Positions 1 through 64,000 of a DNA stretch of 64,000 bases are shown in pieces. The stretch covers positions 2,917,001 to 2,981,000 of the forward strand of contig NZ_VOQR01000001.1 of NCBI RefSeq assembly GCF_007995065.1, read 5' to 3'. Numbering within the stretch: the stretch's first letter is position 1; each line of letters starts with the position of its first letter. This DNA comes from Sphingomonas ginsenosidivorax. Its GTDB lineage: Bacteria; Pseudomonadota; Alphaproteobacteria; Sphingomonadales; Sphingomonadaceae. Below the pieces are notes generated by a model. It was not told the DNA's origin. It did no database searches and saw only the letters and a program-made list of their open reading frames with translations. The translations under genes were made by a program, and so were the position numbers.

Positions 1-31
1 ACGGAGTGGCAGGGAAACGGCGCGCGTAAAC

Positions 32-262
32 TCAGTTCGGCGCCTGCGCGTTGGCCTGTGCGTTCGCCGGCTTCTCGACCGAGATCGTCGGCACCGCGAC
101 CGTCTTGTTCTCGGTACCCAGAGTCACCTTGGCGACGTCCGCCTGGAACTTCGGCGCCTGCACGACGGCGGACTGCGTCTGGTCGATGTTGATGATCCCG
201 AAATACATCAGTCCGGCGACAACCAGCACCGCGATCGCGAGCAGACTCAGAATCGTACGCAT
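32..262 (-). CDS. Small single-pass membrane protein, unknown function
   Basis: A 76-residue protein with a hydrophobic helix at residues 4-23 followed by a polar tail rich in Ala, Asn, Gln and Pro. The tail probably faces the periplasm. The start at 262 was chosen because a purine-rich AAAGGGGA site lies a few bases upstream; an in-frame ATG 24 codons earlier would add an Arg/Cys-rich stretch that looks non-coding. It is divergent from rpmB. I do not recognise a family. It could also be read as an uncleaved signal anchor. Confidence 0.6.
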   Translation of the reverse strand: MRTILSLLAIAVLVVAGLMYFGIINIDQTQSAVVQAPKFQADVAKVTLGTENKTVAVPTISVEKPANAQANAQAPN

Positions 263-382
263 AAATTTCCCCTTTACCGGTTCGATAGCGTAACAACGTC
301 GACACCGCCGCGCGAGTTGCACCACGAGTTGCATGGCGCCCCTTCAACCGGATGACCTCGAACGCCCAAACCCGTGAATCGG

Positions 383-411
383 TTGACGCGCTCCCCCTCG
401 CGGGGTATCGG
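383..411 (+). promoter_or_regulatory. Putative sigma-70-type promoter of rpmB
   Basis: TTGACG at 383-388 and TATCGG at 406-411 are separated by 17 bases, a good housekeeping spacing. The predicted start of transcription would be near 418, about 36 bases before the rpmB ATG at 454. This is a motif match only. Confidence 0.45.
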
Positions 412-453
412 CGCGCCTTTCCGGGGGTCATCCCGAAACTTATAGGTAGACAG

Positions 454-744
454 ATGTCGCGCATTTGCGAACTGACCGGCAAGGGCCGGATGGTCGGGAA
501 CAACGTGTCCCACGCCAACAACAAGACCAAGCGTACGTTCCTGCCCAACCTGCAGAACGTGACGCTGATCTCCGATTCGCTCGAAAAGGGCGTTCGCCTG
601 CGCGTCTCGACGCACGGCCTGCGTTCGGTCGAGCATAATGGCGGCCTGGACAACTGGCTGGTCAAGACCTCGGACGACAAGCTCTCGCTGCGCGTGCGCC
701 GCTTGAAGCGCGAAATCGTCAAGAAGCTCGCCGTCGCCGCCTAA
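454..744 (+). CDS. rpmB: 50S ribosomal protein L28
   Basis: A component of the large ribosomal subunit, 96 residues. The N-terminus has the bacterial L28 pattern, with [20 protein letters not shown] (residues 5-24) followed by the basic R-R-F/L-P-N-L-Q segment, and a Lys/Arg-rich C-terminus. The length is that of alphaproteobacterial L28, which is longer than the E. coli protein. The start at 454 fits the family; an in-frame ATG at 352 would add 34 unrelated residues. It is a single gene with its own promoter upstream and a strong hairpin terminator downstream. Confidence 0.97.
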
Positions 745-768
745 CGCGGTCTGCGGTTGCTGAACGGC

Positions 769-800
769 CGGCTCGTCCCGCACCCATGCGGGGCGAGCCG
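769..800 (+). terminator. Hairpin terminator after rpmB
   Basis: Arms 769-782 and 787-800 pair over 14 positions with a single G-T wobble and a four-base loop, 25 bases after the rpmB stop. The following bases are moderately T-rich. It also lies just past the 3' end of the convergent esterase gene, so it may serve both. Confidence 0.7.
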
Positions 801-812
801 TCGTCGTTTGGG

Positions 813-1829
813 TCAGCCGTTCAGGCGGAACTTCAACAGCAACGTGCGCTCGAGCGGCGCGGCCTGGTTGTCGTCGGACACCAGCCACAACATCGTCGCG
901 CCCGCATCGCGCCCGGTGCCCCGGGTCGCTGCGACCCCCTCGAAATTGTCGTGGATCAGCGGCGGGGCCAGCGTCGCGATCGCGCGTCCGGTTACGGTCG
1001 CGCCCTCGCGAACCTCGCGCGGGTCGATCAGCACCAGGATGCTGGTGAACACGAACGGCAGGCTGAACGCGCGGTTGAGCACCAGCAACCGCCCGTCGGG
1101 CAGCTCGGTGGCATCCGAGGGATCATAGCCGTTGGGCGGCATGTAGGTGAAGCGCACCGCGGGTCGGCTGTCCTTCAGCGGATCGCCCGCGAAGATCAGC
1201 GCCTGCCGCCCTCGCCGCCGCGGCACCGCGACGCGCGGCCCGCGGGTCGTCTCAGAAATCGTCAGGAACCGGCCGTCGTGCAGCCGCGCCAGCGATTCGG
1301 CGCCACCATTGACGTCCCATTTCGCCATCGCGGTGGGCGCGACATGCCCCTCGACCCGCGCGAAGCCGGACGCATAGCGCCAGATCGCGTTGGCGCCCTC
1401 GAACCCTGCCCAGATCGTGCCGGTGCGCGGGTCGATCGCCATCGATTCGCTGTCGCGGTCGGCCTTCTGCCACCCCTCGCCCGGCCCGCCCGGCAGGTTG
1501 CGGAAGCCGATATCGGCCGGGCGCCAGTCCGCCCCCATGCGAAAGCTCACCGCATTGCCGCCGTCGCTCAGCAGGATGAACCGGTCGCCCGCCACCGCCA
1601 GCGACGAATAGCCGCCGAACGCCGGGTCGCGACTGGTCAGGTGGACCCCGCCGAGAAACGTCAGCGCCCCCACTGTGGTCCGCGCCGAGTCGCCCTCGTC
1701 CAGCGCGACAGGTGCGACGGACAGATTCGCGGCCCGGCCGAGCAGCGGCAGGCGCACCTCACCGGTCCAGCCCGGCGCGATCGCCAGCACGGTTCCGGCG
1801 ACGAGCAACAGGGTGAGCGGGCGGCGCAT
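813..1829 (-). CDS. Esterase-like activity of phytase family protein, exported
   Basis: A 338-residue protein with an N-terminal hydrophobic signal (residues 4-17), then repeated beta-strand segments of a phytase-like propeller. Visible family landmarks are FGGYSSLAV, DRFILLSDGG, DSESMAIDP, GGAESLARL and a C-terminal DNFEGVAA with LVSDDN near residue 320. The family (phytase-like domain) is widespread in Proteobacteria, but its substrate is mostly unknown, so phosphoester hydrolysis is only an inference. It likely acts in the periplasm or as a lipid-anchored protein. It is convergent with rpmB and divergent from the glycine-zipper gene. Confidence 0.8.
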   Translation of the reverse strand: MRRPLTLLLVAGTVLAIAPGWTGEVRLPLLGRAANLSVAPVALDEGDSARTTVGALTFLGGVHLTSRDPAFGGYSSLAVAGDRFILLSDGGNAVSFRMGADWRPADIGFRNLPGGPGEGWQKADRDSESMAIDPRTGTIWAGFEGANAIWRYASGFARVEGHVAPTAMAKWDVNGGAESLARLHDGRFLTISETTRGPRVAVPRRRGRQALIFAGDPLKDSRPAVRFTYMPPNGYDPSDATELPDGRLLVLNRAFSLPFVFTSILVLIDPREVREGATVTGRAIATLAPPLIHDNFEGVAATRGTGRDAGATMLWLVSDDNQAAPLERTLLLKFRLNG

Positions 1830-1974
1830 CCCGGCCTCTTAGAGACCCGGCGTGCATGAACAATGGATAACGAGCGCATTCAGGGTTCGCTCAATGCGAA
1901 TCGCCCAGAAGGACGTCATCGAAGATCGAAGGGCCGCCGACGCGGTTCCGGACATCCCCAACGGGAGACGCGCA

Positions 1975-2352
1975 ATGTTCAAGACTTTTACCCTCGCCGC
2001 GAGCGCCCTCGCGATGTCCGCCACCGCCCTGGTTCCGGTCGCTGCCGATGCGCAGCGCTATCGCGGCGGTTACGAGCGCGGCTACGATCGTGGTGGCTAC
2101 GATCGCGGCGGCTACGACCGTGGGTATCGCGATTATCGCGGTGGCGACCGCGGCTATTACAACCGTCGTCGCGGCGGCGGCTGCGACAACAGCGGCGGCA
2201 CGATCGTCGGTGCGCTCGCCGGCGGCCTGCTGGGTCACACCGTCGCTGGCCGCGGCGACCGGACGCTCGGCGCGGTCCTCGGCGCAGCGGGTGGCGCCCT
2301 CGCTGGCCGCGCGATCGATAAGTCGGACAACCCCAGGTACTGCCGCCGCTAA
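1975..2352 (+). CDS. Glycine-zipper 2TM domain protein with Tyr/Arg/Gly repeats
   Basis: A 125-residue exported protein. Residues 1-26 form a signal peptide ending ADA. Residues 27-67 are a low-complexity stretch in which GGYDRG-type units recur (about four near copies). The C-terminal half holds the glycine zipper GGTIVGALAGGLLGHTVAG followed by a second helix GAVLGAAGGALAGRAI, as in Rickettsia 17 kDa antigen-like proteins. Four Cys residues are absent, but two flank the zipper (residues about 70 and 123). The start at 1975 has a GGGAGA site upstream. It probably inserts in or coats the outer membrane; the precise role is unknown. Confidence 0.8.
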   Translation: MFKTFTLAASALAMSATALVPVAADAQRYRGGYERGYDRGGYDRGGYDRGYRDYRGGDRGYYNRRRGGGCDNSGGTIVGALAGGLLGHTVAGRGDRTLGAVLGAAGGALAGRAIDKSDNPRYCRR

Positions 2353-2370
2353 GGCGGGAAGGCCCGCCTT
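2351..2370 (+). terminator. Hairpin after glycine-zipper gene
   Basis: AAGGCGGG (2351-2358) pairs perfectly with CCCGCCTT (2363-2370) around a four-base loop, starting inside the stop codon. A second hairpin with arms 2493-2501 and 2515-2523 followed by TTGTTCG lies further down the 241-base gap, after repeat family E. Confidence 0.55.
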
Positions 2371-2375
2371 GGCGG

Positions 2376-2447
2376 CGGCACGGCCGGCGGGTCGGCCCTA
2401 GGCCGACCCGTCCGACGAAAGACGGCGGCTTTGCCGTCGTCCCGCCC
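2376..2447 (+). repeat. Palindromic repeat family E, copy 1
   Basis: About 72 bases that recur in inverted orientation at 3544-3620, on the other side of the acyltransferase gene. The core holds a perfect hairpin, arms 2389-2397 and 2401-2409 with a CTA loop. Between the copies the match runs over about 70 positions with a few mismatches. It lies between the glycine-zipper gene and the acyltransferase. Confidence 0.85.
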
Positions 2448-2593
2448 CGCACCCCAGTTTCCCCAGTTCCCTCGCGTAGCGTATCGAGGGCGGAGGCCGG
2501 TTTCCGAGAAGGAGACCGGCCTCTTGTTCGTCCCGGTCCGCTCGGACCAACCGCATTAACGCTCCCTTCGCGCCTTCCCGGTACACGCGTGCC

Positions 2594-3598
2594 ATGAGGA
2601 TCCCCGCACTCGACGGCCTGCGCGCGGTCGCCATCCTGTCGGTGATGTCCTTCCACGCCAATCTCTGGTTCGCGGGGGGCGGGTCGCTCGGCGTCGACAT
2701 CTTCTTCGTGCTGTCGGGCTGGCTGATCACGGGCCTGCTGGCCGACGAGACCGAGCGCACCGGCACGGTCGATCGCCCCGCCTTCCTCGCACGGCGGCTG
2801 CGGCGGCTGTTGCCCGCGCTGTCCTGCCTGCTGCTGGCCTACCTGCTGGTCGCGCCCTGGCTCTACCCGCAGTCCGCGGACCGTCGCTGGTTCGATGCGG
2901 CGACGGCGTTCCTGTATCTCACCAATCTGCGCGAGACGGTCTGGCCCGCGGATACGCCCTTGTCCCACACCTGGTCGCTGGCGGTCGAAGCGCAATTCTA
3001 CCTGGCCTGGCCGTTCGTCGTGCCCGCGCTGCTGCGACTCGGCCGGCACCGCGCCGCGCGGCTATTGTGCGTGGCGTGGGTCTGCCTCACCGCGCTGCGA
3101 TTCGCATGGCCTGCGATGGTCGGCGGCGCTGGCACCTATTATTTCACCCCGCTGCACGCAACCGGCCTGCTGCTGGGCAGCGCGCTGGCGCTCCAGCCGA
3201 TTTCGGCCCGCCGCGGGCCCGTCGCACTGGCCCTGCTGGTCGCGATCATGGTCGGCGTGAGAACGTTCGACTGGTGGCTGTACGTCCTGCCGCTCGCCGA
3301 GGTCGCGACCGTGCTGGTCGTCGCCGATCCGCCGCGTCTGCTCGCCTGGCCCCCGCTGCAGGTCGTCGGGCGGGTCTCGTACGGGATGTACCTGTGGCAT
3401 GTCCCGCTGCTGTGGATCATGCCGACGCGGACTCCGCCGCAGGCTGCAGCGTTCTTCGTCGCGACGCTTGTCGCGGGATGGATGTCCGCAGCGCTGGTCG
3501 AGCGTTGGTTTACGCGGGGCGGCGGCTTAACTGTGCACCCCGGTCGTCCGGGCCGGACGCCGGCAAAGCCGTCGTCTCTCGTCGGACGGGTCGGGTAG
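2594..3598 (+). CDS. Acyltransferase 3 family membrane protein (OafA/YrhL-like)
   Basis: A 334-residue polytopic membrane protein that probably transfers an acyl group to a surface glycan or lipid. Family marks are visible: PALDGLRAVAILSV at the start, the catalytic His in SFHANLWF, GVDIFFVLSGWLITG, the conserved Arg/Lys-rich turn LARRLRRLLPAL, and the SLAVEAQFYLAWP motif. About nine hydrophobic helices follow to YGMYLWHVPLLW and a final LVERWF, where homologues normally end. The last 18 residues and the stop codon are encoded by repeat family E, so the native C-terminus seems to have been replaced. No downstream periplasmic SGNH domain is present. Confidence 0.88.
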   Translation: MRIPALDGLRAVAILSVMSFHANLWFAGGGSLGVDIFFVLSGWLITGLLADETERTGTVDRPAFLARRLRRLLPALSCLLLAYLLVAPWLYPQSADRRWFDAATAFLYLTNLRETVWPADTPLSHTWSLAVEAQFYLAWPFVVPALLRLGRHRAARLLCVAWVCLTALRFAWPAMVGGAGTYYFTPLHATGLLLGSALALQPISARRGPVALALLVAIMVGVRTFDWWLYVLPLAEVATVLVVADPPRLLAWPPLQVVGRVSYGMYLWHVPLLWIMPTRTPPQAAAFFVATLVAGWMSAALVERWFTRGGGLTVHPGRPGRTPAKPSSLVGRVG

Positions 3599-3620
3599 GC
3601 CCGACCCGCCGGCCGTGCCG
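3544..3620 (-). repeat. Palindromic repeat family E, copy 2 (inverted)
   Basis: Reverse-complement copy of 2376-2447, with its own internal hairpin (CGGGTCGGG pairing with CCCGACCCG). It overlaps the 3' end of the acyltransferase gene and provides its last 18 codons and the TAG stop at 3596-3598. The two copies stand 1.1 kb apart in inverted orientation. Confidence 0.85.
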
Positions 3621-3658
3621 GGCGCTGCGCGACTGCCGTTGGCAGCGCGCATCGCCCG

Positions 3659-4381
3659 TCAGTACATATGCTGCCCGCCGTTGATGCTCAGCGTCGATCC
3701 GGTCACGAACCCGCCCTCTTCGGCGCACAGGAACGCGACCCCGCGCGCGATCTCGCTCGCCTGGCCCAGCCGCCCCGCGGGGATCCGCGCGACGATCTTC
3801 TCCAGCACGTCGGCGGGCACGGCGGCGACCATGTCGGTATCGATATACCCCGGTGCGATCGCATTGACCGTCACGCCGGCACGCGCGCCTTCCTGCGCCA
3901 GCGCCTTGGTGAAGCCGTGAATGCCCGATTTCGCCGCGGCGTAGTTGACCTGGCCGTACTGCCCGGCCTGCCCGTTGATCGACCCGATATTGACGATCCG
4001 CCCCCATTTGCGCGCACGCATGCCCGGGAACACCGCCTTGGCCATATTGAAGCAGCCACCCAGATTGGTGTCGATGACCGCCTTCCAGTCCTCGTAGCTC
4101 ATGTTGAGGATCGTGCCGTCGCGCGTGATGCCCGCATTGTTCACGACGATGTCGATATCGCCCAGTTCGGCCGCGACCCGCGCACACCCGGTCTGGCACG
4201 CTTCATAGTCGCCGACGTCCCAGCGATAGGCGGGGATCCCCGTGCGTTCGGTGAACTCGCGTGCCCGCTCGTCGTTGCCCGCATAGTTGGCGGCGACCGA
4301 GATGCCCATGTCCTTCAGGGCCAGGCTGATCGCCTCACCGATCCCGCGCGTACCGCCGGTGACGATTGCGACGCGTGCCAT
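3659..4381 (-). CDS. phaB: Acetoacetyl-CoA reductase
   Basis: Reduces acetoacetyl-CoA to (R)-3-hydroxybutyryl-CoA with NADPH for polyhydroxybutyrate synthesis. It is a 240-residue classical short-chain dehydrogenase: TGGTRGIG cofactor loop at residues 8-15, NNAG, a Ser in NIGSINGQAGQYGQ, and the catalytic YAAAK. The VNIGSINGQAGQ.GQ.NY segment and GFTKALAQEGA are typical of PhaB rather than FabG. A GGAGAGAGAT site precedes the ATG. It lies 29 bases after hemH on the same strand, while the synthase gene phaC is 15 kb away. Confidence 0.93.
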   Translation of the reverse strand: MARVAIVTGGTRGIGEAISLALKDMGISVAANYAGNDERAREFTERTGIPAYRWDVGDYEACQTGCARVAAELGDIDIVVNNAGITRDGTILNMSYEDWKAVIDTNLGGCFNMAKAVFPGMRARKWGRIVNIGSINGQAGQYGQVNYAAAKSGIHGFTKALAQEGARAGVTVNAIAPGYIDTDMVAAVPADVLEKIVARIPAGRLGQASEIARGVAFLCAEEGGFVTGSTLSINGGQHMY

Positions 4382-4410
4382 ATCTCTCTCCTAGTCTATT
4401 TTGCGTAAAG

Positions 4411-5418
4411 CTAACCGCGCTTTAGCCATCCTTCAAGCTCACGCACGAGAAGCGTGCGCAGCATAGCGATGCCGACCGCGCTGTCGTTGAGGCATGGCAG
4501 ATAGGCGAAGTGCGTCCCGCCCGCCTCCTCGAAACTCTCGCGTCCGCGGATCGACAGTTCCTCCAGCGTCTCCAGGCAATCCGCCGAGAAGCCGGGTGCG
4601 AAGATCACCAACTTCTTCTTACCCGCCTGCGCGAGCGCGACCAGCGTGTCGTCGGTCGGCGGCTCGAGCCATTTCGCCGGCCCGAACCGCGACTGGAACG
4701 CGACGGTCAGCTCGCGGTTCATCGCTTCGCTCAGCATCCGCGCGGTCTTCTGGCAGTGGCAATGATAGGGATCGCCCAGTTCCAGCGTCCGCTTCGGCAT
4801 GCCGTGGAAGCTCGCGACGATCGCGTCGGGCTCGAAATCGAGCCCGGCCAGCCCCGCCTCGAGCGACTGCTTCAGCGCGTCGATATAGGCGGGATCGTCA
4901 TGATAGGGCGGCAGCGTGCGAATCGCGGGCTGCCAGCGCATGCCGGCCAGATGCGCGAACGCCTTGTCGTTGGCGGTCGCGGTCGTCGCCGAGCAATATT
5001 GCGGATACAGCGGTGCGAGCAGGATGCGCTCGCACCCGGCATCCTTCATCGCCTGCAACCGCACCGCGATCCCCGGATTGCCGTAGCGCATCGCCCAGTC
5101 GACCAGCACGTCGGGCCCGAACGAATCCTTCAGCGCCGCCGCTTGCAACCGCGTGATCGCGGCGAGCGGCGATCCGTCCTCGCGCCACACCAGGCCATAG
5201 GCATGCGCAGACTTCTTGGGCCGCGTATTGAGGATGATCCCGCGCAGGATCGGCTGCCACGCGATCGGCGGCAGTTCGACGACGCGCCGGTCCGACAGGA
5301 ATTCGCCGAGATAGCGCTTCACCGACTTCACGTCGGGGCCATCGGGGGTGCCGAGGTTCATCAGCAGCACGCCGATCTTCGGGCGCGGAATCGGCGGGTG
5401 GTCGGCGGGGGGCGTCAT
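4411..5418 (-). CDS. hemH: Ferrochelatase
   Basis: Inserts ferrous iron into protoporphyrin IX, the last step of protoheme synthesis. 335 residues. Visible marks are GVLLMNLGTPD near the N-terminus, PLYPQYCSATTA, the catalytic-His motif ASFHGMPKR with GDPYHCHCQKTA, and FAPGFSADCLETLEEL with the conserved Glu residues. The ATG at 5418 overlaps the stop of the upstream oxidoreductase gene (ATGA), suggesting coupled translation. The length and motif order match proteobacterial HemH. Confidence 0.96.
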   Translation of the reverse strand: MTPPADHPPIPRPKIGVLLMNLGTPDGPDVKSVKRYLGEFLSDRRVVELPPIAWQPILRGIILNTRPKKSAHAYGLVWREDGSPLAAITRLQAAALKDSFGPDVLVDWAMRYGNPGIAVRLQAMKDAGCERILLAPLYPQYCSATTATANDKAFAHLAGMRWQPAIRTLPPYHDDPAYIDALKQSLEAGLAGLDFEPDAIVASFHGMPKRTLELGDPYHCHCQKTARMLSEAMNRELTVAFQSRFGPAKWLEPPTDDTLVALAQAGKKKLVIFAPGFSADCLETLEELSIRGRESFEEAGGTHFAYLPCLNDSAVGIAMLRTLLVRELEGWLKRG

Positions 5419-7598
5419 GCCATCGTATTTAGGGGCAAATCGCGGATGCGATAGCCCGTTGCGGATTGCAGTGCGTTCGCGATCGCCGGCGCGACCGCGG
5501 GAACGCCGAGTTCGCCGACTCCGCCCGGCGCCTCGTCGCTGCGGATCAGCTCGACCGTGATGTCGGGCGTGTCGGCCAGCCGCGGGATCCGCATCGTGTC
5601 GAACCCGCGGACATCGGCCAGCCCGCGCGTGAACCCGGTCGCCGCGCCGAGTGCGTTCGCCATCCCGAAGATCAAACCGCCCTCGATCTGCTGGCGGACC
5701 AGGTCGGGGTTGATCTGCGCGCCGCAATCGACCGCCGCGACCAGCCGGTCGACCACCGGCCGCCGGTCGTCGCCCATGTGTGCCTCGGCCAGCACCGCGA
5801 TATAGCTGCCGCGAAACGCGTGGCACGCGATCCCCTGCCCGCTGCCCGGCACCCCGCCGTCCCAGCCGCCGAGCGACGCCGCGGTCGACAGGCAGCGCGC
5901 GAGCCGCGGGTTGCCGCCGAGCATGCCGATCCGGAACGACATCGGCTCCGAATGGCCGAGCTTGGCCAGTTCGTCGAGGAAGCACTCGGTGAAGAACGCG
6001 CTCGATACGTGTGCACCACCGCGGACATGCCCGGTCGCGACGCCAATATCGGCGGCGTGATGGTCGATCGCAACGGCAGGCATGCGATAGGCGGGCATCG
6101 CGCCCGCGACCGCATGACGATCGCCGCGCGCAACGCGGACCGCGGCCTCGGTCGCCAGCCCGGGCATCAGCCGCCGCGCCAGCTCGGCACCCGTCGACGG
6201 CGCCGCGATCTTCGCGCTCCACCCGAGGATCGCGCCGTTCGGCGCCAGCCGCGCCGCCATCCGTGCCCGTGCCGCGGGGCGATAGCGATCGTGCAGGCTG
6301 TCCTCGCCGCGCGACCAGACCAGCGCGACCGGGCGCTTCAGTGTCATCGCGAGCACCGCCGCCTGTTCGGCGACGTGATGCTCCAGCGCGGCCCCGAAGG
6401 ATCCGCCGACCAGCATCGGGTGTACCGTCACCGCGCTGTCCGACAGCCCCGCCGCCCGCGCGGCGGCGGCGCGCGCGAGCCCGGGCGCCTGCGTCGCCAG
6501 CCAGAGTTCGAGCCGGCCGTCGCGGAACGCCGCCGTCGCGCTCGGCGTCTCGAGTCCGGCGTGCAGCCCCAGCCCCACGCGGTATTCCGCGGTCACCAGG
6601 CGGGCGCCCTCGAACACGCCGTCGACATCGCCGACCTTCGCCATCCGCGTGCCGGGCTGGCCGAGCGCGGTCGTCAATGCCGTGTCGATCGACGCGCTGT
6701 CGACCGCGCGGCCGCCTTCGAACCGCGGCGCGAGCGCATCGAGCGCCTGCTGCGCGGCCCACCAGGTCGTCGCGACCGCCGCGACCCAGCGCGGGTTCTC
6801 GACCACCGACAGCACGCCGCGGATGCGGTCCGCCGCCGCGCGGTCGACCCGGGTCAGCCGGCTGCCTGCCGGTCCCTGCCGGATCGCAGCGTGCACCATG
6901 TCGGCCAGCCGGACGTCGCCCGCAAAATTCGCCGACCCGTCGACCTTGGACGGCGCGTCGATCCGCGGGACGGACGTGCCGACCAGCTTGCCCGCGCCAT
7001 GCATGCCCAGCGGCAGCGGATCGGGGATCGTGCCCCCCGCCGCCACCTCGGCGAGTTCGGCGAAGCGCAGCCGCTTGGCGCCGTGCACGACGAACCCCGC
7101 CTCGACCCGGGTCTGCGTCCAGTCGACGTCCCAGCGCTCCGCCGCCGCCCTGCACAACAGCGCCCGCGCCGCCGCCCCCGCCTCGCGGCACGCGGTCTCG
7201 AACATCCGGATCGAACTGGACCCACCGGTCAAAATCGGCGCGTCCGCCGGCAACGCGGAGAACAGCCCCTCGAACAGGTCGTTCACGCCCAGCGGATTGG
7301 CATAGAGCGGATTGAGCGGCGCCGGCTCGACCCCGACCGTCCGCCAGTCCGCCCCCAGCTCGTCCGCGACGATCTGCGCCAGCGCGGTATAGACGCCCTG
7401 GCCATGCTCGGCCTGCGGCACCGCGACCGTGACATGCCCGTCGGTCCCGATCTTCAGCCACGCCCCGAACAGCGCCTCCCCGGGATTCGCCACGAGGTTG
7501 GGCGCATAGCTGCGCGGCCACAGGCCCCACGCGACGAGCAACCCGACGCCCGCACCGCCCCCGACGAGAAGCCTGCGCCTGTTGATCCCGTTCGCCAT
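5415..7598 (-). CDS. Molybdopterin-binding oxidoreductase, IorB-like large subunit (xanthine dehydrogenase family)
   Basis: 727 residues with a Tat-type N-terminus (NRRRLLVGGGAG), suggesting export with bound cofactor. The body resembles the aldehyde/xanthine dehydrogenase large subunit of the isoquinoline 1-oxidoreductase type: PQAEHGQGVYTALAQIVADE near residue 65, KVDGSANFAGDVR, and near the C-terminus GGVGELGVPAVAPAIANAL with the expected catalytic Glu. The Mo-cofactor loop usually written GGxFGRR reads GGSFGAA here. No [2Fe-2S] small-subunit gene lies beside it, so its electron acceptor is unclear. It is translationally coupled to hemH downstream. Substrate unknown. Confidence 0.82.
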   Translation of the reverse strand: MANGINRRRLLVGGGAGVGLLVAWGLWPRSYAPNLVANPGEALFGAWLKIGTDGHVTVAVPQAEHGQGVYTALAQIVADELGADWRTVGVEPAPLNPLYANPLGVNDLFEGLFSALPADAPILTGGSSSIRMFETACREAGAAARALLCRAAAERWDVDWTQTRVEAGFVVHGAKRLRFAELAEVAAGGTIPDPLPLGMHGAGKLVGTSVPRIDAPSKVDGSANFAGDVRLADMVHAAIRQGPAGSRLTRVDRAAADRIRGVLSVVENPRWVAAVATTWWAAQQALDALAPRFEGGRAVDSASIDTALTTALGQPGTRMAKVGDVDGVFEGARLVTAEYRVGLGLHAGLETPSATAAFRDGRLELWLATQAPGLARAAAARAAGLSDSAVTVHPMLVGGSFGAALEHHVAEQAAVLAMTLKRPVALVWSRGEDSLHDRYRPAARARMAARLAPNGAILGWSAKIAAPSTGAELARRLMPGLATEAAVRVARGDRHAVAGAMPAYRMPAVAIDHHAADIGVATGHVRGGAHVSSAFFTECFLDELAKLGHSEPMSFRIGMLGGNPRLARCLSTAASLGGWDGGVPGSGQGIACHAFRGSYIAVLAEAHMGDDRRPVVDRLVAAVDCGAQINPDLVRQQIEGGLIFGMANALGAATGFTRGLADVRGFDTMRIPRLADTPDITVELIRSDEAPGGVGELGVPAVAPAIANALQSATGYRIRDLPLNTMA

Positions 7599-7658
7599 GG
7601 CAGGGCTCTATCCTTGGCGGCGAAGCGTGGAAAGTAGAGACACCAGCCTCCCCTGCCT

Positions 7659-7756
7659 CCCCGGCGAAGGCCGGGGCCCAATTGGAGAGGTGGCTTTAAC
7701 GGAGCGCCGCCGGCCATCACGGAGGTCCCCCAATTGGACCCCGGCCTTCGCCGGGG
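7659..7756 (+). repeat. Palindromic repeat family C, copy 1
   Basis: Outer arms CCCCGGCGAAGGCCGGGG and its complement enclose CCAATTGG-like inner arms and a variable centre. Related copies are at 52664-52772 and 62799-62904. It fills most of the 176-base gap between the acyl-CoA synthetase and the oxidoreductase, both on the minus strand, and could act as a terminator or RNA stabiliser. Confidence 0.85.
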
Positions 7757-7774
7757 AGGGGCCATCTCAGACGA

Positions 7775-9478
7775 TCACGCGGCGTTCGCCGCCGCCAGCG
7801 CGCGGTACGTCGCGCGCAGCGACACCTTGTCGATCTTCTCCGTCCCCAACCGCGGCAGCGCGGCATCGGAGATCCAGATCCGCTGCGGCACCTTGAACGC
7901 CGCGATATGCTCGGCAAGGAACACGCGCAGCTCGTCCTGCCCCGCCTGCTCGCCCTCGCGCAGGTGGACGACCGCGCCCGGCACCTCGCCGAACTTCTCG
8001 TCGGCCAGCCCGAACACCGCCGCCTCGGCGACGCCGGGATGCTCGTACAGCGCCGCCTCGACCTCCTGGCAGCTGATATTCTCGCCGCCGCGGATGATGA
8101 TGTCCTTCTTGCGGTCGACGATGAACAGATAGCCCTCCTCGTCGAGATAGCCGACGTCGCCGGTCAGGAAATAGCCGTCGGCGGTGAACGCCGCCGCGGT
8201 CGCCTCGGGCCGGTTCCAATATTCGCGGAAGTTGACGACCGACCGGATCCCAACCTCGCCGCGCTCGCCCTGCGGCACCGGACGCCCGGCATCGTCGAGG
8301 ATCGCGAGGTCGCTCAAGGGTGCCGACGGTCGCCCCGCCGAATTGGGCTTGGCGATATAGTTGCTGCGCCAGTTGCCCGTGCCGACCGCATTGGTCTCGG
8401 TCAGGCCATAGCCGATCAGCGGCGAGCTCCCGCCCATCTCCGCATCGAGCCGCCGGACGTGATCGACCGGGCGCGGTGCGCCGCCACAGCCGAAATCGGT
8501 GACCGTCGACAGGTCGTAGTTCGCGCGGTCGGGATGCGTCAGGATCTCGAAGCTCATCAGCGGCACGCCGACGAAATAGGTGATTCCCTCCGCCTCGATC
8601 AGCCGCATCGCCTCGCGCGCATCCCATTTTGGCATCATCACGACCTTCCGCCCCATCGCGATGCTCTGCAGGAACACGGTGACCTCCGCGGTCACGTGGA
8701 ACAGCGGGATCGTCAGCAGCGTCGAGGGCTGTCCCGTCGGCGGGTTCCCCTGCGCGGTCGCGATCCCGACCATCATCAGCGTCTGCGCCAGATAGTTGAA
8801 CACGCCCTGCGTGATCGCGCGGTGATCCGACAGCGCGCCCTTCGACAACCCGGTCGAACCGCTCGTGAACAGGATCGTCGCGGCATGGTCGGGGCCGAGG
8901 ATCGGCAGTTCGGCGGCATCGTCGTCGGCGTCGAACAGCGGCGCCAGCGCCACCGCGATCGGCTCCATGTCGCAGATCTCGATCACCTCCGCGCTCAGGC
9001 CAGCGATCGCGGCGATGCGCTTCACCCGCGGCGGATCGGCGAAGACCATCCGGCAATCGACCTCCGCGATCGCCGCCTCCAGCTCCTCGGTCTGCCACCA
9101 GCCGTTGAGCAGGGTCGCGATGCCGCCAGCCATCACGATCCCCATGTAGAGGATGATCCAGGACGGCGAATTGCGCATCGCGATGCCGATCCGCTCGCCC
9201 TTCGTCACGCCGTGCGCCGATACCAGCGCGCGCGCCACCCGCGTCGCGGCGGCATGGACCTCGCCGAACGTCAGCCGCTCCTGGCCTGCCACCAGGAAGA
9301 CGAGATCGCGGTGCTCGTTCGCGTAATGCGCGAAATAATAGGGAAGTGCCGGCGGCGCGGTGCCGATCGTCGGCAGCGTGATCCCGTATCGTTCGACCCG
9401 GCCCAGCGCGAGCGGTCCGTCGGCCGCCGTGAGCGCAGCCATGGTCGATTCCATCGCCTGGTCCAGTTCGGTCCGCAT
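7775..9478 (-). CDS. Class I adenylate-forming acyl-CoA synthetase
   Basis: Activates a carboxylic acid, probably a fatty acid, with ATP and CoA. 567 residues. The AMP-binding loop [14 protein letters not shown] is at residues 201-214; further marks are [40 protein letters not shown] and a C-terminal catalytic Lys in GTEKIDK. The start at 9478 has a GGAGAGAGAT site and leaves a 66-base divergent gap to lgt; a much longer open frame runs on through lgt antisense and is not credible. The substrate cannot be told from sequence. Confidence 0.9.
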
Positions 9479-9544
9479 ATCTCTCTCCGCTTGGTCTTCT
9501 TGTTGCCCGCCTTTATGCAGGCGCGAACCCTTGGGGAAAAGCCT

Positions 9545-10438
9545 TTGATACCGACCATCCTCGCTGCGGCCGTCGCCACCGCCGACACGCATGTCCACTT
9601 CGCGGATCTGCCGCTCCGGCCCGAGGTGTTCACGCTCGGCTTCTTCACGCTGCGCTGGTATTCGATCGCCTATATCGCGGGCATCCTGATCGGCTGGTGG
9701 TATCTGCTGAAGCTGCTGGCCCAGCCGGGCGCGCCGATGGCCCGGCGCCATGCCGACGACCTCGTCTTCTACGCGACGCTCGGCATCATCCTCGGCGGGC
9801 GGCTCGGCTATGTCGTGTTCTACGCGCCCGAGATGTTCCTGCACCCCTTGCGGATCCTGCGGTTGTGGGACGGTGGCATGTCGTTCCACGGCGGCGTCAT
9901 CGGCACCTCGCTCGGGCTGATCCTGTTCGCGCGCAAGCACCAGCTCAACTGGCTGCGCGTGCATGACTATATCGCGTGCTGCGTACCCTTCGGGCTGTTC
10001 TTCGGGCGCCTCGCCAATTTCGTGAACGGCGAGCTCTGGGGCAAGCCGACCGACGTCGCCTGGGGCATCGTGTTCGAACGCACCGTCGCCTTCGGCCTGA
10101 CCGAACCCGCCCGCCATCCGAGCCAGCTCTACGAGGCCGGGCTCGAAGGCATCGCGCTGTTCGCACTCCTGTGGTTCGCCTTCTGGAAGACCAAGGCGCG
10201 CTACGACCCGGGCAAGCTCGTCGGTCTGTTCGTGCTCGGCTACGGCCTTGCGCGCTTCACGGTCGAATTCTTCCGCGAACCCGATTCGCAGCTGCGCGAA
10301 TTCGCCGAGAAGACCGGGCTGCACATGGGCCAGTGGCTCTGCGTCCCGATGATCCTCGGCGGCCTGTACCTGATCCTCACCGCCGCACGCCGCCGCGTCC
10401 GCGTCGAACCGATCGCCGGCTCGCAGAGCGTCGCCTAA
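9545..10438 (+). CDS. lgt: Prolipoprotein diacylglyceryl transferase
   Basis: Transfers diacylglycerol from phosphatidylglycerol to the lipobox Cys of prolipoproteins in the inner membrane. 297 residues from the TTG at 9545, which has GGGGAAAA upstream; an ATG at 9515 would add ten residues. Seven membrane helices are apparent. Marks are the [10 protein letters not shown] segment, the conserved [11 protein letters not shown] with the essential His, and the Lgt signature [14 protein letters not shown], then [13 protein letters not shown]. It leads a gene set with the MidA-like, GNAT and pgeF genes. Confidence 0.95.
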
Positions 10439-10439
10439 A

Positions 10440-10571
10440 CTCCCCTCCCGCTTGCGGGAGGGCTGCCCAAAACTCCCCTCCCGCTTGCGGGAGGGGTCGG
10501 GGGAGGGCATGTCCTCGCGCATCATGCCCGAAACAAGCCCTCCCCTAGCCCCTCCCGCAAGCGGGAGGGGA
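10440..10571 (+). repeat. Palindromic repeat family D, copy 1 with extra arm
   Basis: A short hairpin at 10440-10462 (CTCCCCTCCCGC then GCGGGAGGG) is followed by a full element at 10473-10571 whose ends CTCCCCTCCCGC and GCGGGAGGGGA pair, with internal GGGGAGGGC/GCCCTCCCC arms. Other copies are at 50401-50496 and 61080-61187. It begins just after the lgt stop and runs into the next reading frame. Confidence 0.85.
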
Positions 10572-11633
10572 ACAGACCCTACCCCCCTCGACACCGCCCT
10601 CCCCGAACGCCTCGCCCGCGCGATCGCGCTCGCGGGCCCCGTCTCGATCGCGCAGTACATGGCCGCCGCCAACGCGCACTATTACGCCACTCGCGACCCG
10701 CTCGGCGCCGCCGGCGACTTCACCACCGCGCCCGAGATCAGCCAGATGTTCGGCGAACTGATCGGCCTGTGGTGCGCCGACCTGTGGGACCGAGCCGGTC
10801 GTCCCGACATCGCCTGGGTCGAGCTCGGCCCCGGCCGCGGCACGCTCGCCGCCGACGCGCTTCGCGCGATGGCGAAGGCCGGCCTCGTCCCCGAGGTCCA
10901 TTTCGTCGAGACCAGCCCGACGCTGAGTACCGCGCAGGAACGCGCGGTCCCCGCCGCGACCTTCCACGACACGATCGCCACGCTCCCCGCCGATCGCCCG
11001 CTGATCGTCGTCGCCAACGAATTCTTCGACGCGCTGCCGATCCGCCAGCTCGTGAAGCGTGAGGCCTGGCACGAACGCCTCGTCGCCGCGCAGGACACGC
11101 TGTTCCTCCCGATCGCGGGCAAGGCGCTCCCCGACTCGGTCATCCCCGAACCCTTGCGCGACGCGCCCGCCGGATCGATCCTCGAATCCGCCCCCGCTGC
11201 GGTCGCCGTCATCCGCGCCCTCGCCGACCGCCTCGTCGCGCAGGGCGGCGGGTTCCTCGCCATCGACTATGGCTATGAAGGCCCCGCCCTCGGCGACACA
11301 CTGCAGGCGGTCCGCAGCCACGCCTTCGCCAACCCGTTCGAGGCGCCCGGCGAGCACGACCTCACCGCGCATGTCGACTTCACCACGCTCGCCGCCGCCG
11401 CGCAGGCGCAGGGTGCGGTCGCCTGGGGCCCGGTCACGCAGCGCGACCTGCTCGGCGGGCTCGGCATCGATACGCGCACCTCGGCGCTCGCACGCGCCAC
11501 GCCCGATCGCGGCGAGCAGCTGATGGCCGATCGCCGCCGGCTGATGGAAGACATGGGCACGCTGTTCAAGGCGCTCGCGCTCACCGCGCCCACCTGGCCC
11601 ATGCCGGCCGCATTCACGGGAGCAGGCGCATGA
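10509..11633 (+). CDS. SAM-dependent methyltransferase, MidA/NDUFAF7 family
   Basis: 374 residues. NDUFAF7, its mitochondrial relative, dimethylates an Arg of a complex I subunit; a similar role here is inference. The AdoMet loop VELGPGRGTLAADALRAM is clear, with RDPLGAAGDFTTAPEISQMF before it, ANEFFDALPIRQLV, and FLAIDYGYEGP. Homology begins at about residue 32 (ALPERLARAIALAGPVSIAQYM). The first 21 or so residues come from repeat D, which also carries the only plausible start codons, ATG at 10509 (strong GGGGGAGGG upstream) or 10524. The stop overlaps the next ATG (ATGA). Confidence 0.88.
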   Translation: MSSRIMPETSPPLAPPASGRGTDPTPLDTALPERLARAIALAGPVSIAQYMAAANAHYYATRDPLGAAGDFTTAPEISQMFGELIGLWCADLWDRAGRPDIAWVELGPGRGTLAADALRAMAKAGLVPEVHFVETSPTLSTAQERAVPAATFHDTIATLPADRPLIVVANEFFDALPIRQLVKREAWHERLVAAQDTLFLPIAGKALPDSVIPEPLRDAPAGSILESAPAAVAVIRALADRLVAQGGGFLAIDYGYEGPALGDTLQAVRSHAFANPFEAPGEHDLTAHVDFTTLAAAAQAQGAVAWGPVTQRDLLGGLGIDTRTSALARATPDRGEQLMADRRRLMEDMGTLFKALALTAPTWPMPAAFTGAGA

Positions 11634-12145
11634 CCGCCTATCGCGATGCGACGTCCGCCGACGGCCCCGCGCTCGACGCGATGGCGCGCGCAATCTGGAT
11701 CGCGACTTTTGCCCACACCGCCCCCGCCGCCGACATCGCCGCCTATGTCGCCACCGCCTATGGTCCCGACGGCGCGCTGCTCCGCGACCTTGCCGACCCC
11801 GCGATCCATTTCCGTCTCGCGGTCGAGGACGGGCGGATCGTCGGCTATGCCAAGCTCACCCAGCCCTGGGTCGTCGAGGCCGCCACCCAGCCGGGCGCGC
11901 TCCAGCTCAGCCAGCTCTACGTCGTCGCCGACCGCCACGGCCAAGGCGTCGCGCAAGGGTTGATGGACTGGACGATCGCCACCGCCCGCGCCCGCGGTGC
12001 GCCGGCGCTGTTCCTGACGGTCTTCGAACACAATCCGCGCGCGCGCCGTTTCTACGAACGCTATGGCTTCGTCCATGTCGGCGACTATGCGTTCCACACC
12101 GGCACGCAGATCGACCGCGACGAAGTGATGAGGTTGATGCTGTGA
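11630..12145 (+). CDS. GNAT family N-acetyltransferase
   Basis: A 171-residue acetyltransferase transferring acetyl from acetyl-CoA to an unknown amine. The GNAT fold is indicated by the beta-strand QLSQLYVVADRHGQGVAQGLMDW, which holds the Q/R-x-x-G-x-G/A pyrophosphate loop as RHGQGVA, and by the C-terminal ARRFYERYGFVHVGDYAF. It overlaps the upstream methyltransferase gene and the downstream pgeF by four bases each, so the three are probably translated together. Confidence 0.9.
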   Translation: MTAYRDATSADGPALDAMARAIWIATFAHTAPAADIAAYVATAYGPDGALLRDLADPAIHFRLAVEDGRIVGYAKLTQPWVVEAATQPGALQLSQLYVVADRHGQGVAQGLMDWTIATARARGAPALFLTVFEHNPRARRFYERYGFVHVGDYAFHTGTQIDRDEVMRLML

Positions 12146-12921
12146 CTCCCGAAACCCCATCGATTCCCGTCGAGGTCATCCGTGCCAGGGCGCTGGACGG
12201 CGTCGCGCACGGCTTTCTCGGCCGCCGCGGCGGCCTGTCGACGGGCATGTTCGCCGGGCTGAACGTCGGGATCGGCTCGGACGACGACGTCGCCACGGTC
12301 ACGCGCAACCGGCTGCTCGCCGCCGAGGCGGTGTTGCCGGGCGCGGCGCTGCAGACCGTCTACCAGATCCATTCGGCCGAGGCGGTCACCATCCTCGCCC
12401 CCCTCGAAGACGGCGTCCGCCCCCGCGCCGACGCGCTCGTCACCAATTTGCCGGGGCTCCTGCTCGGCATCCTCACCGCGGACTGCGCGCCGGTACTGTT
12501 CGCGGACGTCTCGGCCGGCATCGTCGGCGCCGCGCATGCCGGGTGGAAGGGCGCGCTCGGCGGCGTCACCGACGCGACGATCCTCGCGATGGAAGCGATC
12601 GGTGCCGACCGTTCGCGCATCGTCGCCGCGGTCGGCCCGTGCATCGCGCGCGCCAGCTACGAGGTCGATGCCGGCTTCCTGCGCCGCTTCTGCGAGGACG
12701 ATCCCGAGAACGAGCGGTTCTTTGCCGACGGCCGCGACGGTCGCCACCAGTTCGACCTCGAATCCTACGTCGTCGCGCGTCTGGCAGGCGCCGGCATCGG
12801 CCGGATCGAGGCGCTGGGACTCGACACCTATCCGCAAGAGGGCCGCTTCTTCAGCTACCGCCGCGCGACTCATCGCGGGGAAGCGGCCTATGGTCGCCAG
12901 ATCAGCCTGATCGGGCTGTAA
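12142..12921 (+). CDS. pgeF: Peptidoglycan editing factor PgeF (laccase-domain, YfiH family)
   Basis: 259 residues, GTG start at 12142 inside a GTGA overlap with the GNAT stop. The family is a zinc/copper-site purine nucleoside or oxidase fold; in E. coli it keeps wrongly incorporated amino acids out of muropeptide precursors. The three metal ligands are visible as His in YQIHSAEAV, Cys in LTADCAPVLF and His in AAHAGWKG. HGFLGRRGGLSTG near the start and VGPCIARASYEV are also characteristic. It ends the lgt gene set. Confidence 0.93.
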   Translation: MTPETPSIPVEVIRARALDGVAHGFLGRRGGLSTGMFAGLNVGIGSDDDVATVTRNRLLAAEAVLPGAALQTVYQIHSAEAVTILAPLEDGVRPRADALVTNLPGLLLGILTADCAPVLFADVSAGIVGAAHAGWKGALGGVTDATILAMEAIGADRSRIVAAVGPCIARASYEVDAGFLRRFCEDDPENERFFADGRDGRHQFDLESYVVARLAGAGIGRIEALGLDTYPQEGRFFSYRRATHRGEAAYGRQISLIGL

Positions 12922-12934
12922 CAGAACTCATCTT

Positions 12935-13030
12935 CGTCACCCCGGACTTGTTCCGGGGTCCACCGTGCCGCAAACCAACGGCTCTGGGTGATGCGAACCG
13001 GTGGATGCCGGAACGAGTCCGGCATGACGG
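12935..13030 (+). repeat. Palindromic repeat family F, copy 1
   Basis: Begins CGTCACCCCGGACTTGTTCC and ends GGAACGAGTCCGGCATGACGG, with matching GGTCCACC/GGTGGAT inner arms. It shares only the outer CGTCA...TGACGG termini with the other family F members at 21321, 22735 and 37277, whose interiors differ. It occupies the gap between pgeF and the following gene. Confidence 0.8.
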
Positions 13031-13092
13031 AGCGAGGTTTGCGACCTTAATGCCCGCTTCGTCGTTCATACACCAAGATCAAGGAGTATCCC

Positions 13093-14415
13093 ATGACCGA
13101 ACCCACCGAGACCGAAGCCGACCTGACCGGCGTCGCCGCGCGTGTCGCCCCCAAGCCGCCGGTCGGCGAGATCAACGGCCGCAAGCTCAAGCCGTCGACG
13201 CTGATGATGGGCCATGGCTACGACCCGGCATTGTCCGAAGGCTCGCTGAAGCCCCCGATCTTCCTCACCTCGACCTTCGTCTTCCCCAACGCGGCCGCGG
13301 GCAAGCGCCACTTCGAGGGCGTCACCGGCAAGCGCCCCGGCGGCGCCGAGGGCCTCGTCTACTCGCGCTTCAACGGCCCCAACCAGGAGATCCTCGAGGA
13401 TCGCCTCGGTATCTGGGAAGAAGCCGAGGATGCGCTCGCCTTCTCGTCGGGCATGTCGGCGATCGCCACCCTTTTCCTCGCGATGGTCAAGCCCGGCGAC
13501 ACCATCGTCCATTCGGGCCCGCTCTACGCGGCGACCGAGACTCTGATCGGCCGCGTGCTCGGCAAGTTCGGGGTCAAGTGGCTCGACTTCCCCGCCGGCG
13601 CCACGCGCGAGGAAATCGACGCGGTGATGACCGAGGCCGCGACCGGCAACGTCGCACTGATCTATCTCGAAAGCCCGGCAAACCCGACGAACGCGCTGGT
13701 CGACATTCAGGCCGTCGCCGCCAGCCGCGACGCGATCTTCGGTGAGAACAAGCCGCCGATCGCGATCGACAACACCTTCCTGGGTCCCGTCTGGCTGCAG
13801 CCGCTCAAGCACGGCGCCGACATCGTCGTCTATTCGCTGACCAAGTACGCCGGCGGCCACAGCGATCTCGTCGCCGGCGGCCTGCTGGGGTCGAAGGCGC
13901 ACATCGACACGATCCGCTCGATGCGCAACACCATCGGCACGATCACCGATCCGAACACCGCCTGGATGCTGCTGCGCAGTCTCGAGACGCTCGAACTACG
14001 CATGAACCGCGCGGGCGAGAACGCGGTGAAGGTCTGCGGCTTCCTGCGCGGCCATCCCAAGGTCGAGCGCGTCGGCTATCTCGGCTTCCTTGCCGACGAG
14101 CCGGGGATGGAACGCCAGGCCGACATCTACAAGCGCCACTGCATCGGTGCGGGCTCGACCTTCTCGCTGTTCCTGAAGGGCGGCGAGACGGAGAGCTTCG
14201 CATTCCTCGACGCGCTCAAGATCGCCAAGCTCGCGGTCAGCCTGGGCGGCACCGAGACACTGGCGAGCCACCCGGCGTCGATGACCCACCTCTCGGTCCC
14301 CGATGCGCGGAAACAGGCGCTCGGCATCACCGACAGCCTGGTGCGCATCTCGATCGGCGTCGAGGATCCCGACGATCTCATCGCCGACTTCACCCAGGCG
14401 CTCGACGCGATCTGA
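13093..14415 (+). CDS. Cystathionine gamma-synthase family PLP enzyme
   Basis: 440 residues, PLP-dependent trans-sulfuration family. The PLP Lys is in VYSLTKYAGGHSDLVAGG, with LVYSRFNGPNQEILEDRL, AFSSGMSAI, YLESPANPTNALVDI, AIDNTFLGP and SLGGTETLASHPASMTH. It could be cystathionine gamma-synthase, O-succinylhomoserine sulfhydrylase or methionine gamma-lyase; an N-terminal extension of about 30 residues beyond E. coli MetB favours the longer family members annotated only to family level. AAGGAG lies just upstream of the ATG. It is a single gene ended by a hairpin. Confidence 0.88.
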   Translation: MTEPTETEADLTGVAARVAPKPPVGEINGRKLKPSTLMMGHGYDPALSEGSLKPPIFLTSTFVFPNAAAGKRHFEGVTGKRPGGAEGLVYSRFNGPNQEILEDRLGIWEEAEDALAFSSGMSAIATLFLAMVKPGDTIVHSGPLYAATETLIGRVLGKFGVKWLDFPAGATREEIDAVMTEAATGNVALIYLESPANPTNALVDIQAVAASRDAIFGENKPPIAIDNTFLGPVWLQPLKHGADIVVYSLTKYAGGHSDLVAGGLLGSKAHIDTIRSMRNTIGTITDPNTAWMLLRSLETLELRMNRAGENAVKVCGFLRGHPKVERVGYLGFLADEPGMERQADIYKRHCIGAGSTFSLFLKGGETESFAFLDALKIAKLAVSLGGTETLASHPASMTHLSVPDARKQALGITDSLVRISIGVEDPDDLIADFTQALDAI

Positions 14416-14425
14416 TCGGTCGCGA

Positions 14426-14473
14426 CCCCCGCGTCCGTCGCCCCAGCCTTCGCCGGGATGACGGATGCGGGGG
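14426..14473 (+). terminator. Hairpin after the PLP enzyme gene
   Basis: CCCCCGCGTCCGTC (14426-14439) pairs at 13 of 14 positions with GACGGATGCGGGGG (14460-14473). The 20-base loop contains a fragment (CCCCAGCCTTCGCCGGGAT) like those inside family F repeats, so this may be a decayed copy serving as terminator. Confidence 0.5.
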
Positions 14474-14527
14474 ACATGACGGACGCAGCTATCTCCCACC
14501 CCCCTCCACGACGGTAGTTTCGCCCCC

Positions 14528-15046
14528 ATGCCGATCTTCACCCCGATCCCCCAGGACGAGTTCGTCGCCGCGGTCCACACGCTCGCGGCGAAACTCGCCG
14601 CGGACACCGACTGGAAGCCCGACTTCATCATCGGCATCGGCCGCGGCGGCCTCGTCCCCGCGGTGTTCCTCAGCCACGCGACCGGTCTGTCGACGCTCTC
14701 GGTCGACTTCTCCAGCCAGGTGAAGGATTTCGCCGATGCGCCGCTGGTCAAGCTGGCCGCGCGTACGCAGGCCGGCGAGCGCCTGCTGTTCGTCGATGAC
14801 ATCAACGATTCGGGCCGGACGATCACGCACCTGCGCCGTGCACTGGCGGACGCCGGCGCGGTCGACGGCGCGGTCCGCTTCGCGATGCTGATCGACAATA
14901 TCAGCTCCGCCGAACGCATCGACTATACCGCCCGCCAGATCGACCGGCATGTCACCAAGGACTGGTTCGTCTTCCCCTGGGAAGCCGTCGCGCCCGCCGC
15001 CGCCATCGAACTCGACGCGACGGCCGTCCCCGACCGGATCGCCTAG
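14528..15046 (+). CDS. Phosphoribosyltransferase domain protein
   Basis: 172 residues of the type I PRTase fold. The PRPP loop is seen as LLFVDDINDSGRTITHL (two acidic residues then D-S-G-R-T), preceded by FIIGIGRGGLVPAVFLSHATG. It resembles the purine PRTases of the XGPRT/Gpt-like group, but the base it uses cannot be assigned. Its stop TAG overlaps, on the palindrome CTAG, the stop of the convergent PAS-domain gene. Confidence 0.83.
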   Translation: MPIFTPIPQDEFVAAVHTLAAKLAADTDWKPDFIIGIGRGGLVPAVFLSHATGLSTLSVDFSSQVKDFADAPLVKLAARTQAGERLLFVDDINDSGRTITHLRRALADAGAVDGAVRFAMLIDNISSAERIDYTARQIDRHVTKDWFVFPWEAVAPAAAIELDATAVPDRIA

Positions 15047-15738
15047 TCGTTCATCACGGTTTCGCGGTGCCGCTGCCGGAGCGTGCTCAGATAGGTTTCG
15101 AGCTTGCGGTGCGTGCCCGCGGTCAGGCGGAACGCCTTGGGCGCCTCGGCCTTGGGGTTGCGATACTCGATCTCGAGCACCCCGTGCTGGACCAGCGCGT
15201 TGATCCAGCGTCCGGTCGTCGAGGGCGTGTGATCGATCATCGCCGCCAGCGTGGCGACATCGACCGCGCGCCCCTCGGCCTCCGCGACATAGGCGGCGAG
15301 CACCGCGTCCCAGCCCGGTTCGGAGAACAGCGTCCGGTCGCATACCGCCTCGCGGTCGCGGCGTTCAGCGATCAGGAACTGCGCAACGTCAAGCAGGACC
15401 GCCGGGGTGTCGTTCTCCTCCGGCGCCGCGACTTCCTCGATCGTCCCCACCACGGTCCGCGCACGCCCGTCGCTGGTCGTGATCGATACCGTGTTGCGCA
15501 CCCACACCAGCGATCCGTCATGGCGGATCAGCCGCTTGACCAGCGTGAACGGCCGCTGAGTCTGGCGGAGCGTCAGGATCGCGCGGACGCATTCCTGCCG
15601 GTCCGCAGGCGCGGTCAGGTCAGCCACGCTTTGCCCGCGCAGGTCGTCGGGGTCTGACCGCATGATGTCGCAGAACGCCGCATCGACATCGATCAGCTCG
15701 TTGTCGGCACCGATGAGAACATGTCCCGTCTGCGGCAT
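15043..15738 (-). CDS. PAS-domain protein with C-terminal winged-helix-like segment
   Basis: 231 residues. Residues about 5-115 form a PAS domain (VLIGADNELIDVDAAFCDIM, then LIRHDGSLVWVRNTVSI and GTIEEV as the PAC end). Residues about 140-231 look like a winged helix: VDVATLAAMIDHTPSTTGRWINALVQHGVLEIEYRN. This suggests a small sensor-regulator, perhaps with a flavin or other cofactor, without a kinase domain. The start at 15738 has AAGGA upstream. A dyad at 15778-15801 in its promoter region could be its operator. Ligand and targets are unknown. Confidence 0.7.
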   Translation of the reverse strand: MPQTGHVLIGADNELIDVDAAFCDIMRSDPDDLRGQSVADLTAPADRQECVRAILTLRQTQRPFTLVKRLIRHDGSLVWVRNTVSITTSDGRARTVVGTIEEVAAPEENDTPAVLLDVAQFLIAERRDREAVCDRTLFSEPGWDAVLAAYVAEAEGRAVDVATLAAMIDHTPSTTGRWINALVQHGVLEIEYRNPKAEAPKAFRLTAGTHRKLETYLSTLRQRHRETVMND

Positions 15739-15777
15739 TAACACGGCGTCCTTGCCCGAGTGTTCGCTACGCGTACT

Positions 15778-15801
15778 TCGATACGGTCTGGAACGTATCG
15801 A
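15778..15801. promoter_or_regulatory. Perfect 8-8-8 inverted repeat upstream of PAS gene
   Basis: TCGATACG (15778-15785) and CGTATCGA (15794-15801) are exact complements with an eight-base spacer. The centre is about 50 bases upstream of the PAS-gene ATG in a 189-base divergent region. This is a typical shape for the operator of a dimeric regulator; the binding protein is not known. Confidence 0.45.
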
Positions 15802-15927
15802 CGTCGTGTATGTTTCCACCAGCTTGACCGAAATCAATATCGATGAATAGTGGCGAACGACGGCGCGATCCGCTTTGCACCGCAGTCTATTCAGGTTAGA
15901 TGGAACAACTCTCGGGGAACACAGGTC

Positions 15928-16113
15928 ATGTCCATCGCCGCACGACGCGCAAGGCTTAGCGCGATATATGATCAGCTGGTCCCCATGCTGACGGTACTCG
16001 ACGACTGCGAGGAACATCACGTCGCGGCGATTCTCTCCACCGCGGTCGACACGCTGGCGACCAGCATCTCGCACTGTCAGCCGCCGGCAACCTCTTCGGA
16101 CATCGTCGCCTGA
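15928..16113 (+). CDS. Small protein of unknown function, 61 aa
   Basis: Predicted mostly helical (RRARLSAIYDQLVPMLTVLDD, then VAAILSTAVDTLATSISH), with two Cys residues (about 27 and 50) and a Pro/Ser-rich tail. The start at 15928 was chosen over an upstream GTG because AGG lies just before it and the upstream residues look non-coding. It is divergent from the PAS gene and shares its promoter region, which hints at linked control. I do not recognise a family; it may be spurious. Confidence 0.45.
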   Translation: MSIAARRARLSAIYDQLVPMLTVLDDCEEHHVAAILSTAVDTLATSISHCQPPATSSDIVA

Positions 16114-16164
16114 GCCACGCCTGACTCAGGCGACGCCGTCATCCGTCGGCATTACCGGTAACCG

Positions 16165-17448
16165 TCACCCGTCGCTGGCGCGCTCGATATCCGCGCCGAC
16201 GGCGCTCAGTTTCTCCTCGAGCCGCTCATAGCCGCGGTCGAGATGATAGACCCGGCCGACCGAGGTCTCGCCGTCGGCCGCCAGCCCCGCCAGGATCAGG
16301 CTCATCGACGCGCGCAGATCGGTCGCCATCACCGGCGCGCCGACCAGCTTGTCGACGCCGCGCACCACTGCGGTCCGCCCGCGCACTTGGATGTCCGCGC
16401 CCATCCGGGCCAGCTCGGGCACGTGCATGTAGCGGTTCTCGAAGATCGTCTCGGTCAGCACGCTGGCGCCGTCCGCCTTGCACAGCATCGCCATGAACTG
16501 CGCCTGCATGTCGGTCGCGAAGCCCGGATAGGGCGCGGTCGACAGCGTCAGCGGCTTCAGCGTGTCGCCGGCCTCGACGCGCACCCCGTCCTTGATCGGC
16601 GTCAGCGTGACACCTGCCTCGACCAGCGCGTCGAACGTCGCTCCCATGCTCTCCGACGAAATGCCGATCAGGTCGAGCGACCCGCCGGTGATCGCCGCCG
16701 CACAGGCATAGCTGCCCGCCTCGATCCGGTCGGGCATCACCGCATAGGTCGCGCCGTGCAGCCGGTCTCGGCCCTCGATCGTCAGCGTCTCGGTACCGAT
16801 CCCGTCGATCGACGCACCCATCGCCACCAGGCAGTTGCACAGGTCGACGATCTCGGGCTCGCGCGCGGCGTTCTCGATCACGCTGGTGCCGCGTGCGAGC
16901 ACGGCGGCCATCACGACGTTCTCGGTCGCGCCGACCGAGACGATCGGAAAGCGATAGCGCCCGCCCGACAGCCGCCCGCCCGGCGCGATCGCCTTGACGT
17001 AACCCGCCGCCATCTCGAGCTCGGCACCGATCGCTTCCAGCGCGCGCAGGTGCAGGTCGATCGGGCGGTTGCCGATCGCGCAGCCGCCGGGCAACGACAC
17101 CGTCGCCTCGCCCCCGCGCCCGAGCAAGGGACCCAGCACCAGGATCGACGCGCGCATTTTCCGGACGATGTCGTACGGCGCTTCGGTCGAGGTGAGCTTG
17201 CCCGCGCGGATCGTCATCACGCGGCCGAAGTCCTGCGGGTTCGTGCCCTCGATGCTGGTCGACGCGCCGAGCTGATTGAGCAGATGGCCGAAGCCATCGA
17301 CATCGGCCAGCCGCGGCAGGTTGCGCAGCGTCAGCGGCTCGTCGGTCAGCAGCGCGCAGGGCATCAGCGTCAGCGCCGCGTTCTTCGCGCCGGAGATAGG
17401 CAGGCGCCCGGACAGGCGGTTGCCGCCACGAATGAGAATACGATCCAT
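16165..17448 (-). CDS. murA: UDP-N-acetylglucosamine 1-carboxyvinyltransferase
   Basis: First committed step of peptidoglycan synthesis: transfers enolpyruvate from PEP to UDP-GlcNAc in the cytoplasm. 427 residues, normal length. The fosfomycin-target Cys is present in [20 protein letters not shown]. Also visible are [14 protein letters not shown] near the start with the catalytic Lys, and the final segment [20 protein letters not shown]. It stands alone, divergent from a Crp/Fnr-type regulator. Confidence 0.97.
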
Positions 17449-17503
17449 CGCCGGTATCTACCCGCGCCTGTAATTCGCGCAAGGCCGTCGCTGCATCGCG
17501 CGC

Positions 17504-17517
17504 CTGATCGATTTCAA
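17504..17517. promoter_or_regulatory. Possible FNR/FixK-like box
   Basis: CTGAT-CGAT-TTCAA differs at one base in each half from the TTGAT-N4-ATCAA consensus recognised by Fnr-type proteins. It lies 55 bases before the GTG start of the Crp/Fnr gene, so it could mediate autoregulation. Weak evidence from a short degenerate motif. Confidence 0.25.
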
Positions 17518-17571
17518 TGTACTAGTCTCGGGTGTTTGATCTACTAGGCCGCGCCAAGGGGAGCCGACATC

Positions 17572-18306
17572 GTGCCGCACAGCTGCTTTGCCGATCGTCT
17601 CGGTGATCTGATCGACCTGACGGCAAGCGAGCGGGCAGCGGTGGCACGACTCGAAGACCGCTCGCGCGAGCTGCGCCGCGACACCATCCTGATCCGCGAG
17701 GACGATCCGCACGGGGAACTCTTCGTCCTCCAGCGCGGCATGGCGATGACCTATGTGCTGCTCGACGACGGCAGCCGCCAGATCCTGCGCTTCCTGTTCC
17801 CGGGCGACCTGATCGCCGTGTCGGCGCTGGTCTATCGCAATTCGCCCGAGACCATCGTCACGTTGACCGACTGCACCGTCAGTCCGTTCGACCGCTCGCT
17901 CCTCGTCGACGTCGTCACCGACCACCCGCGGCTGGCAGCGTTGCTGATGGTCGTGACCCAGATGGCCAAGGTCGCGCTGACCGACCGGCTGGCGGCGCTC
18001 GGCCGCACCTCGGCAAAGGCGCGGATCGGCGCGTTGCTGCTCGACATCCGCAACCGGCTGCGCCGCGCGGACAAGAGCATCGGCGAGACGTTCGCCCTGG
18101 TGCTGACGCAGGAAGAAATCGGCGACGCGACCGGCCTGACCTCGGTGCACGTCAACCGGATGCTGCGGCAGCTGGAAGAGGAAGGACTGCTGCAGCGCGA
18201 CGGGGGTCGAATGACGTTGCTCAACGAGCCCATGCTGACGCGCATCGCCAACTATGTCGATCGCTGGAGCGGCCTGGACCTCAGCTGGCTACCGCCCGCC
18301 CGGTAG
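17572..18306 (+). CDS. Crp/Fnr family transcriptional regulator
   Basis: 244 residues: N-terminal cyclic-nucleotide-binding-like domain (FVLQRGMAMTYVLLDDGSRQ, FLFPGDLIAVSAL), a long dimer helix, then an Fnr-type helix-turn-helix LTQEEIGDATGLTSVHVNRMLRQLEEEG. The Cys cluster needed for an Fnr [4Fe-4S] sensor is absent (single Cys near residue 5 and one near residue 103), so it is likely not a direct oxygen sensor of that type. GTG start with AAGGGGA upstream. The R-P loop for cAMP binding is also not obvious. Signal unknown. Confidence 0.88.
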   Translation: MPHSCFADRLGDLIDLTASERAAVARLEDRSRELRRDTILIREDDPHGELFVLQRGMAMTYVLLDDGSRQILRFLFPGDLIAVSALVYRNSPETIVTLTDCTVSPFDRSLLVDVVTDHPRLAALLMVVTQMAKVALTDRLAALGRTSAKARIGALLLDIRNRLRRADKSIGETFALVLTQEEIGDATGLTSVHVNRMLRQLEEEGLLQRDGGRMTLLNEPMLTRIANYVDRWSGLDLSWLPPAR

Positions 18307-18308
18307 GG

Positions 18309-18671
18309 TCAGGCCTTTTCCAGCGTGCACTGCAGCGGATGCTGGTTCTGCCGCGCGAAGTCCATGACCTGGCCGACCTTGGTTTCCGCGACTTCGTAGC
18401 TGAACGTCCCGCACACCCCGACGCCCTTCTGGTGGACGTGGAGCATCACGCGAGTCGCGGCCTCCATGTCCATGCGGAAGAAGCGCTGCAGGCACAGCAC
18501 GACGAACTCCATCGGCGTGTAGTCGTCGTTCAGCATCAGGACGCGATACGGCGTCGGCTGCTTGGTCCGCGTCCGGGTCTTGGTCGCGACACCGGCACCG
18601 GTACCACGATCGTTGCCCTCGTCGTTACCGGAGTCGCGGCGTTCGGCCATCTTTGGGGGTGTCGTCAGCAT
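18309..18671 (-). CDS. clpS: ATP-dependent Clp protease adaptor ClpS
   Basis: Delivers N-degron substrates to ClpAP. The conserved core is clear: [17 protein letters not shown], the [18 protein letters not shown] helix and [17 protein letters not shown]. Residues before it are a polar Gly/Asp/Arg-rich flexible tail. The start is uncertain: ATG at 18671 (120 aa, used here), ATG at 18650 (113 aa) or TTG at 18680; none has a good ribosome site. clpA is not adjacent. It ends two bases from the convergent Crp/Fnr stop. Confidence 0.93.
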
Positions 18672-18723
18672 TGATGACAAAATATGGCATGGCGGGGGGC
18701 AAGGGCAAGGGGGCCGATACGCA

Positions 18724-18755
18724 AAAGGGCGACCGTCTTTCGACAGCCGCCCTTT
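18724..18755 (-). terminator. Terminator of the phasin gene
   Basis: AAAGGGCG (18724-18731) pairs with CGCCCTTT (18748-18755). Read on the minus strand the stem ends in CCCTTTTGC, so it resembles a Rho-independent terminator, 21 bases past the phasin stop and before clpS. Confidence 0.6.
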
Positions 18756-18776
18756 CGCCGCCCAGAAGGGCCGGTC

Positions 18777-19412
18777 TTACGCGGCCGTCTTGACCTTGTC
18801 GGTCGCGATGGCGACGCGGTTCGAGATCGGCTGTGCGATCTCGCCGGCCAGCTTCAGCATCTTCTCGGTCGAGCGCGAGCTCTGCGCGATCATCGTGTCG
18901 AATGCCGCGCGGGCATAGTCGCTCTGCAGCTTGAAGAACTCGGTCGGCGAGGTCGCCGATGCCAGCGTCCTGAACGCGGCAGCCGAGCTCTCGAACGAGG
19001 TCTTGGCATAGTCGGCAACGTCCTGGCCGACCGTCTCGAACGCCTTGGCGGCGATCTTCGACGACTCGACGATCGCCTCGACATTGCCCTTACCGAATGC
19101 GTTCATTTCCTCGAACATCTGCGTGCTCTTCTCGACCGCGCCCTTGGAGCGATCGGTGAAGCCCGAGAAAAAGGCCTGGGTCTTTTCGGCGGCGGTATTG
19201 ATGTCCATGATGACGTCCTTTTCTGGAGAAGGAGCCGTCCGAACCTGGGCGGCTAAGGTTGGGGTCGCGGCGACCGGGTCGCTCGCGGGTACCGGCTCGA
19301 CGGCCGGTTCGATTGCCGGTGCAGCCGGCTGGATCGCGTCGGGCTCGATAGGCTGGGGCTTCATGGGCTCGAGCTTCGGCACTGCCGCAGCACGCGTTCT
19401 TGTCCTCGCCAT
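18777..19412 (-). CDS. phaP: Phasin family protein with Ala/Pro-rich N-terminal extension
   Basis: Coats polyhydroxyalkanoate granules. 211 residues. Residues about 70-205 are an amphipathic, largely helical phasin domain (KTQAFFSGFTDRSKGAVEKS, FFKLQSDYARAAFDTMIAQS). Residues 1-68 are basic then Ala/Pro/Glu-rich and probably disordered. The ATG at 19412 has a strong GAGGAGGT site. A second start, ATG at 19208 with AAAGGACG upstream, would give a bare phasin domain of about 143 residues. It follows phaC on the same strand. Confidence 0.85.
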   Translation of the reverse strand: MARTRTRAAAVPKLEPMKPQPIEPDAIQPAAPAIEPAVEPVPASDPVAATPTLAAQVRTAPSPEKDVIMDINTAAEKTQAFFSGFTDRSKGAVEKSTQMFEEMNAFGKGNVEAIVESSKIAAKAFETVGQDVADYAKTSFESSAAAFRTLASATSPTEFFKLQSDYARAAFDTMIAQSSRSTEKMLKLAGEIAQPISNRVAIATDKVKTAA

Positions 19413-19481
19413 CCATACCTCCTCGCACCGTTATGCTGCGACGCAATATAGCAGATTTCTCACGAGTCGCAACGATTATTG

Positions 19482-19490
19482 TGCACTGCA
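19482..19490. promoter_or_regulatory. Possible PhaR-type site (TGC-N3-GCA) upstream of phasin gene
   Basis: TGCACTGCA lies inside the longer palindrome GTGCACTGCAC (19481-19491), about 70 bases upstream of the phasin start and between phaC and the phasin gene. PhaR repressors of Paracoccus and Rhodobacter are known to bind TGC/GCA-rich sites in this position. No phaR gene is in the window; inference only. Confidence 0.35.
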
Positions 19491-19533
19491 CCATATTCAG
19501 TCATGGGTGCAGCATTCGCGACTTTTCAAAGGC

Positions 19534-21234
19534 CTAGCGGGCTCGCACATAGGTGCCTGGCGCAGGCTCCAGCGCAGGCAGGCTCCCTTCGCCCGGTTGC
19601 CTCGCTCCATCCGCCGCCACGACATCGCTGTTGACCGTCCGGATCCAGTCGATCCAGTCAGGCCACCAGCTGCCCTTCGTCTCGGTCGCACCCGCGATAA
19701 AGTCCTCGAGCGTCGTATGCACCGAGGGATTGGTCCAAAACTGATATTTGCCCGCGGCCGGCGGATTGACGACTCCGGCGATGTGCCCCGACCCTGCCAG
19801 GACGAACTTGACCGCCCCCGCGAACAACTGCGTCAGCTTCCAGACGGATTCCGCCGGGGCGATATGATCCTCGCGTCCCGCCTGGACATAGGTCGGCGTG
19901 ATGACCTTGGTCAGGTCGATCGGCGTACCGTCGATCGTGATCGCGCCCGGCGTCACCAGCAGGTTGTCGCGGTACAGGTCGGTCAGATAGCGCATGTGCC
20001 ATTTGGCCGGCAGGTTCGTCGTGTCGCCGTTCCAGTGCAGCAGGTCGAACGGCACATGGTCCTGCCCCAGCAGATAGTTCTGCGTGACATAGTTCCAGAT
20101 CAGGTCGCGCCCGCGCAGCAGGTTGAACGTCGTCGCCATGTAGCGCCCGTCGAGAAACCCGTCGGGCGACAGTTGCGCGAGCATCGCCAGCTGCTCGTCG
20201 TCGATGAAATGTTGCAGCTCGCCCGCCGCGGTGAAATCGACCTGCGCTGTGAAGAACGTCGCACTCGCGACCGTCTCCGCCTGTCCCCGCGCGGCGAGCA
20301 GCGCGAGCGTCGCCGCAAGCGTCGTCCCCGCGACGCAATAGCCGACGCTGTGCACCGCGGGCACGTCGAGAAGCGCGCGAACCGTCTCGATCGCGTCGAC
20401 CTGCGCCGCGACGTAATCGTCCCAGACGACGTCCTTCATCGTCGCATCGGCGGACTTCCACGAGACCATGAACACGCTCAGCCCCTGCCCCACCGCCCAG
20501 CGGATGAAGCTCTTCTCCGGGGTCAGGTCGAGGATGTAGAAGCGGTTGATCCAGGGCGGGAAGATCACCAGCGGGGTCGCGAGAACCGTCTCGGTCGTTG
20601 GCGCATAGTGGATCAGCTCGTAGAGCGGCGTGCGCTTGATCACCTGCCCCGGTGTCGTCGCCAGGTCGCGCCCGACCTCGAACGCGCCCTCGGGCGTGTG
20701 CGTCATCTGCCCGCGCGACAGGTCGGCGAGCATGTGCTGCAGGCCCTTCAACAGGTTGGCGCCGTTGGTCTCGATCGTCTTGTCGATCACCTGCGGATTG
20801 GTGATCGGAAAGTTCGTCGGGCTCATCGCATCGACGAACCCGCGCGTGGCGAAGCGCAGCTGCTCCTTCTGCTTGGCCGGCACCCCCTCCAGCGCATCGA
20901 CGCCGCGCAGCATGTGATCGCCGATCAGTTCGTAGCTCTGCCGGATCAGGTCGAACACCGGCTCGCGCCACTGCGGCGCCTTGAACCGCTTGTCGGCGAC
21001 GGGGGCGGGCTCGGGCCGTGCGGGATCGAGGAAGCGCTGCCACAGCGCCATGCTCTCGGTCCAGAATTCGGTCGCCCGCTCGATCGTCGCAGGATCGGTG
21101 ACCCCGGGGATCACCGGCACCGCGTCGGGCTTCGTCTTCAGCACGCCGAGCCCCTGCTCCATCATCATCTGCTGCGCGCGACCCATCACCCAGGTCCAGT
21201 GCTGCAGATCGGTCAGGCTGGGCGTATCGGCCAT
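19534..21234 (-). CDS. phaC: Class I poly(R)-hydroxyalkanoic acid synthase
   Basis: Polymerises (R)-3-hydroxyacyl-CoA into PHA on the granule surface. 566 residues, usual class I length. The lipase-like box is GYCVAGT with the catalytic Cys at residue 300; the catalytic Asp is in AGREDHIAP and the His in GSGHIAGVVNPP. PPWINRFYILDL and the N-terminal four-helix-like region fit the family. The start at 21234 has GAGGA upstream; the open frame extends further but that part is non-coding repeat sequence. phaB is 15 kb away and no phaA is in the window. Confidence 0.95.
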   Translation of the reverse strand: MADTPSLTDLQHWTWVMGRAQQMMMEQGLGVLKTKPDAVPVIPGVTDPATIERATEFWTESMALWQRFLDPARPEPAPVADKRFKAPQWREPVFDLIRQSYELIGDHMLRGVDALEGVPAKQKEQLRFATRGFVDAMSPTNFPITNPQVIDKTIETNGANLLKGLQHMLADLSRGQMTHTPEGAFEVGRDLATTPGQVIKRTPLYELIHYAPTTETVLATPLVIFPPWINRFYILDLTPEKSFIRWAVGQGLSVFMVSWKSADATMKDVVWDDYVAAQVDAIETVRALLDVPAVHSVGYCVAGTTLAATLALLAARGQAETVASATFFTAQVDFTAAGELQHFIDDEQLAMLAQLSPDGFLDGRYMATTFNLLRGRDLIWNYVTQNYLLGQDHVPFDLLHWNGDTTNLPAKWHMRYLTDLYRDNLLVTPGAITIDGTPIDLTKVITPTYVQAGREDHIAPAESVWKLTQLFAGAVKFVLAGSGHIAGVVNPPAAGKYQFWTNPSVHTTLEDFIAGATETKGSWWPDWIDWIRTVNSDVVAADGARQPGEGSLPALEPAPGTYVRAR

Positions 21235-21320
21235 GGCATCCTCGCTAGTTGCGACGATCATAAGCCTATCCATCCGCACAACGAAAGCGCGTTCGCCACC
21301 GGCTCGCACCCCAGCCCTCC

Positions 21321-21405
21321 CGTCATCCCAGCGCAGGCTTGGATCTCCCGGTTCGGGTCGCAGCACGCGCCAACAGGAAGACCCCAGCCTGCGCTGGGGT
21401 GACGG
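21321..21405 (+). repeat. Palindromic repeat family F, copy 2
   Basis: Begins CGTCATCCCAGCGCAGGCTT and ends CCCCAGCCTGCGCTGGGGTGACGG; a partial extra arm (CGCTGGGGTGACGG) follows to 21424. It lies in the 280-base divergent region between phaC and the aminotransferase gene, so it is upstream of both. Confidence 0.75.
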
Positions 21406-21514
21406 ATGAACGCTGGGGTGACGGACAGGCAGCGCTAAAGGATAGATTGCCGACGAACCGGTTCCACCGACGCCGCACCTGCGGTACACTCGTCGGCGAA
21501 CAACGAGGCCCGCC

Positions 21515-22723
21515 ATGTCCGAAGACTTCTACCGCATCAAACGCCTGCCGCCCTACATCATCGCGGAAGTCAACGCGATGCGGGCGGCGGCGCGTGGCGG
21601 TGGCGAGGACATCATCGATCTCGGCATGGGCAATCCCGACCTGCCCCCGCCCCCGCACGTCATTGAGAAGCTCGTCGAGGTCGCGCGCAAGCCCGACGCG
21701 CACGGCTATTCGCAATCGAAGGGCATTCCCGGCCTCCGCAAGGCACAGGCGAACTATTACGGACGCCGCTTCGGCGTCGACGTCGATCCGGAGACCGAGG
21801 TCGTCGTCACGATGGGGTCGAAGGAAGGGCTCGCCAGCCTCGCCACCGCGATCACCGCGCCCGGCGATGTCGTGCTCGCGCCCAACCCGTCCTACCCGAT
21901 CCACACCTTCGGCTTCATCATCGCCGGCGCCACGATCCGCGCGGTGCCGACGACGCCCGACGACGCTTATTTCGAGAGCCTCGAGCGTGCGATGGCGTTC
22001 ACCGTCCCGCGCCCGTCGATCCTCGTGGTCAACTATCCGTCCAACCCGACCGCCGAGGCCGTCGACCTCGCCTTCTACGAACGCCTCGTCGCTTGGGCGA
22101 AAGAGAACAAGGTCTGGATCATCTCCGACCTCGCCTATTCGGAGCTCTATTACGACGGCAACCCGACGCCCTCGATTCTCCAGGTGCCGGGTGCCAAGGA
22201 CGTCGCGATCGAGTTCACCTCACTCAGCAAGACCTATTCGATGGCCGGCTGGCGGATCGGCTTCGCGGTCGGCAACACAACGCTGATCGCGGCGATGAGC
22301 CGCGTGAAGTCGTATCTCGATTACGGCGCGTTCACCCCGATCCAGGCCGCCGCCTGTGCCGCGCTCAACGGCCCGCAGGACATCGTCGAGCGCAACCGCG
22401 AACTCTATCACAAGCGCCGCGACGTGCTGGTCGACAGCTTCGGCCGCGCCGGCTGGGAGATCCCGAGCCCGCGCGCGTCGATGTTCGCCTGGGCGCCGCT
22501 CCCGCCCGCGCTCGCGCATCTCGGCAGCCTCGAATTCTCCAAGCAGCTGCTCCAGCACGCCAAGGTCGCGGTCGCACCGGGCGTCGGCTACGGCGAGAAC
22601 GGCGAAGGCTATGTCCGCATCGCGCTGGTCGAAAACGAGCAGAGGCTTCGCCAGGCCGCGCGCAACGTGAAGCGGTACCTGCAGAGCATGGGCGTCAACA
22701 TCCCGGTGCAGGGCGCGGGCTGA
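21515..22723 (+). CDS. alaC: Class I/II PLP aminotransferase (AlaC / LL-DAP aminotransferase-like)
   Basis: 402 residues, fold-type I aminotransferase. Visible are DIIDLGMGNPDLPPP, GYSQSKGIPGLRKA, VTMGSKEGLASL, NYPSNPTAEAVDL, SDLAYSELYYDG and the PLP Lys in SLSKTYSMAGWRIGFAVGN. These match glutamate-pyruvate aminotransferases of the AlaC type used in alanine synthesis; close relatives make LL-diaminopimelate. AlaC is preferred because proteobacteria usually make diaminopimelate by another route, but the activity is inferred. Confidence 0.85.
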   Translation: MSEDFYRIKRLPPYIIAEVNAMRAAARGGGEDIIDLGMGNPDLPPPPHVIEKLVEVARKPDAHGYSQSKGIPGLRKAQANYYGRRFGVDVDPETEVVVTMGSKEGLASLATAITAPGDVVLAPNPSYPIHTFGFIIAGATIRAVPTTPDDAYFESLERAMAFTVPRPSILVVNYPSNPTAEAVDLAFYERLVAWAKENKVWIISDLAYSELYYDGNPTPSILQVPGAKDVAIEFTSLSKTYSMAGWRIGFAVGNTTLIAAMSRVKSYLDYGAFTPIQAAACAALNGPQDIVERNRELYHKRRDVLVDSFGRAGWEIPSPRASMFAWAPLPPALAHLGSLEFSKQLLQHAKVAVAPGVGYGENGEGYVRIALVENEQRLRQAARNVKRYLQSMGVNIPVQGAG

Positions 22724-22734
22724 GCCACCGTCTC

Positions 22735-22817
22735 GTCACCCCAGCGAAGGCTGGGGTCTCCCGTGGGGCCCGCAACACCCGCCCCAGGGAGATGCCAGCC
22801 TGCGCTGGCATGACGGT
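22735..22817 (+). repeat. Palindromic repeat family F, copy 3
   Basis: Begins CGTCACCCCAGCGAAGGCTG and ends CCAGCCTGCGCTGGCATGACGG, with inner GGGGCC...GCCCC-like arms. It starts 12 bases after the aminotransferase stop and could terminate it. Confidence 0.8.
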
Positions 22818-22938
22818 TGGACAGGACATGGTCGTCACGCACGATCCTGGCCTTCGCAGTCGTGGAGCAGCCCCTCGCGATTTGCCCAAAACACCCGTTG
22901 CCGGCTAGAGCAACGCCAGCGGTTCGGCTCACCCCCTT

Positions 22939-23009
22939 CCGTTCGCCCTGATCGAAGTCGAAGGGCATGCCCCGAACGCAGGTGCTTCGACGACGCCTAG
23001 CACGAACGG
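22939..23009 (+). repeat. Palindromic repeat family A, copy 1
   Basis: A 71-base element with ends CCGTTCG and CGAACGG and inner GTCGAAGGGCA / GTGCTTCGAC-like arms. Other copies are at 34067-34136 and, inside pccA, 48010-48080. It ends 46 bases before the antiporter start. Confidence 0.85.
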
Positions 23010-23055
23010 CTCGGGAGCAGTCCGCCCCCTCCCCCCGCAAACCGGAGCCAAGTCC

Positions 23056-24693
23056 CTGGAAACCGTCTCGATCGTCCTCGTCCTGCTGCTAGCAGTCGTC
23101 GTCAGCGCCGCGATCGCGCGCATGCTGCCCGTCGCCGTCCCTGCGCCGCTCGTGCAGATCGCGCTCGGCGCGGTCATCGGCCTCGGCGTCAAGCTGAAGG
23201 TCGAGCTCGATCCCGAACTGTTCCTGCTGCTGTTCCTGCCCCCGCTCCTCTTCCTCGACGGGTGGCGCATCCCCAAGGACGAACTGCTCAAGGATCTGTC
23301 GACCGTCGCCGAGCTCGCGCTTGGCCTCGTTCTGCTGACCGTCGTCGGCGTCGGGTTCTTCATCCACTGGATGATCCCGGCGATGCCGCTCGCCGTCGCC
23401 TTCGCGCTCGCTGCCGTGGTGTCGCCGACCGATCCGATCGCGGTGTCGGCGATCGCGTCGCGCGTCTCGATCCCGAAGCGGATGATGCACATCCTCGAAG
23501 GCGAATCGCTGCTCAACGACGCGTCGGGCCTCGTCTGCCTGCGCTTCGCGATCGCCGCCGCGCTCACCGGCACCTTCTCGCCCTCCGCCGCCGCTCTGAG
23601 CTTCCTGTGGGTCGCCGCGGGCGGCATCGTGGTCGGCGTCGTGGTCACGCTCGCGGTGACGCGTGCGAAAGCTTGGGTCTCGAACCGCTTCGGCGAGGAG
23701 ACCGGGTCGCAGATCCTGATCAGCCTGCTGATCCCGTTCGGCTCGTATTTGCTCGCCGAACATCTCCATTGCTCGGGCATCCTCGCCGCGGTCGCCGCCG
23801 GCGTGACGATGAGCTTCGCCGAGATTTCGCGCCAGGCGCTCGCCACCACCCGCATGCGCCGCAACTCGGTGTGGGACACGATCCAGTTCGCCGCCAACGG
23901 CATCATCTTCGTTCTGCTCGGCGAGCAACTGCCCGACATCATCGCACATGCCGGCGAGACCGTCCGCCTCTCGGGCCATGTCGAGCCATGGTGGCTGATC
24001 GTCTACGTCCTCGCGATCACGCTCAGTCTCGCGCTGCTGCGCTTCCTGTGGGTATGGGCATCGTTCAGGCTGACGCTGTTCCGCCGCCGCAACGACGGCA
24101 CGCCGCCACGCAAGATCGCCAAGCGGCTGCTCGCGGCGATGTCGTTCGCCGGCGTCCGCGGCGCGATCACGCTGGCGGGCGTGCTGACGCTGCCGCTCAC
24201 GTTGAACGACGGCACGCCCTTTCCCGCGCGCGACCTCGCGATCTTCCTGGCGGCCGGGGTCATCATCGTGTCGCTGCTCGCGGCCAGCATCGCGCTCCCG
24301 CTGCTGCTCCACGGGCTGACGATGCCGAGCGAACCGTCGAAGCAGGTCGAGGAGGATCGCGCCCGCGTCGCCGCTGCCAAGGCCGCGATCCGCGAGGTCG
24401 AGCGGGTCCAGCATGCGCTCGCCGACGGCCGCGGCGATGCCGATGTCTATGCCAGCGCCGGCACGCGGATCATGGACACCTATCGCGAGCGGATCGAGCG
24501 GCGCACCAAGCGCGGCGAGGCCGCCGCTCAGGCACGCCGCGACGGCCGGATCGAGCGCGACCTGCGGCTCGCCGCACTGGGCGCCGAGCGCGACGAGATC
24601 TTCCGCATCGCCCGCGACCGCGAGATCGGCAGCGAAACCGCCAAGAAGCTGATCCGCGAGATCGACCTGGCAGAGGCACGCCACCGCGTCTGA
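23056..24693 (+). CDS. Na+/H+ antiporter, CPA1/NhaP family, with probable CTG start
   Basis: A 545-residue inner-membrane monovalent cation/proton antiporter with about 12 helices and a cytoplasmic, highly charged coiled tail of about 110 residues (from about residue 430). Core marks are VVSPTDPIAVSAIASR, EGESLLNDASGLV with the conserved Asn-Asp pair, and SFAGVRGAITLAG. The first ATG is at 23122, which would cut off most of helix 1 (LETVSIVLVLLLAVVVSAAI). Reading from CTG at 23056 restores the helix, and a CGGAG site lies 8 bases upstream; no ATG, GTG or TTG is in frame between. Confidence 0.85.
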   Translation: METVSIVLVLLLAVVVSAAIARMLPVAVPAPLVQIALGAVIGLGVKLKVELDPELFLLLFLPPLLFLDGWRIPKDELLKDLSTVAELALGLVLLTVVGVGFFIHWMIPAMPLAVAFALAAVVSPTDPIAVSAIASRVSIPKRMMHILEGESLLNDASGLVCLRFAIAAALTGTFSPSAAALSFLWVAAGGIVVGVVVTLAVTRAKAWVSNRFGEETGSQILISLLIPFGSYLLAEHLHCSGILAAVAAGVTMSFAEISRQALATTRMRRNSVWDTIQFAANGIIFVLLGEQLPDIIAHAGETVRLSGHVEPWWLIVYVLAITLSLALLRFLWVWASFRLTLFRRRNDGTPPRKIAKRLLAAMSFAGVRGAITLAGVLTLPLTLNDGTPFPARDLAIFLAAGVIIVSLLAASIALPLLLHGLTMPSEPSKQVEEDRARVAAAKAAIREVERVQHALADGRGDADVYASAGTRIMDTYRERIERRTKRGEAAAQARRDGRIERDLRLAALGAERDEIFRIARDREIGSETAKKLIREIDLAEARHRV

Positions 24694-24756
24694 TCGCTTG
24701 GCGAAATCGCCCGCGCAGTGTCTACCCGTCTCTTCCGTTACACAGAAAGGTCCTTG

Positions 24757-25572
24757 ATGCTGATCCGCGCCGGCTACGACATCGCGTTCGAGACGACCCA
24801 GGCGGTGCCGATGCTCGCCAATCTCAGCATCCATTCGTCGCGCAACAAGGATCTGCGCACCGCGCAGCGGATCATGACCACGCCCGACGTGCCGATCTAC
24901 GATTATGTCGATTCGTTCGGCAACGTCTGTACCCGCCTGACGATTCCGGCGGGCGGCATCACCATCTCGTGCGGGTTCGTGATCGAGGACCCGTTCACCC
25001 CCGACATCGTCAACCCGGACGCACGGGCGACCCCGGTCGAGGCACTCCCCGACGACGTCATGATGTACCTGCTCGGCAGCCGCTATTGCGAGACCGACCG
25101 GCTGTCGGACACCGCCTGGGCGCTGTTCGGCCGTTACACGCCCGGCTGGGAACTGGTGCAGGCGATCGTCACCTATGCACATGAACGCATCCGCTTCGAC
25201 TACCAGACCGCGCGCCCGACCAAGACCGCGTGGGACGCGCACGAGGAACGCCAGGGCGTCTGCCGCGACTTCGCGCATCTCGCGATCACCTTGTGCCGCT
25301 GCATGAACATCCCGGCACGCTACTGCACCGGCTATATGGGCGACATGGATCTGCCCGCGATCGTCGGCGAGATGGATTTCTCGGCCTGGTTCGACGCGTA
25401 TCTCGACGGCACCTGGTACACGTTCGATGCCCGCCACAATTATCCCCGCGCCGGGCGCATCCTGATGGCACGCGGTCGCGACGCCACCGATGCGGCGCTG
25501 ACCAACACCTTCGGTCCGGTCGTGCTGACGCGGTTCGACGTCTACACCGACGAAAATCGCGTGCCGTTCTGA
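24757..25572 (+). CDS. Transglutaminase-like family protein
   Basis: 271 residues. An N-terminal beta domain (residues about 1-95) precedes a transglutaminase-like protease fold with catalytic Cys in ERQGVCRDFAHLAI, and downstream His/Asp within DFSAWFDAYLDGTWYTFDARH. IPARYCTGYMGD is typical of the bacterial group. ATG at 24757 was chosen for the AAAGG site; a GTG at 24718 would add 13 residues. No signal peptide is seen, so it is probably cytoplasmic. Often such proteins act in peptide or peptidoglycan-related hydrolysis; the substrate is unknown. Confidence 0.85.
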   Translation: MLIRAGYDIAFETTQAVPMLANLSIHSSRNKDLRTAQRIMTTPDVPIYDYVDSFGNVCTRLTIPAGGITISCGFVIEDPFTPDIVNPDARATPVEALPDDVMMYLLGSRYCETDRLSDTAWALFGRYTPGWELVQAIVTYAHERIRFDYQTARPTKTAWDAHEERQGVCRDFAHLAITLCRCMNIPARYCTGYMGDMDLPAIVGEMDFSAWFDAYLDGTWYTFDARHNYPRAGRILMARGRDATDAALTNTFGPVVLTRFDVYTDENRVPF

Positions 25573-25635
25573 CGCTATTGGCACCAACACGGCCGTCGTC
25601 CGTTACGCTCGCGTAGCAATTCGAAAGGACACCCC

Positions 25636-25908
25636 ATGAACACGACGACTCTCAAGGGCGACGGCCAGGCCATCGGCGGCCAGATCAAGGAAACCGTCGG
25701 CGACGTCACCGGCAACACCTCGCTGCAGGGCGAAGGCGTGGTCGACCAGATCACCGGCAACGCGAACAAGGCTGTCGGCGCGGCACGCGACGCGGTCGGC
25801 CCGCTGACCGAGAAGGCGACCACCTTCGCCAAGAGCCGTCCCTACGCTACCGCCGCACTGCTCGGCGTCGTCGGCCTGGCCGTGCTGAACACGTTGCGCG
25901 GCAAGTAA
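25636..25908 (+). CDS. CsbD-like stress protein with C-terminal membrane anchor
   Basis: 90 residues. The first 45 follow the CsbD pattern (LKGDGQAIGGQIKETVGDVTGN, split as a GDG...GQIKE...G-N repeat, then GEGVVDQITGNANKAVGAA). The C-terminus holds a short hydrophobic helix (ATAALLGVVGLAVLNTL), which gives a DUF883-like layout. CsbD proteins are commonly induced by general stress; no defined biochemical role is known. AAAGGA precedes the ATG and a perfect hairpin follows. Confidence 0.85.
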   Translation: MNTTTLKGDGQAIGGQIKETVGDVTGNTSLQGEGVVDQITGNANKAVGAARDAVGPLTEKATTFAKSRPYATAALLGVVGLAVLNTLRGK

Positions 25909-25914
25909 GCGCTT

Positions 25915-25941
25915 GCGCCCGTCACCGGCGGTGACGGGCGC
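25915..25941 (+). terminator. Strong hairpin after CsbD-like gene
   Basis: GCGCCCGTCACC (25915-25926) pairs perfectly with GGTGACGGGCGC (25930-25941) around a GGC loop, seven bases past the stop. It lacks a long T-run but is a 12-bp GC stem. Confidence 0.65.
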
Positions 25942-26058
25942 CCTTCGCAGGCCTCATCCGGCCACCGCGCGTCCTCGCGTGACGCGACCGGGAACATTGC
26001 GGTTTCCCTCCGGTTTTCTCGTGATGACCTTGCACCAAACCCGCGCCGCCGCTCTCGC

Positions 26059-27561
26059 ATGAGCAAACCGCCCGTGCCGCCGGTGCCGCCGGCGCCCCCC
26101 GCGATGCTCGTCATCTTCGGTGCGATGGGCGATCTGACCCGCCGCCTGCTGGTCCCCGCCCTCGTCAACATGACGCGGCTCGGCCTTGCCGGTGACGGTC
26201 TCGAGGTCCTCGGCGTCGGCATCGATCACGGCGACGACGCGACGCTCCGCGAGGCGCTCGATTCGTTCGCGCCCGAACCCGGCGGCGAGGGCGCGGCGGA
26301 AAAGGACGCCGCCTGGACCCGTCTCCGCGACCGCGTCGCATATCTCGAGGGCGATTTCACGCAGGACGCGGTCTACGAGGCGCTCAAGGCGCGGCTGACT
26401 GGCAACGCCGCCTTCTACCTCGCAGTCCCGCCGCGCTTCTTCGGCGATATCGTCGACAAGCTCGGCGAACACGGCCTGACCACCGAGACGCCGACCGCCT
26501 TCCGCCGCATCGCGATCGAAAAGCCGTTCGGCCACGACCTCGCCTCGGCGCGCGCGCTCAACGCCCGCATCCTCGCACAGGTCGGCGAGGCGCAGATCTA
26601 CCGGCTCGACCATTTCCTCGGCAAGGAAACCGTCCAGAACATCATGACCGCGCGGTTCGCGAACATGATGATCGAGCGCGTCTGGAACGCCGACTGCATC
26701 GCCAACGTCCAGATCACCGCCGCCGAGACGGTCGATGTCGGCACGCGCGGCAAGTTCTACGACTCGACCGGCGCTCTGCGCGACATGGTCCCCAACCACC
26801 TGTTCCAATTGCTCGCGATGGTCGCCATGGAGCCGCCCGCGAGCTTCGACGCGGAGGCGATCCGCAACGAGAAGGGCAAGGTCCTCAAGGCCGTGCGCGC
26901 CTGGTCGCCCGCCAAGGCCAAGCGCAACGGCGTGCGCGGCGTCTATACCGCCGGCCAGATCGGCGACCGCGACATCCCCGACTACACCGCCTCGCCCGAC
27001 ATCGCCCCCGACAGCCGGACCGAGACCTATGTCGCGCTGAAGCTGATGGTCGACACCTGGCGCTGGGCCGGCGTGCCCTTCTACCTGCGCACCGGCAAGG
27101 CGATGAAGTGCCGCGACACCGAGGTCGTGATCACCTTCAAGCCCGTCCCGTTCGCCTCGTTCCACCCGTCGAATGCCGAACGCCTGCCCCCCAACCGGCT
27201 GGTCATCCAGGTCCAGCCGGACGAGGGCCTGAGCCTCGACCTGCTGATCAAGCAACCCGGGCTCGGCGTCGACACGGTGCCAATCGCGCTCGATTTCCGC
27301 TACGCCGACCGCTTCGACATAGGCCACCTGACCGGCTATGAATCGCTGCTCTACGACATGTTCATGGGCGACCAGACGCTGTTCCAGCGCGCCGACGCGA
27401 TCGAGGCGGGCTGGGCCGCGGTGCAGCCGTTCCTCGACATCTGGGCCGCAGAGGGCGCGCCCGATCCGTATCCTGCCGGCAGCGTGGGTCCCGACGCGGC
27501 CGACGCGCTGCTCGAACGCGACGGCCATGTATGGCACATGATCGAGGCCGCCAAACCCTAG
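26059..27561 (+). CDS. zwf: Glucose-6-phosphate 1-dehydrogenase
   Basis: Oxidises glucose 6-phosphate to 6-phosphogluconolactone with NADP(+), feeding the Entner-Doudoroff or pentose phosphate route. 500 residues. Cofactor loop IFGAMGDLTRRLLVPAL near residue 16, substrate motif RLDHFLGKETVQN with the catalytic His/Lys, and AIEKPFGHDLASA are seen. The N-terminus has an unusual run of Pro (PPVPPVPPAPPA). pgl, edd and eda are not adjacent. It ends one base before the convergent transporter stop. Confidence 0.96.
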   Translation: MSKPPVPPVPPAPPAMLVIFGAMGDLTRRLLVPALVNMTRLGLAGDGLEVLGVGIDHGDDATLREALDSFAPEPGGEGAAEKDAAWTRLRDRVAYLEGDFTQDAVYEALKARLTGNAAFYLAVPPRFFGDIVDKLGEHGLTTETPTAFRRIAIEKPFGHDLASARALNARILAQVGEAQIYRLDHFLGKETVQNIMTARFANMMIERVWNADCIANVQITAAETVDVGTRGKFYDSTGALRDMVPNHLFQLLAMVAMEPPASFDAEAIRNEKGKVLKAVRAWSPAKAKRNGVRGVYTAGQIGDRDIPDYTASPDIAPDSRTETYVALKLMVDTWRWAGVPFYLRTGKAMKCRDTEVVITFKPVPFASFHPSNAERLPPNRLVIQVQPDEGLSLDLLIKQPGLGVDTVPIALDFRYADRFDIGHLTGYESLLYDMFMGDQTLFQRADAIEAGWAAVQPFLDIWAAEGAPDPYPAGSVGPDAADALLERDGHVWHMIEAAKP

Positions 27562-27562
27562 G

Positions 27563-29065
27563 TCATGCGCGGGCGCGGTGCCCGCTCATGTCCGCGCCCG
27601 CATCGGCGGCGAAGCGCATGTTCCATATCGTCGCCGACATCGACACCGCGGTCACGACGAGGAACGCCAGCGTGAAGTCGCCGAGTTCGGGCCGCGTCCG
27701 TCCGGTGCCGAGCATTCCCATGTGCAACGCCGCCGCACCGACGCAGATGCCGAGCGACAGCATCAGCTGCTGGAACGTCGCGTAGAAGCTGGTCGCCGCG
27801 CTCATCCGCGTCTTCGGCACCTCGTCATAGGCGATCGTGTTGTACGCCGAGAACTGGAACGACATGAAGAAGCCCGCGCTCATCAGCACTGCGAAGATCG
27901 CCGGGATCGGCCAGTCGGGGCGGAATGCGCCGCAGATCGCATAGCCGAGGCTTGCCCCCAGCCCGCCGACGATCAGGCTGCGGCGAAAGCCGAACCGCCG
28001 CAGGATGCGCGGCGCCAGCCCCTTCATCGCCAGCGACCCGATCGCGCCCGCGACCGTGATCGCGCCGCTCGCCGCCGCGGTCATTCCGAACCCCAATTGC
28101 AACATCATCGGCAACAGGAACGGCTGCGCCCCTTGCGTCACGCGCGTCAGCGACCCGCCGATCAGCGAGAGCCGGAACGAAGTGTAGCGCAGCAGCGACA
28201 GGTCGAGGATGGGGTCGCTGCGCCGCCTGGCATGCGCGATATAGCCGATCCCCGCGACCAGCCCGATCGCGATCAGCACCAGCGCATCGACGAACTCGCC
28301 CGGCCGGCTGCTCATCTCGAACCCGAACAACAGGCAGCCGAGCGACACGCCCGACAGCACGAACCCGGCGAAATCGAACCGCACCGGCCGTTCGCCGCGC
28401 ACCTCGCCGATATAACGCGTGACGAGCACGACCCCGAGCAGCCCGACCGGCAGGTTGAGCCAGAAGATCCAGCGCCAGTCGAGATAGGTCACGATCAGCC
28501 CCCCGACGGGCGGCCCCATGATCGGCCCGATCAGCGCGGGCATGATCAGCCACGACATCGCCGAGACCATGTCCTCCTTGGCGACGCTGCGCAGCAGCAC
28601 GAGACGCCCGATCGGGATCATCATCGCGCCGCCCAGCCCTTGCACGAACCGCGCGACCATCATGAACGGCAGGCTGGTCGCCTGCCCGCACAGCAACGAT
28701 CCGCCGACGAAGATCAGGATCGCCGCGCGGAAGATCGCGCGCGAGCCGAACTTGTCGGCGAGAACCCCGCTCGCCGGGATGAAGATCGCGAGCGCGAGAA
28801 GATAGGAGGTAAGCGCCGAGCTCATGCTCGTCGCCGGCACGCCGAAATCGCGCGCCATCGTCGGCAGCGCGGTCGCGAGCACGGTGGCGTCCATCTGTTC
28901 CATGAACAGCGCGCAGGCGATGATCAGCGCGGTGACGCGGTAGCTGCGCGGCGTCGCGGCGATCGCATCGGTCCTGGTGGCGGTCGAGATGCGGTTCGCC
29001 GCCGGCAGGATGCCGTCGCGGATCTCGGCATAGATCGAAGCCAGCCCGCGCCGCCCGAATCTCAC
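27563..29065 (-). CDS. DHA2 family multidrug efflux MFS transporter
   Basis: 500 residues, 14 predicted membrane helices. Motif C-like and DHA2 marks include ACALFMEQMDATVLATALPT (TM1), LADKFGSRAIF (motif A loop), QGLGGAMMIPIGRL and PPVGGLIVTYLDWRWIFWLN. Likely a proton-coupled exporter of drugs or other amphiphiles. GTG at 29065 is used because it overlaps the stop of a 27-codon upstream frame (GTGA). No membrane-fusion partner gene (EmrA-like) is next to it, so it probably works alone. The C-terminus meets zwf tail to tail. Confidence 0.9.
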   Translation of the reverse strand: MRFGRRGLASIYAEIRDGILPAANRISTATRTDAIAATPRSYRVTALIIACALFMEQMDATVLATALPTMARDFGVPATSMSSALTSYLLALAIFIPASGVLADKFGSRAIFRAAILIFVGGSLLCGQATSLPFMMVARFVQGLGGAMMIPIGRLVLLRSVAKEDMVSAMSWLIMPALIGPIMGPPVGGLIVTYLDWRWIFWLNLPVGLLGVVLVTRYIGEVRGERPVRFDFAGFVLSGVSLGCLLFGFEMSSRPGEFVDALVLIAIGLVAGIGYIAHARRRSDPILDLSLLRYTSFRLSLIGGSLTRVTQGAQPFLLPMMLQLGFGMTAAASGAITVAGAIGSLAMKGLAPRILRRFGFRRSLIVGGLGASLGYAICGAFRPDWPIPAIFAVLMSAGFFMSFQFSAYNTIAYDEVPKTRMSAATSFYATFQQLMLSLGICVGAAALHMGMLGTGRTRPELGDFTLAFLVVTAVSMSATIWNMRFAADAGADMSGHRARA

Positions 29066-29145
29066 GCTTCAGCCCATGCACGCGGGGCGGGGTCAGGCGG
29101 CACGAACACGCGCGCCTGGTCGAAGCGATACCGGTAGGACGTCAT
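29062..29145 (-). CDS. Possible 27-residue leader ORF coupled to the DHA2 transporter
   Basis: ATG at 29145 preceded by TTAGGACAGCA (AGGA at good spacing) opens a 27-residue frame, MTSYRYRFDQARVFVPPD then PAPRAWAEA, whose TGA shares the GTGA of the transporter start. It is too short to assign. It may be a leader peptide that couples or attenuates transporter translation, or simply a small protein. No proof that it is translated. Confidence 0.4.
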   Translation of the reverse strand: MTSYRYRFDQARVFVPPDPAPRAWAEA

Positions 29146-29238
29146 TGCTGTCCTAAGTAGTTGCGCGGGTCGAGGGTGCAAGCCCGGATCGGGGATCGAG
29201 CGCTCCGGACGCACGTACGCCCCCCAACCCGATTTACT

Positions 29239-29317
29239 GTTCTCCCGCGAAGGCGGGAGTCCAGCGCCAAGCAGCGCTGCGCTCGTGACTCCTGGGCCCC
29301 CGCCTTCGCGGGGGAAC
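29239..29317 (+). repeat. Palindromic repeat family B, copy 1
   Basis: Arms GTTCTCCCGCGAAGGCGGGA and GCCTTCGCGGGGGAAC enclose a variable centre. Other copies: 44602-44681, 47042-47120, 62678-62755. It fills part of the 227-base gap downstream of the OB-fold gene and upstream of the transporter operon; a partial CCCCGGCGCAGGCCGGGG arm of family C type follows near 29337-29356. Confidence 0.85.
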
Positions 29318-29372
29318 GGTATGCGGAACGGTTGCCACCCCGGCGCAGGCCGGGGTGGACCGGGTGGCTGTA

Positions 29373-29972
29373 TTAAGCCGCCGGCGCCGCCGCGTTGGCC
29401 GGAGCCTGGGTGGGCGCCGCCGCAGGAGCAGACGTCGCGACCGGGGCCGCACCACCTGCGGGCGGCGGCGGCGGGGCGCGATCGGGGCCGGCACCCGGCC
29501 CCCGATCTGGCCCCCGACCCGGACCGCCGGGACCGCCGGGACCCCCCGGCCCGCCGCGATCATGCGGCGGACGGCCGATCGGGCCAATCGCCTTCACCTT
29601 GCCATCGGCGCCGACCAGGAACGCGGCGTGGAGGGTTCCCCGGTCGAAGCGCCCCTGCACGGTGACCGGCTGGCCGACGCCGACCAGCGTGCCGTCCTCG
29701 CCCTCGCGGCCGGTCTCGACCAGCGCGCGGCCACTGCCGTCCGCCATCACGAACTTGTCGCCATAAATTTCGGCGACGCGGCCGCGGATCGTCACGATCG
29801 AATCGTCGTCGTTGGTCAGCGTGCGGATCGCGACGGGGGTCGCGGGCGCCATCGTGACGGTGGGGCGGCTCGCCTCGACCGCCAGCGCGCCGGCACCGCC
29901 GCCGACGACGAGCAGGCCGAGCGCGCCGGCGAGAATGGCGGGGCGGCCGCGGAAATGGGACAGTCTGGACAT
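29373..29972 (-). CDS. Exported OB-fold-like protein with Gly/Pro/Ala-rich tail
   Basis: 199 residues. A hydrophobic signal anchor at residues 11-32 is followed by a small beta domain, residues about 50-125 (IVTIRGRVAEIYGDKFVMAD, GRALVETGREG, GQPVTVQGRFDRGTL). This strand pattern resembles BOF (YgiW/YdeI) or DUF5666 OB-folds. From residue about 132 the chain is a low-complexity Gly-Pro-Gly then Pro/Ala tail, probably disordered. It is divergent from a two-component system; in enterobacteria ygiW sits beside qseBC in the same way. Function unknown, perhaps envelope stress. Confidence 0.6.
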   Translation of the reverse strand: MSRLSHFRGRPAILAGALGLLVVGGGAGALAVEASRPTVTMAPATPVAIRTLTNDDDSIVTIRGRVAEIYGDKFVMADGSGRALVETGREGEDGTLVGVGQPVTVQGRFDRGTLHAAFLVGADGKVKAIGPIGRPPHDRGGPGGPGGPGGPGRGPDRGPGAGPDRAPPPPPAGGAAPVATSAPAAAPTQAPANAAAPAA

Positions 29973-30082
29973 GAAATCGTCTCCGGTTGGTTGCGATGCA
30001 CCTTCTCTAGCGTTGTCGCCCCACCATCCCGCTGAACCGCGCCGTTCAGATTCGGTTTGGTCGGGACGGATAGGAAGACGCG

Positions 30083-30745
30083 ATGCGGGTATTGCTGGTC
30101 GAGGATGATGAGACGCTGGCCGCCGGCATCGCGCGTGCGCTGCGCGCCGAGAATTTCGCGGTCGACATCGCCGGCAATGGCGAGGATGGCGGCCATCTCG
30201 GCAGCACCGAGCTTTACGATGCAGCAGTGCTCGATCTCGGCTTGCCCCTGCGCGACGGACTGTCGGTGCTGCGCGACTGGCGCGCGGCGGGCCGCGACCT
30301 GCCGGTGCTGATCCTGACCGCGCGCGACGGCTGGTCGGAGAAGGTCGCGGGCTTCAAGGCCGGCGCCGACGACTATCTGGTCAAGCCGTTCCGCGTCGAG
30401 GAAGTGATCATGCGGCTGCGCGCCCTCGTCCGCCGCGCCGCGGGCCATGCCGGTGCGCTAGTCGCGTGCGGCCCGCTGGTCTTCGACGCGCAGCTCGGCA
30501 CGTTCGAGCTCGACGGCCTGCCGGTCAAGCTGACCGCATTCGAATGGCGCGTGCTGTCCGCGCTGATGCTGCGCCGCGAAGTCGTCGTCGAGCGCGCCGA
30601 CCTGATCGAACGCGTCTACGAAGGCGACGCCGACGTCGATTCCAACTCGATCGAGGTGATTATCGGCCGGTTGCGGCGGAAGATCGGCGCGACGCTGATC
30701 GAGACGGTGCGCGGCCGCGGCTATCGCCTGACGGCCGGCGCATGA
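30083..30745 (+). CDS. OmpR-family response regulator (QseB/PhoP-like)
   Basis: 220 residues. Receiver domain with the acidic pair in VEDDE (residues 7-10), phospho-acceptor Asp51 in AVLDLGLP, Thr79 and Lys101 (YLVKPF). The C-terminal winged helix shows KLTAFEWRVLSALMLRR and RRKIGATLIETVRGRGYRL. It is phosphorylated by the kinase encoded by the next gene, whose ATG overlaps its TGA by four bases. The divergent exported OB-fold-like protein is a likely target. Confidence 0.94.
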   Translation: MRVLLVEDDETLAAGIARALRAENFAVDIAGNGEDGGHLGSTELYDAAVLDLGLPLRDGLSVLRDWRAAGRDLPVLILTARDGWSEKVAGFKAGADDYLVKPFRVEEVIMRLRALVRRAAGHAGALVACGPLVFDAQLGTFELDGLPVKLTAFEWRVLSALMLRREVVVERADLIERVYEGDADVDSNSIEVIIGRLRRKIGATLIETVRGRGYRLTAGA

Positions 30746-32103
30746 GATTGATGCCGCGCTCGCTGTTCGGGCGGCTGCTCGCGGTAGCGACGCTCGCGAC
30801 GCTGGCCGCGTTGCTGCTGGCGAGCGTCGCGATCGGCCATGTCCTCGAACGCTTCGTCATGCGCGGGTTCGACGACCGGCTCGACGCGCAGACCATGGTC
30901 CTTGCGCGCGCCGTCGACGCACGGGGGCGGTTCGACACGACCCGCGCGATCGACCTGCCTGGATTCGACGAGGCCGGGTCGGGCTGGATCTGGCAGGTCC
31001 GCAGCGCCGACGGACAGGTGTGGCGCAACGGCGCCGAAGCGCTGCCGGTGCCGGCATCAAGGGCAGACGCTCCCCCACCCCCGCCACCGGGGATGGCATC
31101 CGAACGCGCGCGCGACCGCGATCGGTCGCATCCGGGCGAAGGCCGCGACCGAACCGGTCAACGGCAACATTTCCGCACGCTGACGCTGATGCGCGTCGGC
31201 GGGCCCGTCGCCATCACCGCAAGCGGACCCCGCCGCGTCGTCGAAGCCCCGCTGCGCGAGGCGATGCTACCCCTGCTCGGCTCGCTGGCGCTGCTCGGGA
31301 TCGGTCTCGCTGCCGCAACGCTCGTCCAGCTACGCATCGGCCTGCGCCCCCTGCGCACGCTGCAGGCGGCGCTCGGCAACGTCATCGCCGGCAGGCAGCA
31401 CCACGTGCCGACCGACCTCCCCGTCGAACTCGCGCCGCTCGCGCACGAACTGAACACGCTGATCGACCAGAATGCCGAGGGTCTGGCGCATGCCCGCCGC
31501 CACGTCGCAAACCTCGCACACGGACTGAAGACGCCGCTCGCAGGGCTCGGCCTCGAACTGGCGGACCGTGATCCGGACGGCCGCCTCGCGGCGATGCTCG
31601 CCGACATCGACCGGCGCGTCAGCCATCACCTGCGCCGCGCACGTGCGGCGATGCCCGGCGCCCCGGGCCGCGGGGCAATTCCGCTCGCGCCGGCAATCGG
31701 GGATCTGGTCGACGTCCTCCGCCGCGTCCATGCCGATCGTCCGATCGCGGTCGACGTCGCGGTCGACGGGGTCACCGTCGGCGTCGATGCGCAGGACCTC
31801 GACGAGATGCTCGGCAATCTGCTCGACAATGCGTGGCGCTATGCCGCCACCGCGATCGGCATCGCGGCCGTGGTCGACGCGGGCAAGGCCGTCATCACGA
31901 TCGACGACGACGGCCCGGGGCTCGACGCGAACCAGCGCGCCGAGGCGCTGGTCCCCGGCCGGCGGCTCGACGAGGCGGGACCGGGCCACGGCTTCGGGCT
32001 GCCGATCACGCAGGAACTCGCCGAGCTCAATGGCGGCGGGCTGGTGCTCGGATCGTCGCCGACGCTCGGCGGGCTGCGCGCGACGCTGACGCTGCCGCTC
32101 TAG
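30742..32103 (+). CDS. Sensor histidine kinase
   Basis: 453 residues. TM1 at about 10-31, a periplasmic region to about 172 with an unusual run of six Pro followed by an Arg/Asp/His-rich segment (residues 111-143), TM2 at about 176-197, HAMP-like LRIGLRPLRTLQAALGNV, the H-box HVANLAHGLKTPL with His260, N-box MLGNLLDNAWRYA and G-boxes IDDDGPGL and GHGFGLPITQEL. Partner of the preceding regulator by four-base overlap. The His/Asp/Arg-rich sensor stretch could bind metal or anionic ligands, which is a guess. Its TAG overlaps the convergent ccmB stop on CTAG. Confidence 0.93.
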   Translation: MRLMPRSLFGRLLAVATLATLAALLLASVAIGHVLERFVMRGFDDRLDAQTMVLARAVDARGRFDTTRAIDLPGFDEAGSGWIWQVRSADGQVWRNGAEALPVPASRADAPPPPPPGMASERARDRDRSHPGEGRDRTGQRQHFRTLTLMRVGGPVAITASGPRRVVEAPLREAMLPLLGSLALLGIGLAAATLVQLRIGLRPLRTLQAALGNVIAGRQHHVPTDLPVELAPLAHELNTLIDQNAEGLAHARRHVANLAHGLKTPLAGLGLELADRDPDGRLAAMLADIDRRVSHHLRRARAAMPGAPGRGAIPLAPAIGDLVDVLRRVHADRPIAVDVAVDGVTVGVDAQDLDEMLGNLLDNAWRYAATAIGIAAVVDAGKAVITIDDDGPGLDANQRAEALVPGRRLDEAGPGHGFGLPITQELAELNGGGLVLGSSPTLGGLRATLTLPL

Positions 32104-32735
32104 TCCATCGCCGCGCGGATCGCCGCGCCTGCCACCAGCGGTGCGCCTGCGACCAGTATCAGGCTGACCGCGGCGAGCAGCTTCACGGCGCCCGCGGCGC
32201 CGTCGAGCGACCCTGCGCCAAAAATCAGCAACGGTACCGCGAGCGGCAGCATTACCAGCCCCGCGACCGCACCGCCGCCGCGCACGCCCGCGACCAGCGC
32301 ACTCGTCGCGACCGCCAGCGCGGCCAGCCCCGGCGTCCCGATCGCCAGCCCGATCTCGACGCGCACCAACGTCTCGCCCGACAGGTCGAGCAACCCCGCC
32401 GCGACCACGGCGGCGAGCATCAGCGGCGGACCAAAGCTCAGCCAGTGCGCGAGCATCTTCGCTCCCGCAACCGCCGCGATCGAGATTCCGCGCACCGCGA
32501 ACTGGTCGAACACCCCTGACTCCAGGTCGGGCGCGACGAGCCGTTCGACCGGCAACAGCCCCGCGAGCAACGCCGCGGTCCAGATCACCCCGCCGCCGAC
32601 CCGCGCGAGCAGCGCCGCATCCGGGCCGATCGCGAACGGGAACAGCGTGGCGACCAGCAGGAAGAAGCCGACCACCAACGTCGCGCCTCCGCCGGCAACA
32701 TTCCGTCTCAGATCGCGCATCACGATGCCGATCAC
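32100..32735 (-). CDS. ccmB: Heme exporter protein B
   Basis: Membrane subunit of the CcmABCD complex of cytochrome c maturation system I. 211 residues with six hydrophobic helices. DLRRNVAGGGATLVVGFFLL at the start and FAIGPDAALLARVGGGVIW, ERLVAPDLESGVFDQF match the family. GTG start at 32735 within a GTGA overlap with the ccmA stop. ccmC and later genes are not in the window, so the system is split here. Confidence 0.92.
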   Translation of the reverse strand: MIGIVMRDLRRNVAGGGATLVVGFFLLVATLFPFAIGPDAALLARVGGGVIWTAALLAGLLPVERLVAPDLESGVFDQFAVRGISIAAVAGAKMLAHWLSFGPPLMLAAVVAAGLLDLSGETLVRVEIGLAIGTPGLAALAVATSALVAGVRGGGAVAGLVMLPLAVPLLIFGAGSLDGAAGAVKLLAAVSLILVAGAPLVAGAAIRAAMD

Positions 32736-33304
32736 AGCGCGATCTCCTGCGCACCGGGGACCGCCAGCGGCTGGTGCGTCGCGATCAGCGCGATCCCGCC
32801 TGCGGCGCGGTGGCCGGCGATCCGCGCTTCGAGCCGCGCCACCGATCCGTCGTCGAGTCCGTTCGCGGGTTCGTCGAGCAACCACAGAGTTGCCCCGCTC
32901 GCCGCCACGCGCGCGATCGCGGCGCGACGACGCTGGCCGGTCGACAGCAGCCGGACGGGCACAGTCGCAAGAGTCGACAGATCCAGGGCAGCGAGCGCCG
33001 ACCGCACTCGCGCCTCAGGGGCGGGTTCAGGATCGAGCGCCGCCCAGAAGCCTAGCGCCTCCCCCAACGTGCGATCGCCATCGAGCGCCGCCTGTTCGGT
33101 CAGCAGCGCGCGCGTCCCGCTCGTCTCGACCGAGCCGGACGTCGGCGCCAGCAGTCCGGCGGCGATGCGCAGCAGGCTGGACTTGCCGACGCCGTTCGGC
33201 CCGGTGACCAGCGCCGCCTCGCCCGGGGCCAGCACAAACGATCGCGCCTCGAACACGATGCGCCCGCCGCGCAGGCACGCCACGTCGTGGAACGCCAGGC
33301 TCAC
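32732..33304 (-). CDS. ccmA: Heme exporter ATP-binding protein A
   Basis: ATPase subunit of the Ccm complex that releases holo-CcmE. 190 residues, short as is usual for CcmA. Walker A GPNGVGKSSL, signature LLSTGQRRRAAIAR, Walker B LWLLDEPANGLD and the H-loop IATHQPL are all present. It overlaps ccmB downstream and the zincin gene upstream by four bases each. Confidence 0.94.
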   Translation of the reverse strand: MSLAFHDVACLRGGRIVFEARSFVLAPGEAALVTGPNGVGKSSLLRIAAGLLAPTSGSVETSGTRALLTEQAALDGDRTLGEALGFWAALDPEPAPEARVRSALAALDLSTLATVPVRLLSTGQRRRAAIARVAASGATLWLLDEPANGLDDGSVARLEARIAGHRAAGGIALIATHQPLAVPGAQEIAL

Positions 33305-33711
33305 GGGCCGACCGAATCCTCGAGCGCGTGCATGTCGTCGTCGGAAAGCCCGAAATGATGCCCGATCTCATGGATCGTCACATGCGCGACGAGGTCGTCG
33401 AGCCGGACCCCGGTCTCGACCCATTCCTCCAGGATCGCGCGGCGATAGAGGAAGATCCGGTCGGGCAGGCTGCCGGTGTCCATCGACGATTTCTCGCCGA
33501 TCGGGCGGCCGTGATACAGGCCCGACAGGTCGAGCGGATGCTCGATCCCCAGCGACGCGAGCGTCTCGTCGTCGGCGAATTCCTCGACCTGCAGCACGAT
33601 CTCGCCCAGATGTGCGGCGAATGCCGCCGGCAGCCGCGCGATCGTCGCGCGCGCGATGCCCTCGATGGCTGCGGCGTCCGGCGCCGCGGCGAAACGCTCT
33701 TGCCCGCTCAT
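33301..33711 (-). CDS. Zinc metallopeptidase-fold family protein (minimal zincin)
   Basis: 136 residues of a small bacterial zincin family often found near cytochrome or tRNA-related genes. The zinc motif HEIGHHFGLSDDDMHALE is near the C-terminus, the only clear active-site mark. The N-terminal region carries LDLSGLYHGRPI and DRIFLYRRAILEEW, typical of this family. Start chosen at ATG 33711; ATG 33723 is possible. Physiological substrate unknown. It overlaps the ccmA ATG by four bases, so it is probably the first gene of the ccmAB set. Confidence 0.88.
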   Translation of the reverse strand: MSGQERFAAAPDAAAIEGIARATIARLPAAFAAHLGEIVLQVEEFADDETLASLGIEHPLDLSGLYHGRPIGEKSSMDTGSLPDRIFLYRRAILEEWVETGVRLDDLVAHVTIHEIGHHFGLSDDDMHALEDSVGP

Positions 33712-33757
33712 GTCCCCAGCCATAGGCGTAGTGGCTTCATAGCGGCAAGGGACGGCG

Positions 33758-34054
33758 ATGATCGAAGCGTTGAACGAGGTCGAACGCGCCGAGGCGCTCG
33801 ATGGGCTGGACGAATGGGACTATGACGAGGCGCGCGACGCGATCACGCGGACGATCGTGTTCGCCGACTTCGTCGAGGCGTTCGGGTTCATGACCCAGGT
33901 CGCGCTGATCGCCGAGCGCGCGAACCATCATCCCGAATGGAAGAACATCTGGAACCGCGTCGAGATCCTGCTCACCACGCACGACGCGGGCGGGTTGTCG
34001 CCGCGCGATATCGAGCTGGCCGAGGCGATCGACGCGATCGTCGACGACGACTGA
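33758..34054 (+). CDS. phhB: 4a-hydroxytetrahydrobiopterin dehydratase (pterin-4a-carbinolamine dehydratase)
   Basis: 98 residues, normal length. Recycles the pterin cofactor of phenylalanine hydroxylase. Marks are the conserved helix [20 protein letters not shown] and the active-site [16 protein letters not shown] with the two His, then [22 protein letters not shown] precedes the ATG. phhA is not in the window, so its link to Phe catabolism is by family; the tyrosine pathway genes are 10 kb downstream. Confidence 0.95.
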
Positions 34055-34066
34055 CGGCCGCAAAAG

Positions 34067-34136
34067 CCGTTCGTGCTGAGCGAAGTCGAAGCACATCGTT
34101 CGGGGCAGACCCTTCGACTTCGCTCAGGGCGAACGG
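34067..34136 (+). repeat. Palindromic repeat family A, copy 2
   Basis: 70 bases, ends CCGTTCGTGCTGAGCGAAGT and CTTCGCTCAGGGCGAACGG, which pair over most of their length. It starts 12 bases after phhB and ends 12 bases before the convergent SDR gene, so it may act as a two-way terminator. It is the copy most similar to the one inside pccA. Confidence 0.88.
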
Positions 34137-34148
34137 TGTGGGTTTCGT

Positions 34149-34928
34149 CTAGCCCCGCCGCCGCCCGCGCATCATCTTCCTGAGCTTCCCCGGCATCCAC
34201 CGCGCGGCGAACGCCATCCGGTGCGCGGTCTTGCCGACATAGGTGTGAAGCCGCTCGCCGTGGACCGCATCCCAGGCGGCCTGCGCCACCGCCTCGACCC
34301 CGGTCAGCTCCATCCCCGCCGCGGTCACGGTCTCGCGGATCGATCGGTTGGTCGCCGCGGTGGCGGTGTTGAGCAACGGCGTGTCGATGAAGCTCGGGAT
34401 GATCGAACGCACCCGGATCCGCTCCGCCGCCCATTCGCCGTCCAGCGCCTCGGTCAAGGCGCGCACCCCGAACTTGGTCGCCGAATAAGGCGCGAGCCCC
34501 GACGAGCCGTAGATCGCCGAGGCCGACGCGGTGTTGAGCAGGCACGATCCCGGTGTCCGCTTCAGATAGGCATGGCCGATCTTCGCACCGTTGATCGCGC
34601 CGACCAGGTTGATCGCGACCACCCGGTCGATCTCGTCGAAACTGGTCATCGCGAGTGGCCCGCCCGATCCGATCCCGGCATTGTTGAACAACACGTCGAG
34701 CCCGCCGCCACCGGTGAACGCATCGAGCGACGCGACCCAGGCGTCGCGGTCGCAAACGTCCATGACATAGGTCTCGGCCATCCCCGCCGGCAGCAGCGCC
34801 TGCGTGGCGGCGAGCCCCGCCCGGTCGACATCGGCAAGACCCACGCGCCAGCCGCGCCCAGCAAACAACACAGCGGTCGCGCGCCCGATGCCCGAGCCGC
34901 CGCCGGTGATGAAGATAGTCTGGGTCAT
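34149..34928 (-). CDS. SDR family NAD(P)-dependent oxidoreductase
   Basis: 259 residues. Cofactor loop TGGGSGIGRATAV (residues 8-20), NNAGIG, Ser in LNTASASAIYG and catalytic YSATKFG. An Asp after the second strand (GLADVDRAG) suggests NAD(H) preference. The C-terminus ends in a basic tail with HTYVGKTAHRMAF, seen in a group of SDRs annotated as short-chain alcohol dehydrogenases. GAGAGGGGCC lies just before the ATG at 34928. It is divergent from the ABC importer. Substrate unknown. Confidence 0.88.
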   Translation of the reverse strand: MTQTIFITGGGSGIGRATAVLFAGRGWRVGLADVDRAGLAATQALLPAGMAETYVMDVCDRDAWVASLDAFTGGGGLDVLFNNAGIGSGGPLAMTSFDEIDRVVAINLVGAINGAKIGHAYLKRTPGSCLLNTASASAIYGSSGLAPYSATKFGVRALTEALDGEWAAERIRVRSIIPSFIDTPLLNTATAATNRSIRETVTAAGMELTGVEAVAQAAWDAVHGERLHTYVGKTAHRMAFAARWMPGKLRKMMRGRRRG

Positions 34929-34978
34929 GGCCCCTCTCCGTTTGATTTTGTCCCCTGCATCCCGCATCCCTTCCCCAG

Positions 34979-35740
34979 ATGCCAGCGCTTTCCCCCGCCC
35001 TCGCCTTCGACGGTGTAACCCGACGCTACGACAATACGATCGCGGTCGACGACGTCTCGGTGGCAATCGCGGGCGGCAGTTTCGTCGCGCTCGTGGGCAC
35101 ATCCGGCTCGGGCAAGTCGACCCTGCTCAAGACGCTCAACCGGCTCGTCGAACCGAGCGCCGGCCGCGTGACCATAGACGGCATCGATGTCGCCGACGGC
35201 CCTGCGCCCGCAGTGCGGCGGCGGATCGGCTATGTGTTCCAGACGATCGGGCTGTTCCCGCACATGACCGTCGCCGAGAACATCGCGATCGCGCTCCGGA
35301 TCGCAGGCCGCGACGAGCCCGACCGGGTCGGCGAACTGCTCGACCTGGTCGACCTGCCGCGCGCGGTGGCAACTCGGATGCCCGACGCGCTGTCGGGCGG
35401 GCAACGCCAGCGCGTCGCCATCGCCCGGGCCCTCGCGCCGGGCGCGAAGATCCTGCTGCTCGACGAGGCGTTCGGCGCGCTCGATCCGGTCACCCGCGAT
35501 GCGCTCGGCACCGCGATCCGAAGCCTGCACGAACGCCTCGGCCTGACCACGATCCTCGTCACGCACGACATGGCCGAGGCACTGCTGCTGGCCGATCGCG
35601 TGCTGGTGATGAAGGCCGGGCGGATCGTCGCCGACGCGACCCCCGGCGCGCTGCTCGCCGGACAGGGCGGTGCGGAGGCGCAGGCGCTGGTCCAGGTGCC
35701 GCGCGATCAGGCCGAGCGACTGGCGGCACTGACGCCATGA
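34979..35740 (+). CDS. ABC importer ATP-binding subunit (OpuCA/EgtV-like)
   Basis: 253 residues. Walker A GTSGSGKST, Q-loop FQTIGLFPHMTVAEN, signature LSGGQRQRVAIARAL, Walker B ILLLDEAFGALD, H-loop VTHDMAEAL. The QTIGLFPHMTV segment is typical of the quaternary-amine/ergothioneine importer ATPases. No ribosome site is visible before the ATG at 34979, so a leaderless transcript is possible. The TGA overlaps the ATG of the fused permease gene. The C-terminal CBS pair of full OpuCA proteins is missing. Confidence 0.9.
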   Translation: MPALSPALAFDGVTRRYDNTIAVDDVSVAIAGGSFVALVGTSGSGKSTLLKTLNRLVEPSAGRVTIDGIDVADGPAPAVRRRIGYVFQTIGLFPHMTVAENIAIALRIAGRDEPDRVGELLDLVDLPRAVATRMPDALSGGQRQRVAIARALAPGAKILLLDEAFGALDPVTRDALGTAIRSLHERLGLTTILVTHDMAEALLLADRVLVMKAGRIVADATPGALLAGQGGAEAQALVQVPRDQAERLAALTP

Positions 35741-37275
35741 CCGCCTTCCTCGACGCCCTCACCCGCGTGCCGCCCCTCCTCGCCGCGCATGTCGTGCTGT
35801 CGGCGTGCGCGCTGCTGCTGGGGATCGCGATCAGCGTGCCGCTCGGGATCTGGTCGGCGCGCAACCCGACCGTCGCGCGCGTCTCGCTCGGCTTCGCGAG
35901 CCTCGTGCAGACCATCCCGAGCCTCGCGCTGCTCGCGCTCTTCTATCCGGTACTGCTCAGCCTGTCGGCGCTGGTCGGCGGCGGGATTCCGGCGCTCGGC
36001 TTCCTGCCGTCGCTGATCGCGCTGACGCTCTATGCGCTGCTCCCGATCCTCCGCAACGCGGTGGCGGGGCTGGACGGGATCGATCCGGCGGTGCTGCAGG
36101 CCGCCGACGCGGTCGGCATGACGCCGGGGCAAAAGCTGCGCTTGGTCGAAGCGCCGCTGGTCGCACCGGTGCTGGTGGCGGGCATCCGCACCGCGGCGGT
36201 CTGGACGATCGGCGCCGCGACGCTGTCGACCACGGTCGGCCAGCCGAGTCTGGGCGACATGATCTTCGCCGGGCTGCAGACGCAGAACTGGGCGCTAGTG
36301 CTCGCCGGCTGCGTGTCGGCGGCGGGATTGGCGCTCGCGGTCGACGCGCTGATTGGCGCGATCGAGCGCGGCATTGCGACGCGCCGCCGCTGGCTGTGGA
36401 TGGCGAGCACGGCCCTGCTGGCGATCGGCACGCTGGCGGCGACCGCCCCGCTCTGGGCGCACGCCGGCAAGGGCCGCACCGTCGTCGTCGGCGCCAAGAA
36501 CTTCTCCGAACAATATATCCTCGCGCGGCTGATCGGCGACCGGCTCGAACGCGCCGGGTACGCCGTCGAGTATCGCGACGGGCTCGGCTCGGCGGTGGTG
36601 CTCGGCGCGGTCGCGGGTGGCGATATCGACGTCTATGTCGATTATGCCGGCACGATCTGGACCAACGCGATGAAGCGCACCGACGTGCCCGATCGCCCCG
36701 CGATGGTCGCGGCGATCGGCGCATGGACGAAGCGGACCAGCGGCGTCCGGCTGGTCGGCGCGCTCGGGTTCGAGAACGCCTATGCGTTCGCGATGCACAG
36801 CGACGACGCGCGGCGGCGGGGGATATCGAATCTCGACGATCTTGCCCGGGCATCGCCCGGACTGAAACTCGGCAGCGACCTGGAGTTTCTCGAGCGGCCC
36901 GAATGGGCGGCGGTGTCGCGCGCCTATCCGCTGCGCTTCGCCGCGGCGACGCCGTACAGCCCGACCTTCATGTACCGCGCGCTGGAGAGCCGCGCGGTCG
37001 ACGTCATCTCCGCCTTCTCGTCCGACGGCCGGATCGCGGCGGACCGGCTCACCGTGCTGAGCGACCCCCGCCACGCGATCCCGGGCTATGACGGGATCCT
37101 GCTCGTCGCGCCCAAACGCGCAGCCGATGCGAAGTTCGTCGCCGCGCTGCAGCCGCTGGTCGGGCGTATCCCGGTCGAGGCGATGCGGACGGCGAACTAC
37201 CAGGTCGATCGCGATACGGACAAGCAGACGCCCGAGGCCGCGGCCAAGTGGCTGGCCGGGAAAGTGGGCCTCTAA
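35737..37275 (+). CDS. Fused permease and substrate-binding protein of a glycine-betaine/ergothioneine-type ABC importer
   Basis: 512 residues. Residues about 1-215 are an OpuCB-like permease with six helices (VPLGIWSARNP, QTIPSLALLALFYP, ADAVGMTPGQKLRLVEAPL as the coupling loop, WTIGAATLSTTVGQPSLG). After one more helix (about 222-243), residues 246-512 are an OpuCC/OsmX-type binding domain (TVVVGAKNFSEQYILARLI, GDIDVYVDYAGTIW, EFLERPEW). The same fusion occurs in the ergothioneine importer EgtU and in some betaine/carnitine importers, so the ligand could be ergothioneine, betaine or choline. Translationally coupled to the ATPase gene. Confidence 0.88.
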   Translation: MTAFLDALTRVPPLLAAHVVLSACALLLGIAISVPLGIWSARNPTVARVSLGFASLVQTIPSLALLALFYPVLLSLSALVGGGIPALGFLPSLIALTLYALLPILRNAVAGLDGIDPAVLQAADAVGMTPGQKLRLVEAPLVAPVLVAGIRTAAVWTIGAATLSTTVGQPSLGDMIFAGLQTQNWALVLAGCVSAAGLALAVDALIGAIERGIATRRRWLWMASTALLAIGTLAATAPLWAHAGKGRTVVVGAKNFSEQYILARLIGDRLERAGYAVEYRDGLGSAVVLGAVAGGDIDVYVDYAGTIWTNAMKRTDVPDRPAMVAAIGAWTKRTSGVRLVGALGFENAYAFAMHSDDARRRGISNLDDLARASPGLKLGSDLEFLERPEWAAVSRAYPLRFAAATPYSPTFMYRALESRAVDVISAFSSDGRIAADRLTVLSDPRHAIPGYDGILLVAPKRAADAKFVAALQPLVGRIPVEAMRTANYQVDRDTDKQTPEAAAKWLAGKVGL

Positions 37276-37276
37276 C

Positions 37277-37365
37277 CGTCATGCTGAACTTGGTTCAGCA
37301 TCCACTTCTCCCCCAGCGGTAGCGCTTGGGGAGAAGTAGACCCTGAAACGAGTTCAGGGTGACGG
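37277..37365 (+). repeat. Palindromic repeat family F, copy 4
   Basis: Begins CGTCATGCTGAACTTGGTTC and ends CTGAAACGAGTTCAGGGTGACGG, with CCACTTCTCCC / GGGAGAAGT inner arms. It fills the gap between the convergent importer and TonB-receptor genes and probably terminates both. Confidence 0.82.
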
Positions 37366-37369
37366 GGTT

Positions 37370-39955
37370 CTAGAAGAACAGCTTCCGCACGCTGATTCGC
37401 ACCGTCCTGCCCAGCGCATCCAGATAGTCCGGTTGGAAGCTGATCGGCGTCGCCCCCGTCGCATCGCGCACCCGCTGGCGACTGTTGAACACGTTGTCGA
37501 CCGACAAGGTCACGCGCATGCCCCGCACCCAGGGATGCGCCTTCACCAGGTTCAACTGCTGGCCTAAGTCACCGAACAGCCGCAGGCTCGCGGTCGCCAG
37601 TCCCGAGAAGGCGAGCGTTTCGGGCGCGGCGATGGTACCGCCGTTGACGCGCGTCCCATTCGCGTAGTTCGCCGACAACCGCACGCCGACGCCGTTGTTG
37701 CTGTAGCCCGCCTGGGCCTCGATCTCGTGCCGCGACTGGCCGCCATTCGCGCCGATCGCATCGCCGTTGAGCAGGTCGAGGCTCGGGCCGCCCTGCTGGA
37801 CCAGCACACGGTTGGTGAAATTCCAGGTGTGATAGACCGCGAACTGTACGCGACCCCCGCCCTGCCCCCCGCCGCGGCCACCGCCGCCGAAACCACGGCC
37901 GCCCCCGCCGCCGCCACCACCGGGGCCGCGCGCAACGCCCTCCCGGGTTCCGCCTGCGCCTGCACCCTCTGGCCGGCCACGAAACCCGCCCGGCGGCGCC
38001 AGCCCCTCGAACGGGTTGGGCCCGGTCCCGGCGCGATAGGCCTCGAGCTCCTTCTGGATCTTCGACTTGATCGGCGCGGAGAAGTTGATCCCCCAGCGCA
38101 GTTCCGAGCGTTCGCTGCGCGCGAAATTGATCGGGCGCTGGTCGACGCGCAGCAGATTGCCGCTCGCGTCGCGCGTGAAGCGGTCGGGAAACGCCGCCTC
38201 GATCGCCGCGGTCGGCGTCGGGAACGACGCGATCGGATTGTCGGTCCGCGAACTGACGTAATTGGCGGTCAGGTTGATGTCGCGCTTGGTCCAGGGCTTC
38301 AGCGTGAGGCCCAGCTTCTTCACATGGTTGTTGTCCGCGATCAGGTTGGGGTTGCCGCCGCTGATCGCGGTGACGGTCGCGGTCGTGCCCTGGATGTAAT
38401 CGAAGATGCGGACGTTGGGCCGCGTGATCGACGGGTTGCCGAGCTGCTGCGCGGACGGCGCCTGGTCGGTGTCAGTCGCCGACGCGATCACGCGGACGCC
38501 CTCGATCGGCGACCAGTTGGCGCCGTAGCCGAGCGTGGTCAGCGTGCCGAAATCGGAAAGATGATCCTCCGCCAGATTGAAGTTGGCGGACAGGGTGCCG
38601 AGGAAGCCGAGCACGTCCTTCGACCGGCTCGCGATCGGCACGTCGACATTGACCTGGCCGTTGACGGTGTCGCGCGACACCTGCCCCGTCGAGGTGAGCC
38701 CGGCGCGGTACGACCGGCTGCTGAAGTCGGCGGTCTCGGCGCCCAGTTTGATGCTCGTCGACACCGCGCCGGCCGGCAGTGCGAACAGCGTCCCGTTGAG
38801 CAGCGCATCGACTCCGCCGGTACTCTGCTTGGCATAGGCGCGGTTGCCCGGCGCTGCGGCGATGTCGGCGGCGGTCAGCCGGGCCAGCGTCGCGGTCGGG
38901 TCGTTTGCGGTCAGCCGCGCCTGGAACGCGCTCGCGTCGACGCCCGTCTCGCTGAACGTCTGCGTGTCGCTGCGGTCGTAATTGCCGGTCACCGACCAGC
39001 GCCATGTCCCCAGCCCGCCGTTTATCGTCGTGCCCAGATGCGCCGCGATCGAGGAACTGCTCTGCGCGAGCGGGAGGAAGCCGGGATCGTCGAGCGCGCG
39101 GCTGACGCTCGTCCCGTTCGCCAGCGTCAGGTTGGCGGTCGGCAGCCCGTTCAGGCTCTTGCTGTCGGTCGATTCGAGCCGCGCGTTGATCGTCGCCCCG
39201 ACATTGCCGAAGATGTTCTGCGCATAGACCGCGTTGGCGCTGGTCGTGCGGCTCGACCCGAGCAATGTCCGATACGGCGTCGGGTCGATCACCGCGCCGC
39301 TCGCCCCCACCGCGGTCGTCGGCGTCGGGATGATGTCGCGTTCGGATTCGGTCAGCGCCGAGCTCTGCGTGTGATCCAGATGCAGGTTCATCCGCTTGTC
39401 GCGCGCAATGCCGAGCAGGTCGATCGTCCCCTGCGGCGTGTTGCGCCCGCCTTCGGTCGCGAACCGGTCGTTGGCCTCGAGCGTCGCCGCGCGGAAGCGG
39501 CGGCGCAGCACGAAGTTCACGACCTTCTGGTCGGCGCGATAGCCGTATTTGAGCGCGACCTCCTCGGGCAGGATGTCGACGCGCTGGATCGCCTCGGTAG
39601 GGATGTCGCGGATCTCGGCGAAGCTCGATATCCGGCGGCCGTTGAGCAGCACCACCGGCGCGCCGCCGCTACCGCGTCCGCTGGTCGTCTGCGGACTGAG
39701 TTCGGCGAGCAGGTCCGATATCGTGCTGACGCCATAGGAGCGGATGTCCGCGGGCCCCAGCTGCTGGTCGGGCGGGATGTCACCGATCACCGCGCCGGGC
39801 AGGTTGCGCTGGCCGGTGACGATGATGTCGGGCTCGTCCGAATTGCCCTCGTCCTGCGCCGCGGGGGCTGCCGGCGAGGCGGCCGGCGCCGGAGCCTGTT
39901 GCGCGATCGCAAGCGTCGGCATGCTCGCCGCCAGAAACAAACCCAAACGCCGCAT
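37370..39955 (-). CDS. TonB-dependent receptor with Gly-rich segment
   Basis: 861-residue outer-membrane receptor. Signal peptide residues 1-18 (FLAASMPTLAIAQ), an Ala/Pro-rich spacer, then the TonB-box-like EPDIIVTGQRN, plug domain (GGAPVVLLNGRRISSFAEIR) and a beta-barrel ending in an aromatic residue (RISVRKLFF). Residues about 640-690 hold a striking Gly/Arg-rich run (GGGGGGGGRGFGGGGRGGG), predicted to be a surface loop or turn. GGGGGAG precedes the ATG at 39955. The ligand is unknown; no siderophore or sugar genes are adjacent. Confidence 0.92.
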   Translation of the reverse strand: MRRLGLFLAASMPTLAIAQQAPAPAASPAAPAAQDEGNSDEPDIIVTGQRNLPGAVIGDIPPDQQLGPADIRSYGVSTISDLLAELSPQTTSGRGSGGAPVVLLNGRRISSFAEIRDIPTEAIQRVDILPEEVALKYGYRADQKVVNFVLRRRFRAATLEANDRFATEGGRNTPQGTIDLLGIARDKRMNLHLDHTQSSALTESERDIIPTPTTAVGASGAVIDPTPYRTLLGSSRTTSANAVYAQNIFGNVGATINARLESTDSKSLNGLPTANLTLANGTSVSRALDDPGFLPLAQSSSSIAAHLGTTINGGLGTWRWSVTGNYDRSDTQTFSETGVDASAFQARLTANDPTATLARLTAADIAAAPGNRAYAKQSTGGVDALLNGTLFALPAGAVSTSIKLGAETADFSSRSYRAGLTSTGQVSRDTVNGQVNVDVPIASRSKDVLGFLGTLSANFNLAEDHLSDFGTLTTLGYGANWSPIEGVRVIASATDTDQAPSAQQLGNPSITRPNVRIFDYIQGTTATVTAISGGNPNLIADNNHVKKLGLTLKPWTKRDINLTANYVSSRTDNPIASFPTPTAAIEAAFPDRFTRDASGNLLRVDQRPINFARSERSELRWGINFSAPIKSKIQKELEAYRAGTGPNPFEGLAPPGGFRGRPEGAGAGGTREGVARGPGGGGGGGGRGFGGGGRGGGQGGGRVQFAVYHTWNFTNRVLVQQGGPSLDLLNGDAIGANGGQSRHEIEAQAGYSNNGVGVRLSANYANGTRVNGGTIAAPETLAFSGLATASLRLFGDLGQQLNLVKAHPWVRGMRVTLSVDNVFNSRQRVRDATGATPISFQPDYLDALGRTVRISVRKLFF

Positions 39956-39988
39956 GAAAACTCCCCCGATACGCATCAGGACCGCCTA

Positions 39989-40017
39989 GTCGGCAATTGT
40001 CGCAAGATTATGCCGAC
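39989..40017. promoter_or_regulatory. Inverted repeat upstream of the TonB receptor gene
   Basis: GTCGGCA (39989-39995) and TGCCGAC (40011-40017) are exact complements with a 15-base spacer, starting 34 bases upstream of the receptor ATG. It could be an operator of the receptor gene. Short arms, so this may be chance. Confidence 0.25.
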
Positions 40018-40150
40018 CGGGCCGAGCCCGGATCGGGCGGGGTTCGGCTGTGAAAACCCCATTTCCGGTTTTTGAAACGCCGTTAAGGATTGCAGGATAG
40101 CCGATGAGACCTGGATGCGAGGGGCTCGGAACACGGTGAGAAGCGGCTTG

Positions 40151-41233
40151 ATGCGGTGGCGACTTGCCCCGGCCCTGTTGGCGTCTCTGCTCGTGTCCCT
40201 GCTCGCGACCCCCGCCTTTGCGGCGTGCAGCGTCAGGACGACGACCGCAGTCGATCTCGGCACCTATTCCCCCGCGGCGGTGCGGCAGACCGTCGTGCCG
40301 TACAGGCCCGCGTCGAGCGGCTTCGGCTGTTCGGCCGCGATCCTGTCGCTGCTCAGCTCGGACTATGCGCGCGCGACGGTGTCCGCGGCGACGCCGCTGA
40401 AGCTGACCTCGACCACCGATGCGACCAGGTCGGTGACCTATACGCTGGCGGCCGATTCCGCCGGCGCGAACCCGATCAGCCCGGGAACCGCTTTCGTCTT
40501 CAAGGGGCCGTCGGTGAACCTGCTGGGCCTGCTCGGCGACGCCAGCGACGTGAAGGTGTATGTCCGCCCGACCAGCACCGACCCCGTGCCGCCCGGGATC
40601 TACAAGGGCGACTTCAAGATCACTTGGGCATGGCAATTCTGTTCATTGCTCGGCGTGAACCTGCTCGGCGCCGAGATCTGTCTCGTGAACGACACGAGCG
40701 CCAGCGCGTCCAACACCACCGCCACGATCTCCATCACGCTGACGCTGACGGCCAACCCGGTGCAGATGGTCATCGCCACGACGACAGTATGGGACCCGCA
40801 GTCGAACACCGCCAATCCCCGCGCCACGCCGGGCAGCCGGCAGCGCACGACGGTGACGGTCAGCAACCCCGATATCGCGACGCTCGACGCGAACTCGCTG
40901 AGGATCGTGCTGCCGACCCCGGCCAAGGGCGTGGTCGCGCTGGACGGCGACAAGACCCCGGCGAACGCAGTGGTCACGACGAGCGACGGCACCCCGGCGT
41001 CCAATCTGGCGCTGACCTATACGGCGTCGAACAGCAGCAGCGACGATGTCGAATTCTCCAACAACGTCAATTTCGACCTGGTCACCGAGCCTTGGACGTA
41101 CCAGCCGGCACCCGGCAACGCCGCCGCGCAGGCCGCGATCACCGCGATCCGCTTCCGTCCGCGCGGCACGATGGCGGCGGGGTCGAGCTTCAGCGTCTCG
41201 ATGCCCTATTCGGTATCGCTGCTCGGCCCATAA
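40151..41233 (+). CDS. Exported SCPU-like (spore coat protein U domain) protein
   Basis: 360 residues. Signal peptide residues 1-25 (LLASLLVSLLATPAFA) then a Cys-start mature chain, CSVRTTTAVDLGTYSPAAV, which resembles SCPU/fimbrial-like domains with the pattern C...G.Y.P. Cys pairs (about 25/60 and 163/176) could form disulfides. The second half (from about 210) is beta-rich Thr/Ser/Asn sequence. Secretion by a chaperone-usher-like route would be usual for SCPU proteins, but no usher or chaperone gene is near. The start at 40151 was chosen to place the signal peptide at the N-terminus. Confidence 0.55.
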   Translation: MRWRLAPALLASLLVSLLATPAFAACSVRTTTAVDLGTYSPAAVRQTVVPYRPASSGFGCSAAILSLLSSDYARATVSAATPLKLTSTTDATRSVTYTLAADSAGANPISPGTAFVFKGPSVNLLGLLGDASDVKVYVRPTSTDPVPPGIYKGDFKITWAWQFCSLLGVNLLGAEICLVNDTSASASNTTATISITLTLTANPVQMVIATTTVWDPQSNTANPRATPGSRQRTTVTVSNPDIATLDANSLRIVLPTPAKGVVALDGDKTPANAVVTTSDGTPASNLALTYTASNSSSDDVEFSNNVNFDLVTEPWTYQPAPGNAAAQAAITAIRFRPRGTMAAGSSFSVSMPYSVSLLGP

Positions 41234-41301
41234 TCAACCTGGGTTGTAATCACTGCCCTTTCCCTCGACACTCGCGCGCACAACCGAACGGGAGAGCAGG
41301 A

Positions 41302-42957
41302 TTGGCAGCGGCAGTAAACGAGGGCACGCCCGCGCGGCAGAGCGAGCGGATGATCATCATAGCCTCGTCGCTGGGTACCGTCTTCGAATGGTATGATTTC
41401 TACCTCTACGGCCTGCTCGCGACGATCATCACCGCGCAGTTTTTTTCGGGCGTCAACGAGACCACCGGGTTCATCTTCGCGCTCGCGGCGTTCGCGGCGG
41501 GGTTCGCGGTGCGGCCGTTCGGCGCGCTGGTGTTCGGGCGGATCGGCGACATGGTCGGGCGCAAGAACACCTTCCTCGTCACGATGGGGATCATGGGCGT
41601 CTCGACCTTCGTCGTCGGGCTGCTGCCGAGCTATGCGACGATGGGCGTCGCGGCACCGGTGCTGCTCGTCCTGCTCCGCTTGCTCCAGGGCCTCGCGCTC
41701 GGCGGCGAATATGGCGGAGCCGCCACCTATGTCGCCGAGCATGCGCCACCGCACCGGCGCGGGCTGCACACCAGCTTCATACAGACCACCGCGACGCTGG
41801 GGCTGTTCGCCGCCCTGCTGATGGTGATCGGCGTGCGCACGCTGGTCGGCGAACCGGCGTTCGCCGCCTGGGGCTGGCGCGTGCCGTTCCTCGCCTCGAT
41901 CCTGCTGCTCGCGGTGTCGCTGTGGATCCGCATGCAGCTCGCCGAAAGCCCGGTGTTCCAGAAGATGAAGGACGAAGGCACGGTGTCGAAGGCGCCGCTG
42001 ACCGAAGCGTTCGCGAAATGGGGCAACCTCAAGATCGTGCTGATCGCGCTGTTCGGCGCGGTGATGGGTCAGGGCGTGGTCTGGTATACGGGCCAGTTCT
42101 ACGCGTTGTTCTTCCTCGAGAAGACGCTGCGCGTCGACGGTGCGACGACCAACATCCTGATCGCGATCGCGCTGCTGATCGCGACCCCGGCGTTCGTCTT
42201 CTTCGGCTGGCTCAGCGACAGGATCGGGCGCAAGCCGATCATCCTCACCGGCTGCCTGCTGGCTGCCGTCACCTATTTCCCGCTGTTCCACGGCCTGTCG
42301 CGCGCAGCCAATCCGGCCCTCTACGCCGCGCAGGCTAACGCGCCCGTGACCGTCGTTGCCGACCCCGGCGAATGCTCGGTGCAGTTCGATCCGATCGGCA
42401 AGAACAAGTTCGATTCGAGCTCATGCGACATCGCCAAGGCGTATCTGGCAAAGGCCGGCGTCTCGTACGAGAATGTCGCCGCGCCCGCAGGCACGCTCGC
42501 AACGATCCGGATCGGCGGGACCGTGGTCGAAACGGTCGATCCGCGCCAGGTGACGGGCGCCGCACGCGCCGATGCAATCAAGGCGTTCGGGGTCCGCGCA
42601 AAGGCTGCGCTGTCCGCGGTCGGCTATCCCGAAAAGGCCGATATCACGGCGATGAACAAGCCGCTCGTCGTGTTCTACCTCACGATCCTCGTCCTCTACG
42701 TGACGATGGTCTACGGCCCGATCGCGGCGTTGCTGGTCGAGCTGTTCCCGACGCGGATCCGCTACACCTCGATGTCGCTGCCCTATCATATCGGCAATGG
42801 CTGGTTCGGCGGGTTCCTGCCGACGACCGCGTTCGCGATGGTCGCGGCGACGGGGAACATCTATTACGGGCTCTGGTATCCCGTCGTCGCCGCGGCGGCC
42901 ACGGTCGCGATCGGACTGTTCCTGCTGCCCGAGACGTTCCGCCGGTCGCTCGACTAG
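41302..42957 (+). CDS. MHS family MFS transporter (metabolite:H+ symporter)
   Basis: 551 residues, 12 predicted helices. Marks are ASSLGTVFEWYDFYLYG, RPFGALVFGRIGDMVGRKNTF, GLALGGEYGGAATYVAEHAP and WLSDRIGRKPI, all of the ProP/ShiA-like MHS group. An extra soluble loop of about 110 residues (about 330-440, with two Cys near 365 and 380) is inserted between the two helices after TM8-TM9. TTG at 41302 with GGAGAGCAGGA upstream is used; ATG at 41350 is possible. It precedes the tyrosine-catabolism operon on the same strand and may import an aromatic or organic acid. Confidence 0.88.
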   Translation: MAAAVNEGTPARQSERMIIIASSLGTVFEWYDFYLYGLLATIITAQFFSGVNETTGFIFALAAFAAGFAVRPFGALVFGRIGDMVGRKNTFLVTMGIMGVSTFVVGLLPSYATMGVAAPVLLVLLRLLQGLALGGEYGGAATYVAEHAPPHRRGLHTSFIQTTATLGLFAALLMVIGVRTLVGEPAFAAWGWRVPFLASILLLAVSLWIRMQLAESPVFQKMKDEGTVSKAPLTEAFAKWGNLKIVLIALFGAVMGQGVVWYTGQFYALFFLEKTLRVDGATTNILIAIALLIATPAFVFFGWLSDRIGRKPIILTGCLLAAVTYFPLFHGLSRAANPALYAAQANAPVTVVADPGECSVQFDPIGKNKFDSSSCDIAKAYLAKAGVSYENVAAPAGTLATIRIGGTVVETVDPRQVTGAARADAIKAFGVRAKAALSAVGYPEKADITAMNKPLVVFYLTILVLYVTMVYGPIAALLVELFPTRIRYTSMSLPYHIGNGWFGGFLPTTAFAMVAATGNIYYGLWYPVVAAAATVAIGLFLLPETFRRSLD

Positions 42958-42980
42958 CGCGTTCGCACGCGGTTCGAGCG

Positions 42981-43439
42981 TCAGTCCAGCGCGGCGGTCG
43001 CCGCATCGATCCGCCGCAGCATCGCCACGAACCCGGCGATCTCCTCCGCCCCGAACCCGGCGAAGATCCGCGCCTCCAGGTCGCGCGCCTTGGGCGCGAC
43101 GTCGGCATAGAGCGCGCGCCCCGCCCCGGTCAGCACGAGCAGGTGCGAGCGCTTGTCGCCAGGGTTGTCGCACCGGTCGAGCAGGCCGCGCTCGACCAGT
43201 CCGATCGCCGCGCGGCTGACCGTCACCTTGTCCATCCGCGTACGCTGCCCGATCTCGCCCTGGCTGATCCCGCCCGTCTCGGCGACCACCGCGACCAGCC
43301 GCCATTGCGGGATCGTCAGTCCGAACAGCGCCTCGTACGCGCGCGCGACACGCTCGCTGACCAGGTTCGACGTGTAGGACAGGCGGAACGGGATGAAGTC
43401 GTCGAGGACGAGGGGGCGGACGGTCGGTTGGGCGGTCAT
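42981..43439 (-). CDS. MarR family transcriptional regulator
   Basis: 152 residues. Winged helix with GLTIPQWRLVAVVAETGGIS, GEIGQRTRMDKVTVSRAAIGLVERGLLDR, and the beta wing GDKRSHLLVLTGAGRAL. It is divergent from hpd across 85 bases that hold two inverted repeats, so it most likely represses the homogentisate operon and itself, perhaps responding to an aromatic intermediate. Target and ligand are inferred from position. Confidence 0.9.
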   Translation of the reverse strand: MTAQPTVRPLVLDDFIPFRLSYTSNLVSERVARAYEALFGLTIPQWRLVAVVAETGGISQGEIGQRTRMDKVTVSRAAIGLVERGLLDRCDNPGDKRSHLLVLTGAGRALYADVAPKARDLEARIFAGFGAEEIAGFVAMLRRIDAATAALD

Positions 43440-43482
43440 AGCGAGATGGTAACGGTTGACACCATCGCCGCAACCCGACAAA

Positions 43483-43502
43483 TTGGTATCAACAGATACT
43501 AA
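43483..43502. promoter_or_regulatory. Putative MarR operator between marR gene and hpd
   Basis: TTGGTATC-AACA-GATACTAA matches as a near-perfect palindrome (7 of 8 in each arm), centred about 33 bases upstream of the hpd ATG. A second inverted pair, GATGGT (43445-43450) and ACCATC (43461-43466), overlaps the marR 5' side. Size and symmetry fit MarR dimers. Confidence 0.5.
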
Positions 43503-43524
43503 GCCGACGGCAAGGACACGCGAC

Positions 43525-44592
43525 ATGGACCATATGGACGTCAACCCGATGGGGCTCGACGGTTTCGAGTTCTGCGAATTCACCGCCCCCGACGCCGACG
43601 CGATGGCGCGGCAGTTCGAGCAGCTCGGTTTCGTGGCGGCGTCGACGCACCCGACGCGCGCTGTGACGCGCTACAAGCAGGGCCGGATCAACCTGCTGCT
43701 CAACCGCGAACCGGACTCGCACGCGTCGGCCTTCGCCGCGGCGCACGGACCGTCGGCAAGCGGGATGGCGTTCCGCGTCGCCGACGCCAAGACCGCGTTC
43801 GACGCGGCCGTCGCGCGCGGCGCCAAGGCGGCGGATGCGAGCACCGGCGCGCTCGGGACAGGCTATGTGCTCGAAGGGATCGGCGGGTCGCTGCTGTACC
43901 TGGTCGACCGCCACGGCGCCGCCGGCTCGCTCTACGACGACTGGACCCCGGTCCCGGGTGCCGCGGAAGCGGAAGCCGAGAACAATGTCGGGCTCGACCT
44001 TCTCGACCACCTCACGCACAATGTGAAGCGCGGGCAGATGCGGACCTGGTCGGCCTTTTACGGCCAGATCTTCGGGTTCGAGGAGCAGAAATATTTCGAC
44101 ATCAAGGGCAAGGCGACCGGACTGTTCAGCCAGGCGATGATCGCGCCCGACCGCGCGATCCGCATCCCGCTCAACGAGAGCCAGGACGACAAGAGCCAGA
44201 TCGAGGAGTTCATCCGCGACTATAACGGCGAGGGCATCCAGCATCTCGCGCTGACCACCGACGACATCTACACCACCGTCGAGAAGCTGCGCGCGCGGGG
44301 CGTCAAGCTGCAGGACACGATCGAGACCTATTACGAACTGGTCGACAAGCGCGTGCCGAACCACGGCGAAGACCTCGCGCGCCTCAAGGCGAACCGCATC
44401 CTGCTCGACGGCAATGTCGGCGAGGAAGGGTTGTTGCTGCAGATCTTCACCGAGACGATGTTCGGGCCGATCTTCTTCGAGATCATCCAGCGCAAGGGCA
44501 ATGAAGGCTTCGGCAACGGCAATTTCCAGGCGCTGTACGAGAGCATCGAACTCGACCAGATCCGCCGCGGGGTGATCACCGTCGACGCGTAA
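43525..44592 (+). CDS. hpd: 4-hydroxyphenylpyruvate dioxygenase
   Basis: Converts 4-hydroxyphenylpyruvate to homogentisate with Fe(II) and O2. 355 residues, two vicinal-oxygen-chelate halves. Iron ligands are visible as His in LDHLTHNV, His in GIQHLALTTDDI and Glu in FFEIIQRKGNEGFGNGNF, the last being the family C-terminal signature. AAGGA lies nine bases before the ATG at 43525. First gene of an operon with hmgA, maiA and a Rieske gene. Controlled probably by the divergent MarR protein. Confidence 0.97.
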   Translation: MDHMDVNPMGLDGFEFCEFTAPDADAMARQFEQLGFVAASTHPTRAVTRYKQGRINLLLNREPDSHASAFAAAHGPSASGMAFRVADAKTAFDAAVARGAKAADASTGALGTGYVLEGIGGSLLYLVDRHGAAGSLYDDWTPVPGAAEAEAENNVGLDLLDHLTHNVKRGQMRTWSAFYGQIFGFEEQKYFDIKGKATGLFSQAMIAPDRAIRIPLNESQDDKSQIEEFIRDYNGEGIQHLALTTDDIYTTVEKLRARGVKLQDTIETYYELVDKRVPNHGEDLARLKANRILLDGNVGEEGLLLQIFTETMFGPIFFEIIQRKGNEGFGNGNFQALYESIELDQIRRGVITVDA

Positions 44593-44601
44593 TCCCCACC
44601 C

Positions 44602-44681
44602 GTTCTCCCGCGAAGGCGGGAGTCCAGGGTTACGGAACGCAGCGCTGCTTGGCTCCTGGACTCCCGCCTTCGCGGGAGAAC
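44602..44681 (+). repeat. Palindromic repeat family B, copy 2
   Basis: 80 bases, arms GTTCTCCCGCGAAGGCGGGA and its complement matching over 20 bases, enclosing TCCAGG/CCTGGA inner arms. It is located between hpd and hmgA within the operon and could adjust the ratio of their messages. Confidence 0.88.
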
Positions 44682-44744
44682 GGCGAGGGAAGGTGAGGCG
44701 GTCACACCCGCGAAGAATCGGAACAGGTGTTGGAGAGGAAGCCC

Positions 44745-46055
44745 ATGACAATGCACCAGCCGAGCGACGCGGGCGCGACCGCCGGAACCTACCTCCCCGG
44801 CTTCGGCAACCACGTCTCGACCGAAGCCGTCCCCGGCGCGCTGCCGATCGGGCGCAATTCGCCGCAGCGCCCTGCCTTCGGGCTCTATACCGAGCAGCTG
44901 TCGGGCACGGCCTTCACCGCACCGCGTCACGAGAATCGCCGCAGCTGGCTCTACCGCTTGCGCCCGACCGCCGAGCATCCGCCCTACACGCGCTACGCCG
45001 GCGCGGCCCGGTTCGCCCCCGGCACTGGCGACGCGCCGCTCGCGCCCAACCGGTTGCGCTGGGATCCGGTCGCGGCCTGTGCCCCCGGGACCGACTGGCT
45101 CGACGGCATCACGACGATGCTCGCCAACCGCGACCCCGCCGATCTCGAGGGAGTCGCGCTCCACGTCTATGCCGCCGACACCGACATGGACCGCGTGTTC
45201 ATGGACGCGGACGGCGAATTGCTGTTCGTGCCGCAGGCCGGCCGCCTCGACGTCGTCACCGAACTCGGCCGCCTGGTGATCGCGCCGGGGCAGATCGCGC
45301 TGGTCCCGCGCGGCGTGCGGTTCCGCGTGGCACTCCCCGACGGCACCGCGCGCGGCTATGTCGTCGAGAATCACGGCGGCCTGTTCCGCCTCCCCGATCT
45401 CGGCCCGATCGGCGCCAACGGCCTCGCCAACGCGCGCGATTTCGAGACGCCGGTCGCGTGGTTCGAGGATCACGACGAACCGACGCAGGTCGTCCAGAAG
45501 TTCATGGGCAGCCTGTGGACGACGACGCTCGACCATTCCCCGCTCGACGTCGTCGCGTGGCACGGCAACCTCGCGCCGTGGCGCTACGATCTCGCCCGCT
45601 TCAACACGATCGGCAGCGTCAGCTTCGACCATCCCGATCCGTCGATCTTCACGCTGCTGACCTCGCCCAGCGACGTGCCCGGGCGCGCCAACGCCGATTT
45701 CGTGATCTTCCCGCCGCGCTGGATGGTCGCCGAGGACACGTTCCGCCCGCCCTGGTTCCACCGCAACATCATGTCCGAGGCGATGGGGCTGATCACCGGC
45801 GCGTACGACGCCAAGGCCGAAGGGTTCGCGCCCGGCGGCATCTCGCTGCACAATCTGATGGCGGGTCACGGCCCCGATCTCGCCAGCTGGACGGGTGCGA
45901 GCAACGCCGACCTCAAGCCGCACAAGATCGACGGCGCGATGGCGTTCATGGTCGAGAGCTGCTGGCCGTACAAACCGACGTCCTACGCGCTCGACCATGC
46001 GCAGCTCGATTACGACGCGGTCTGGGCGGACTTCCCGAAGGCGAAGCTGCCCTGA
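44745..46055 (+). CDS. hmgA: Homogentisate 1,2-dioxygenase
   Basis: Opens the homogentisate ring to maleylacetoacetate. 436 residues. Iron-ligand signature is [15 protein letters not shown]; other marks are [39 protein letters not shown] and [18 protein letters not shown] at 44745 with GGAGAGGAAG upstream; an ATG at 44727 would overlap that site. Its TGA overlaps the maiA ATG (TGATG). Confidence 0.97.
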
Positions 46056-46687
46056 TGATCCTACACGGCTATTGGCGCTCGGGTGCGGCGTATCGCGTGC
46101 GGATAGCGCTCGCGCTCAAAGGCATCGCCTACGAGCAGGTGACGCATGACCTGCGCACCGACGCGCAGGCGTCCGACGCGTACCGCGCGCTCAACCCGCA
46201 AGGACTGGTGCCCGCGCTGGAGGCGGACGGCGACGTGCTGACCCAGTCGCCCGCGATCCTCGAATGGCTGGAGGAGCGCTACCCCTCGCCGGCCCTGCTC
46301 CCCGAGGCCGCGACCGATCGCACGGTCGTGCGCGCGATGGCAGCGACGGTCGCGTGCGACATCCATCCGCTCAACAATCTGCGCGTCGTGCAGGCGCTCC
46401 AGCGCGACTTCGGACTCGACGCCGCCGCGGTGCAGGCGTGGATGGCGCGCTGGATGGGCGACGGCTTCGCTGCGCTTGAGGTGATGATCGCGCGTCACGG
46501 CCGTGGCTTCGCGTTCGGCGACACGCCGACGATCGCCGATTGCTGCCTCGTGCCGCAGGTCTATTCGGCCGAGCGGTTCGCGGTCGACCTGACGCCCTAT
46601 CCGCAGCTGATGGCGGCGGTCGACCGGGCGCGCGCGCTCCCCGCCTTCCAGGCCGCGCACCCTGACCGCCAACCCGACGCCGGATGA
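46055..46687 (+). CDS. maiA: Maleylacetoacetate isomerase (zeta-class glutathione transferase)
   Basis: Isomerises maleylacetoacetate to fumarylacetoacetate with glutathione. 210 residues. The N-terminal segment LHGYWRSGAAYRVRIALALK holds the catalytic Ser region in the form used by many alphaproteobacterial enzymes, with QSPAILEWLEERYP and CDIHPLNNLRVVQ typical of MaiA. Coupled to hmgA upstream and to the Rieske gene downstream by short overlaps. Confidence 0.95.
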   Translation: MILHGYWRSGAAYRVRIALALKGIAYEQVTHDLRTDAQASDAYRALNPQGLVPALEADGDVLTQSPAILEWLEERYPSPALLPEAATDRTVVRAMAATVACDIHPLNNLRVVQALQRDFGLDAAAVQAWMARWMGDGFAALEVMIARHGRGFAFGDTPTIADCCLVPQVYSAERFAVDLTPYPQLMAAVDRARALPAFQAAHPDRQPDAG

Positions 46688-47040
46688 TCGAGCGCGTCTT
46701 CGCGACCCCGGCCGGCGTGACGCTCGGCCCGCTCGCGCTCATCCCCGACGGCACCGCGCGCAATTTCGTGCTGCAGCTACGCGCCGGGCGGTTCCACGGC
46801 TTCGTCGTGCGCCGCGGCGAGAGCGTGGTCGGCTATGTCGATCGCTGTCCGCACATGGGCGTGCCGTTGGCGCAGTCGCTCGACGCCTATCTGACCCCCG
46901 ACGGGACGCGGATCGCCTGTGCATGGCATGGCGCGCTGTTCGAGATCGCCGACGGGCTGTGTGTCGGCGGTCCGTGCGTGGGGGCCGCACTTACCCCCTG
47001 GCCGGTGACGGTGGCCGACGGAGTCATTGTCACCGCCTGA
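46684..47040 (+). CDS. Rieske [2Fe-2S] domain protein
   Basis: 118 residues. The cluster motif is CPHMG (residues about 55-59) and CAWHG (about 79-83), i.e. Cys-X-His and Cys-X2-His. No membrane segment or oxygenase domain, so it is a free ferredoxin-like protein. It overlaps the maiA stop (ATGA) and is therefore part of the homogentisate operon, possibly supplying electrons or a regulatory role. Its presence in this operon is not part of the standard pathway. Partner unknown. Confidence 0.9.
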   Translation: MIERVFATPAGVTLGPLALIPDGTARNFVLQLRAGRFHGFVVRRGESVVGYVDRCPHMGVPLAQSLDAYLTPDGTRIACAWHGALFEIADGLCVGGPCVGAALTPWPVTVADGVIVTA

Positions 47041-47041
47041 C

Positions 47042-47120
47042 GTTCTCCCGCGAAGGCGGGAGCCCAGGAGTCGCGAGCGCGGTCCTCCGTAACCCTGGGC
47101 TCCCGCCGTCGCGGGAGAAC
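47042..47120 (+). repeat. Palindromic repeat family B, copy 3
   Basis: 79 bases between the convergent Rieske and pccA genes; arms GTTCTCCCGCGAAGGCGGGA and TCCCGCCGTCGCGGGAGAAC with one mismatch. Likely a two-way terminator here. Confidence 0.88.
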
Positions 47121-47135
47121 AGCAGGCGGTGCGGC

Positions 47136-49178
47136 TTACTCCAGCTCCAGGATCACCTGGTCGACCGCCAGGCTATCGCCCGCCTTCGCCTCGACCGACT
47201 TCACCGTCCCGGTCTTCTCGGCGCGCAGGATGTTCTCCATCTTCATCGCCTCTACCACCGCCAGCGGCTGCCCAGCCTCGACCTTGTCCCCTGCCGCGAC
47301 GTCGAGCCGCACGAGCAGCCCCGGCATCGGGCAGATCAGGAATTTCGACAGGTCGGGCGCGATCTTCTCGATCATGTGCCGCGCATAGGGGGCCGCGCGC
47401 GCCGGCAGCACGCGAACGGCGTGGCTCGCGCCGCGCGTCGTCAGCTTGAAGCCGCCGCGCGTGCGCGCGATGCGGACGCTCAGGTCCTCCGCGCCGTCGA
47501 CCATGACCATCCGGTCGCCGGGCGTATATTCGAGCGCGACGTCAAGGTCCTCGCCATCGACGACGATCCCGTCGGTCGAGACCGTCACATTGTGGTCGAC
47601 GCCGCCGATCGTCACGGTCCAGTCCGCAGGCGGCCGCAGCCGCCGCCCGAGCTGGCCGTCGATCCGCCGCGCGCGATCGGCTTCCGCAGTCGCAGCGAAC
47701 GCGGCCACCGCGGCGAGCGTCGTCAGCAAGTCTGGGTTCGCCAGCGCGCCGTGGAAGCCGTCGGGATATTCCTCCGCGATGAACCCGGTGGTCAGCGCGC
47801 CCGATCGGAACCGCGGATGCTGCATGATCGCGGAGAGGAAATCGATGTTGTTGCCCGGCCCCTCGATCTCGAACGCGTCGAGCGCGGCGATCTGCAGATC
47901 GACCGCCTCGTCGCGGGTCGGCGCCCAGGTGATGAGCTTGGCGATCATCGGGTCGTAGAACATCGACACCTCGCCGCCCTCGCGCACGCCGTCGTCGACG
48001 CGCACATATCCGTTCGTGCCGAGCGTAGTCGAAGCACCTGCGCTTGGGACGTGCCCTTCGACTTCGCTCAGGGCGAACGGCAGGGGCGGGTTATACCGGA
48101 CCAGCCGCCCAATACTCGGCAGGAACCCGCGATACGGATCCTCCGCGTACACCCGGTTCTCGATCGACCAGCCGTTCAGTTGCACATCGGCTTGCGCAAA
48201 CGGCAGCGGCTCGCCCGCCGCCACGCGGATCATCAACTCGACCAGGTCGAGCCCGGTGATCGCCTCGGTCACCGGATGCTCGACCTGCAGCCGGGTGTTC
48301 ATTTCGAGGAAGTAGAAGCCCTCGCCGGTCGTATCCGCACCCGAGACGATCAGCTCGACCGTGCCGGCGGAAAAATACCCCACCGCCTGCGCGAGCGCGA
48401 CCGCCTGCTCGCCCATGGCTTTCCGCATCTTCGGCGTCACGAACGGCGACGGCGCTTCCTCGACCACCTTCTGGTGGCGGCGCTGGATCGAGCATTCGCG
48501 TTCGTTGAGATAGACGATGTTGCCGTGCTGGTCGCCGATCAGCTGGATCTCGATATGCCGCGGGCTTTCGATGAACTTCTCGATGAACACGCGGTCGTCG
48601 CCGAAGCTCGCCAGCCCCTCGCGCTTGGTCGCCTCGAAGCCCTCGCGAACGTCCTGCTCGCTATAGGCCAGCCGCATGCCCTTGCCGCCGCCGCCGGCGG
48701 ACGCCTTCATCATCACCGGATAGCCAATGCCCGATGCGATCTCGACCGCATGGTCGGTGCTGTCGATCTCGCCGAGATAGCCGGGGACGACGTTGACGCC
48801 CGCGGCCTTGGCAAGCTTCTTCGATTCGATCTTGTCGCCCATCGCCGCGATCGCCTCGGGCGGCGGGCCGACGAACGCGATCCCGGCCTCGGCGCAGGCG
48901 CGCGCGAAACTCTCGCGCTCGCTGAGGAAGCCGTAGCCGGGGTGGATACAGTCGGCGCCTGTCTCGCGCGCGGCGAGCAGGATCAGGTCGGCCTTGAGAT
49001 AGCTCTCCGCCGCCGGCGCCGGCCCGAGCCGGACGGATTCGTCGGCCATCAGCACATGCGGCGCGCGCGCGTCCGCGTCCGAATAGACCGCAACGGTCTT
49101 GATGCCCATCGCCTTGGCGGTCCGCATGACCCGACACGCGATCTCGCCACGATTGGCGACCAGAATTTTCTTGAACAT
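47136..49178 (-). CDS. pccA: Propionyl-CoA/acetyl-CoA carboxylase biotin-containing alpha subunit with in-frame repeat insert
   Basis: Carboxylates biotin and with PccB makes methylmalonyl-CoA from propionyl-CoA. 680 residues. Biotin carboxylase N-domain (KKILVANRGEIACRVMRTA), ATP-grasp KASAGGGGKGMR, EMNTRLQVEHPVTE, and the C-terminal biotinyl motif VVEAMKMENILRAE. Residues about 367-390 (FALSEVEGHVPSAGASTTLG and flanks) are encoded by repeat family A at 48010-48080, inserted in frame within the biotin carboxylase C-terminal subdomain. Homologues run directly from RLVRY.PP to VRVDDGV. ATG at 49178 overlaps the upstream stop. Confidence 0.95.
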   Translation of the reverse strand: MFKKILVANRGEIACRVMRTAKAMGIKTVAVYSDADARAPHVLMADESVRLGPAPAAESYLKADLILLAARETGADCIHPGYGFLSERESFARACAEAGIAFVGPPPEAIAAMGDKIESKKLAKAAGVNVVPGYLGEIDSTDHAVEIASGIGYPVMMKASAGGGGKGMRLAYSEQDVREGFEATKREGLASFGDDRVFIEKFIESPRHIEIQLIGDQHGNIVYLNERECSIQRRHQKVVEEAPSPFVTPKMRKAMGEQAVALAQAVGYFSAGTVELIVSGADTTGEGFYFLEMNTRLQVEHPVTEAITGLDLVELMIRVAAGEPLPFAQADVQLNGWSIENRVYAEDPYRGFLPSIGRLVRYNPPLPFALSEVEGHVPSAGASTTLGTNGYVRVDDGVREGGEVSMFYDPMIAKLITWAPTRDEAVDLQIAALDAFEIEGPGNNIDFLSAIMQHPRFRSGALTTGFIAEEYPDGFHGALANPDLLTTLAAVAAFAATAEADRARRIDGQLGRRLRPPADWTVTIGGVDHNVTVSTDGIVVDGEDLDVALEYTPGDRMVMVDGAEDLSVRIARTRGGFKLTTRGASHAVRVLPARAAPYARHMIEKIAPDLSKFLICPMPGLLVRLDVAAGDKVEAGQPLAVVEAMKMENILRAEKTGTVKSVEAKAGDSLAVDQVILELE
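48010..48080 (-). repeat. Palindromic repeat family A, copy 3, inside pccA
   Basis: 71 bases with ends CCGTTCGTGCCGAGCGTAGT and CTTCGCTCAGGGCGAACGG, closely matching 34067-34136. It contains no stop in the pccA frame and adds about 24 codons. Confidence 0.9.
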
Positions 49179-49417
49179 CAATTCTCACCCGATTGTGACG
49201 AGGAACGCAGCGCAAGGAATGCCAGCACGAGGCTGGCGAGCACGAAGACGACTGAGACCCCACCGAAAAAGAGTCCGAAGGGGCCGAAGCACTCGGCAGC
49301 TAGGCTACCAAATTGATGACACCGGCTAGCTTCTCGATCAGCGAAGCTCAGCATGACGAGACCGTAGCAAAGCCATGCTGTCAGCAACGCCAGCAGCACG
49401 GCGATGCGACGCCTCAC
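49178..49417 (-). CDS. Small two-helix membrane protein, unknown function
   Basis: 79 residues with hydrophobic helices at about 4-22 ([20 protein letters not shown]) and about 43-70 ([20 protein letters not shown]), Cys residues in the loop ([13 protein letters not shown]) and a short polar tail. GTG at 49417 in a GTGA overlap with the bioB stop, and its TGA overlaps the pccA ATG, so it is embedded in the propionate operon. The loop Cys pair may form a disulfide in the periplasm. No family recognised. Confidence 0.6.
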
Positions 49418-50514
49418 TCCGCCGCGACCCGCATCGGCTCCTCGCCGAGCATTGGCTTCAGCCCCAGCTTCGCCAGCAGCGCCGCATCCGCGCTGTCGCC
49501 AGCATTGCCCGTGGTCAGCAGCTTGTCGCCCGTGAAGATCGAGTTCGCGCCGGCCATGAAGCACAGCGCCTGCGTCGCCTCGCCCATGCTCTCGCGGCCC
49601 GCGGACAGGCGGACCATGCTCAGCGGCATCGTGATCCGCGCCACCGCGACGGTGCGGACGAACTCGATGTCGTCGATCTTTGCCATCGGCGTGTCCGCCA
49701 GCATGTCGCCGAGCGGCGTGCCGCGCACCGGCACCAGCGCGTTGACGGGGACGCTCTCGGGATGCCGCGGCAACGTCGCCAGCGCGTGCACGAAGCCGAC
49801 GCGGTCGCCGCGCGTCTCGCCCATCCCGACGATCCCGCCGCAGCAGACGCTGATGCCCGCGTCACGGACATTGGCGAGCGTATCGAGCCGGTCCGCAAAC
49901 GTGCGCGTGGTGATCACATTGCCGTAATTCTCGGGGCTCGTGTCGATATTGTGGTTGTAGTAATCGAGCCCCGCATCGGCGAGCTGCCGCGCCTGATGCG
50001 GCTCGAGCATGCCGAGCGTCATGCATGTCTCGAGGCCCATCGCCTTCACGCCCTCGACCATCGCGATCACCTTGCCCATGTCGCGGTCCTTGGGGTTGCG
50101 CCACGCGGCGCCCATGCAGAAACGCTGCGAGCCTGCGGCCTTGGCTTCGGCGGCGGACGCGAGCACGGCCTGCACCTCCATCAGCTTCTCGGCCTTCAAC
50201 TGCGTGTCGGCCGAGGCGGATTGCGAGCAATAGCCGCAATCCTCGGGGCAGCCGCCGGTCTTGATCGACAGCAACGTGCACAGCTGCACTTCGCCCGCGG
50301 CGTGATGCGCGCGGTGGACGGTCTGCGCGCGGAACATGAGCTCGTCGAACGGAAGGTCGAACAGCGCGCTGATTTCCGCGCGGGTCCAGTCGGTTCTGGA
50401 CTCCCCTCCCGCACGCGGGAGGGGCTGGGAGTGGGCCTGGTCGGGAACGGCGCTGCCCATCGACAGGCCCTCCCCTAGCCCCTCCCGCGAGCGGGACAAT
50501 AGTGTATCGGTCAT
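49414..50514 (-). CDS. bioB: Biotin synthase with repeat-derived N-terminal insert
   Basis: Radical-SAM enzyme that inserts sulfur into dethiobiotin. 366 residues. [4Fe-4S]/SAM cluster motif [13 protein letters not shown], with [10 protein letters not shown] before it, and [26 protein letters not shown] after. The native start appears to be MTDTL; residues about 7-38 are encoded by repeat D (50401-50496) before [20 protein letters not shown], the usual N-terminus. It overlaps the mutase stop (ATGA) upstream, and feeds biotin to PccA in the same operon. Other bio genes are absent here. Confidence 0.95.
50401..50496 (-). repeat. Palindromic repeat family D, copy 2, inside bioB
   Basis: Ends CTCCCCTCCCGCACGCGGGA and CTCCCGCGAGCGGGA; inner GTGGGCCTG / CAGGCCCTCC arms. 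96 bases, 32 codons, no stop in the bioB frame. The other copies are at 10473-10571 and 61080-61187. Confidence 0.88.
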
Positions 50515-52655
50515 TCTGCGGCTTCCTCTTGGGGCGGCATGTTGTGGCCGAGCAGGCGGAGGACTTCCTCCGCCGCCTCGACGAGATTGGTACCGGGGCC
50601 GAAGATCGCCTGCACCCCGGCATCGCGCAACGTCTGATAGTCCTGCGCGGGGATCACGCCACCCGCGATCACCTTAATGTCGGCACGCCCTGCCTCGCGC
50701 AGGTGGCCGATCAGCTCGGGGATCAGAGTCTTGTGGCCCGCAGCGAGGCTCGACGCGCCGACGACGTCGACGTCGCTCGCGACCGCCAGCGCCGCGGCCT
50801 CGGACGGTGTCTGGAACAGCGGCCCCGGCACGATCTCGAACCCCAGGTCGCCGAACATCGAGCTGACGAGATTCGCGCCGCGGTCGTGCCCGTCCTGCCC
50901 CATCTTGGCGACCAGCATCCGCGGCTTGCGGCCGATCCGTCGCTCGGTCGCCGCGACCCCGTCGGTCAGCCGGGTCCAGCGCGCATCGTCCTGGTACGCG
51001 CCGCCATAGATGCCCGACACCGGCGTCGGCTGCGTCCCATAGCGGCCGAACACATCCTCCATCGCCGACGAAATCTCGCCGAGCGTCGCGCGCGCGCGGG
51101 CCGCATCGACCGCGAGCGCGAGCAGGTTGTCGGTCCCCCGCGCACCCTCGCGCAGCGCATCCAGCGCCGCCCGGCACGCCGCCTCGTCGCGCGCCGCCTT
51201 CACCCGCTTGATCCGCGCGATCTGGCCTTCGCGGACCGCGACGTTGTCGACGTCGAGAATGTCGATAGGGTCCTGCTCGGCGAGCTTGTACTTGTTCACC
51301 CCGACGATGACGTCCTCGCCGCGATCGACGCGTGCCTGCCGTCCGGCGGCGGCTTCCTCGATCATCGCCTTGGGCCAGCCCGCGGCGACCGCCTTGGCCA
51401 TCCCGCCCTCGCGCTCGACCCGCTCGATGATCTCCCACGCGCCGTCGACCAGGCTCTGCGTCAGGCTCTCGATATAATAGCTGCCACCCAGCGGATCGAC
51501 GACCTTGGTCATCCCCGTCTCTTCCTGGATCACGATCTGCGTGTTGCGCGCGATCCGCGCCGAGAAGTCGGTCGGCAGCGCGATCGCCTCGTCGAGCGCG
51601 TTGGTGTGGAGCGACTGCGTGCCCCCCAGCATCGCCGCCATCGCCTCGATCGTGGTGCGCATGACGTTGTTGTACGGATCCTGCTCGGTCAGCGACACGC
51701 CGCTCGTCTGGCAATGCGTGCGCAGCATCTTCGAGCGCTCGTCCTTCGCGCCCAGATCGGTCATCACCCGGTGCCACAGCACGCGCGCCGCGCGCAGCTT
51801 GGCGATCTCCATGAAGAAGTTCATGCCGATCGCGAAGAAGAACGACAGCCGCCCGGCGAACTTGTCGATGTCGAGCCCGCTCGCGACACCGTATTTCACG
51901 TACTCGCGGCCGTCAGCGATCGTGAAGGCGAGCTCGTGGAGCTGCGTCGCCCCCGCCTCCTGCATGTGATAGCCGCTGATCGAGATGCTGTTGAACTTCG
52001 GCATCTCCCGGCTGGTATAGCCGAAGATGTCCGAGATGATCCGCATGCTGGGCTCGGGCGGGTAGATGTACGTGTTGCGGACCATGAACTCCTTGAGGAT
52101 GTCGTTCTGGATGGTCCCGTCGAGCTGCGCGCGCGGCACGCCCTGTTCCTCGCCCGCGACGATGAAGAAGGCGAGGATCGGGATCACCGCGCCGTTCATC
52201 GTCATGCTGACCGACATCTCGTCGAGCGGGATGCCGTCGAACAGGATCTTCATGTCCTCGACGCTGTCGATCGCGACGCCCGCCTTGCCGACGTCGCCGG
52301 TCACGCGCGGATGGTCACTGTCATAGCCGCGGTGCGTGGCCAGATCGAACGCGACGCTCAGCCCTTTCTGCCCGGCGGCGAGGTTGCGGCGGTAGAAGGC
52401 GTTGGAAGCCTCCGCGGTCGAGAAGCCGGCGTACTGCCGGATCGTCCACGGCCGCCCCGCATACATCGACGCGCGCACGCCGCGCGTGAACGGCGCGAAA
52501 CCCGGCAGGCCGGGATCCACGGTGACGTCCTCGGCGGTGTAGAGCGGCTTGACGTCGATGCCCTCGGGGGTGGGCCAAGTCAGGTCGGCGCCCTTTACTT
52601 CCTTGGCGGCGGCAGCCTGCCAGTCGGCAAGGGTGGGGGTCGGTTTGTCAGTCAT
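50511..52655 (-). CDS. scpA: Methylmalonyl-CoA mutase
   Basis: Adenosylcobalamin-dependent rearrangement of (R)-methylmalonyl-CoA to succinyl-CoA. 714 residues, single-chain type with substrate barrel and C-terminal B12 domain. Marks: [57 protein letters not shown], and base-off B12 motif [12 protein letters not shown] with SSLAAGH and GGVIP. bioB follows by ATGA overlap. The gene for the MeaB-type chaperone is not in the window. Preceded by repeat C in the spacer to the hydratase gene. Confidence 0.97.
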
Positions 52656-52663
52656 ACTTGAAA

Positions 52664-52772
52664 CACCACCCCGGCGGAGGCCGGGGCCCAGTTGGAAAGG
52701 TCGAGGTAATGGAGCGCAGCACCAGTCAATTGTCCGTTACCCAACTGGGCCCCGGCCTCCGCCGGGGTGGTG
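52664..52772 (+). repeat. Palindromic repeat family C, copy 2
   Basis: 109 bases; outer arms CACCACCCCGGCGGAGGCCG and its complement, inner CCCAGTTGG / CCAACTGGG. It fills the spacer between the hydratase stop and the mutase start in the propionate operon and may create a step in transcript level. Confidence 0.88.
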
Positions 52773-52785
52773 GCGGGAGCAAGGC

Positions 52786-53568
52786 TCATCGCCCGGCGAA
52801 CACCGGCTTGCGCTTCGTCAGGAACGCGATCCCGCCTTCCATCGAATCCGCCGTCCCCCGCGCCGCGCGCTGGTTCTCGGCCTCGACCCGCATCGCGGTC
52901 GCATAGTCGCTTTCATAGCCCTGCACGATCGCCCGCCGCATCAGCCCGAGCGCCACCGTCGGCATCGCCGCCAGCCGCTCCGCCAGCGCGAACGCCTCGG
53001 CATCCAGCGCGTCGTCCGCGACGACCTTGTGCACCATGCCCCAGTCGAGCGCCTTCGCCGCCGGCACGCGCTCGCCGAGCATCATCATCTCGGTCGCCCG
53101 TGCCTTGCCGATCAGTCGCGGCAGCATCCACGACGCGCCGCCATCGGGCACCAGCCCGATATTGACGAACGCCTGCAGGAAATAGGCGGTCTCGCTCGCG
53201 ACGCAGAAATCCGCGGCGAGCGCGAGGCTGCAGCCGATCCCCGCCGCAGGCCCGCGCACCGCGCTGACCACCGGCACGCCGAGATCGGCGATCGCCGCCA
53301 TCAGCGGGTTATAGCTGTCGGTCAGCGCCGCGAACGTGGCCGCGCCGGGATCGTCGGCGCCGAGCGCGCCACCGCCGACGTCCGCGCCCGAGCAGAACGC
53401 CCGCCCCGCCCCCGCGATCAGCACCGCGCGCGCACCGTCCAGCGAGTCGAGTGCAGCCTTCAACGCGTCGAACATCGCCGGCGGCGCGGCGTTGAGCCGG
53501 TCGGGCCGGTTTAGCGTCAGCACCAGCACGTCGCCGCGCCGCTCGATCAGGATATGCTCTGCGGTCAA
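52786..53568 (-). CDS. Enoyl-CoA hydratase/isomerase family protein
   Basis: 260 residues, crotonase fold. Visible are VLTLNRPDRLNA, the oxyanion-hole segments AGAGRAFCSGADVGGG and RGPAAGIGCSLALAADF, and the acidic residue region FVNIGLVPDGGASWMLPRLIG. The set resembles PaaG-type 2-(1,2-epoxyphenyl)acetyl-CoA isomerases, but the operon suggests a role in acyl-CoA breakdown to propionyl-CoA. TTG start at 53568 within a TTGA overlap with the mce stop. Confidence 0.88.
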   Translation of the reverse strand: MTAEHILIERRGDVLVLTLNRPDRLNAAPPAMFDALKAALDSLDGARAVLIAGAGRAFCSGADVGGGALGADDPGAATFAALTDSYNPLMAAIADLGVPVVSAVRGPAAGIGCSLALAADFCVASETAYFLQAFVNIGLVPDGGASWMLPRLIGKARATEMMMLGERVPAAKALDWGMVHKVVADDALDAEAFALAERLAAMPTVALGLMRRAIVQGYESDYATAMRVEAENQRAARGTADSMEGGIAFLTKRKPVFAGR

Positions 53569-53996
53569 TGCGAGTCCTTCGGGGTTTCCATCAATTCCAC
53601 CAGCATCCCGCCGAAATCCTTCGGGTGGACGAATATGATCGGCGTGCCGTGCGCACCGATCCGCGGCACACCCAGCACGGTCGCGCCCTTCGCGGTCAGG
53701 TCCGCGACCGCGGCATCGATGTCGGGCACCTCGAAACACACGTGATGCTGCCCCCCCGCCGGATTCTTCCGCAGGAATCCCGCGATCGGCGAGCTCTCGT
53801 CATAAGGTTCGATCAGTTCGATCTGCGTGTTCGGCGCGTCGATGAAACACACCTTCACGCCCTGCGCGGCCAGGTCGAACGGTTCGCCGATCGCGGTCGC
53901 GCCGAGCAGCGTGCGATAGGTCTCGACCGACTTCGCGATCGACGGCGTCGCGACGCCGACATGGTTGAGGCGCCCCAGGGTCGTCGCAATCGTCAT
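53565..53996 (-). CDS. mce: Methylmalonyl-CoA epimerase
   Basis: Interconverts (S)- and (R)-methylmalonyl-CoA between the carboxylase and the mutase. 143 residues, vicinal-oxygen-chelate fold. Metal ligands: His in LNHVGVATPS, His in GGQHHVCFEV and Glu in GGMLVELMET. QIELIEPYDESSPIAGFL is the usual family segment. ATGA overlap with the upstream gene and TTGA overlap with the hydratase gene. Confidence 0.95.
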   Translation of the reverse strand: MTIATTLGRLNHVGVATPSIAKSVETYRTLLGATAIGEPFDLAAQGVKVCFIDAPNTQIELIEPYDESSPIAGFLRKNPAGGQHHVCFEVPDIDAAVADLTAKGATVLGVPRIGAHGTPIIFVHPKDFGGMLVELMETPKDSH

Positions 53997-54508
53997 TTCG
54001 GCTCCTTGAGCGCTGGCGGCGGCGGAGGCACGACGCCCAGCGTGTAGCCGCAGACGCCGAGCACCTTGCGGACCAGCGCATCGCTGCCCGTTGCGTCGAA
54101 CACCGCCTGGACCGCGAAGTTCGATCCGTTGGTGGTCTCGACGCCGACCGACCTGGACTTGACGAGGAAGGTCGTCAGCCGGGTGATCGCCTCGGGATCG
54201 GTGATGTAGGTCGCGGTCCCCGGGAACTGCCACAGATAGGTGAAGGCCGGCCCGCCGTCGAACCGGACCGAGACCGCCTTGTCGGCCGACTGCCCGATCG
54301 CGGTCGGCTGGATGAACTGGATCGAGACGATCGGCTCGGACGCCACGTCGCACTTGACGACGAACCGCGACAGCCCGTCGCGGCCCGTGACCGATGCCGA
54401 CGCGCTGCGGACGCCGGCGGCGTTGGTCCGGTCGGCGAACTTCCATGCCGGTGCGGCGGGAGCCGGCGCAGCAACCGCTGCCGCCTGGAGAAGAAGGGCC
54501 AAGATCAT
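53993..54508 (-). CDS. Exported protein of unknown function in the propionate operon
   Basis: 171 residues. A short hydrophobic N-terminus (LALLLQAAAVAAPAPAAPA) suggests a signal peptide. The remainder is beta-rich with two Cys (about 53 and 152) that could pair, and ends in a Pro-rich tail (VVPPPPPALKEPK). No catalytic motif is seen. It is overlapped by its neighbours on both sides, so it is co-translated with mce, although a periplasmic protein has no known part in propionate use. I do not recognise a family. Confidence 0.6.
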   Translation of the reverse strand: MILALLLQAAAVAAPAPAAPAWKFADRTNAAGVRSASASVTGRDGLSRFVVKCDVASEPIVSIQFIQPTAIGQSADKAVSVRFDGGPAFTYLWQFPGTATYITDPEAITRLTTFLVKSRSVGVETTNGSNFAVQAVFDATGSDALVRKVLGVCGYTLGVVPPPPPALKEPK

Positions 54509-54720
54509 TCCTCGATCCTCCGCTGCCGCGCGGCCGCCATCGCCGCGCCCTCTATCATGCCCTCGAGCCGGGACACGCGATCACGCAGATCGCCATGCGC
54601 CTCGGCCAGCCGCGACAGCCGCTCGCTCTGCGCCGTGGCGGCCTCTTTGAGAAAGCGGACGTCGTCCTGCATCAACAGGACCGTCCGCAACGCCTTCAGC
54701 GCTTCTCCGATCGTGCTCAC
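54505..54720 (-). CDS. Small coiled-coil protein, 71 aa, unknown function
   Basis: Heptad-like pattern throughout (LKALRTVLLMQDDVRFLKEA, SERLSRLAEAHGDLRDRVSR), then an Ala/Arg-rich end. It overlaps the RHH-like gene upstream and the exported-protein gene downstream by four bases each. Pairing with a ribbon-helix-helix protein gives the look of a small regulatory or toxin-antitoxin-like pair, but it lacks any known toxin motif. It may oligomerise with its neighbour. Confidence 0.6.
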   Translation of the reverse strand: MSTIGEALKALRTVLLMQDDVRFLKEAATAQSERLSRLAEAHGDLRDRVSRLEGMIEGAAMAAARQRRIEE

Positions 54721-55004
54721 GGATGCCTTGTCCCGCCTGCAAGGATATCGTCGACCACCTTGTTGGCGCGTTCGATCGACGCGATCGCTTCGCGCATGTC
54801 GGCCTGCATCCGCGGCACCGCGAGCGAAATCTCGTGCGACAACAGGGCAAGGGCCTCCTGCTCGTCGCCTTCCCCTCCGGCGATATACTGGCTGGTCGCC
54901 TCGCGGACGACATGTCCGACCGAGCGGCCGCTGCCCACCGCGAACGCATCGAGCGCGGCTTTGTGATCGGGGGTGGTCAGAAACGTCACGCGTTCGGTCT
55001 GCAT
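54717..55004 (-). CDS. Ribbon-helix-helix-like small protein
   Basis: 95 residues. The N-terminus has the RHH layout of a beta strand (RVTFLTTPDHKAAL) then helices with AVGSGRSVGHVVREATSQYI, like CopG/ParD-type proteins; the C-terminal half is helical and acidic. The ATG at 55004 was chosen because AAGGAG lies six bases upstream; the ATG at 55022 would include that site. Potential DNA-binding regulator of the operon or an antitoxin without clear toxin. It lies 57 bases after pccB. Confidence 0.65.
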   Translation of the reverse strand: MQTERVTFLTTPDHKAALDAFAVGSGRSVGHVVREATSQYIAGGEGDEQEALALLSHEISLAVPRMQADMREAIASIERANKVVDDILAGGTRHP

Positions 55005-55061
55005 GTCACGACTCCTTCGCATGACATGATAATGTGCAGGCGGCCGACATGCAACGCACGC

Positions 55062-56588
<1,527 letters not shown>

Positions 56589-56648
56589 GGACTCTCCTTG
56601 GTCTTGCGCCCTCTCCTTCCAGAGCGGCACGCGAACGGCAAATGTGAT

Positions 56649-56679
56649 CTTGCAAACTTGTCGGGCCCCTCTTTGCAAA
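56649..56679. promoter_or_regulatory. Two TTGCAAA boxes between pccB and scfR (probable ScfR/PccR sites)
   Basis: CTTGCAAA (56649-56656) and TTTGCAAA (56672-56679) lie 15 bases apart in the 104-base divergent promoter region. PccR of Rhodobacter sphaeroides, a ScfR protein, is reported to bind paired TTTGCAAA motifs upstream of pccB. The spacing here is longer than the four bases described there, as far as I recall. Confidence 0.6.
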
Positions 56680-56692
56680 CTATCCCTCGCCC

Positions 56693-58072
56693 ATGTCCAG
56701 CCCGCCCCGCCGAATCTTCGCCGGCCACCGCCTGCGCGAACTGCGCGCACGGCTGGCGGTGTCGCAGGCGGCGATGGCTGCGCGGATCGGGATTTCGGTC
56801 AGCTATCTGTCGCAGATCGAGAATGGTGATCGCCCGGTCACCGCACCCGTGCTGATGACGCTCGCACGCGAATTTCCCGCCGATTGGGGCAGCATCGATG
56901 CCGCAGCCGACACCACGCTGCTGGTCGCGACGCTGGAGGCGATGGCCGATACCAGCGTCGCCGACCACCGGCTCGATGAGGCCGAGCTGCGCCGCGCGGT
57001 GACGCATCAACCGCGCCTCGCGCGTCGCCTCGTTGCGATGCACGCCGCCTATCGCCGCTCGCAGGACCAGCTGCGCGCGCTCGACGACCGGCTCGACGCG
57101 GGGTCGAGCATCGGCGTGCTGCCTTGGGAGGACGTCCGCGACTGGTTTCACGCCGCGGGCAATTACGTCGACGCGATCGACCGCCGTGCCGAGGCGATCG
57201 GCGAAGAGGTCCAGGGTATTGCGCAGTTCGAAGCGCGCCTCGCAGACCACGGCGTCGCGGTGAACCGGTCGACCGCCGCCGCGGCACCGCTGCGCGCCTA
57301 CGCGGACGGCCGGCTCGATCTCGACGGCAGCCAGCCGCGCGAGACGACGCTCTTCTCGCTCGCGCACCAGCTCGCGCGGATCGAATTCGCCCCGCTCGTC
57401 GCCGAGATCGTCGCCGGGTCCGACATGGCGTCCGACACCGGCCGCGCCTTGCTGGCCGCCGGGCTGACCAATTACGCTGCGGGCGCGCTGGTCATGCCGT
57501 ACACTCGCTTTCGCGATACCGCGCGCGCGATGCGGCACGACATCGACCGGCTTCGGCGCAGCTTCGGGACGAGTTTCGAACAGACCTGCCACCGGCTCTC
57601 GACGCTGCAGCGGCCGGGCGCACTCGGCATCCCGTTCTTCTTCTGCCGCGTCGACATGGCGGGCAACATCACCAAGCGGCACAGCGCCACCCGGCTGCAG
57701 TTCGCGCGGTTCGGCGGTGCCTGTCCGCTGTGGATCGTGCACGAAGCGGTCGCGATCCCCGACCGCATCCTCGCGCAACTGGTCGAGACGCCCGACGGCA
57801 CCCGCTACGTCTCGATGGCGAAGGGGCTGGTGAAGCCGTCCGAAACCTACACCCGCCCCGCCCGCCGCTACGCGGTCGCGCTGGGCTGCGAGGAGGCGAA
57901 TGCGTCAGAGTTCATCTACGCCGACGGCCTTGGCGGCATCGCGACACCGATCGGCACATCCTGCCGCATCTGCCTCCGCCCCGACTGCGACCAGCGCGCG
58001 TTTCCACCCGCCGCGAGCGAGATCCGTGTCGATCCCGACCGGCGCGGACCGGTGCCGTACACGGTGCTCTAG
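56693..58072 (+). CDS. Short-chain fatty acyl-CoA regulator (ScfR/PccR family, XRE type)
   Basis: 459 residues. N-terminal helix-turn-helix [35 protein letters not shown], split as an XRE domain of residues about 12-66, then an IrrE/ImmA-like central region ([39 protein letters not shown]) and a C-terminal Cys cluster [18 protein letters not shown]. ScfR proteins sense acyl-CoAs and control propionyl-CoA genes; by position this one controls pccB and the operon that follows. It may activate or repress. Confidence 0.92.
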
Positions 58073-58103
58073 CCGTTTTCCTGCGCACGCGGAAAAACGG
58101 CTA
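58070..58103. terminator. Bidirectional terminator that includes both stop codons
   Basis: TAGCCGTTTTCC and GGAAAAACGGCTA pair (one bulged A) around TGCGCACGC. The TAG of the regulator gene and the CTA (minus-strand TAG) of the thioesterase gene are the ends of the two arms. A run of T follows the stem on each strand. Confidence 0.75.
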
Positions 58104-58508
58104 CTCGGCGTCCTTGGGGAAGAAATGCTCGATCACGCTGTTCGCCAGCCGCGACGGCCGAAGCGTCTCGGCGTCAAGGCAGCACCAGCTCGACTTGACC
58201 TCGGCGAGCACATCCTCGCCGCGCTTGATGATCGTCTCGTAAAAGGCGCGCGCGCCCTGGACCTTCTCGAGCAGCACCGTCGCGATCACGTCGTCGTTCA
58301 GGAACGCGGGCTTGCGATAGGTGATCTCGTGCTTGAGCGCGACCCACAGATGCGCGGCGACCGCGTCGGGCGGCGCGAGCCGCTGCCAATGGTCGACGAC
58401 CGCGGCCTGCACCCACTTCAGGTAGTTCGCGTTGTTGACGTGACCCATGAAGTCGATGTCGGCCGGCTCGATGCCGATGGCGTAGCAGTGGGGGATGGCG
58501 ATGGACAC
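58101..58508 (-). CDS. Acyl-CoA thioesterase, 4-hydroxybenzoyl-CoA thioesterase (hot-dog) family
   Basis: 135 residues. The active-site segment DIDFMGHVNNANYLKWVQ matches the Asp-X-X-X-His-Val-Asn-Asn-X-X-Tyr pattern of the family, with ALKHEITYRKPAFLNDDVI and a C-terminal SSWCCLDAETLRPSRL. GTG start at 58508 chosen because upstream codons look unrelated; the ribosome site is weak. Substrate unknown, YbgC-like or general acyl-CoA hydrolysis. Confidence 0.87.
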   Translation of the reverse strand: MSIAIPHCYAIGIEPADIDFMGHVNNANYLKWVQAAVVDHWQRLAPPDAVAAHLWVALKHEITYRKPAFLNDDVIATVLLEKVQGARAFYETIIKRGEDVLAEVKSSWCCLDAETLRPSRLANSVIEHFFPKDAE

Positions 58509-58563
58509 GCAGCGTATATAGCACGCCCCGCCCCGTTTTGCGACGGGACGCGCAGCCCTTTTA

Positions 58564-59658
58564 TCAGGATGCGTCGCGTGGTGCTGGATCCTGTACCGCC
58601 CCACCGGCTGCCCTCTGTTCGGTCAGGATCTGCCAGCCGGTGATGAACAGCGCGCCCGCTAGCGGACCGACGACGATACCGCTCAGCCCGACCAGGTTGA
58701 TCCCGCCCAGCGTCGTGACCAGCACCAGCCAGTCGGGGATACCGGTGTCGCGGCCGACCAGGATCGGGCGCAGGATGTTGTCGGCCAGGCCGATCACGAT
58801 CACGCCCGACAGGATCACCACTGCCGCCTGCCAGATCGCCCCCGTCGCCAGCAGATAGATCGCGACCGGTCCCCAGATGATCGCCGGCCCCACCGCGGGC
58901 AACAGCGCCGCGATCACCATCAGCATGCCCCAGAGCAGCGCCGCCGGCAGCCCGACGATCCAGAAGGTCACCGCGCCGAGCGCACCCTGGACCAGCGCCA
59001 CGACGCCCGATCCCTTGATCGTCGCGCGGACGACCGACACGAACTTGTCCGCCAGGCGCTGCGCCACCGAATGCTCGAGCGGCAGTGCGCGCACGATCGC
59101 GGGGCCGATCCGCCCCCCGTCGCGCAACAGGAAGAAGGTCACGTAAAGCCCAACGCCGAACGCGAGGATGAACGCCGCGGCGTTCGCGCCGATCGAGAGC
59201 GCGCGCTGTGCCAGCATGCTCGCGCTGCTGCCGATCGCCTGCGATATTTCCGCCTGTGCGCGCTCGAAGCTGCCGAACCCCGCCTTGTCGAGCAGCCGCT
59301 GCAGCCGCATCGGCAGCGCATCGTGCACCTGTTCGAAATAGGACGCGAAGTTGATCTGGCCGCTGCGCATCTGGTTGTAGACGCCGGCGGCCTGTTCGAT
59401 CACCAGGCTGGTGACGATCATCGCCGGGATCACGACCGCGACCGTGATGATCAGGATGGTGACCGCCGCGGCGGTGTTGCGCCGGTTCGGCCACCGCGCG
59501 AGCAGGCGCTGGAACAGCGGCTGGAACAGTAGGGCCGCCAGCGCAGCCCATAGCAACGCGCCGGCGAAGCTCGAAACCACCATGCCCAGCGCGACCGTGA
59601 TGAGCGCGAGGAACAGGATCAGGCCGCCGTTTTCGACGCGCGATCGCGCAATAGTCAT
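58564..59658 (-). CDS. AI-2E transporter family protein (TqsA/PerM-like)
   Basis: 364-residue membrane protein with about eight helices and a long central soluble part (residues about 95-180). Family marks are GLYVTFFLLRDGGRI, GSGVVALVQGALGAVTFWIVG, LLPAVGPAIIWGPVAIYLL and DNILRPILVG. Despite the family name, most members outside E. coli TqsA have unknown cargo. ATG at 59658 with GAAGG upstream; an earlier ATG would add 29 unrelated residues. Confidence 0.9.
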   Translation of the reverse strand: MTIARSRVENGGLILFLALITVALGMVVSSFAGALLWAALAALLFQPLFQRLLARWPNRRNTAAAVTILIITVAVVIPAMIVTSLVIEQAAGVYNQMRSGQINFASYFEQVHDALPMRLQRLLDKAGFGSFERAQAEISQAIGSSASMLAQRALSIGANAAAFILAFGVGLYVTFFLLRDGGRIGPAIVRALPLEHSVAQRLADKFVSVVRATIKGSGVVALVQGALGAVTFWIVGLPAALLWGMLMVIAALLPAVGPAIIWGPVAIYLLATGAIWQAAVVILSGVIVIGLADNILRPILVGRDTGIPDWLVLVTTLGGINLVGLSGIVVGPLAGALFITGWQILTEQRAAGGAVQDPAPRDAS

Positions 59659-59832
59659 GAGTCGAACCTTCGCAAGGGAATAGACGCCCCATGCGGGGTC
59701 GTTGCGCTGGTGTAACTCTCGTCGCGCCGTATGGCTCCCGCGCACGATCGCGCCGCCGCTGCATGCACGACGACCCTGAGGCCGACCTGTCAGACCAGAG
59801 GAGCGGCGGTCCGCGCTCCCCCGCGCGCCGCG

Positions 59833-60114
59833 TTAGCGGAAATTGTCGGCGTAGCTCTGCAGCTTGAGCGTCTTTTCCGGCGCCGGCACGACGGTGTGGT
59901 CGAACCCCTCGCGCTCGCAATAGGCGATCGCCGCCACGAGCGTCGGGAAGAACAGCCGCACCTGGTCGCGCGTGTCGCCGCTGCCGGCCCAGCCAGTCAG
60001 CGGGTCGGGCCGCTTGGGCTCGGACGGCTCGAATTCCAATTGCCAGGATTCGGTCCGGTACTTGCCGGACTGCATGGCGTTCTTGGGGCGCTGGAAGATA
60101 CGGGCGGTAGGCAT
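59833..60114 (-). CDS. NDUFS4-like ETC complex I conserved region protein
   Basis: 93 residues. Homologue of the 18-kDa accessory subunit of mitochondrial complex I that alphaproteobacteria also carry. Visible are ARIFQRPKNAMQSGKYRTES, WQLEFEP, GSGDTRDQVRLFFPTLVAAI and YCEREGFDHTVV, in the order of the family. It probably binds the peripheral arm of NADH dehydrogenase. It sits alone rather than in the nuo operon, nine bases before the hrpB stop on the same strand. Confidence 0.92.
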   Translation of the reverse strand: MPTARIFQRPKNAMQSGKYRTESWQLEFEPSEPKRPDPLTGWAGSGDTRDQVRLFFPTLVAAIAYCEREGFDHTVVPAPEKTLKLQSYADNFR

Positions 60115-60123
60115 GACGCCTCC

Positions 60124-62637
60124 CTACCGCGAACCGGCGGCCCTTGCATCCGCCTTTTTCGTGCGCAGCGTGGCCGACGCCGAAGCGGGGTCGTCAGGCC
60201 AGGGATGCTTCGGATACCGCCCGCGCATTTCCTTCGCGACCGCGCTCCAACTGCCCGCCCAGAACCCCGGCAGGTCGCGAGTCGTCTGGATCGGCCGGCC
60301 GGCGGGCGAGGTCAGGCTGAGGACGAGCGGTACGCGGCGCTCGCCCACCACCGGATGCACCGCGAGCCCGAACAGCGTCTGCACGCGCAGGTCGACGCGC
60401 GGCCCGCCCTCCGCCGCATAGTCGATCGCATGCGTGCTCCCCGCGGGACTGGTGAACTCGGCAGGCGCCAGCCGGTCGATCGTCCGCATCGCATCCCAGC
60501 CCAGCAGGGCGCGCAGCGACTCGGTCAGCGACCCGATCTGGTCGAGCCGGCGCTTGCCCGCCAGCAACGGCACGAGCCACTCCTCCGCGCGGTCGAGCAG
60601 CGTCGCGTCGTCGAGCGGCACGCCCGCGAACGCCGCACGGTCGCGCAGCGCCCGCGCGCCCTCGCTCCACGGCAGCAGCGCGAGGCCGTGGGTGCGGACA
60701 CCGTCGAGCAGCGCCGCGGCGATCGTCGCGGGGTCGGCACCGCTGTCCGGCCCGCTCGACAGCCGGATCGCGCCCAGCCGGCGTTCGCGGATCGGCTGCA
60801 CGCCGCCGGTCGCGGGGTCGAACACCGCGGTACGCCGCGTCTCGATTCGGTCGGCGAACAGCGCCTCGACCGTGGCGGCGTCGATCGCCGCGGCGGACAG
60901 GATCCGTGCACCCGCCGCCGACCCCTGCGTCTCCGCGACCGCCAGCCATTCCGACCGCGCGAGCGGCAACGCCGGATCGAGCCGGAACCCGCGTCCGCCC
61001 ACCGACGCCCAGGTCTCCCCCGACGCATCCCGCCGCCGCGCGATTCGATCGGGGAAGCCGAGGGCGAGGGCCACTTCGACTCCCCTCCCGCCTGCGGGAG
61101 GGGTTGGGGGAGGGCCTGTCCTGTCGGAACGCTCTGCTATATTTGCGACAGGCCCTCCCCCAGCCCCTCCCGCGAGCGGGAGGGGAGCAAGGCGCGCCCA
61201 CCGCTCCGCCATCCCCCGCGCCGCCTGGGCCTTCGGCCCACGCTCGGTCTTCCACCGCCGCAGCCGCGCCTCGAGATCGACGTCAGGGCCGCCGATCCCC
61301 CGTTCACCCAGCAACACCGCGACCTCCGCGGCCACCTGCCCCAGCCCCCGCTCGCCCGCGCGGATCAGCATGTGCGCCAGCCGCGGCGGCATCGGCAGCC
61401 CCGCAATCTGTCGCCCATGCGCGGTCGGGCGCCCATCCGCATCGACGGCTTCCAGCGTCGCCAACCGCGCCAGCGCCTCATCGGTCGCAGCCACGGGCGG
61501 CGGGTCGATCCAGCGCAACTCGCGCGGCGCGACGCCCCACAGCGCGCACGCCAGCACCAGCGCCGACAGGTCCGCCTCCAATATCTCGGGCGGATCGTAG
61601 CGCGGCAGCCCCGCGGTCGCCGCCGCCTCCCACAGCCGGTACGCGACCCCCGGCCCCTGCCGCGCTGCGCGACCCGCGCGCTGCGTCACTGCCGCCTGGC
61701 TCGCGCGTTCGGTGACGAGCCGCGTCATTCCCGCCGCGCGGTCGTAGCGCGGACGCCGGGCCAGCCCCGAATCGACGACGATGCGGATCCCGTCGAGCGT
61801 CAGGCTGGTCTCGGCGATACTGGTCGCGAGCACCACCTTCCGGCGCCCGTCGCGCTGCGGCGCGATCGCGGCGCGTTGCGCGGCGGGGTCGAGGTTGCCA
61901 TGGAGTTCGTGGAGCGCGATCGTCTCGGGCAGCCCCGCCAGCCGCTCGGCGGTGCGCTCGATCTCGGCGACGCCCGGCAGGAAGGCGAGCACCCCGCCCT
62001 CGTTCTCGGACAAGGCCAGCCGAACCGCGCTCGCGACCGCCTCCTCGATCCGCAGTTCTGCGTTGCGGCCGACATGCCGCAGTTCGAGCGGGTAGCTGCG
62101 GCCTTCGCTCTCGATCACCGCGGCGTCGTCCATCAGCGCGGAGAACCGCGCGCCATCCAGCGTCGCCGACATCGCGACGATCCGCAGGTCCGGCCGGAAC
62201 CCCGCCTGCACGTCGAGCGCCAGCGCCAGCCCGAAATCGCCGTCGAGGCTGCGCTCATGAACCTCGTCGAACAGCACCGCCGAGACGCCCGCGAGTTCGG
62301 GATCGGCCTGGATCCGCGCGACGAAGATGCCCTCGGTGATCACCGTCACGCGCGTCGCGGCGGACCGCCTGCTGTCCATCCGCGTCGCATAGCCGAAGGT
62401 CCCGCCGACCGCCTCGCCCGCGGTCGCCGCCATCCGCTCGGCCGCGGCACGCGCGGCCAGGCGGCGCGGCGACAGCAGCAGGATTTCGCCCGTGCACCAC
62501 GGCTCGCCGAGCAGCGCCGGCGCGACCGCGGTGGTCTTGCCCGCACCCGGCGGCGCGACGAGCACGGCCGACGCTGTATCGCGCAACGCCGCGAGCAGGT
62601 CGGGAAGAACGGCAAGGATCGGCAGCACGGGGGTCAT
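60124..62637 (-). CDS. hrpB: ATP-dependent RNA helicase HrpB with in-frame repeat insert
   Basis: 837 residues, DEAH/RHA-type helicase. Motif I VAPPGAGKTTAV, motif II as DEVH in LFDEVHERSLDGD, motif III AMSATLDGARF, motif VI QRAGRAARQGPG, then the HA2 and HrpB C-terminal regions (AEFTSPAGSTHAIDY, GRYPKHPWPDDPA). Residues about 484-519 (LPLAGGAGGGPVANIAERSD and onward to GGRG) are encoded by repeat D at 61080-61187, between AERWARLA and LALGFPDRIARRR, which are adjacent in normal HrpB. The open frame runs on upstream through repeats; ATG at 62637 is the credible start. Confidence 0.94.
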   Translation of the reverse strand: MTPVLPILAVLPDLLAALRDTASAVLVAPPGAGKTTAVAPALLGEPWCTGEILLLSPRRLAARAAAERMAATAGEAVGGTFGYATRMDSRRSAATRVTVITEGIFVARIQADPELAGVSAVLFDEVHERSLDGDFGLALALDVQAGFRPDLRIVAMSATLDGARFSALMDDAAVIESEGRSYPLELRHVGRNAELRIEEAVASAVRLALSENEGGVLAFLPGVAEIERTAERLAGLPETIALHELHGNLDPAAQRAAIAPQRDGRRKVVLATSIAETSLTLDGIRIVVDSGLARRPRYDRAAGMTRLVTERASQAAVTQRAGRAARQGPGVAYRLWEAAATAGLPRYDPPEILEADLSALVLACALWGVAPRELRWIDPPPVAATDEALARLATLEAVDADGRPTAHGRQIAGLPMPPRLAHMLIRAGERGLGQVAAEVAVLLGERGIGGPDVDLEARLRRWKTERGPKAQAARGMAERWARLAPLPLAGGAGGGPVANIAERSDRTGPPPTPPAGGRGVEVALALGFPDRIARRRDASGETWASVGGRGFRLDPALPLARSEWLAVAETQGSAAGARILSAAAIDAATVEALFADRIETRRTAVFDPATGGVQPIRERRLGAIRLSSGPDSGADPATIAAALLDGVRTHGLALLPWSEGARALRDRAAFAGVPLDDATLLDRAEEWLVPLLAGKRRLDQIGSLTESLRALLGWDAMRTIDRLAPAEFTSPAGSTHAIDYAAEGGPRVDLRVQTLFGLAVHPVVGERRVPLVLSLTSPAGRPIQTTRDLPGFWAGSWSAVAKEMRGRYPKHPWPDDPASASATLRTKKADARAAGSR
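61080..61187 (-). repeat. Palindromic repeat family D, copy 3, inside hrpB
   Basis: Exactly 108 bases (36 codons) from CTCCCCTCCCGCC to GCGGGAGGGGAG, whose ends pair, with GGGGGAGGGCCTGTC / GACAGGCCCTCCCCC inner arms. No stop in the hrpB frame. Confidence 0.9.
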
Positions 62638-62677
62638 GCGGGGCCTGCTGCCACAAGTCGGGCCTTTGGACACCAAC

Positions 62678-62755
62678 GTTCTCCCGCGAACGCGGGAGCC
62701 CAGGGTTCCGAGCGCCGCGTTCGCGGCTCCTGGCCTCCCGCCTGCGCGGGAGAAC
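62678..62755 (+). repeat. Palindromic repeat family B, copy 4
   Basis: 78 bases, arms GTTCTCCCGCGAACGCGGGA and CTCCCGCCTGCGCGGGAGAAC, with inner GCCCAGG/CCTGGCC arms. Confidence 0.85.
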
Positions 62756-62798
62756 GGAAGATCGCAAGGCGCCCCCTTCCACCACCCCACCCCCTTCC

Positions 62799-62904
62799 AC
62801 CACCCCGGCGAAGGCCGGGGCCCAGTTGGGAAGGCCGATGTGACGACACGCAGCCCTCCGTTATCGCCGTACCCCGACTGGGCCCCGGCCTCCGCCGGGG
62901 TGGT
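62799..62904 (+). repeat. Palindromic repeat family C, copy 3
   Basis: 106 bases; outer arms ACCACCCCGGCGAAGGCCGG and CCGGCCTCCGCCGGGGTGGT, inner GCCCAGTTGGG / CCGACTGGGC. It ends 63 bases before the PBP1A start. Confidence 0.88.
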
Positions 62905-62967
62905 TAGGCCGTTTCGCGAACCCCGCTGGCAAGCGCCCCCGAACCTGCTAAACGCTCGGCCCAGTCT

Positions 62968-64000
62968 ATGGCATCCGAACCTTCCCCCAGCTCGACCGTC
63001 CCGATCCGCCGCCCGATCGCGGATGCCCGCGGATGGTTCGCGCGCGTCTGGTCCCGGAAACTCGTCAAGGCCGCGCTGGCGCTGCTCGCGCTCGGCCTCG
63101 TCGCGATCTTCGCCTTCTGGCTGCTGGTGATCCGCGACCTGCCCTCGGTCGATGCGCTGCGCACCTATGAGCCGCCGCTGCCGACCAACGTCCGCGGCAT
63201 CGATGGCGCGCCGATCCACAGCTATGCGCGCGAACGCCGCGTCGAGCTCAGCTACGCCGAATATCCGCCGATGCTGATCCGCGCGTTCCTCGCTGCCGAG
63301 GACAAGTCGTTCTTCGAACATCACGGCGTCGATTTCCCCGGCCTTGCCGGCGCGGTGATCGACTATGCGTCGAAGATCGGCACTGGCAGACGCGCCAAGG
63401 GCGGCTCGACGATCACGCAGCAGGTCGCCAAGAACCTGTTGATCGGCAACGAATATTCGCCGACGCGCAAGCTGCGCGAGGCGGTGCTCGCGTACAAGAT
63501 CGAGGATACGCTGACCAAGCAGCAGATCCTCGAACTCTACCTCAACCAGATCGCGCTGGGCCGCAACGCGTTCGGCGTCGAGGCAGCGAGCCACGCCTAT
63601 TTCGACAAGGAGCTCGACGAGCTCGACCTGGCGCAGATGGCCTATCTGGCGATCCTGCCCAAGGGTCCGTCCAACTATGATCCGGTCCGCTCGCGCGAGC
63701 GCGCGACGATCCGCCGGAACTATGTGCTCGACCGGATGCTCGACAACGGCTTCATCACGCGTAGCCAGCACGATCAGGCGCGCGCCGAACCGATCGTCGC
63801 GGTGCTGCGGCGCACCCCCAAGTTCGAGAGCGTCGGCGGTTATTTCGTCGAGGAAGTGCGTCGCCAGCTGCTCGCCAAGTTCGGCGAGAACGCAAAGGAT
63901 GGCCCGTACAGCGTCTATTCGGGCGGCCTGTGGGTACGCACCTCGCTCGACACGCGGCTGCAGGACCTCGCGCAGAAAGCGCTTCGGGATGGCCTGATCC
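62968..64000 (+). CDS. mrcA: Penicillin-binding protein 1A (bifunctional), 5' part only
   Basis: Polymerises and cross-links peptidoglycan at the inner membrane. Only the first 344 codons are in the window; the frame is open to the end. After a basic N-terminus, a membrane helix at about 33-54 is followed by the glycosyltransferase domain: AAEDKSFFEHHGVDFPG with catalytic Glu at residue 111, GGSTITQQVAKNLLIGNEY, RKLREAVLAYKIE, KQQILELYLNQIALG and AYLAILPKGPSNYDPV. The PBP transpeptidase half lies beyond 64000. ATG at 62968 has no strong ribosome site. Confidence 0.93.
   Translation, partial: MASEPSPSSTVPIRRPIADARGWFARVWSRKLVKAALALLALGLVAIFAFWLLVIRDLPSVDALRTYEPPLPTNVRGIDGAPIHSYARERRVELSYAEYPPMLIRAFLAAEDKSFFEHHGVDFPGLAGAVIDYASKIGTGRRAKGGSTITQQVAKNLLIGNEYSPTRKLREAVLAYKIEDTLTKQQILELYLNQIALGRNAFGVEAASHAYFDKELDELDLAQMAYLAILPKGPSNYDPVRSRERATIRRNYVLDRMLDNGFITRSQHDQARAEPIVAVLRRTPKFESVGGYFVEEVRRQLLAKFGENAKDGPYSVYSGGLWVRTSLDTRLQDLAQKALRDGLI

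Follow-up and report, generated by a model that had tools for sequence, protein, structure and literature searches.

An in-frame repeat in a propionyl-CoA carboxylase gene

How does a palindromic repeat of a kind that otherwise lies mostly between genes come to be read as part of an enzyme, and why at this place in the protein? The question is raised by pccA of Sphingomonas ginsenosidivorax, which lies in the window, as the whole analysed stretch of 64,000 nucleotides is called here. The gene product has the Pfam domains Biotin_carb_N, CPSase_L_D2, Biotin_carb_C, PCC_BT and Biotin_lipoyl, of which PCC_BT is specific for propionyl-CoA carboxylase (PCC), its top sequence match in the PDB is the PccA of 3n6r (E 2e-254), and the seven top Foldseek matches of its AlphaFold2 model are PCC alpha chains. 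A sequence-only reading of the window had noticed that 71 bases of this gene resemble intergenic elements, and the three copies are present (22939-23009, 34067-34136 and 48010-48080), the arms at 22933-23009 and 48010-48086 being 87% complementary over 77 nt. The copy in pccA forms an inverted-dimer palindrome of 69 bp with the core CGTTCG..CGAACG (Table 1). It keeps the reading frame, as had been proposed, and adds 25 residues (366-390; about 24 had been estimated) within the open pccA frame. The RNA of the insert stretch folds with -42 kcal/mol (z -4.8), and none of 200 shuffles folds as well. An Rfam search of 46900-49300 gave nothing at the insert; it gave two microRNA matches, both under the gathering scores and both on another repeat near the pccA stop codon.

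As parsed, the PccA loop has 29 aa, which is 21 aa more than the shortest loops in the genus (8 aa) and 9-17 aa more than uninserted loops of 12-20 aa in same-genus genomes. That biotin carboxylases run straight from RLVRY to VRVDDG, as the same reading held, is not always the case, as the repeat-free loops among the PccA read measure anything between about 7 and 32 aa. In the AlphaFold2 model (mean pLDDT 84.2, pTM 0.78), the insert connects the strands 361-363 and 391-396, and nowhere but at residues 369-387, within the insert, does pLDDT stay under 50 for three residues or more. Its counterpart in E. coli biotin carboxylase is presumably the dimer interface.

Table 1. Positions of pccA, its insert and the palindromic repeats in the window
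Feature	Position	Strand	Basis or remark
pccA, propionyl-CoA carboxylase alpha subunit, 680 aa	47136-49178	-	open frame over 680 codons
25-residue insert L366-G390 (LPFALSEVEGHVPSAGASTTLGTNG), flanked by NPP and YVRVDDG	48009-48083	-	translation and short loops of relatives
REPIN-like element in pccA, inverted half-sites CGTTCGTGCCGAGCGTAGTCGAAGCAC and CCCTTCGACTTCGCTCAGGGCGAACG with 16-nt spacer	48011-48079	+	locus L012
Intergenic copy of the pccA element, 68 bp	34068-34135	+	locus L011; codon model puts it between coding segments
Intergenic copy of the pccA element, 69 bp	22940-23008	-	locus L025; codon model puts it between coding segments
Second palindromic family, paired copies of CGTTCTCCCGCGAAGGCGGGAG	29237-29326, 44593-44690, 47020-47142, 62677-62764		
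CGTTCTCCCGCGAAGGCGGGAG pair spanning the pccA stop codon	47020-47142	.	inverted pair 47020-47068 / 47094-47142, 84% complementary
Third palindromic family, CCTCCCGC..GCGGGAGG	10439-10571, 50400-50496, 61079-61187		
Fourth palindromic family, CACCCCGGCG..CGCCGGGGTGGT pairs	7640-7760, 52664-52773, 62784-62904		

The element family in the genome

With up to three mismatches, the 27-base half-site has 46 matches in the 4.14-Mb genome, which fall at 42 places, and the reversed control pattern has none. Full elements are found in 36 of the 42 stretches, the listed copies measuring 63-90 nt, and five stretches have no full element, while locus L021 is a half-site. The 36 full elements have flanks rich in C on their left side and in G on their right side, and no clear target-site duplication was seen in these flanks by eye. 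Four of the six frames are open in 33-34 of the 36 full copies each, the other two in one and three copies. Element length is divisible by three in 22 of 36 copies where one third would be expected (binomial P about 0.0006, ignoring kinship), which is no clean test because the copies are kin, and no proof of selection for frame because these related copies are mostly intergenic.

By codon model and translation, only four of the 42 stretches are intragenic, with the caveat that the model, whose training was confined to this window, may miss weak genes; the element is thus dispersed and mostly lies between genes. The four are in pccA, in mdcD (malonate decarboxylase beta, over the NCBIfam cut-off), in a gene for an Acyl_transf_3 protein and in mtaB, where it is a half-site near the C-terminus. 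Besides the pccA copy, two further full elements and a half-site are thus read in frame in other proteins of this genome. Two further candidates from a codon scan in 150-base windows, L005 and L033, were not counted, as the segment scan puts the former between two coding segments and the latter at the start of a weak one.

The mdcD copy offers a second in-frame site. Most of the listed MdcD homologues are near 300 aa in length, and several from Sphingomonas measure 319-355 aa. Forms with the element (here L035, P0122) and a form with only SVRNASPLPFGRGERPG or similar share one place among the parsed rows, 24 rows being unparsed. Among 37 same-genus genomes, only this one has a full-length close homologue. 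A strong match was found in 12 of 201 genus genomes, and in the nine of which the DNA was read, the site is empty in seven (L189-L193, L197, L198) and filled in two (this genome and L196), the loci L195, L199 and L200 being unparsed. The AlphaFold2 model of MdcD is poor (mean pLDDT 52.7) and was set aside.

Different repeats in the same loop of relatives

A less biased view than that of the best homologues comes from 37 same-genus genomes including this one. The loop was read in 36 of them, G007 having no close ortholog. By sequence label, a palindromic repeat fills the PccA loop in 15 of the 36, and the repeats belong to at least five classes (A, B, C, E and F counted), told apart by eye. Class A is found in this genome and in L044, L048, L049 and L050, class A' (two in tandem) in L075, classes B and B' in L071 and L073, class C in L045 (a half copy), L047 and L055, class C' in L074, class F in L057, class E in L063 and, tentatively, class H in L053. 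Twenty of the 36 loops have no repeat, and the loop of L051, which resembles a decayed C, was left out of the 15. The tandem in L075, the PccA of G003, consists of two REPIN-like elements, both in frame, in a loop of 78 aa. In G026 (contig 1, 3541320-3543327; L077), a frameshift or a sequencing error breaks pccA into two overlapping matches, with the break close to residue 323 and outside the loop.

Of the best 120 PccA homologues among 7999 scored (query included), 119 were parsed, and peptide motifs assign a repeat class to every one of them (A 69, C 43, B 7); the remaining one looks like A. The list is a biased one: its query is of class A, and the motifs were defined on the very loops that they label. 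The distance from RLVRY to VRVDDG ranges from 17 to 68 aa in the parsed homologues, and sequences and lengths differ freely. Class A was also read in Hephaestia mangrovi, an A-like loop in Sphingomonas natans, a B-like one in S. segetis, and classes C or C' in Sphingomonas spp. BT553, PsM26 and NFR04. The third palindromic family of the window is of a class that fills the loop in other Sphingomonas. By eye, the insert of homologue P0054 (SAPAQAGAQ..) resembles the CGTTCTCCCGCGAAGGCGGGAG family in another frame.

The parsed loops of Novosphingobium, erythrobacters and Rhodobacterales are of other, repeat-free kinds with about 12-32 aa. Related genera do not share the inserted residues over unrelated DNA: the loops read in other genera are shorter and unrelated, with the sole exception of a Sphingomonadaceae MAG (L140), which carries a related, A-like element. 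Comparison with homologues, as the sequence-only reading had advised, shows that the insert is not confined to this genome, since the same element and several others occupy this site in many Sphingomonas.

The labels agree with the folding of the DNA, for which 72 loops of at least 48 nt were compared with 100 dinucleotide shuffles each. In 20 of 22 repeat-labelled loops z was -3.1 or lower, the two exceptions (L045 and L125) looking like half-copy remnants, and in 49 of 50 unlabelled loops it was -2.4 or higher. The exception among the latter, at -6.5, is L140, the loop of which reads FVSSEVET..LDANG and was relabelled A after the fold check.

Three of the tested classes are abundant in the genome whose loop they fill and lacking or less frequent in the others. 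Class E half-sites number 335 in G020 and class A' half-sites 43 in G003, with none in four other genomes in either case, and class B' half-sites number 57 in G009 versus 25 (in this genome, G000), 12, 5 and 1 elsewhere. Class B has 77 half-sites in G010, 106 in G000, 65 in G005 and one each in G009 and G004, and is thus commoner in G000 than in G010, though it fills the loop of G010. A joint pattern for C, C' and F (control 0-3) has 137 matches in each of G022 and G031, 121 in G024 and 40 in G017, and also 121 in G000, 132 in G004 and 8 in G005. High copy number hence goes with insertion for some classes without guaranteeing it, because the loop is uninserted in G005 with its many class B repeats and in G004 with its many C-type repeats.

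Within the genomes, PccA stands apart from the paralogues read. None of 20 paralogous alpha subunits of whatever carboxylase type, taken from 19 genomes of the same set, has an insert at the same position, all 20 loops being short, and the PccA insert is present in 11 of these 19 genomes. PCC alpha subunits are described as monomeric in passages of PMC10148081, and in passages of PMC4673880 the alpha subunits of GCC are trimeric and the GCC holoenzyme is similar to that of MCC, the alpha subunits of which are trimeric as well, and strikingly different from that of PCC. As the PCC alpha subunit is monomeric, the loop tip likely faces the solvent, and insertion at this loop would be in keeping with its being freed from subunit contacts in PCC.

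Relation to known repeat systems

REPINs consist of two inverted REP half-sites and occur in tens of copies per genome, and prokaryotic MITEs are short elements with inverted repeats and without a transposase gene. The pccA family resembles the former in that it consists of inverted half-site dimers with a short spacer and has many dispersed copies, mostly between genes. It differs in that RAYT-mobilised REPINs have a cognate RAYT, whereas this genome has no match to Y1_Tnp (PF01797) at E <= 0.001, a search that matched 5 of 14 control genomes. The pccA element is short, inverted-repeat and transposase-free like a MITE, but neither a parent transposon nor a target-site duplication was identified for it (flanks by eye, transposase search for Y1_Tnp).

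RAYT transposases are treated in the REP literature, as in parts of PMC3733652. Across 101 genus genomes, PF01797 matched in 11 (10 over the cut-off) and the exact 17-base class A motif, which diverged elements would escape, was found in 31; both occur together in only two of these 31 (G033 and G121, one motif hit each, G121 being below the cut-off). A RAYT as the local mobiliser was rejected in view of this small overlap and of the missing Y1_Tnp match, and because of the latter the element is called REPIN-like here with no claim to a RAYT. The sequence-only reading had spoken of a mobile, translation-compatible repeat that entered the gene. The presence of the repeat, its in-frame reading and its further copies in the genome all stand; its recent mobility is what we infer, because the Y1_Tnp search found no mobiliser, a RAYT-type transposase being absent from the results.

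In-frame palindromic repeats as such are already known, from the Rickettsia palindromic elements (RPEs) and from intragenic REPs of several species. RPEs are described in parts of PMC10969869 as palindromic repeats that lie in frame in unrelated protein genes and encode a conserved peptide. In-frame insertion into genes of known function is found here too (pccA, mdcD, the Acyl_transf_3 protein gene and, as a half-site, mtaB), but RPEs, as described in those parts, strike many genes, whereas here several classes strike the same loop of a single gene across many species. Also, RPEs measure about 150 bp (PMC10969869) and the present elements 63-90 nt, which compares the two by description and not by sequence. 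GTAG- and CGTC-tagged REPs and their dimers have been found inside ORFs, and more than half of the inserts are dimers or groups that encode 20-30 aa, as stated in main-text parts of Di Nocera et al. 2013 (PMC3733652). In the same parts, different REPs are reported at about the same recB site in two Xanthomonas species, which is the nearest precedent for a shared insertion site in the sources consulted, and neither a pccA insert nor a hotspot for several classes was found there. The superfamily with the CGTC tag, followed by a stem of 8-9 bp that starts with AT, is unlike the window element, which starts with CCGTTCG, and is like the inserts of G009 and G020, which start with CGTCAT; the GTAG tag of the other superfamily is absent from the ends of the window element. 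A literature search over titles and the starts of abstracts found no published repeat hotspot in PccA, and what seems to be new is that one loop is repeatedly filled by different repeat classes at the species level.

Probable tolerance and turnover, and the alternatives

It is likely that REPIN- or REP-type elements insert widely and that the PccA loop tolerates them, its content being renewed thereafter by insertion and in-frame deletion. In this genome, a palindromic dimer of the REPIN-like family with its 42 places would have been inserted in frame into the codons of a predicted beta-hairpin tip in the biotin carboxylase domain. Such elements would land in many places, with selection presumably removing most hits in coding sequence, and the PccA loop may keep its inserts on account of its disorder, its freedom in length and its place in an alpha subunit that stays a monomer within the PCC holoenzyme. 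The element itself may help by its four open frames and its frequent divisibility by three. Later, the insert would turn over by in-frame deletion and replacement, and shorter forms such as ALSEGAST.. and PLPQAGGG.. would be in-frame deletions between half-sites. The insert peptide itself is probably functionless.

That the loop contents do change is suggested by their distribution. In a tree of 106 rows built with the loop left out (102 near-identical rows with the same label dropped, 11 rows with no parsed loop, loci above L141 omitted, L140 and L051 labelled by hand), the repeat states need 28 changes, a count that cannot separate gain from loss and comes from a quick tree with single-test support and 40 of 103 inner branches weak; its starred branches alone force seven changes for A, seven for C and six for B. 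The row nearest to the present PccA, P0002, is 98% identical outside the loop, yet it is of class B, and the next rows are C, C, C and B. In the clade of 26 rows around this PccA, no loop is empty, which counts against tolerance alone, although most of these rows come from the insert-biased homologue list and only L044, L045 and L048 from outside it. The repeat-rich and yet uninserted genomes G005 and G004, and the higher number of class B in G000 than in G010, also count against the explanation by wide insertion and tolerance.

A filled clade would be expected if repeats preferred existing palindromes, so that the first insert would have attracted later ones to the loop by nesting and replacement. 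Such targeted landing is possible rather than probable, and it is compatible with tolerance and turnover. Some loops read as class B within a class C remnant (ETSPLQ..PQRKLGYPG..AEPR, P0102), the mdcD element of this genome sits within CTCCCG..CGGGAG arms, with an intermediate form that has no element middle in relatives (SPLPFGRGERP), and in 24 of 36 copies the two bases at the seventh position outward from the core are complementary, a raw count without a shuffled baseline. The nesting is mostly read from peptides, however, and the C-rich left and G-rich right flanks may belong to the element. Moreover, inserted rows adjoin uninserted sisters in the tree (L115 with L069 and L070; L063 with L078), which means that a palindrome was not in every case present beforehand.

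The labels scattered over the tree with their 28 changes could also stem from few insertions followed by an exchange of loop alleles between Sphingomonas species through homologous recombination in pccA. This is rather unlikely. PccA and P0002 differ at 15 positions, five of which lie within 60 aa of the loop where an even spread would give about three, an excess that speaks for exchange but is slight. Between L044 (A) and L045 (C), DNA identity is 88% and 93% in the flanking windows of 30 codons, like in the rest of the gene, and 56% in the loop window. From NPP to the repeat, the class A copies L044, L049, L050 and L096 differ in their residues, and five or more classes imply no fewer than five insertions anyway.

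It is improbable that the insert is kept for a selected function, with the mRNA hairpin or the disordered peptide being useful in translation pacing, mRNA stability or holoenzyme contacts. The strong hairpins kept in the labelled loops, the filled loops throughout the 26-row clade and the sparing of the paralogues read would agree with it, but the loops differ freely in sequence and length among the parsed homologues, and 20 of the 36 same-genus genomes do without an insert. An assembly error, a pseudogene or a chance similarity can practically be dismissed: nothing speaks for it in this gene and the split pccA of G026 is broken away from the loop, whereas the frame is open, the same type of insert is found in proteins of several independent sources, the other listed PccA ortholog rows have no internal stops, and arm complementarity, the 46 half-sites against none in the control and the fold scores of the loops rule chance out.

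Going beyond wide insertion, tolerance and turnover, one might see the PccA loop as an evolved landing pad that draws unrelated palindrome classes, either by palindrome-targeted insertion or because a hairpin or disordered tag is favoured, so that species keep swapping repeat-derived peptides; this is doubtful at present.

Significance for selfish repeats in proteins

A single site in one enzyme seems to be a place where repeats land again and again, and the PccA loop is a natural, replicated experiment on selfish repeats becoming protein sequence. Since different repeats fill the loop of one gene while the paralogues read from the same genomes are spared, the question raised by the Rickettsia elements, whether such insertions are targeted or tolerated, becomes testable. 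The loop may also serve as an activity marker for repeat families without a known transposase.
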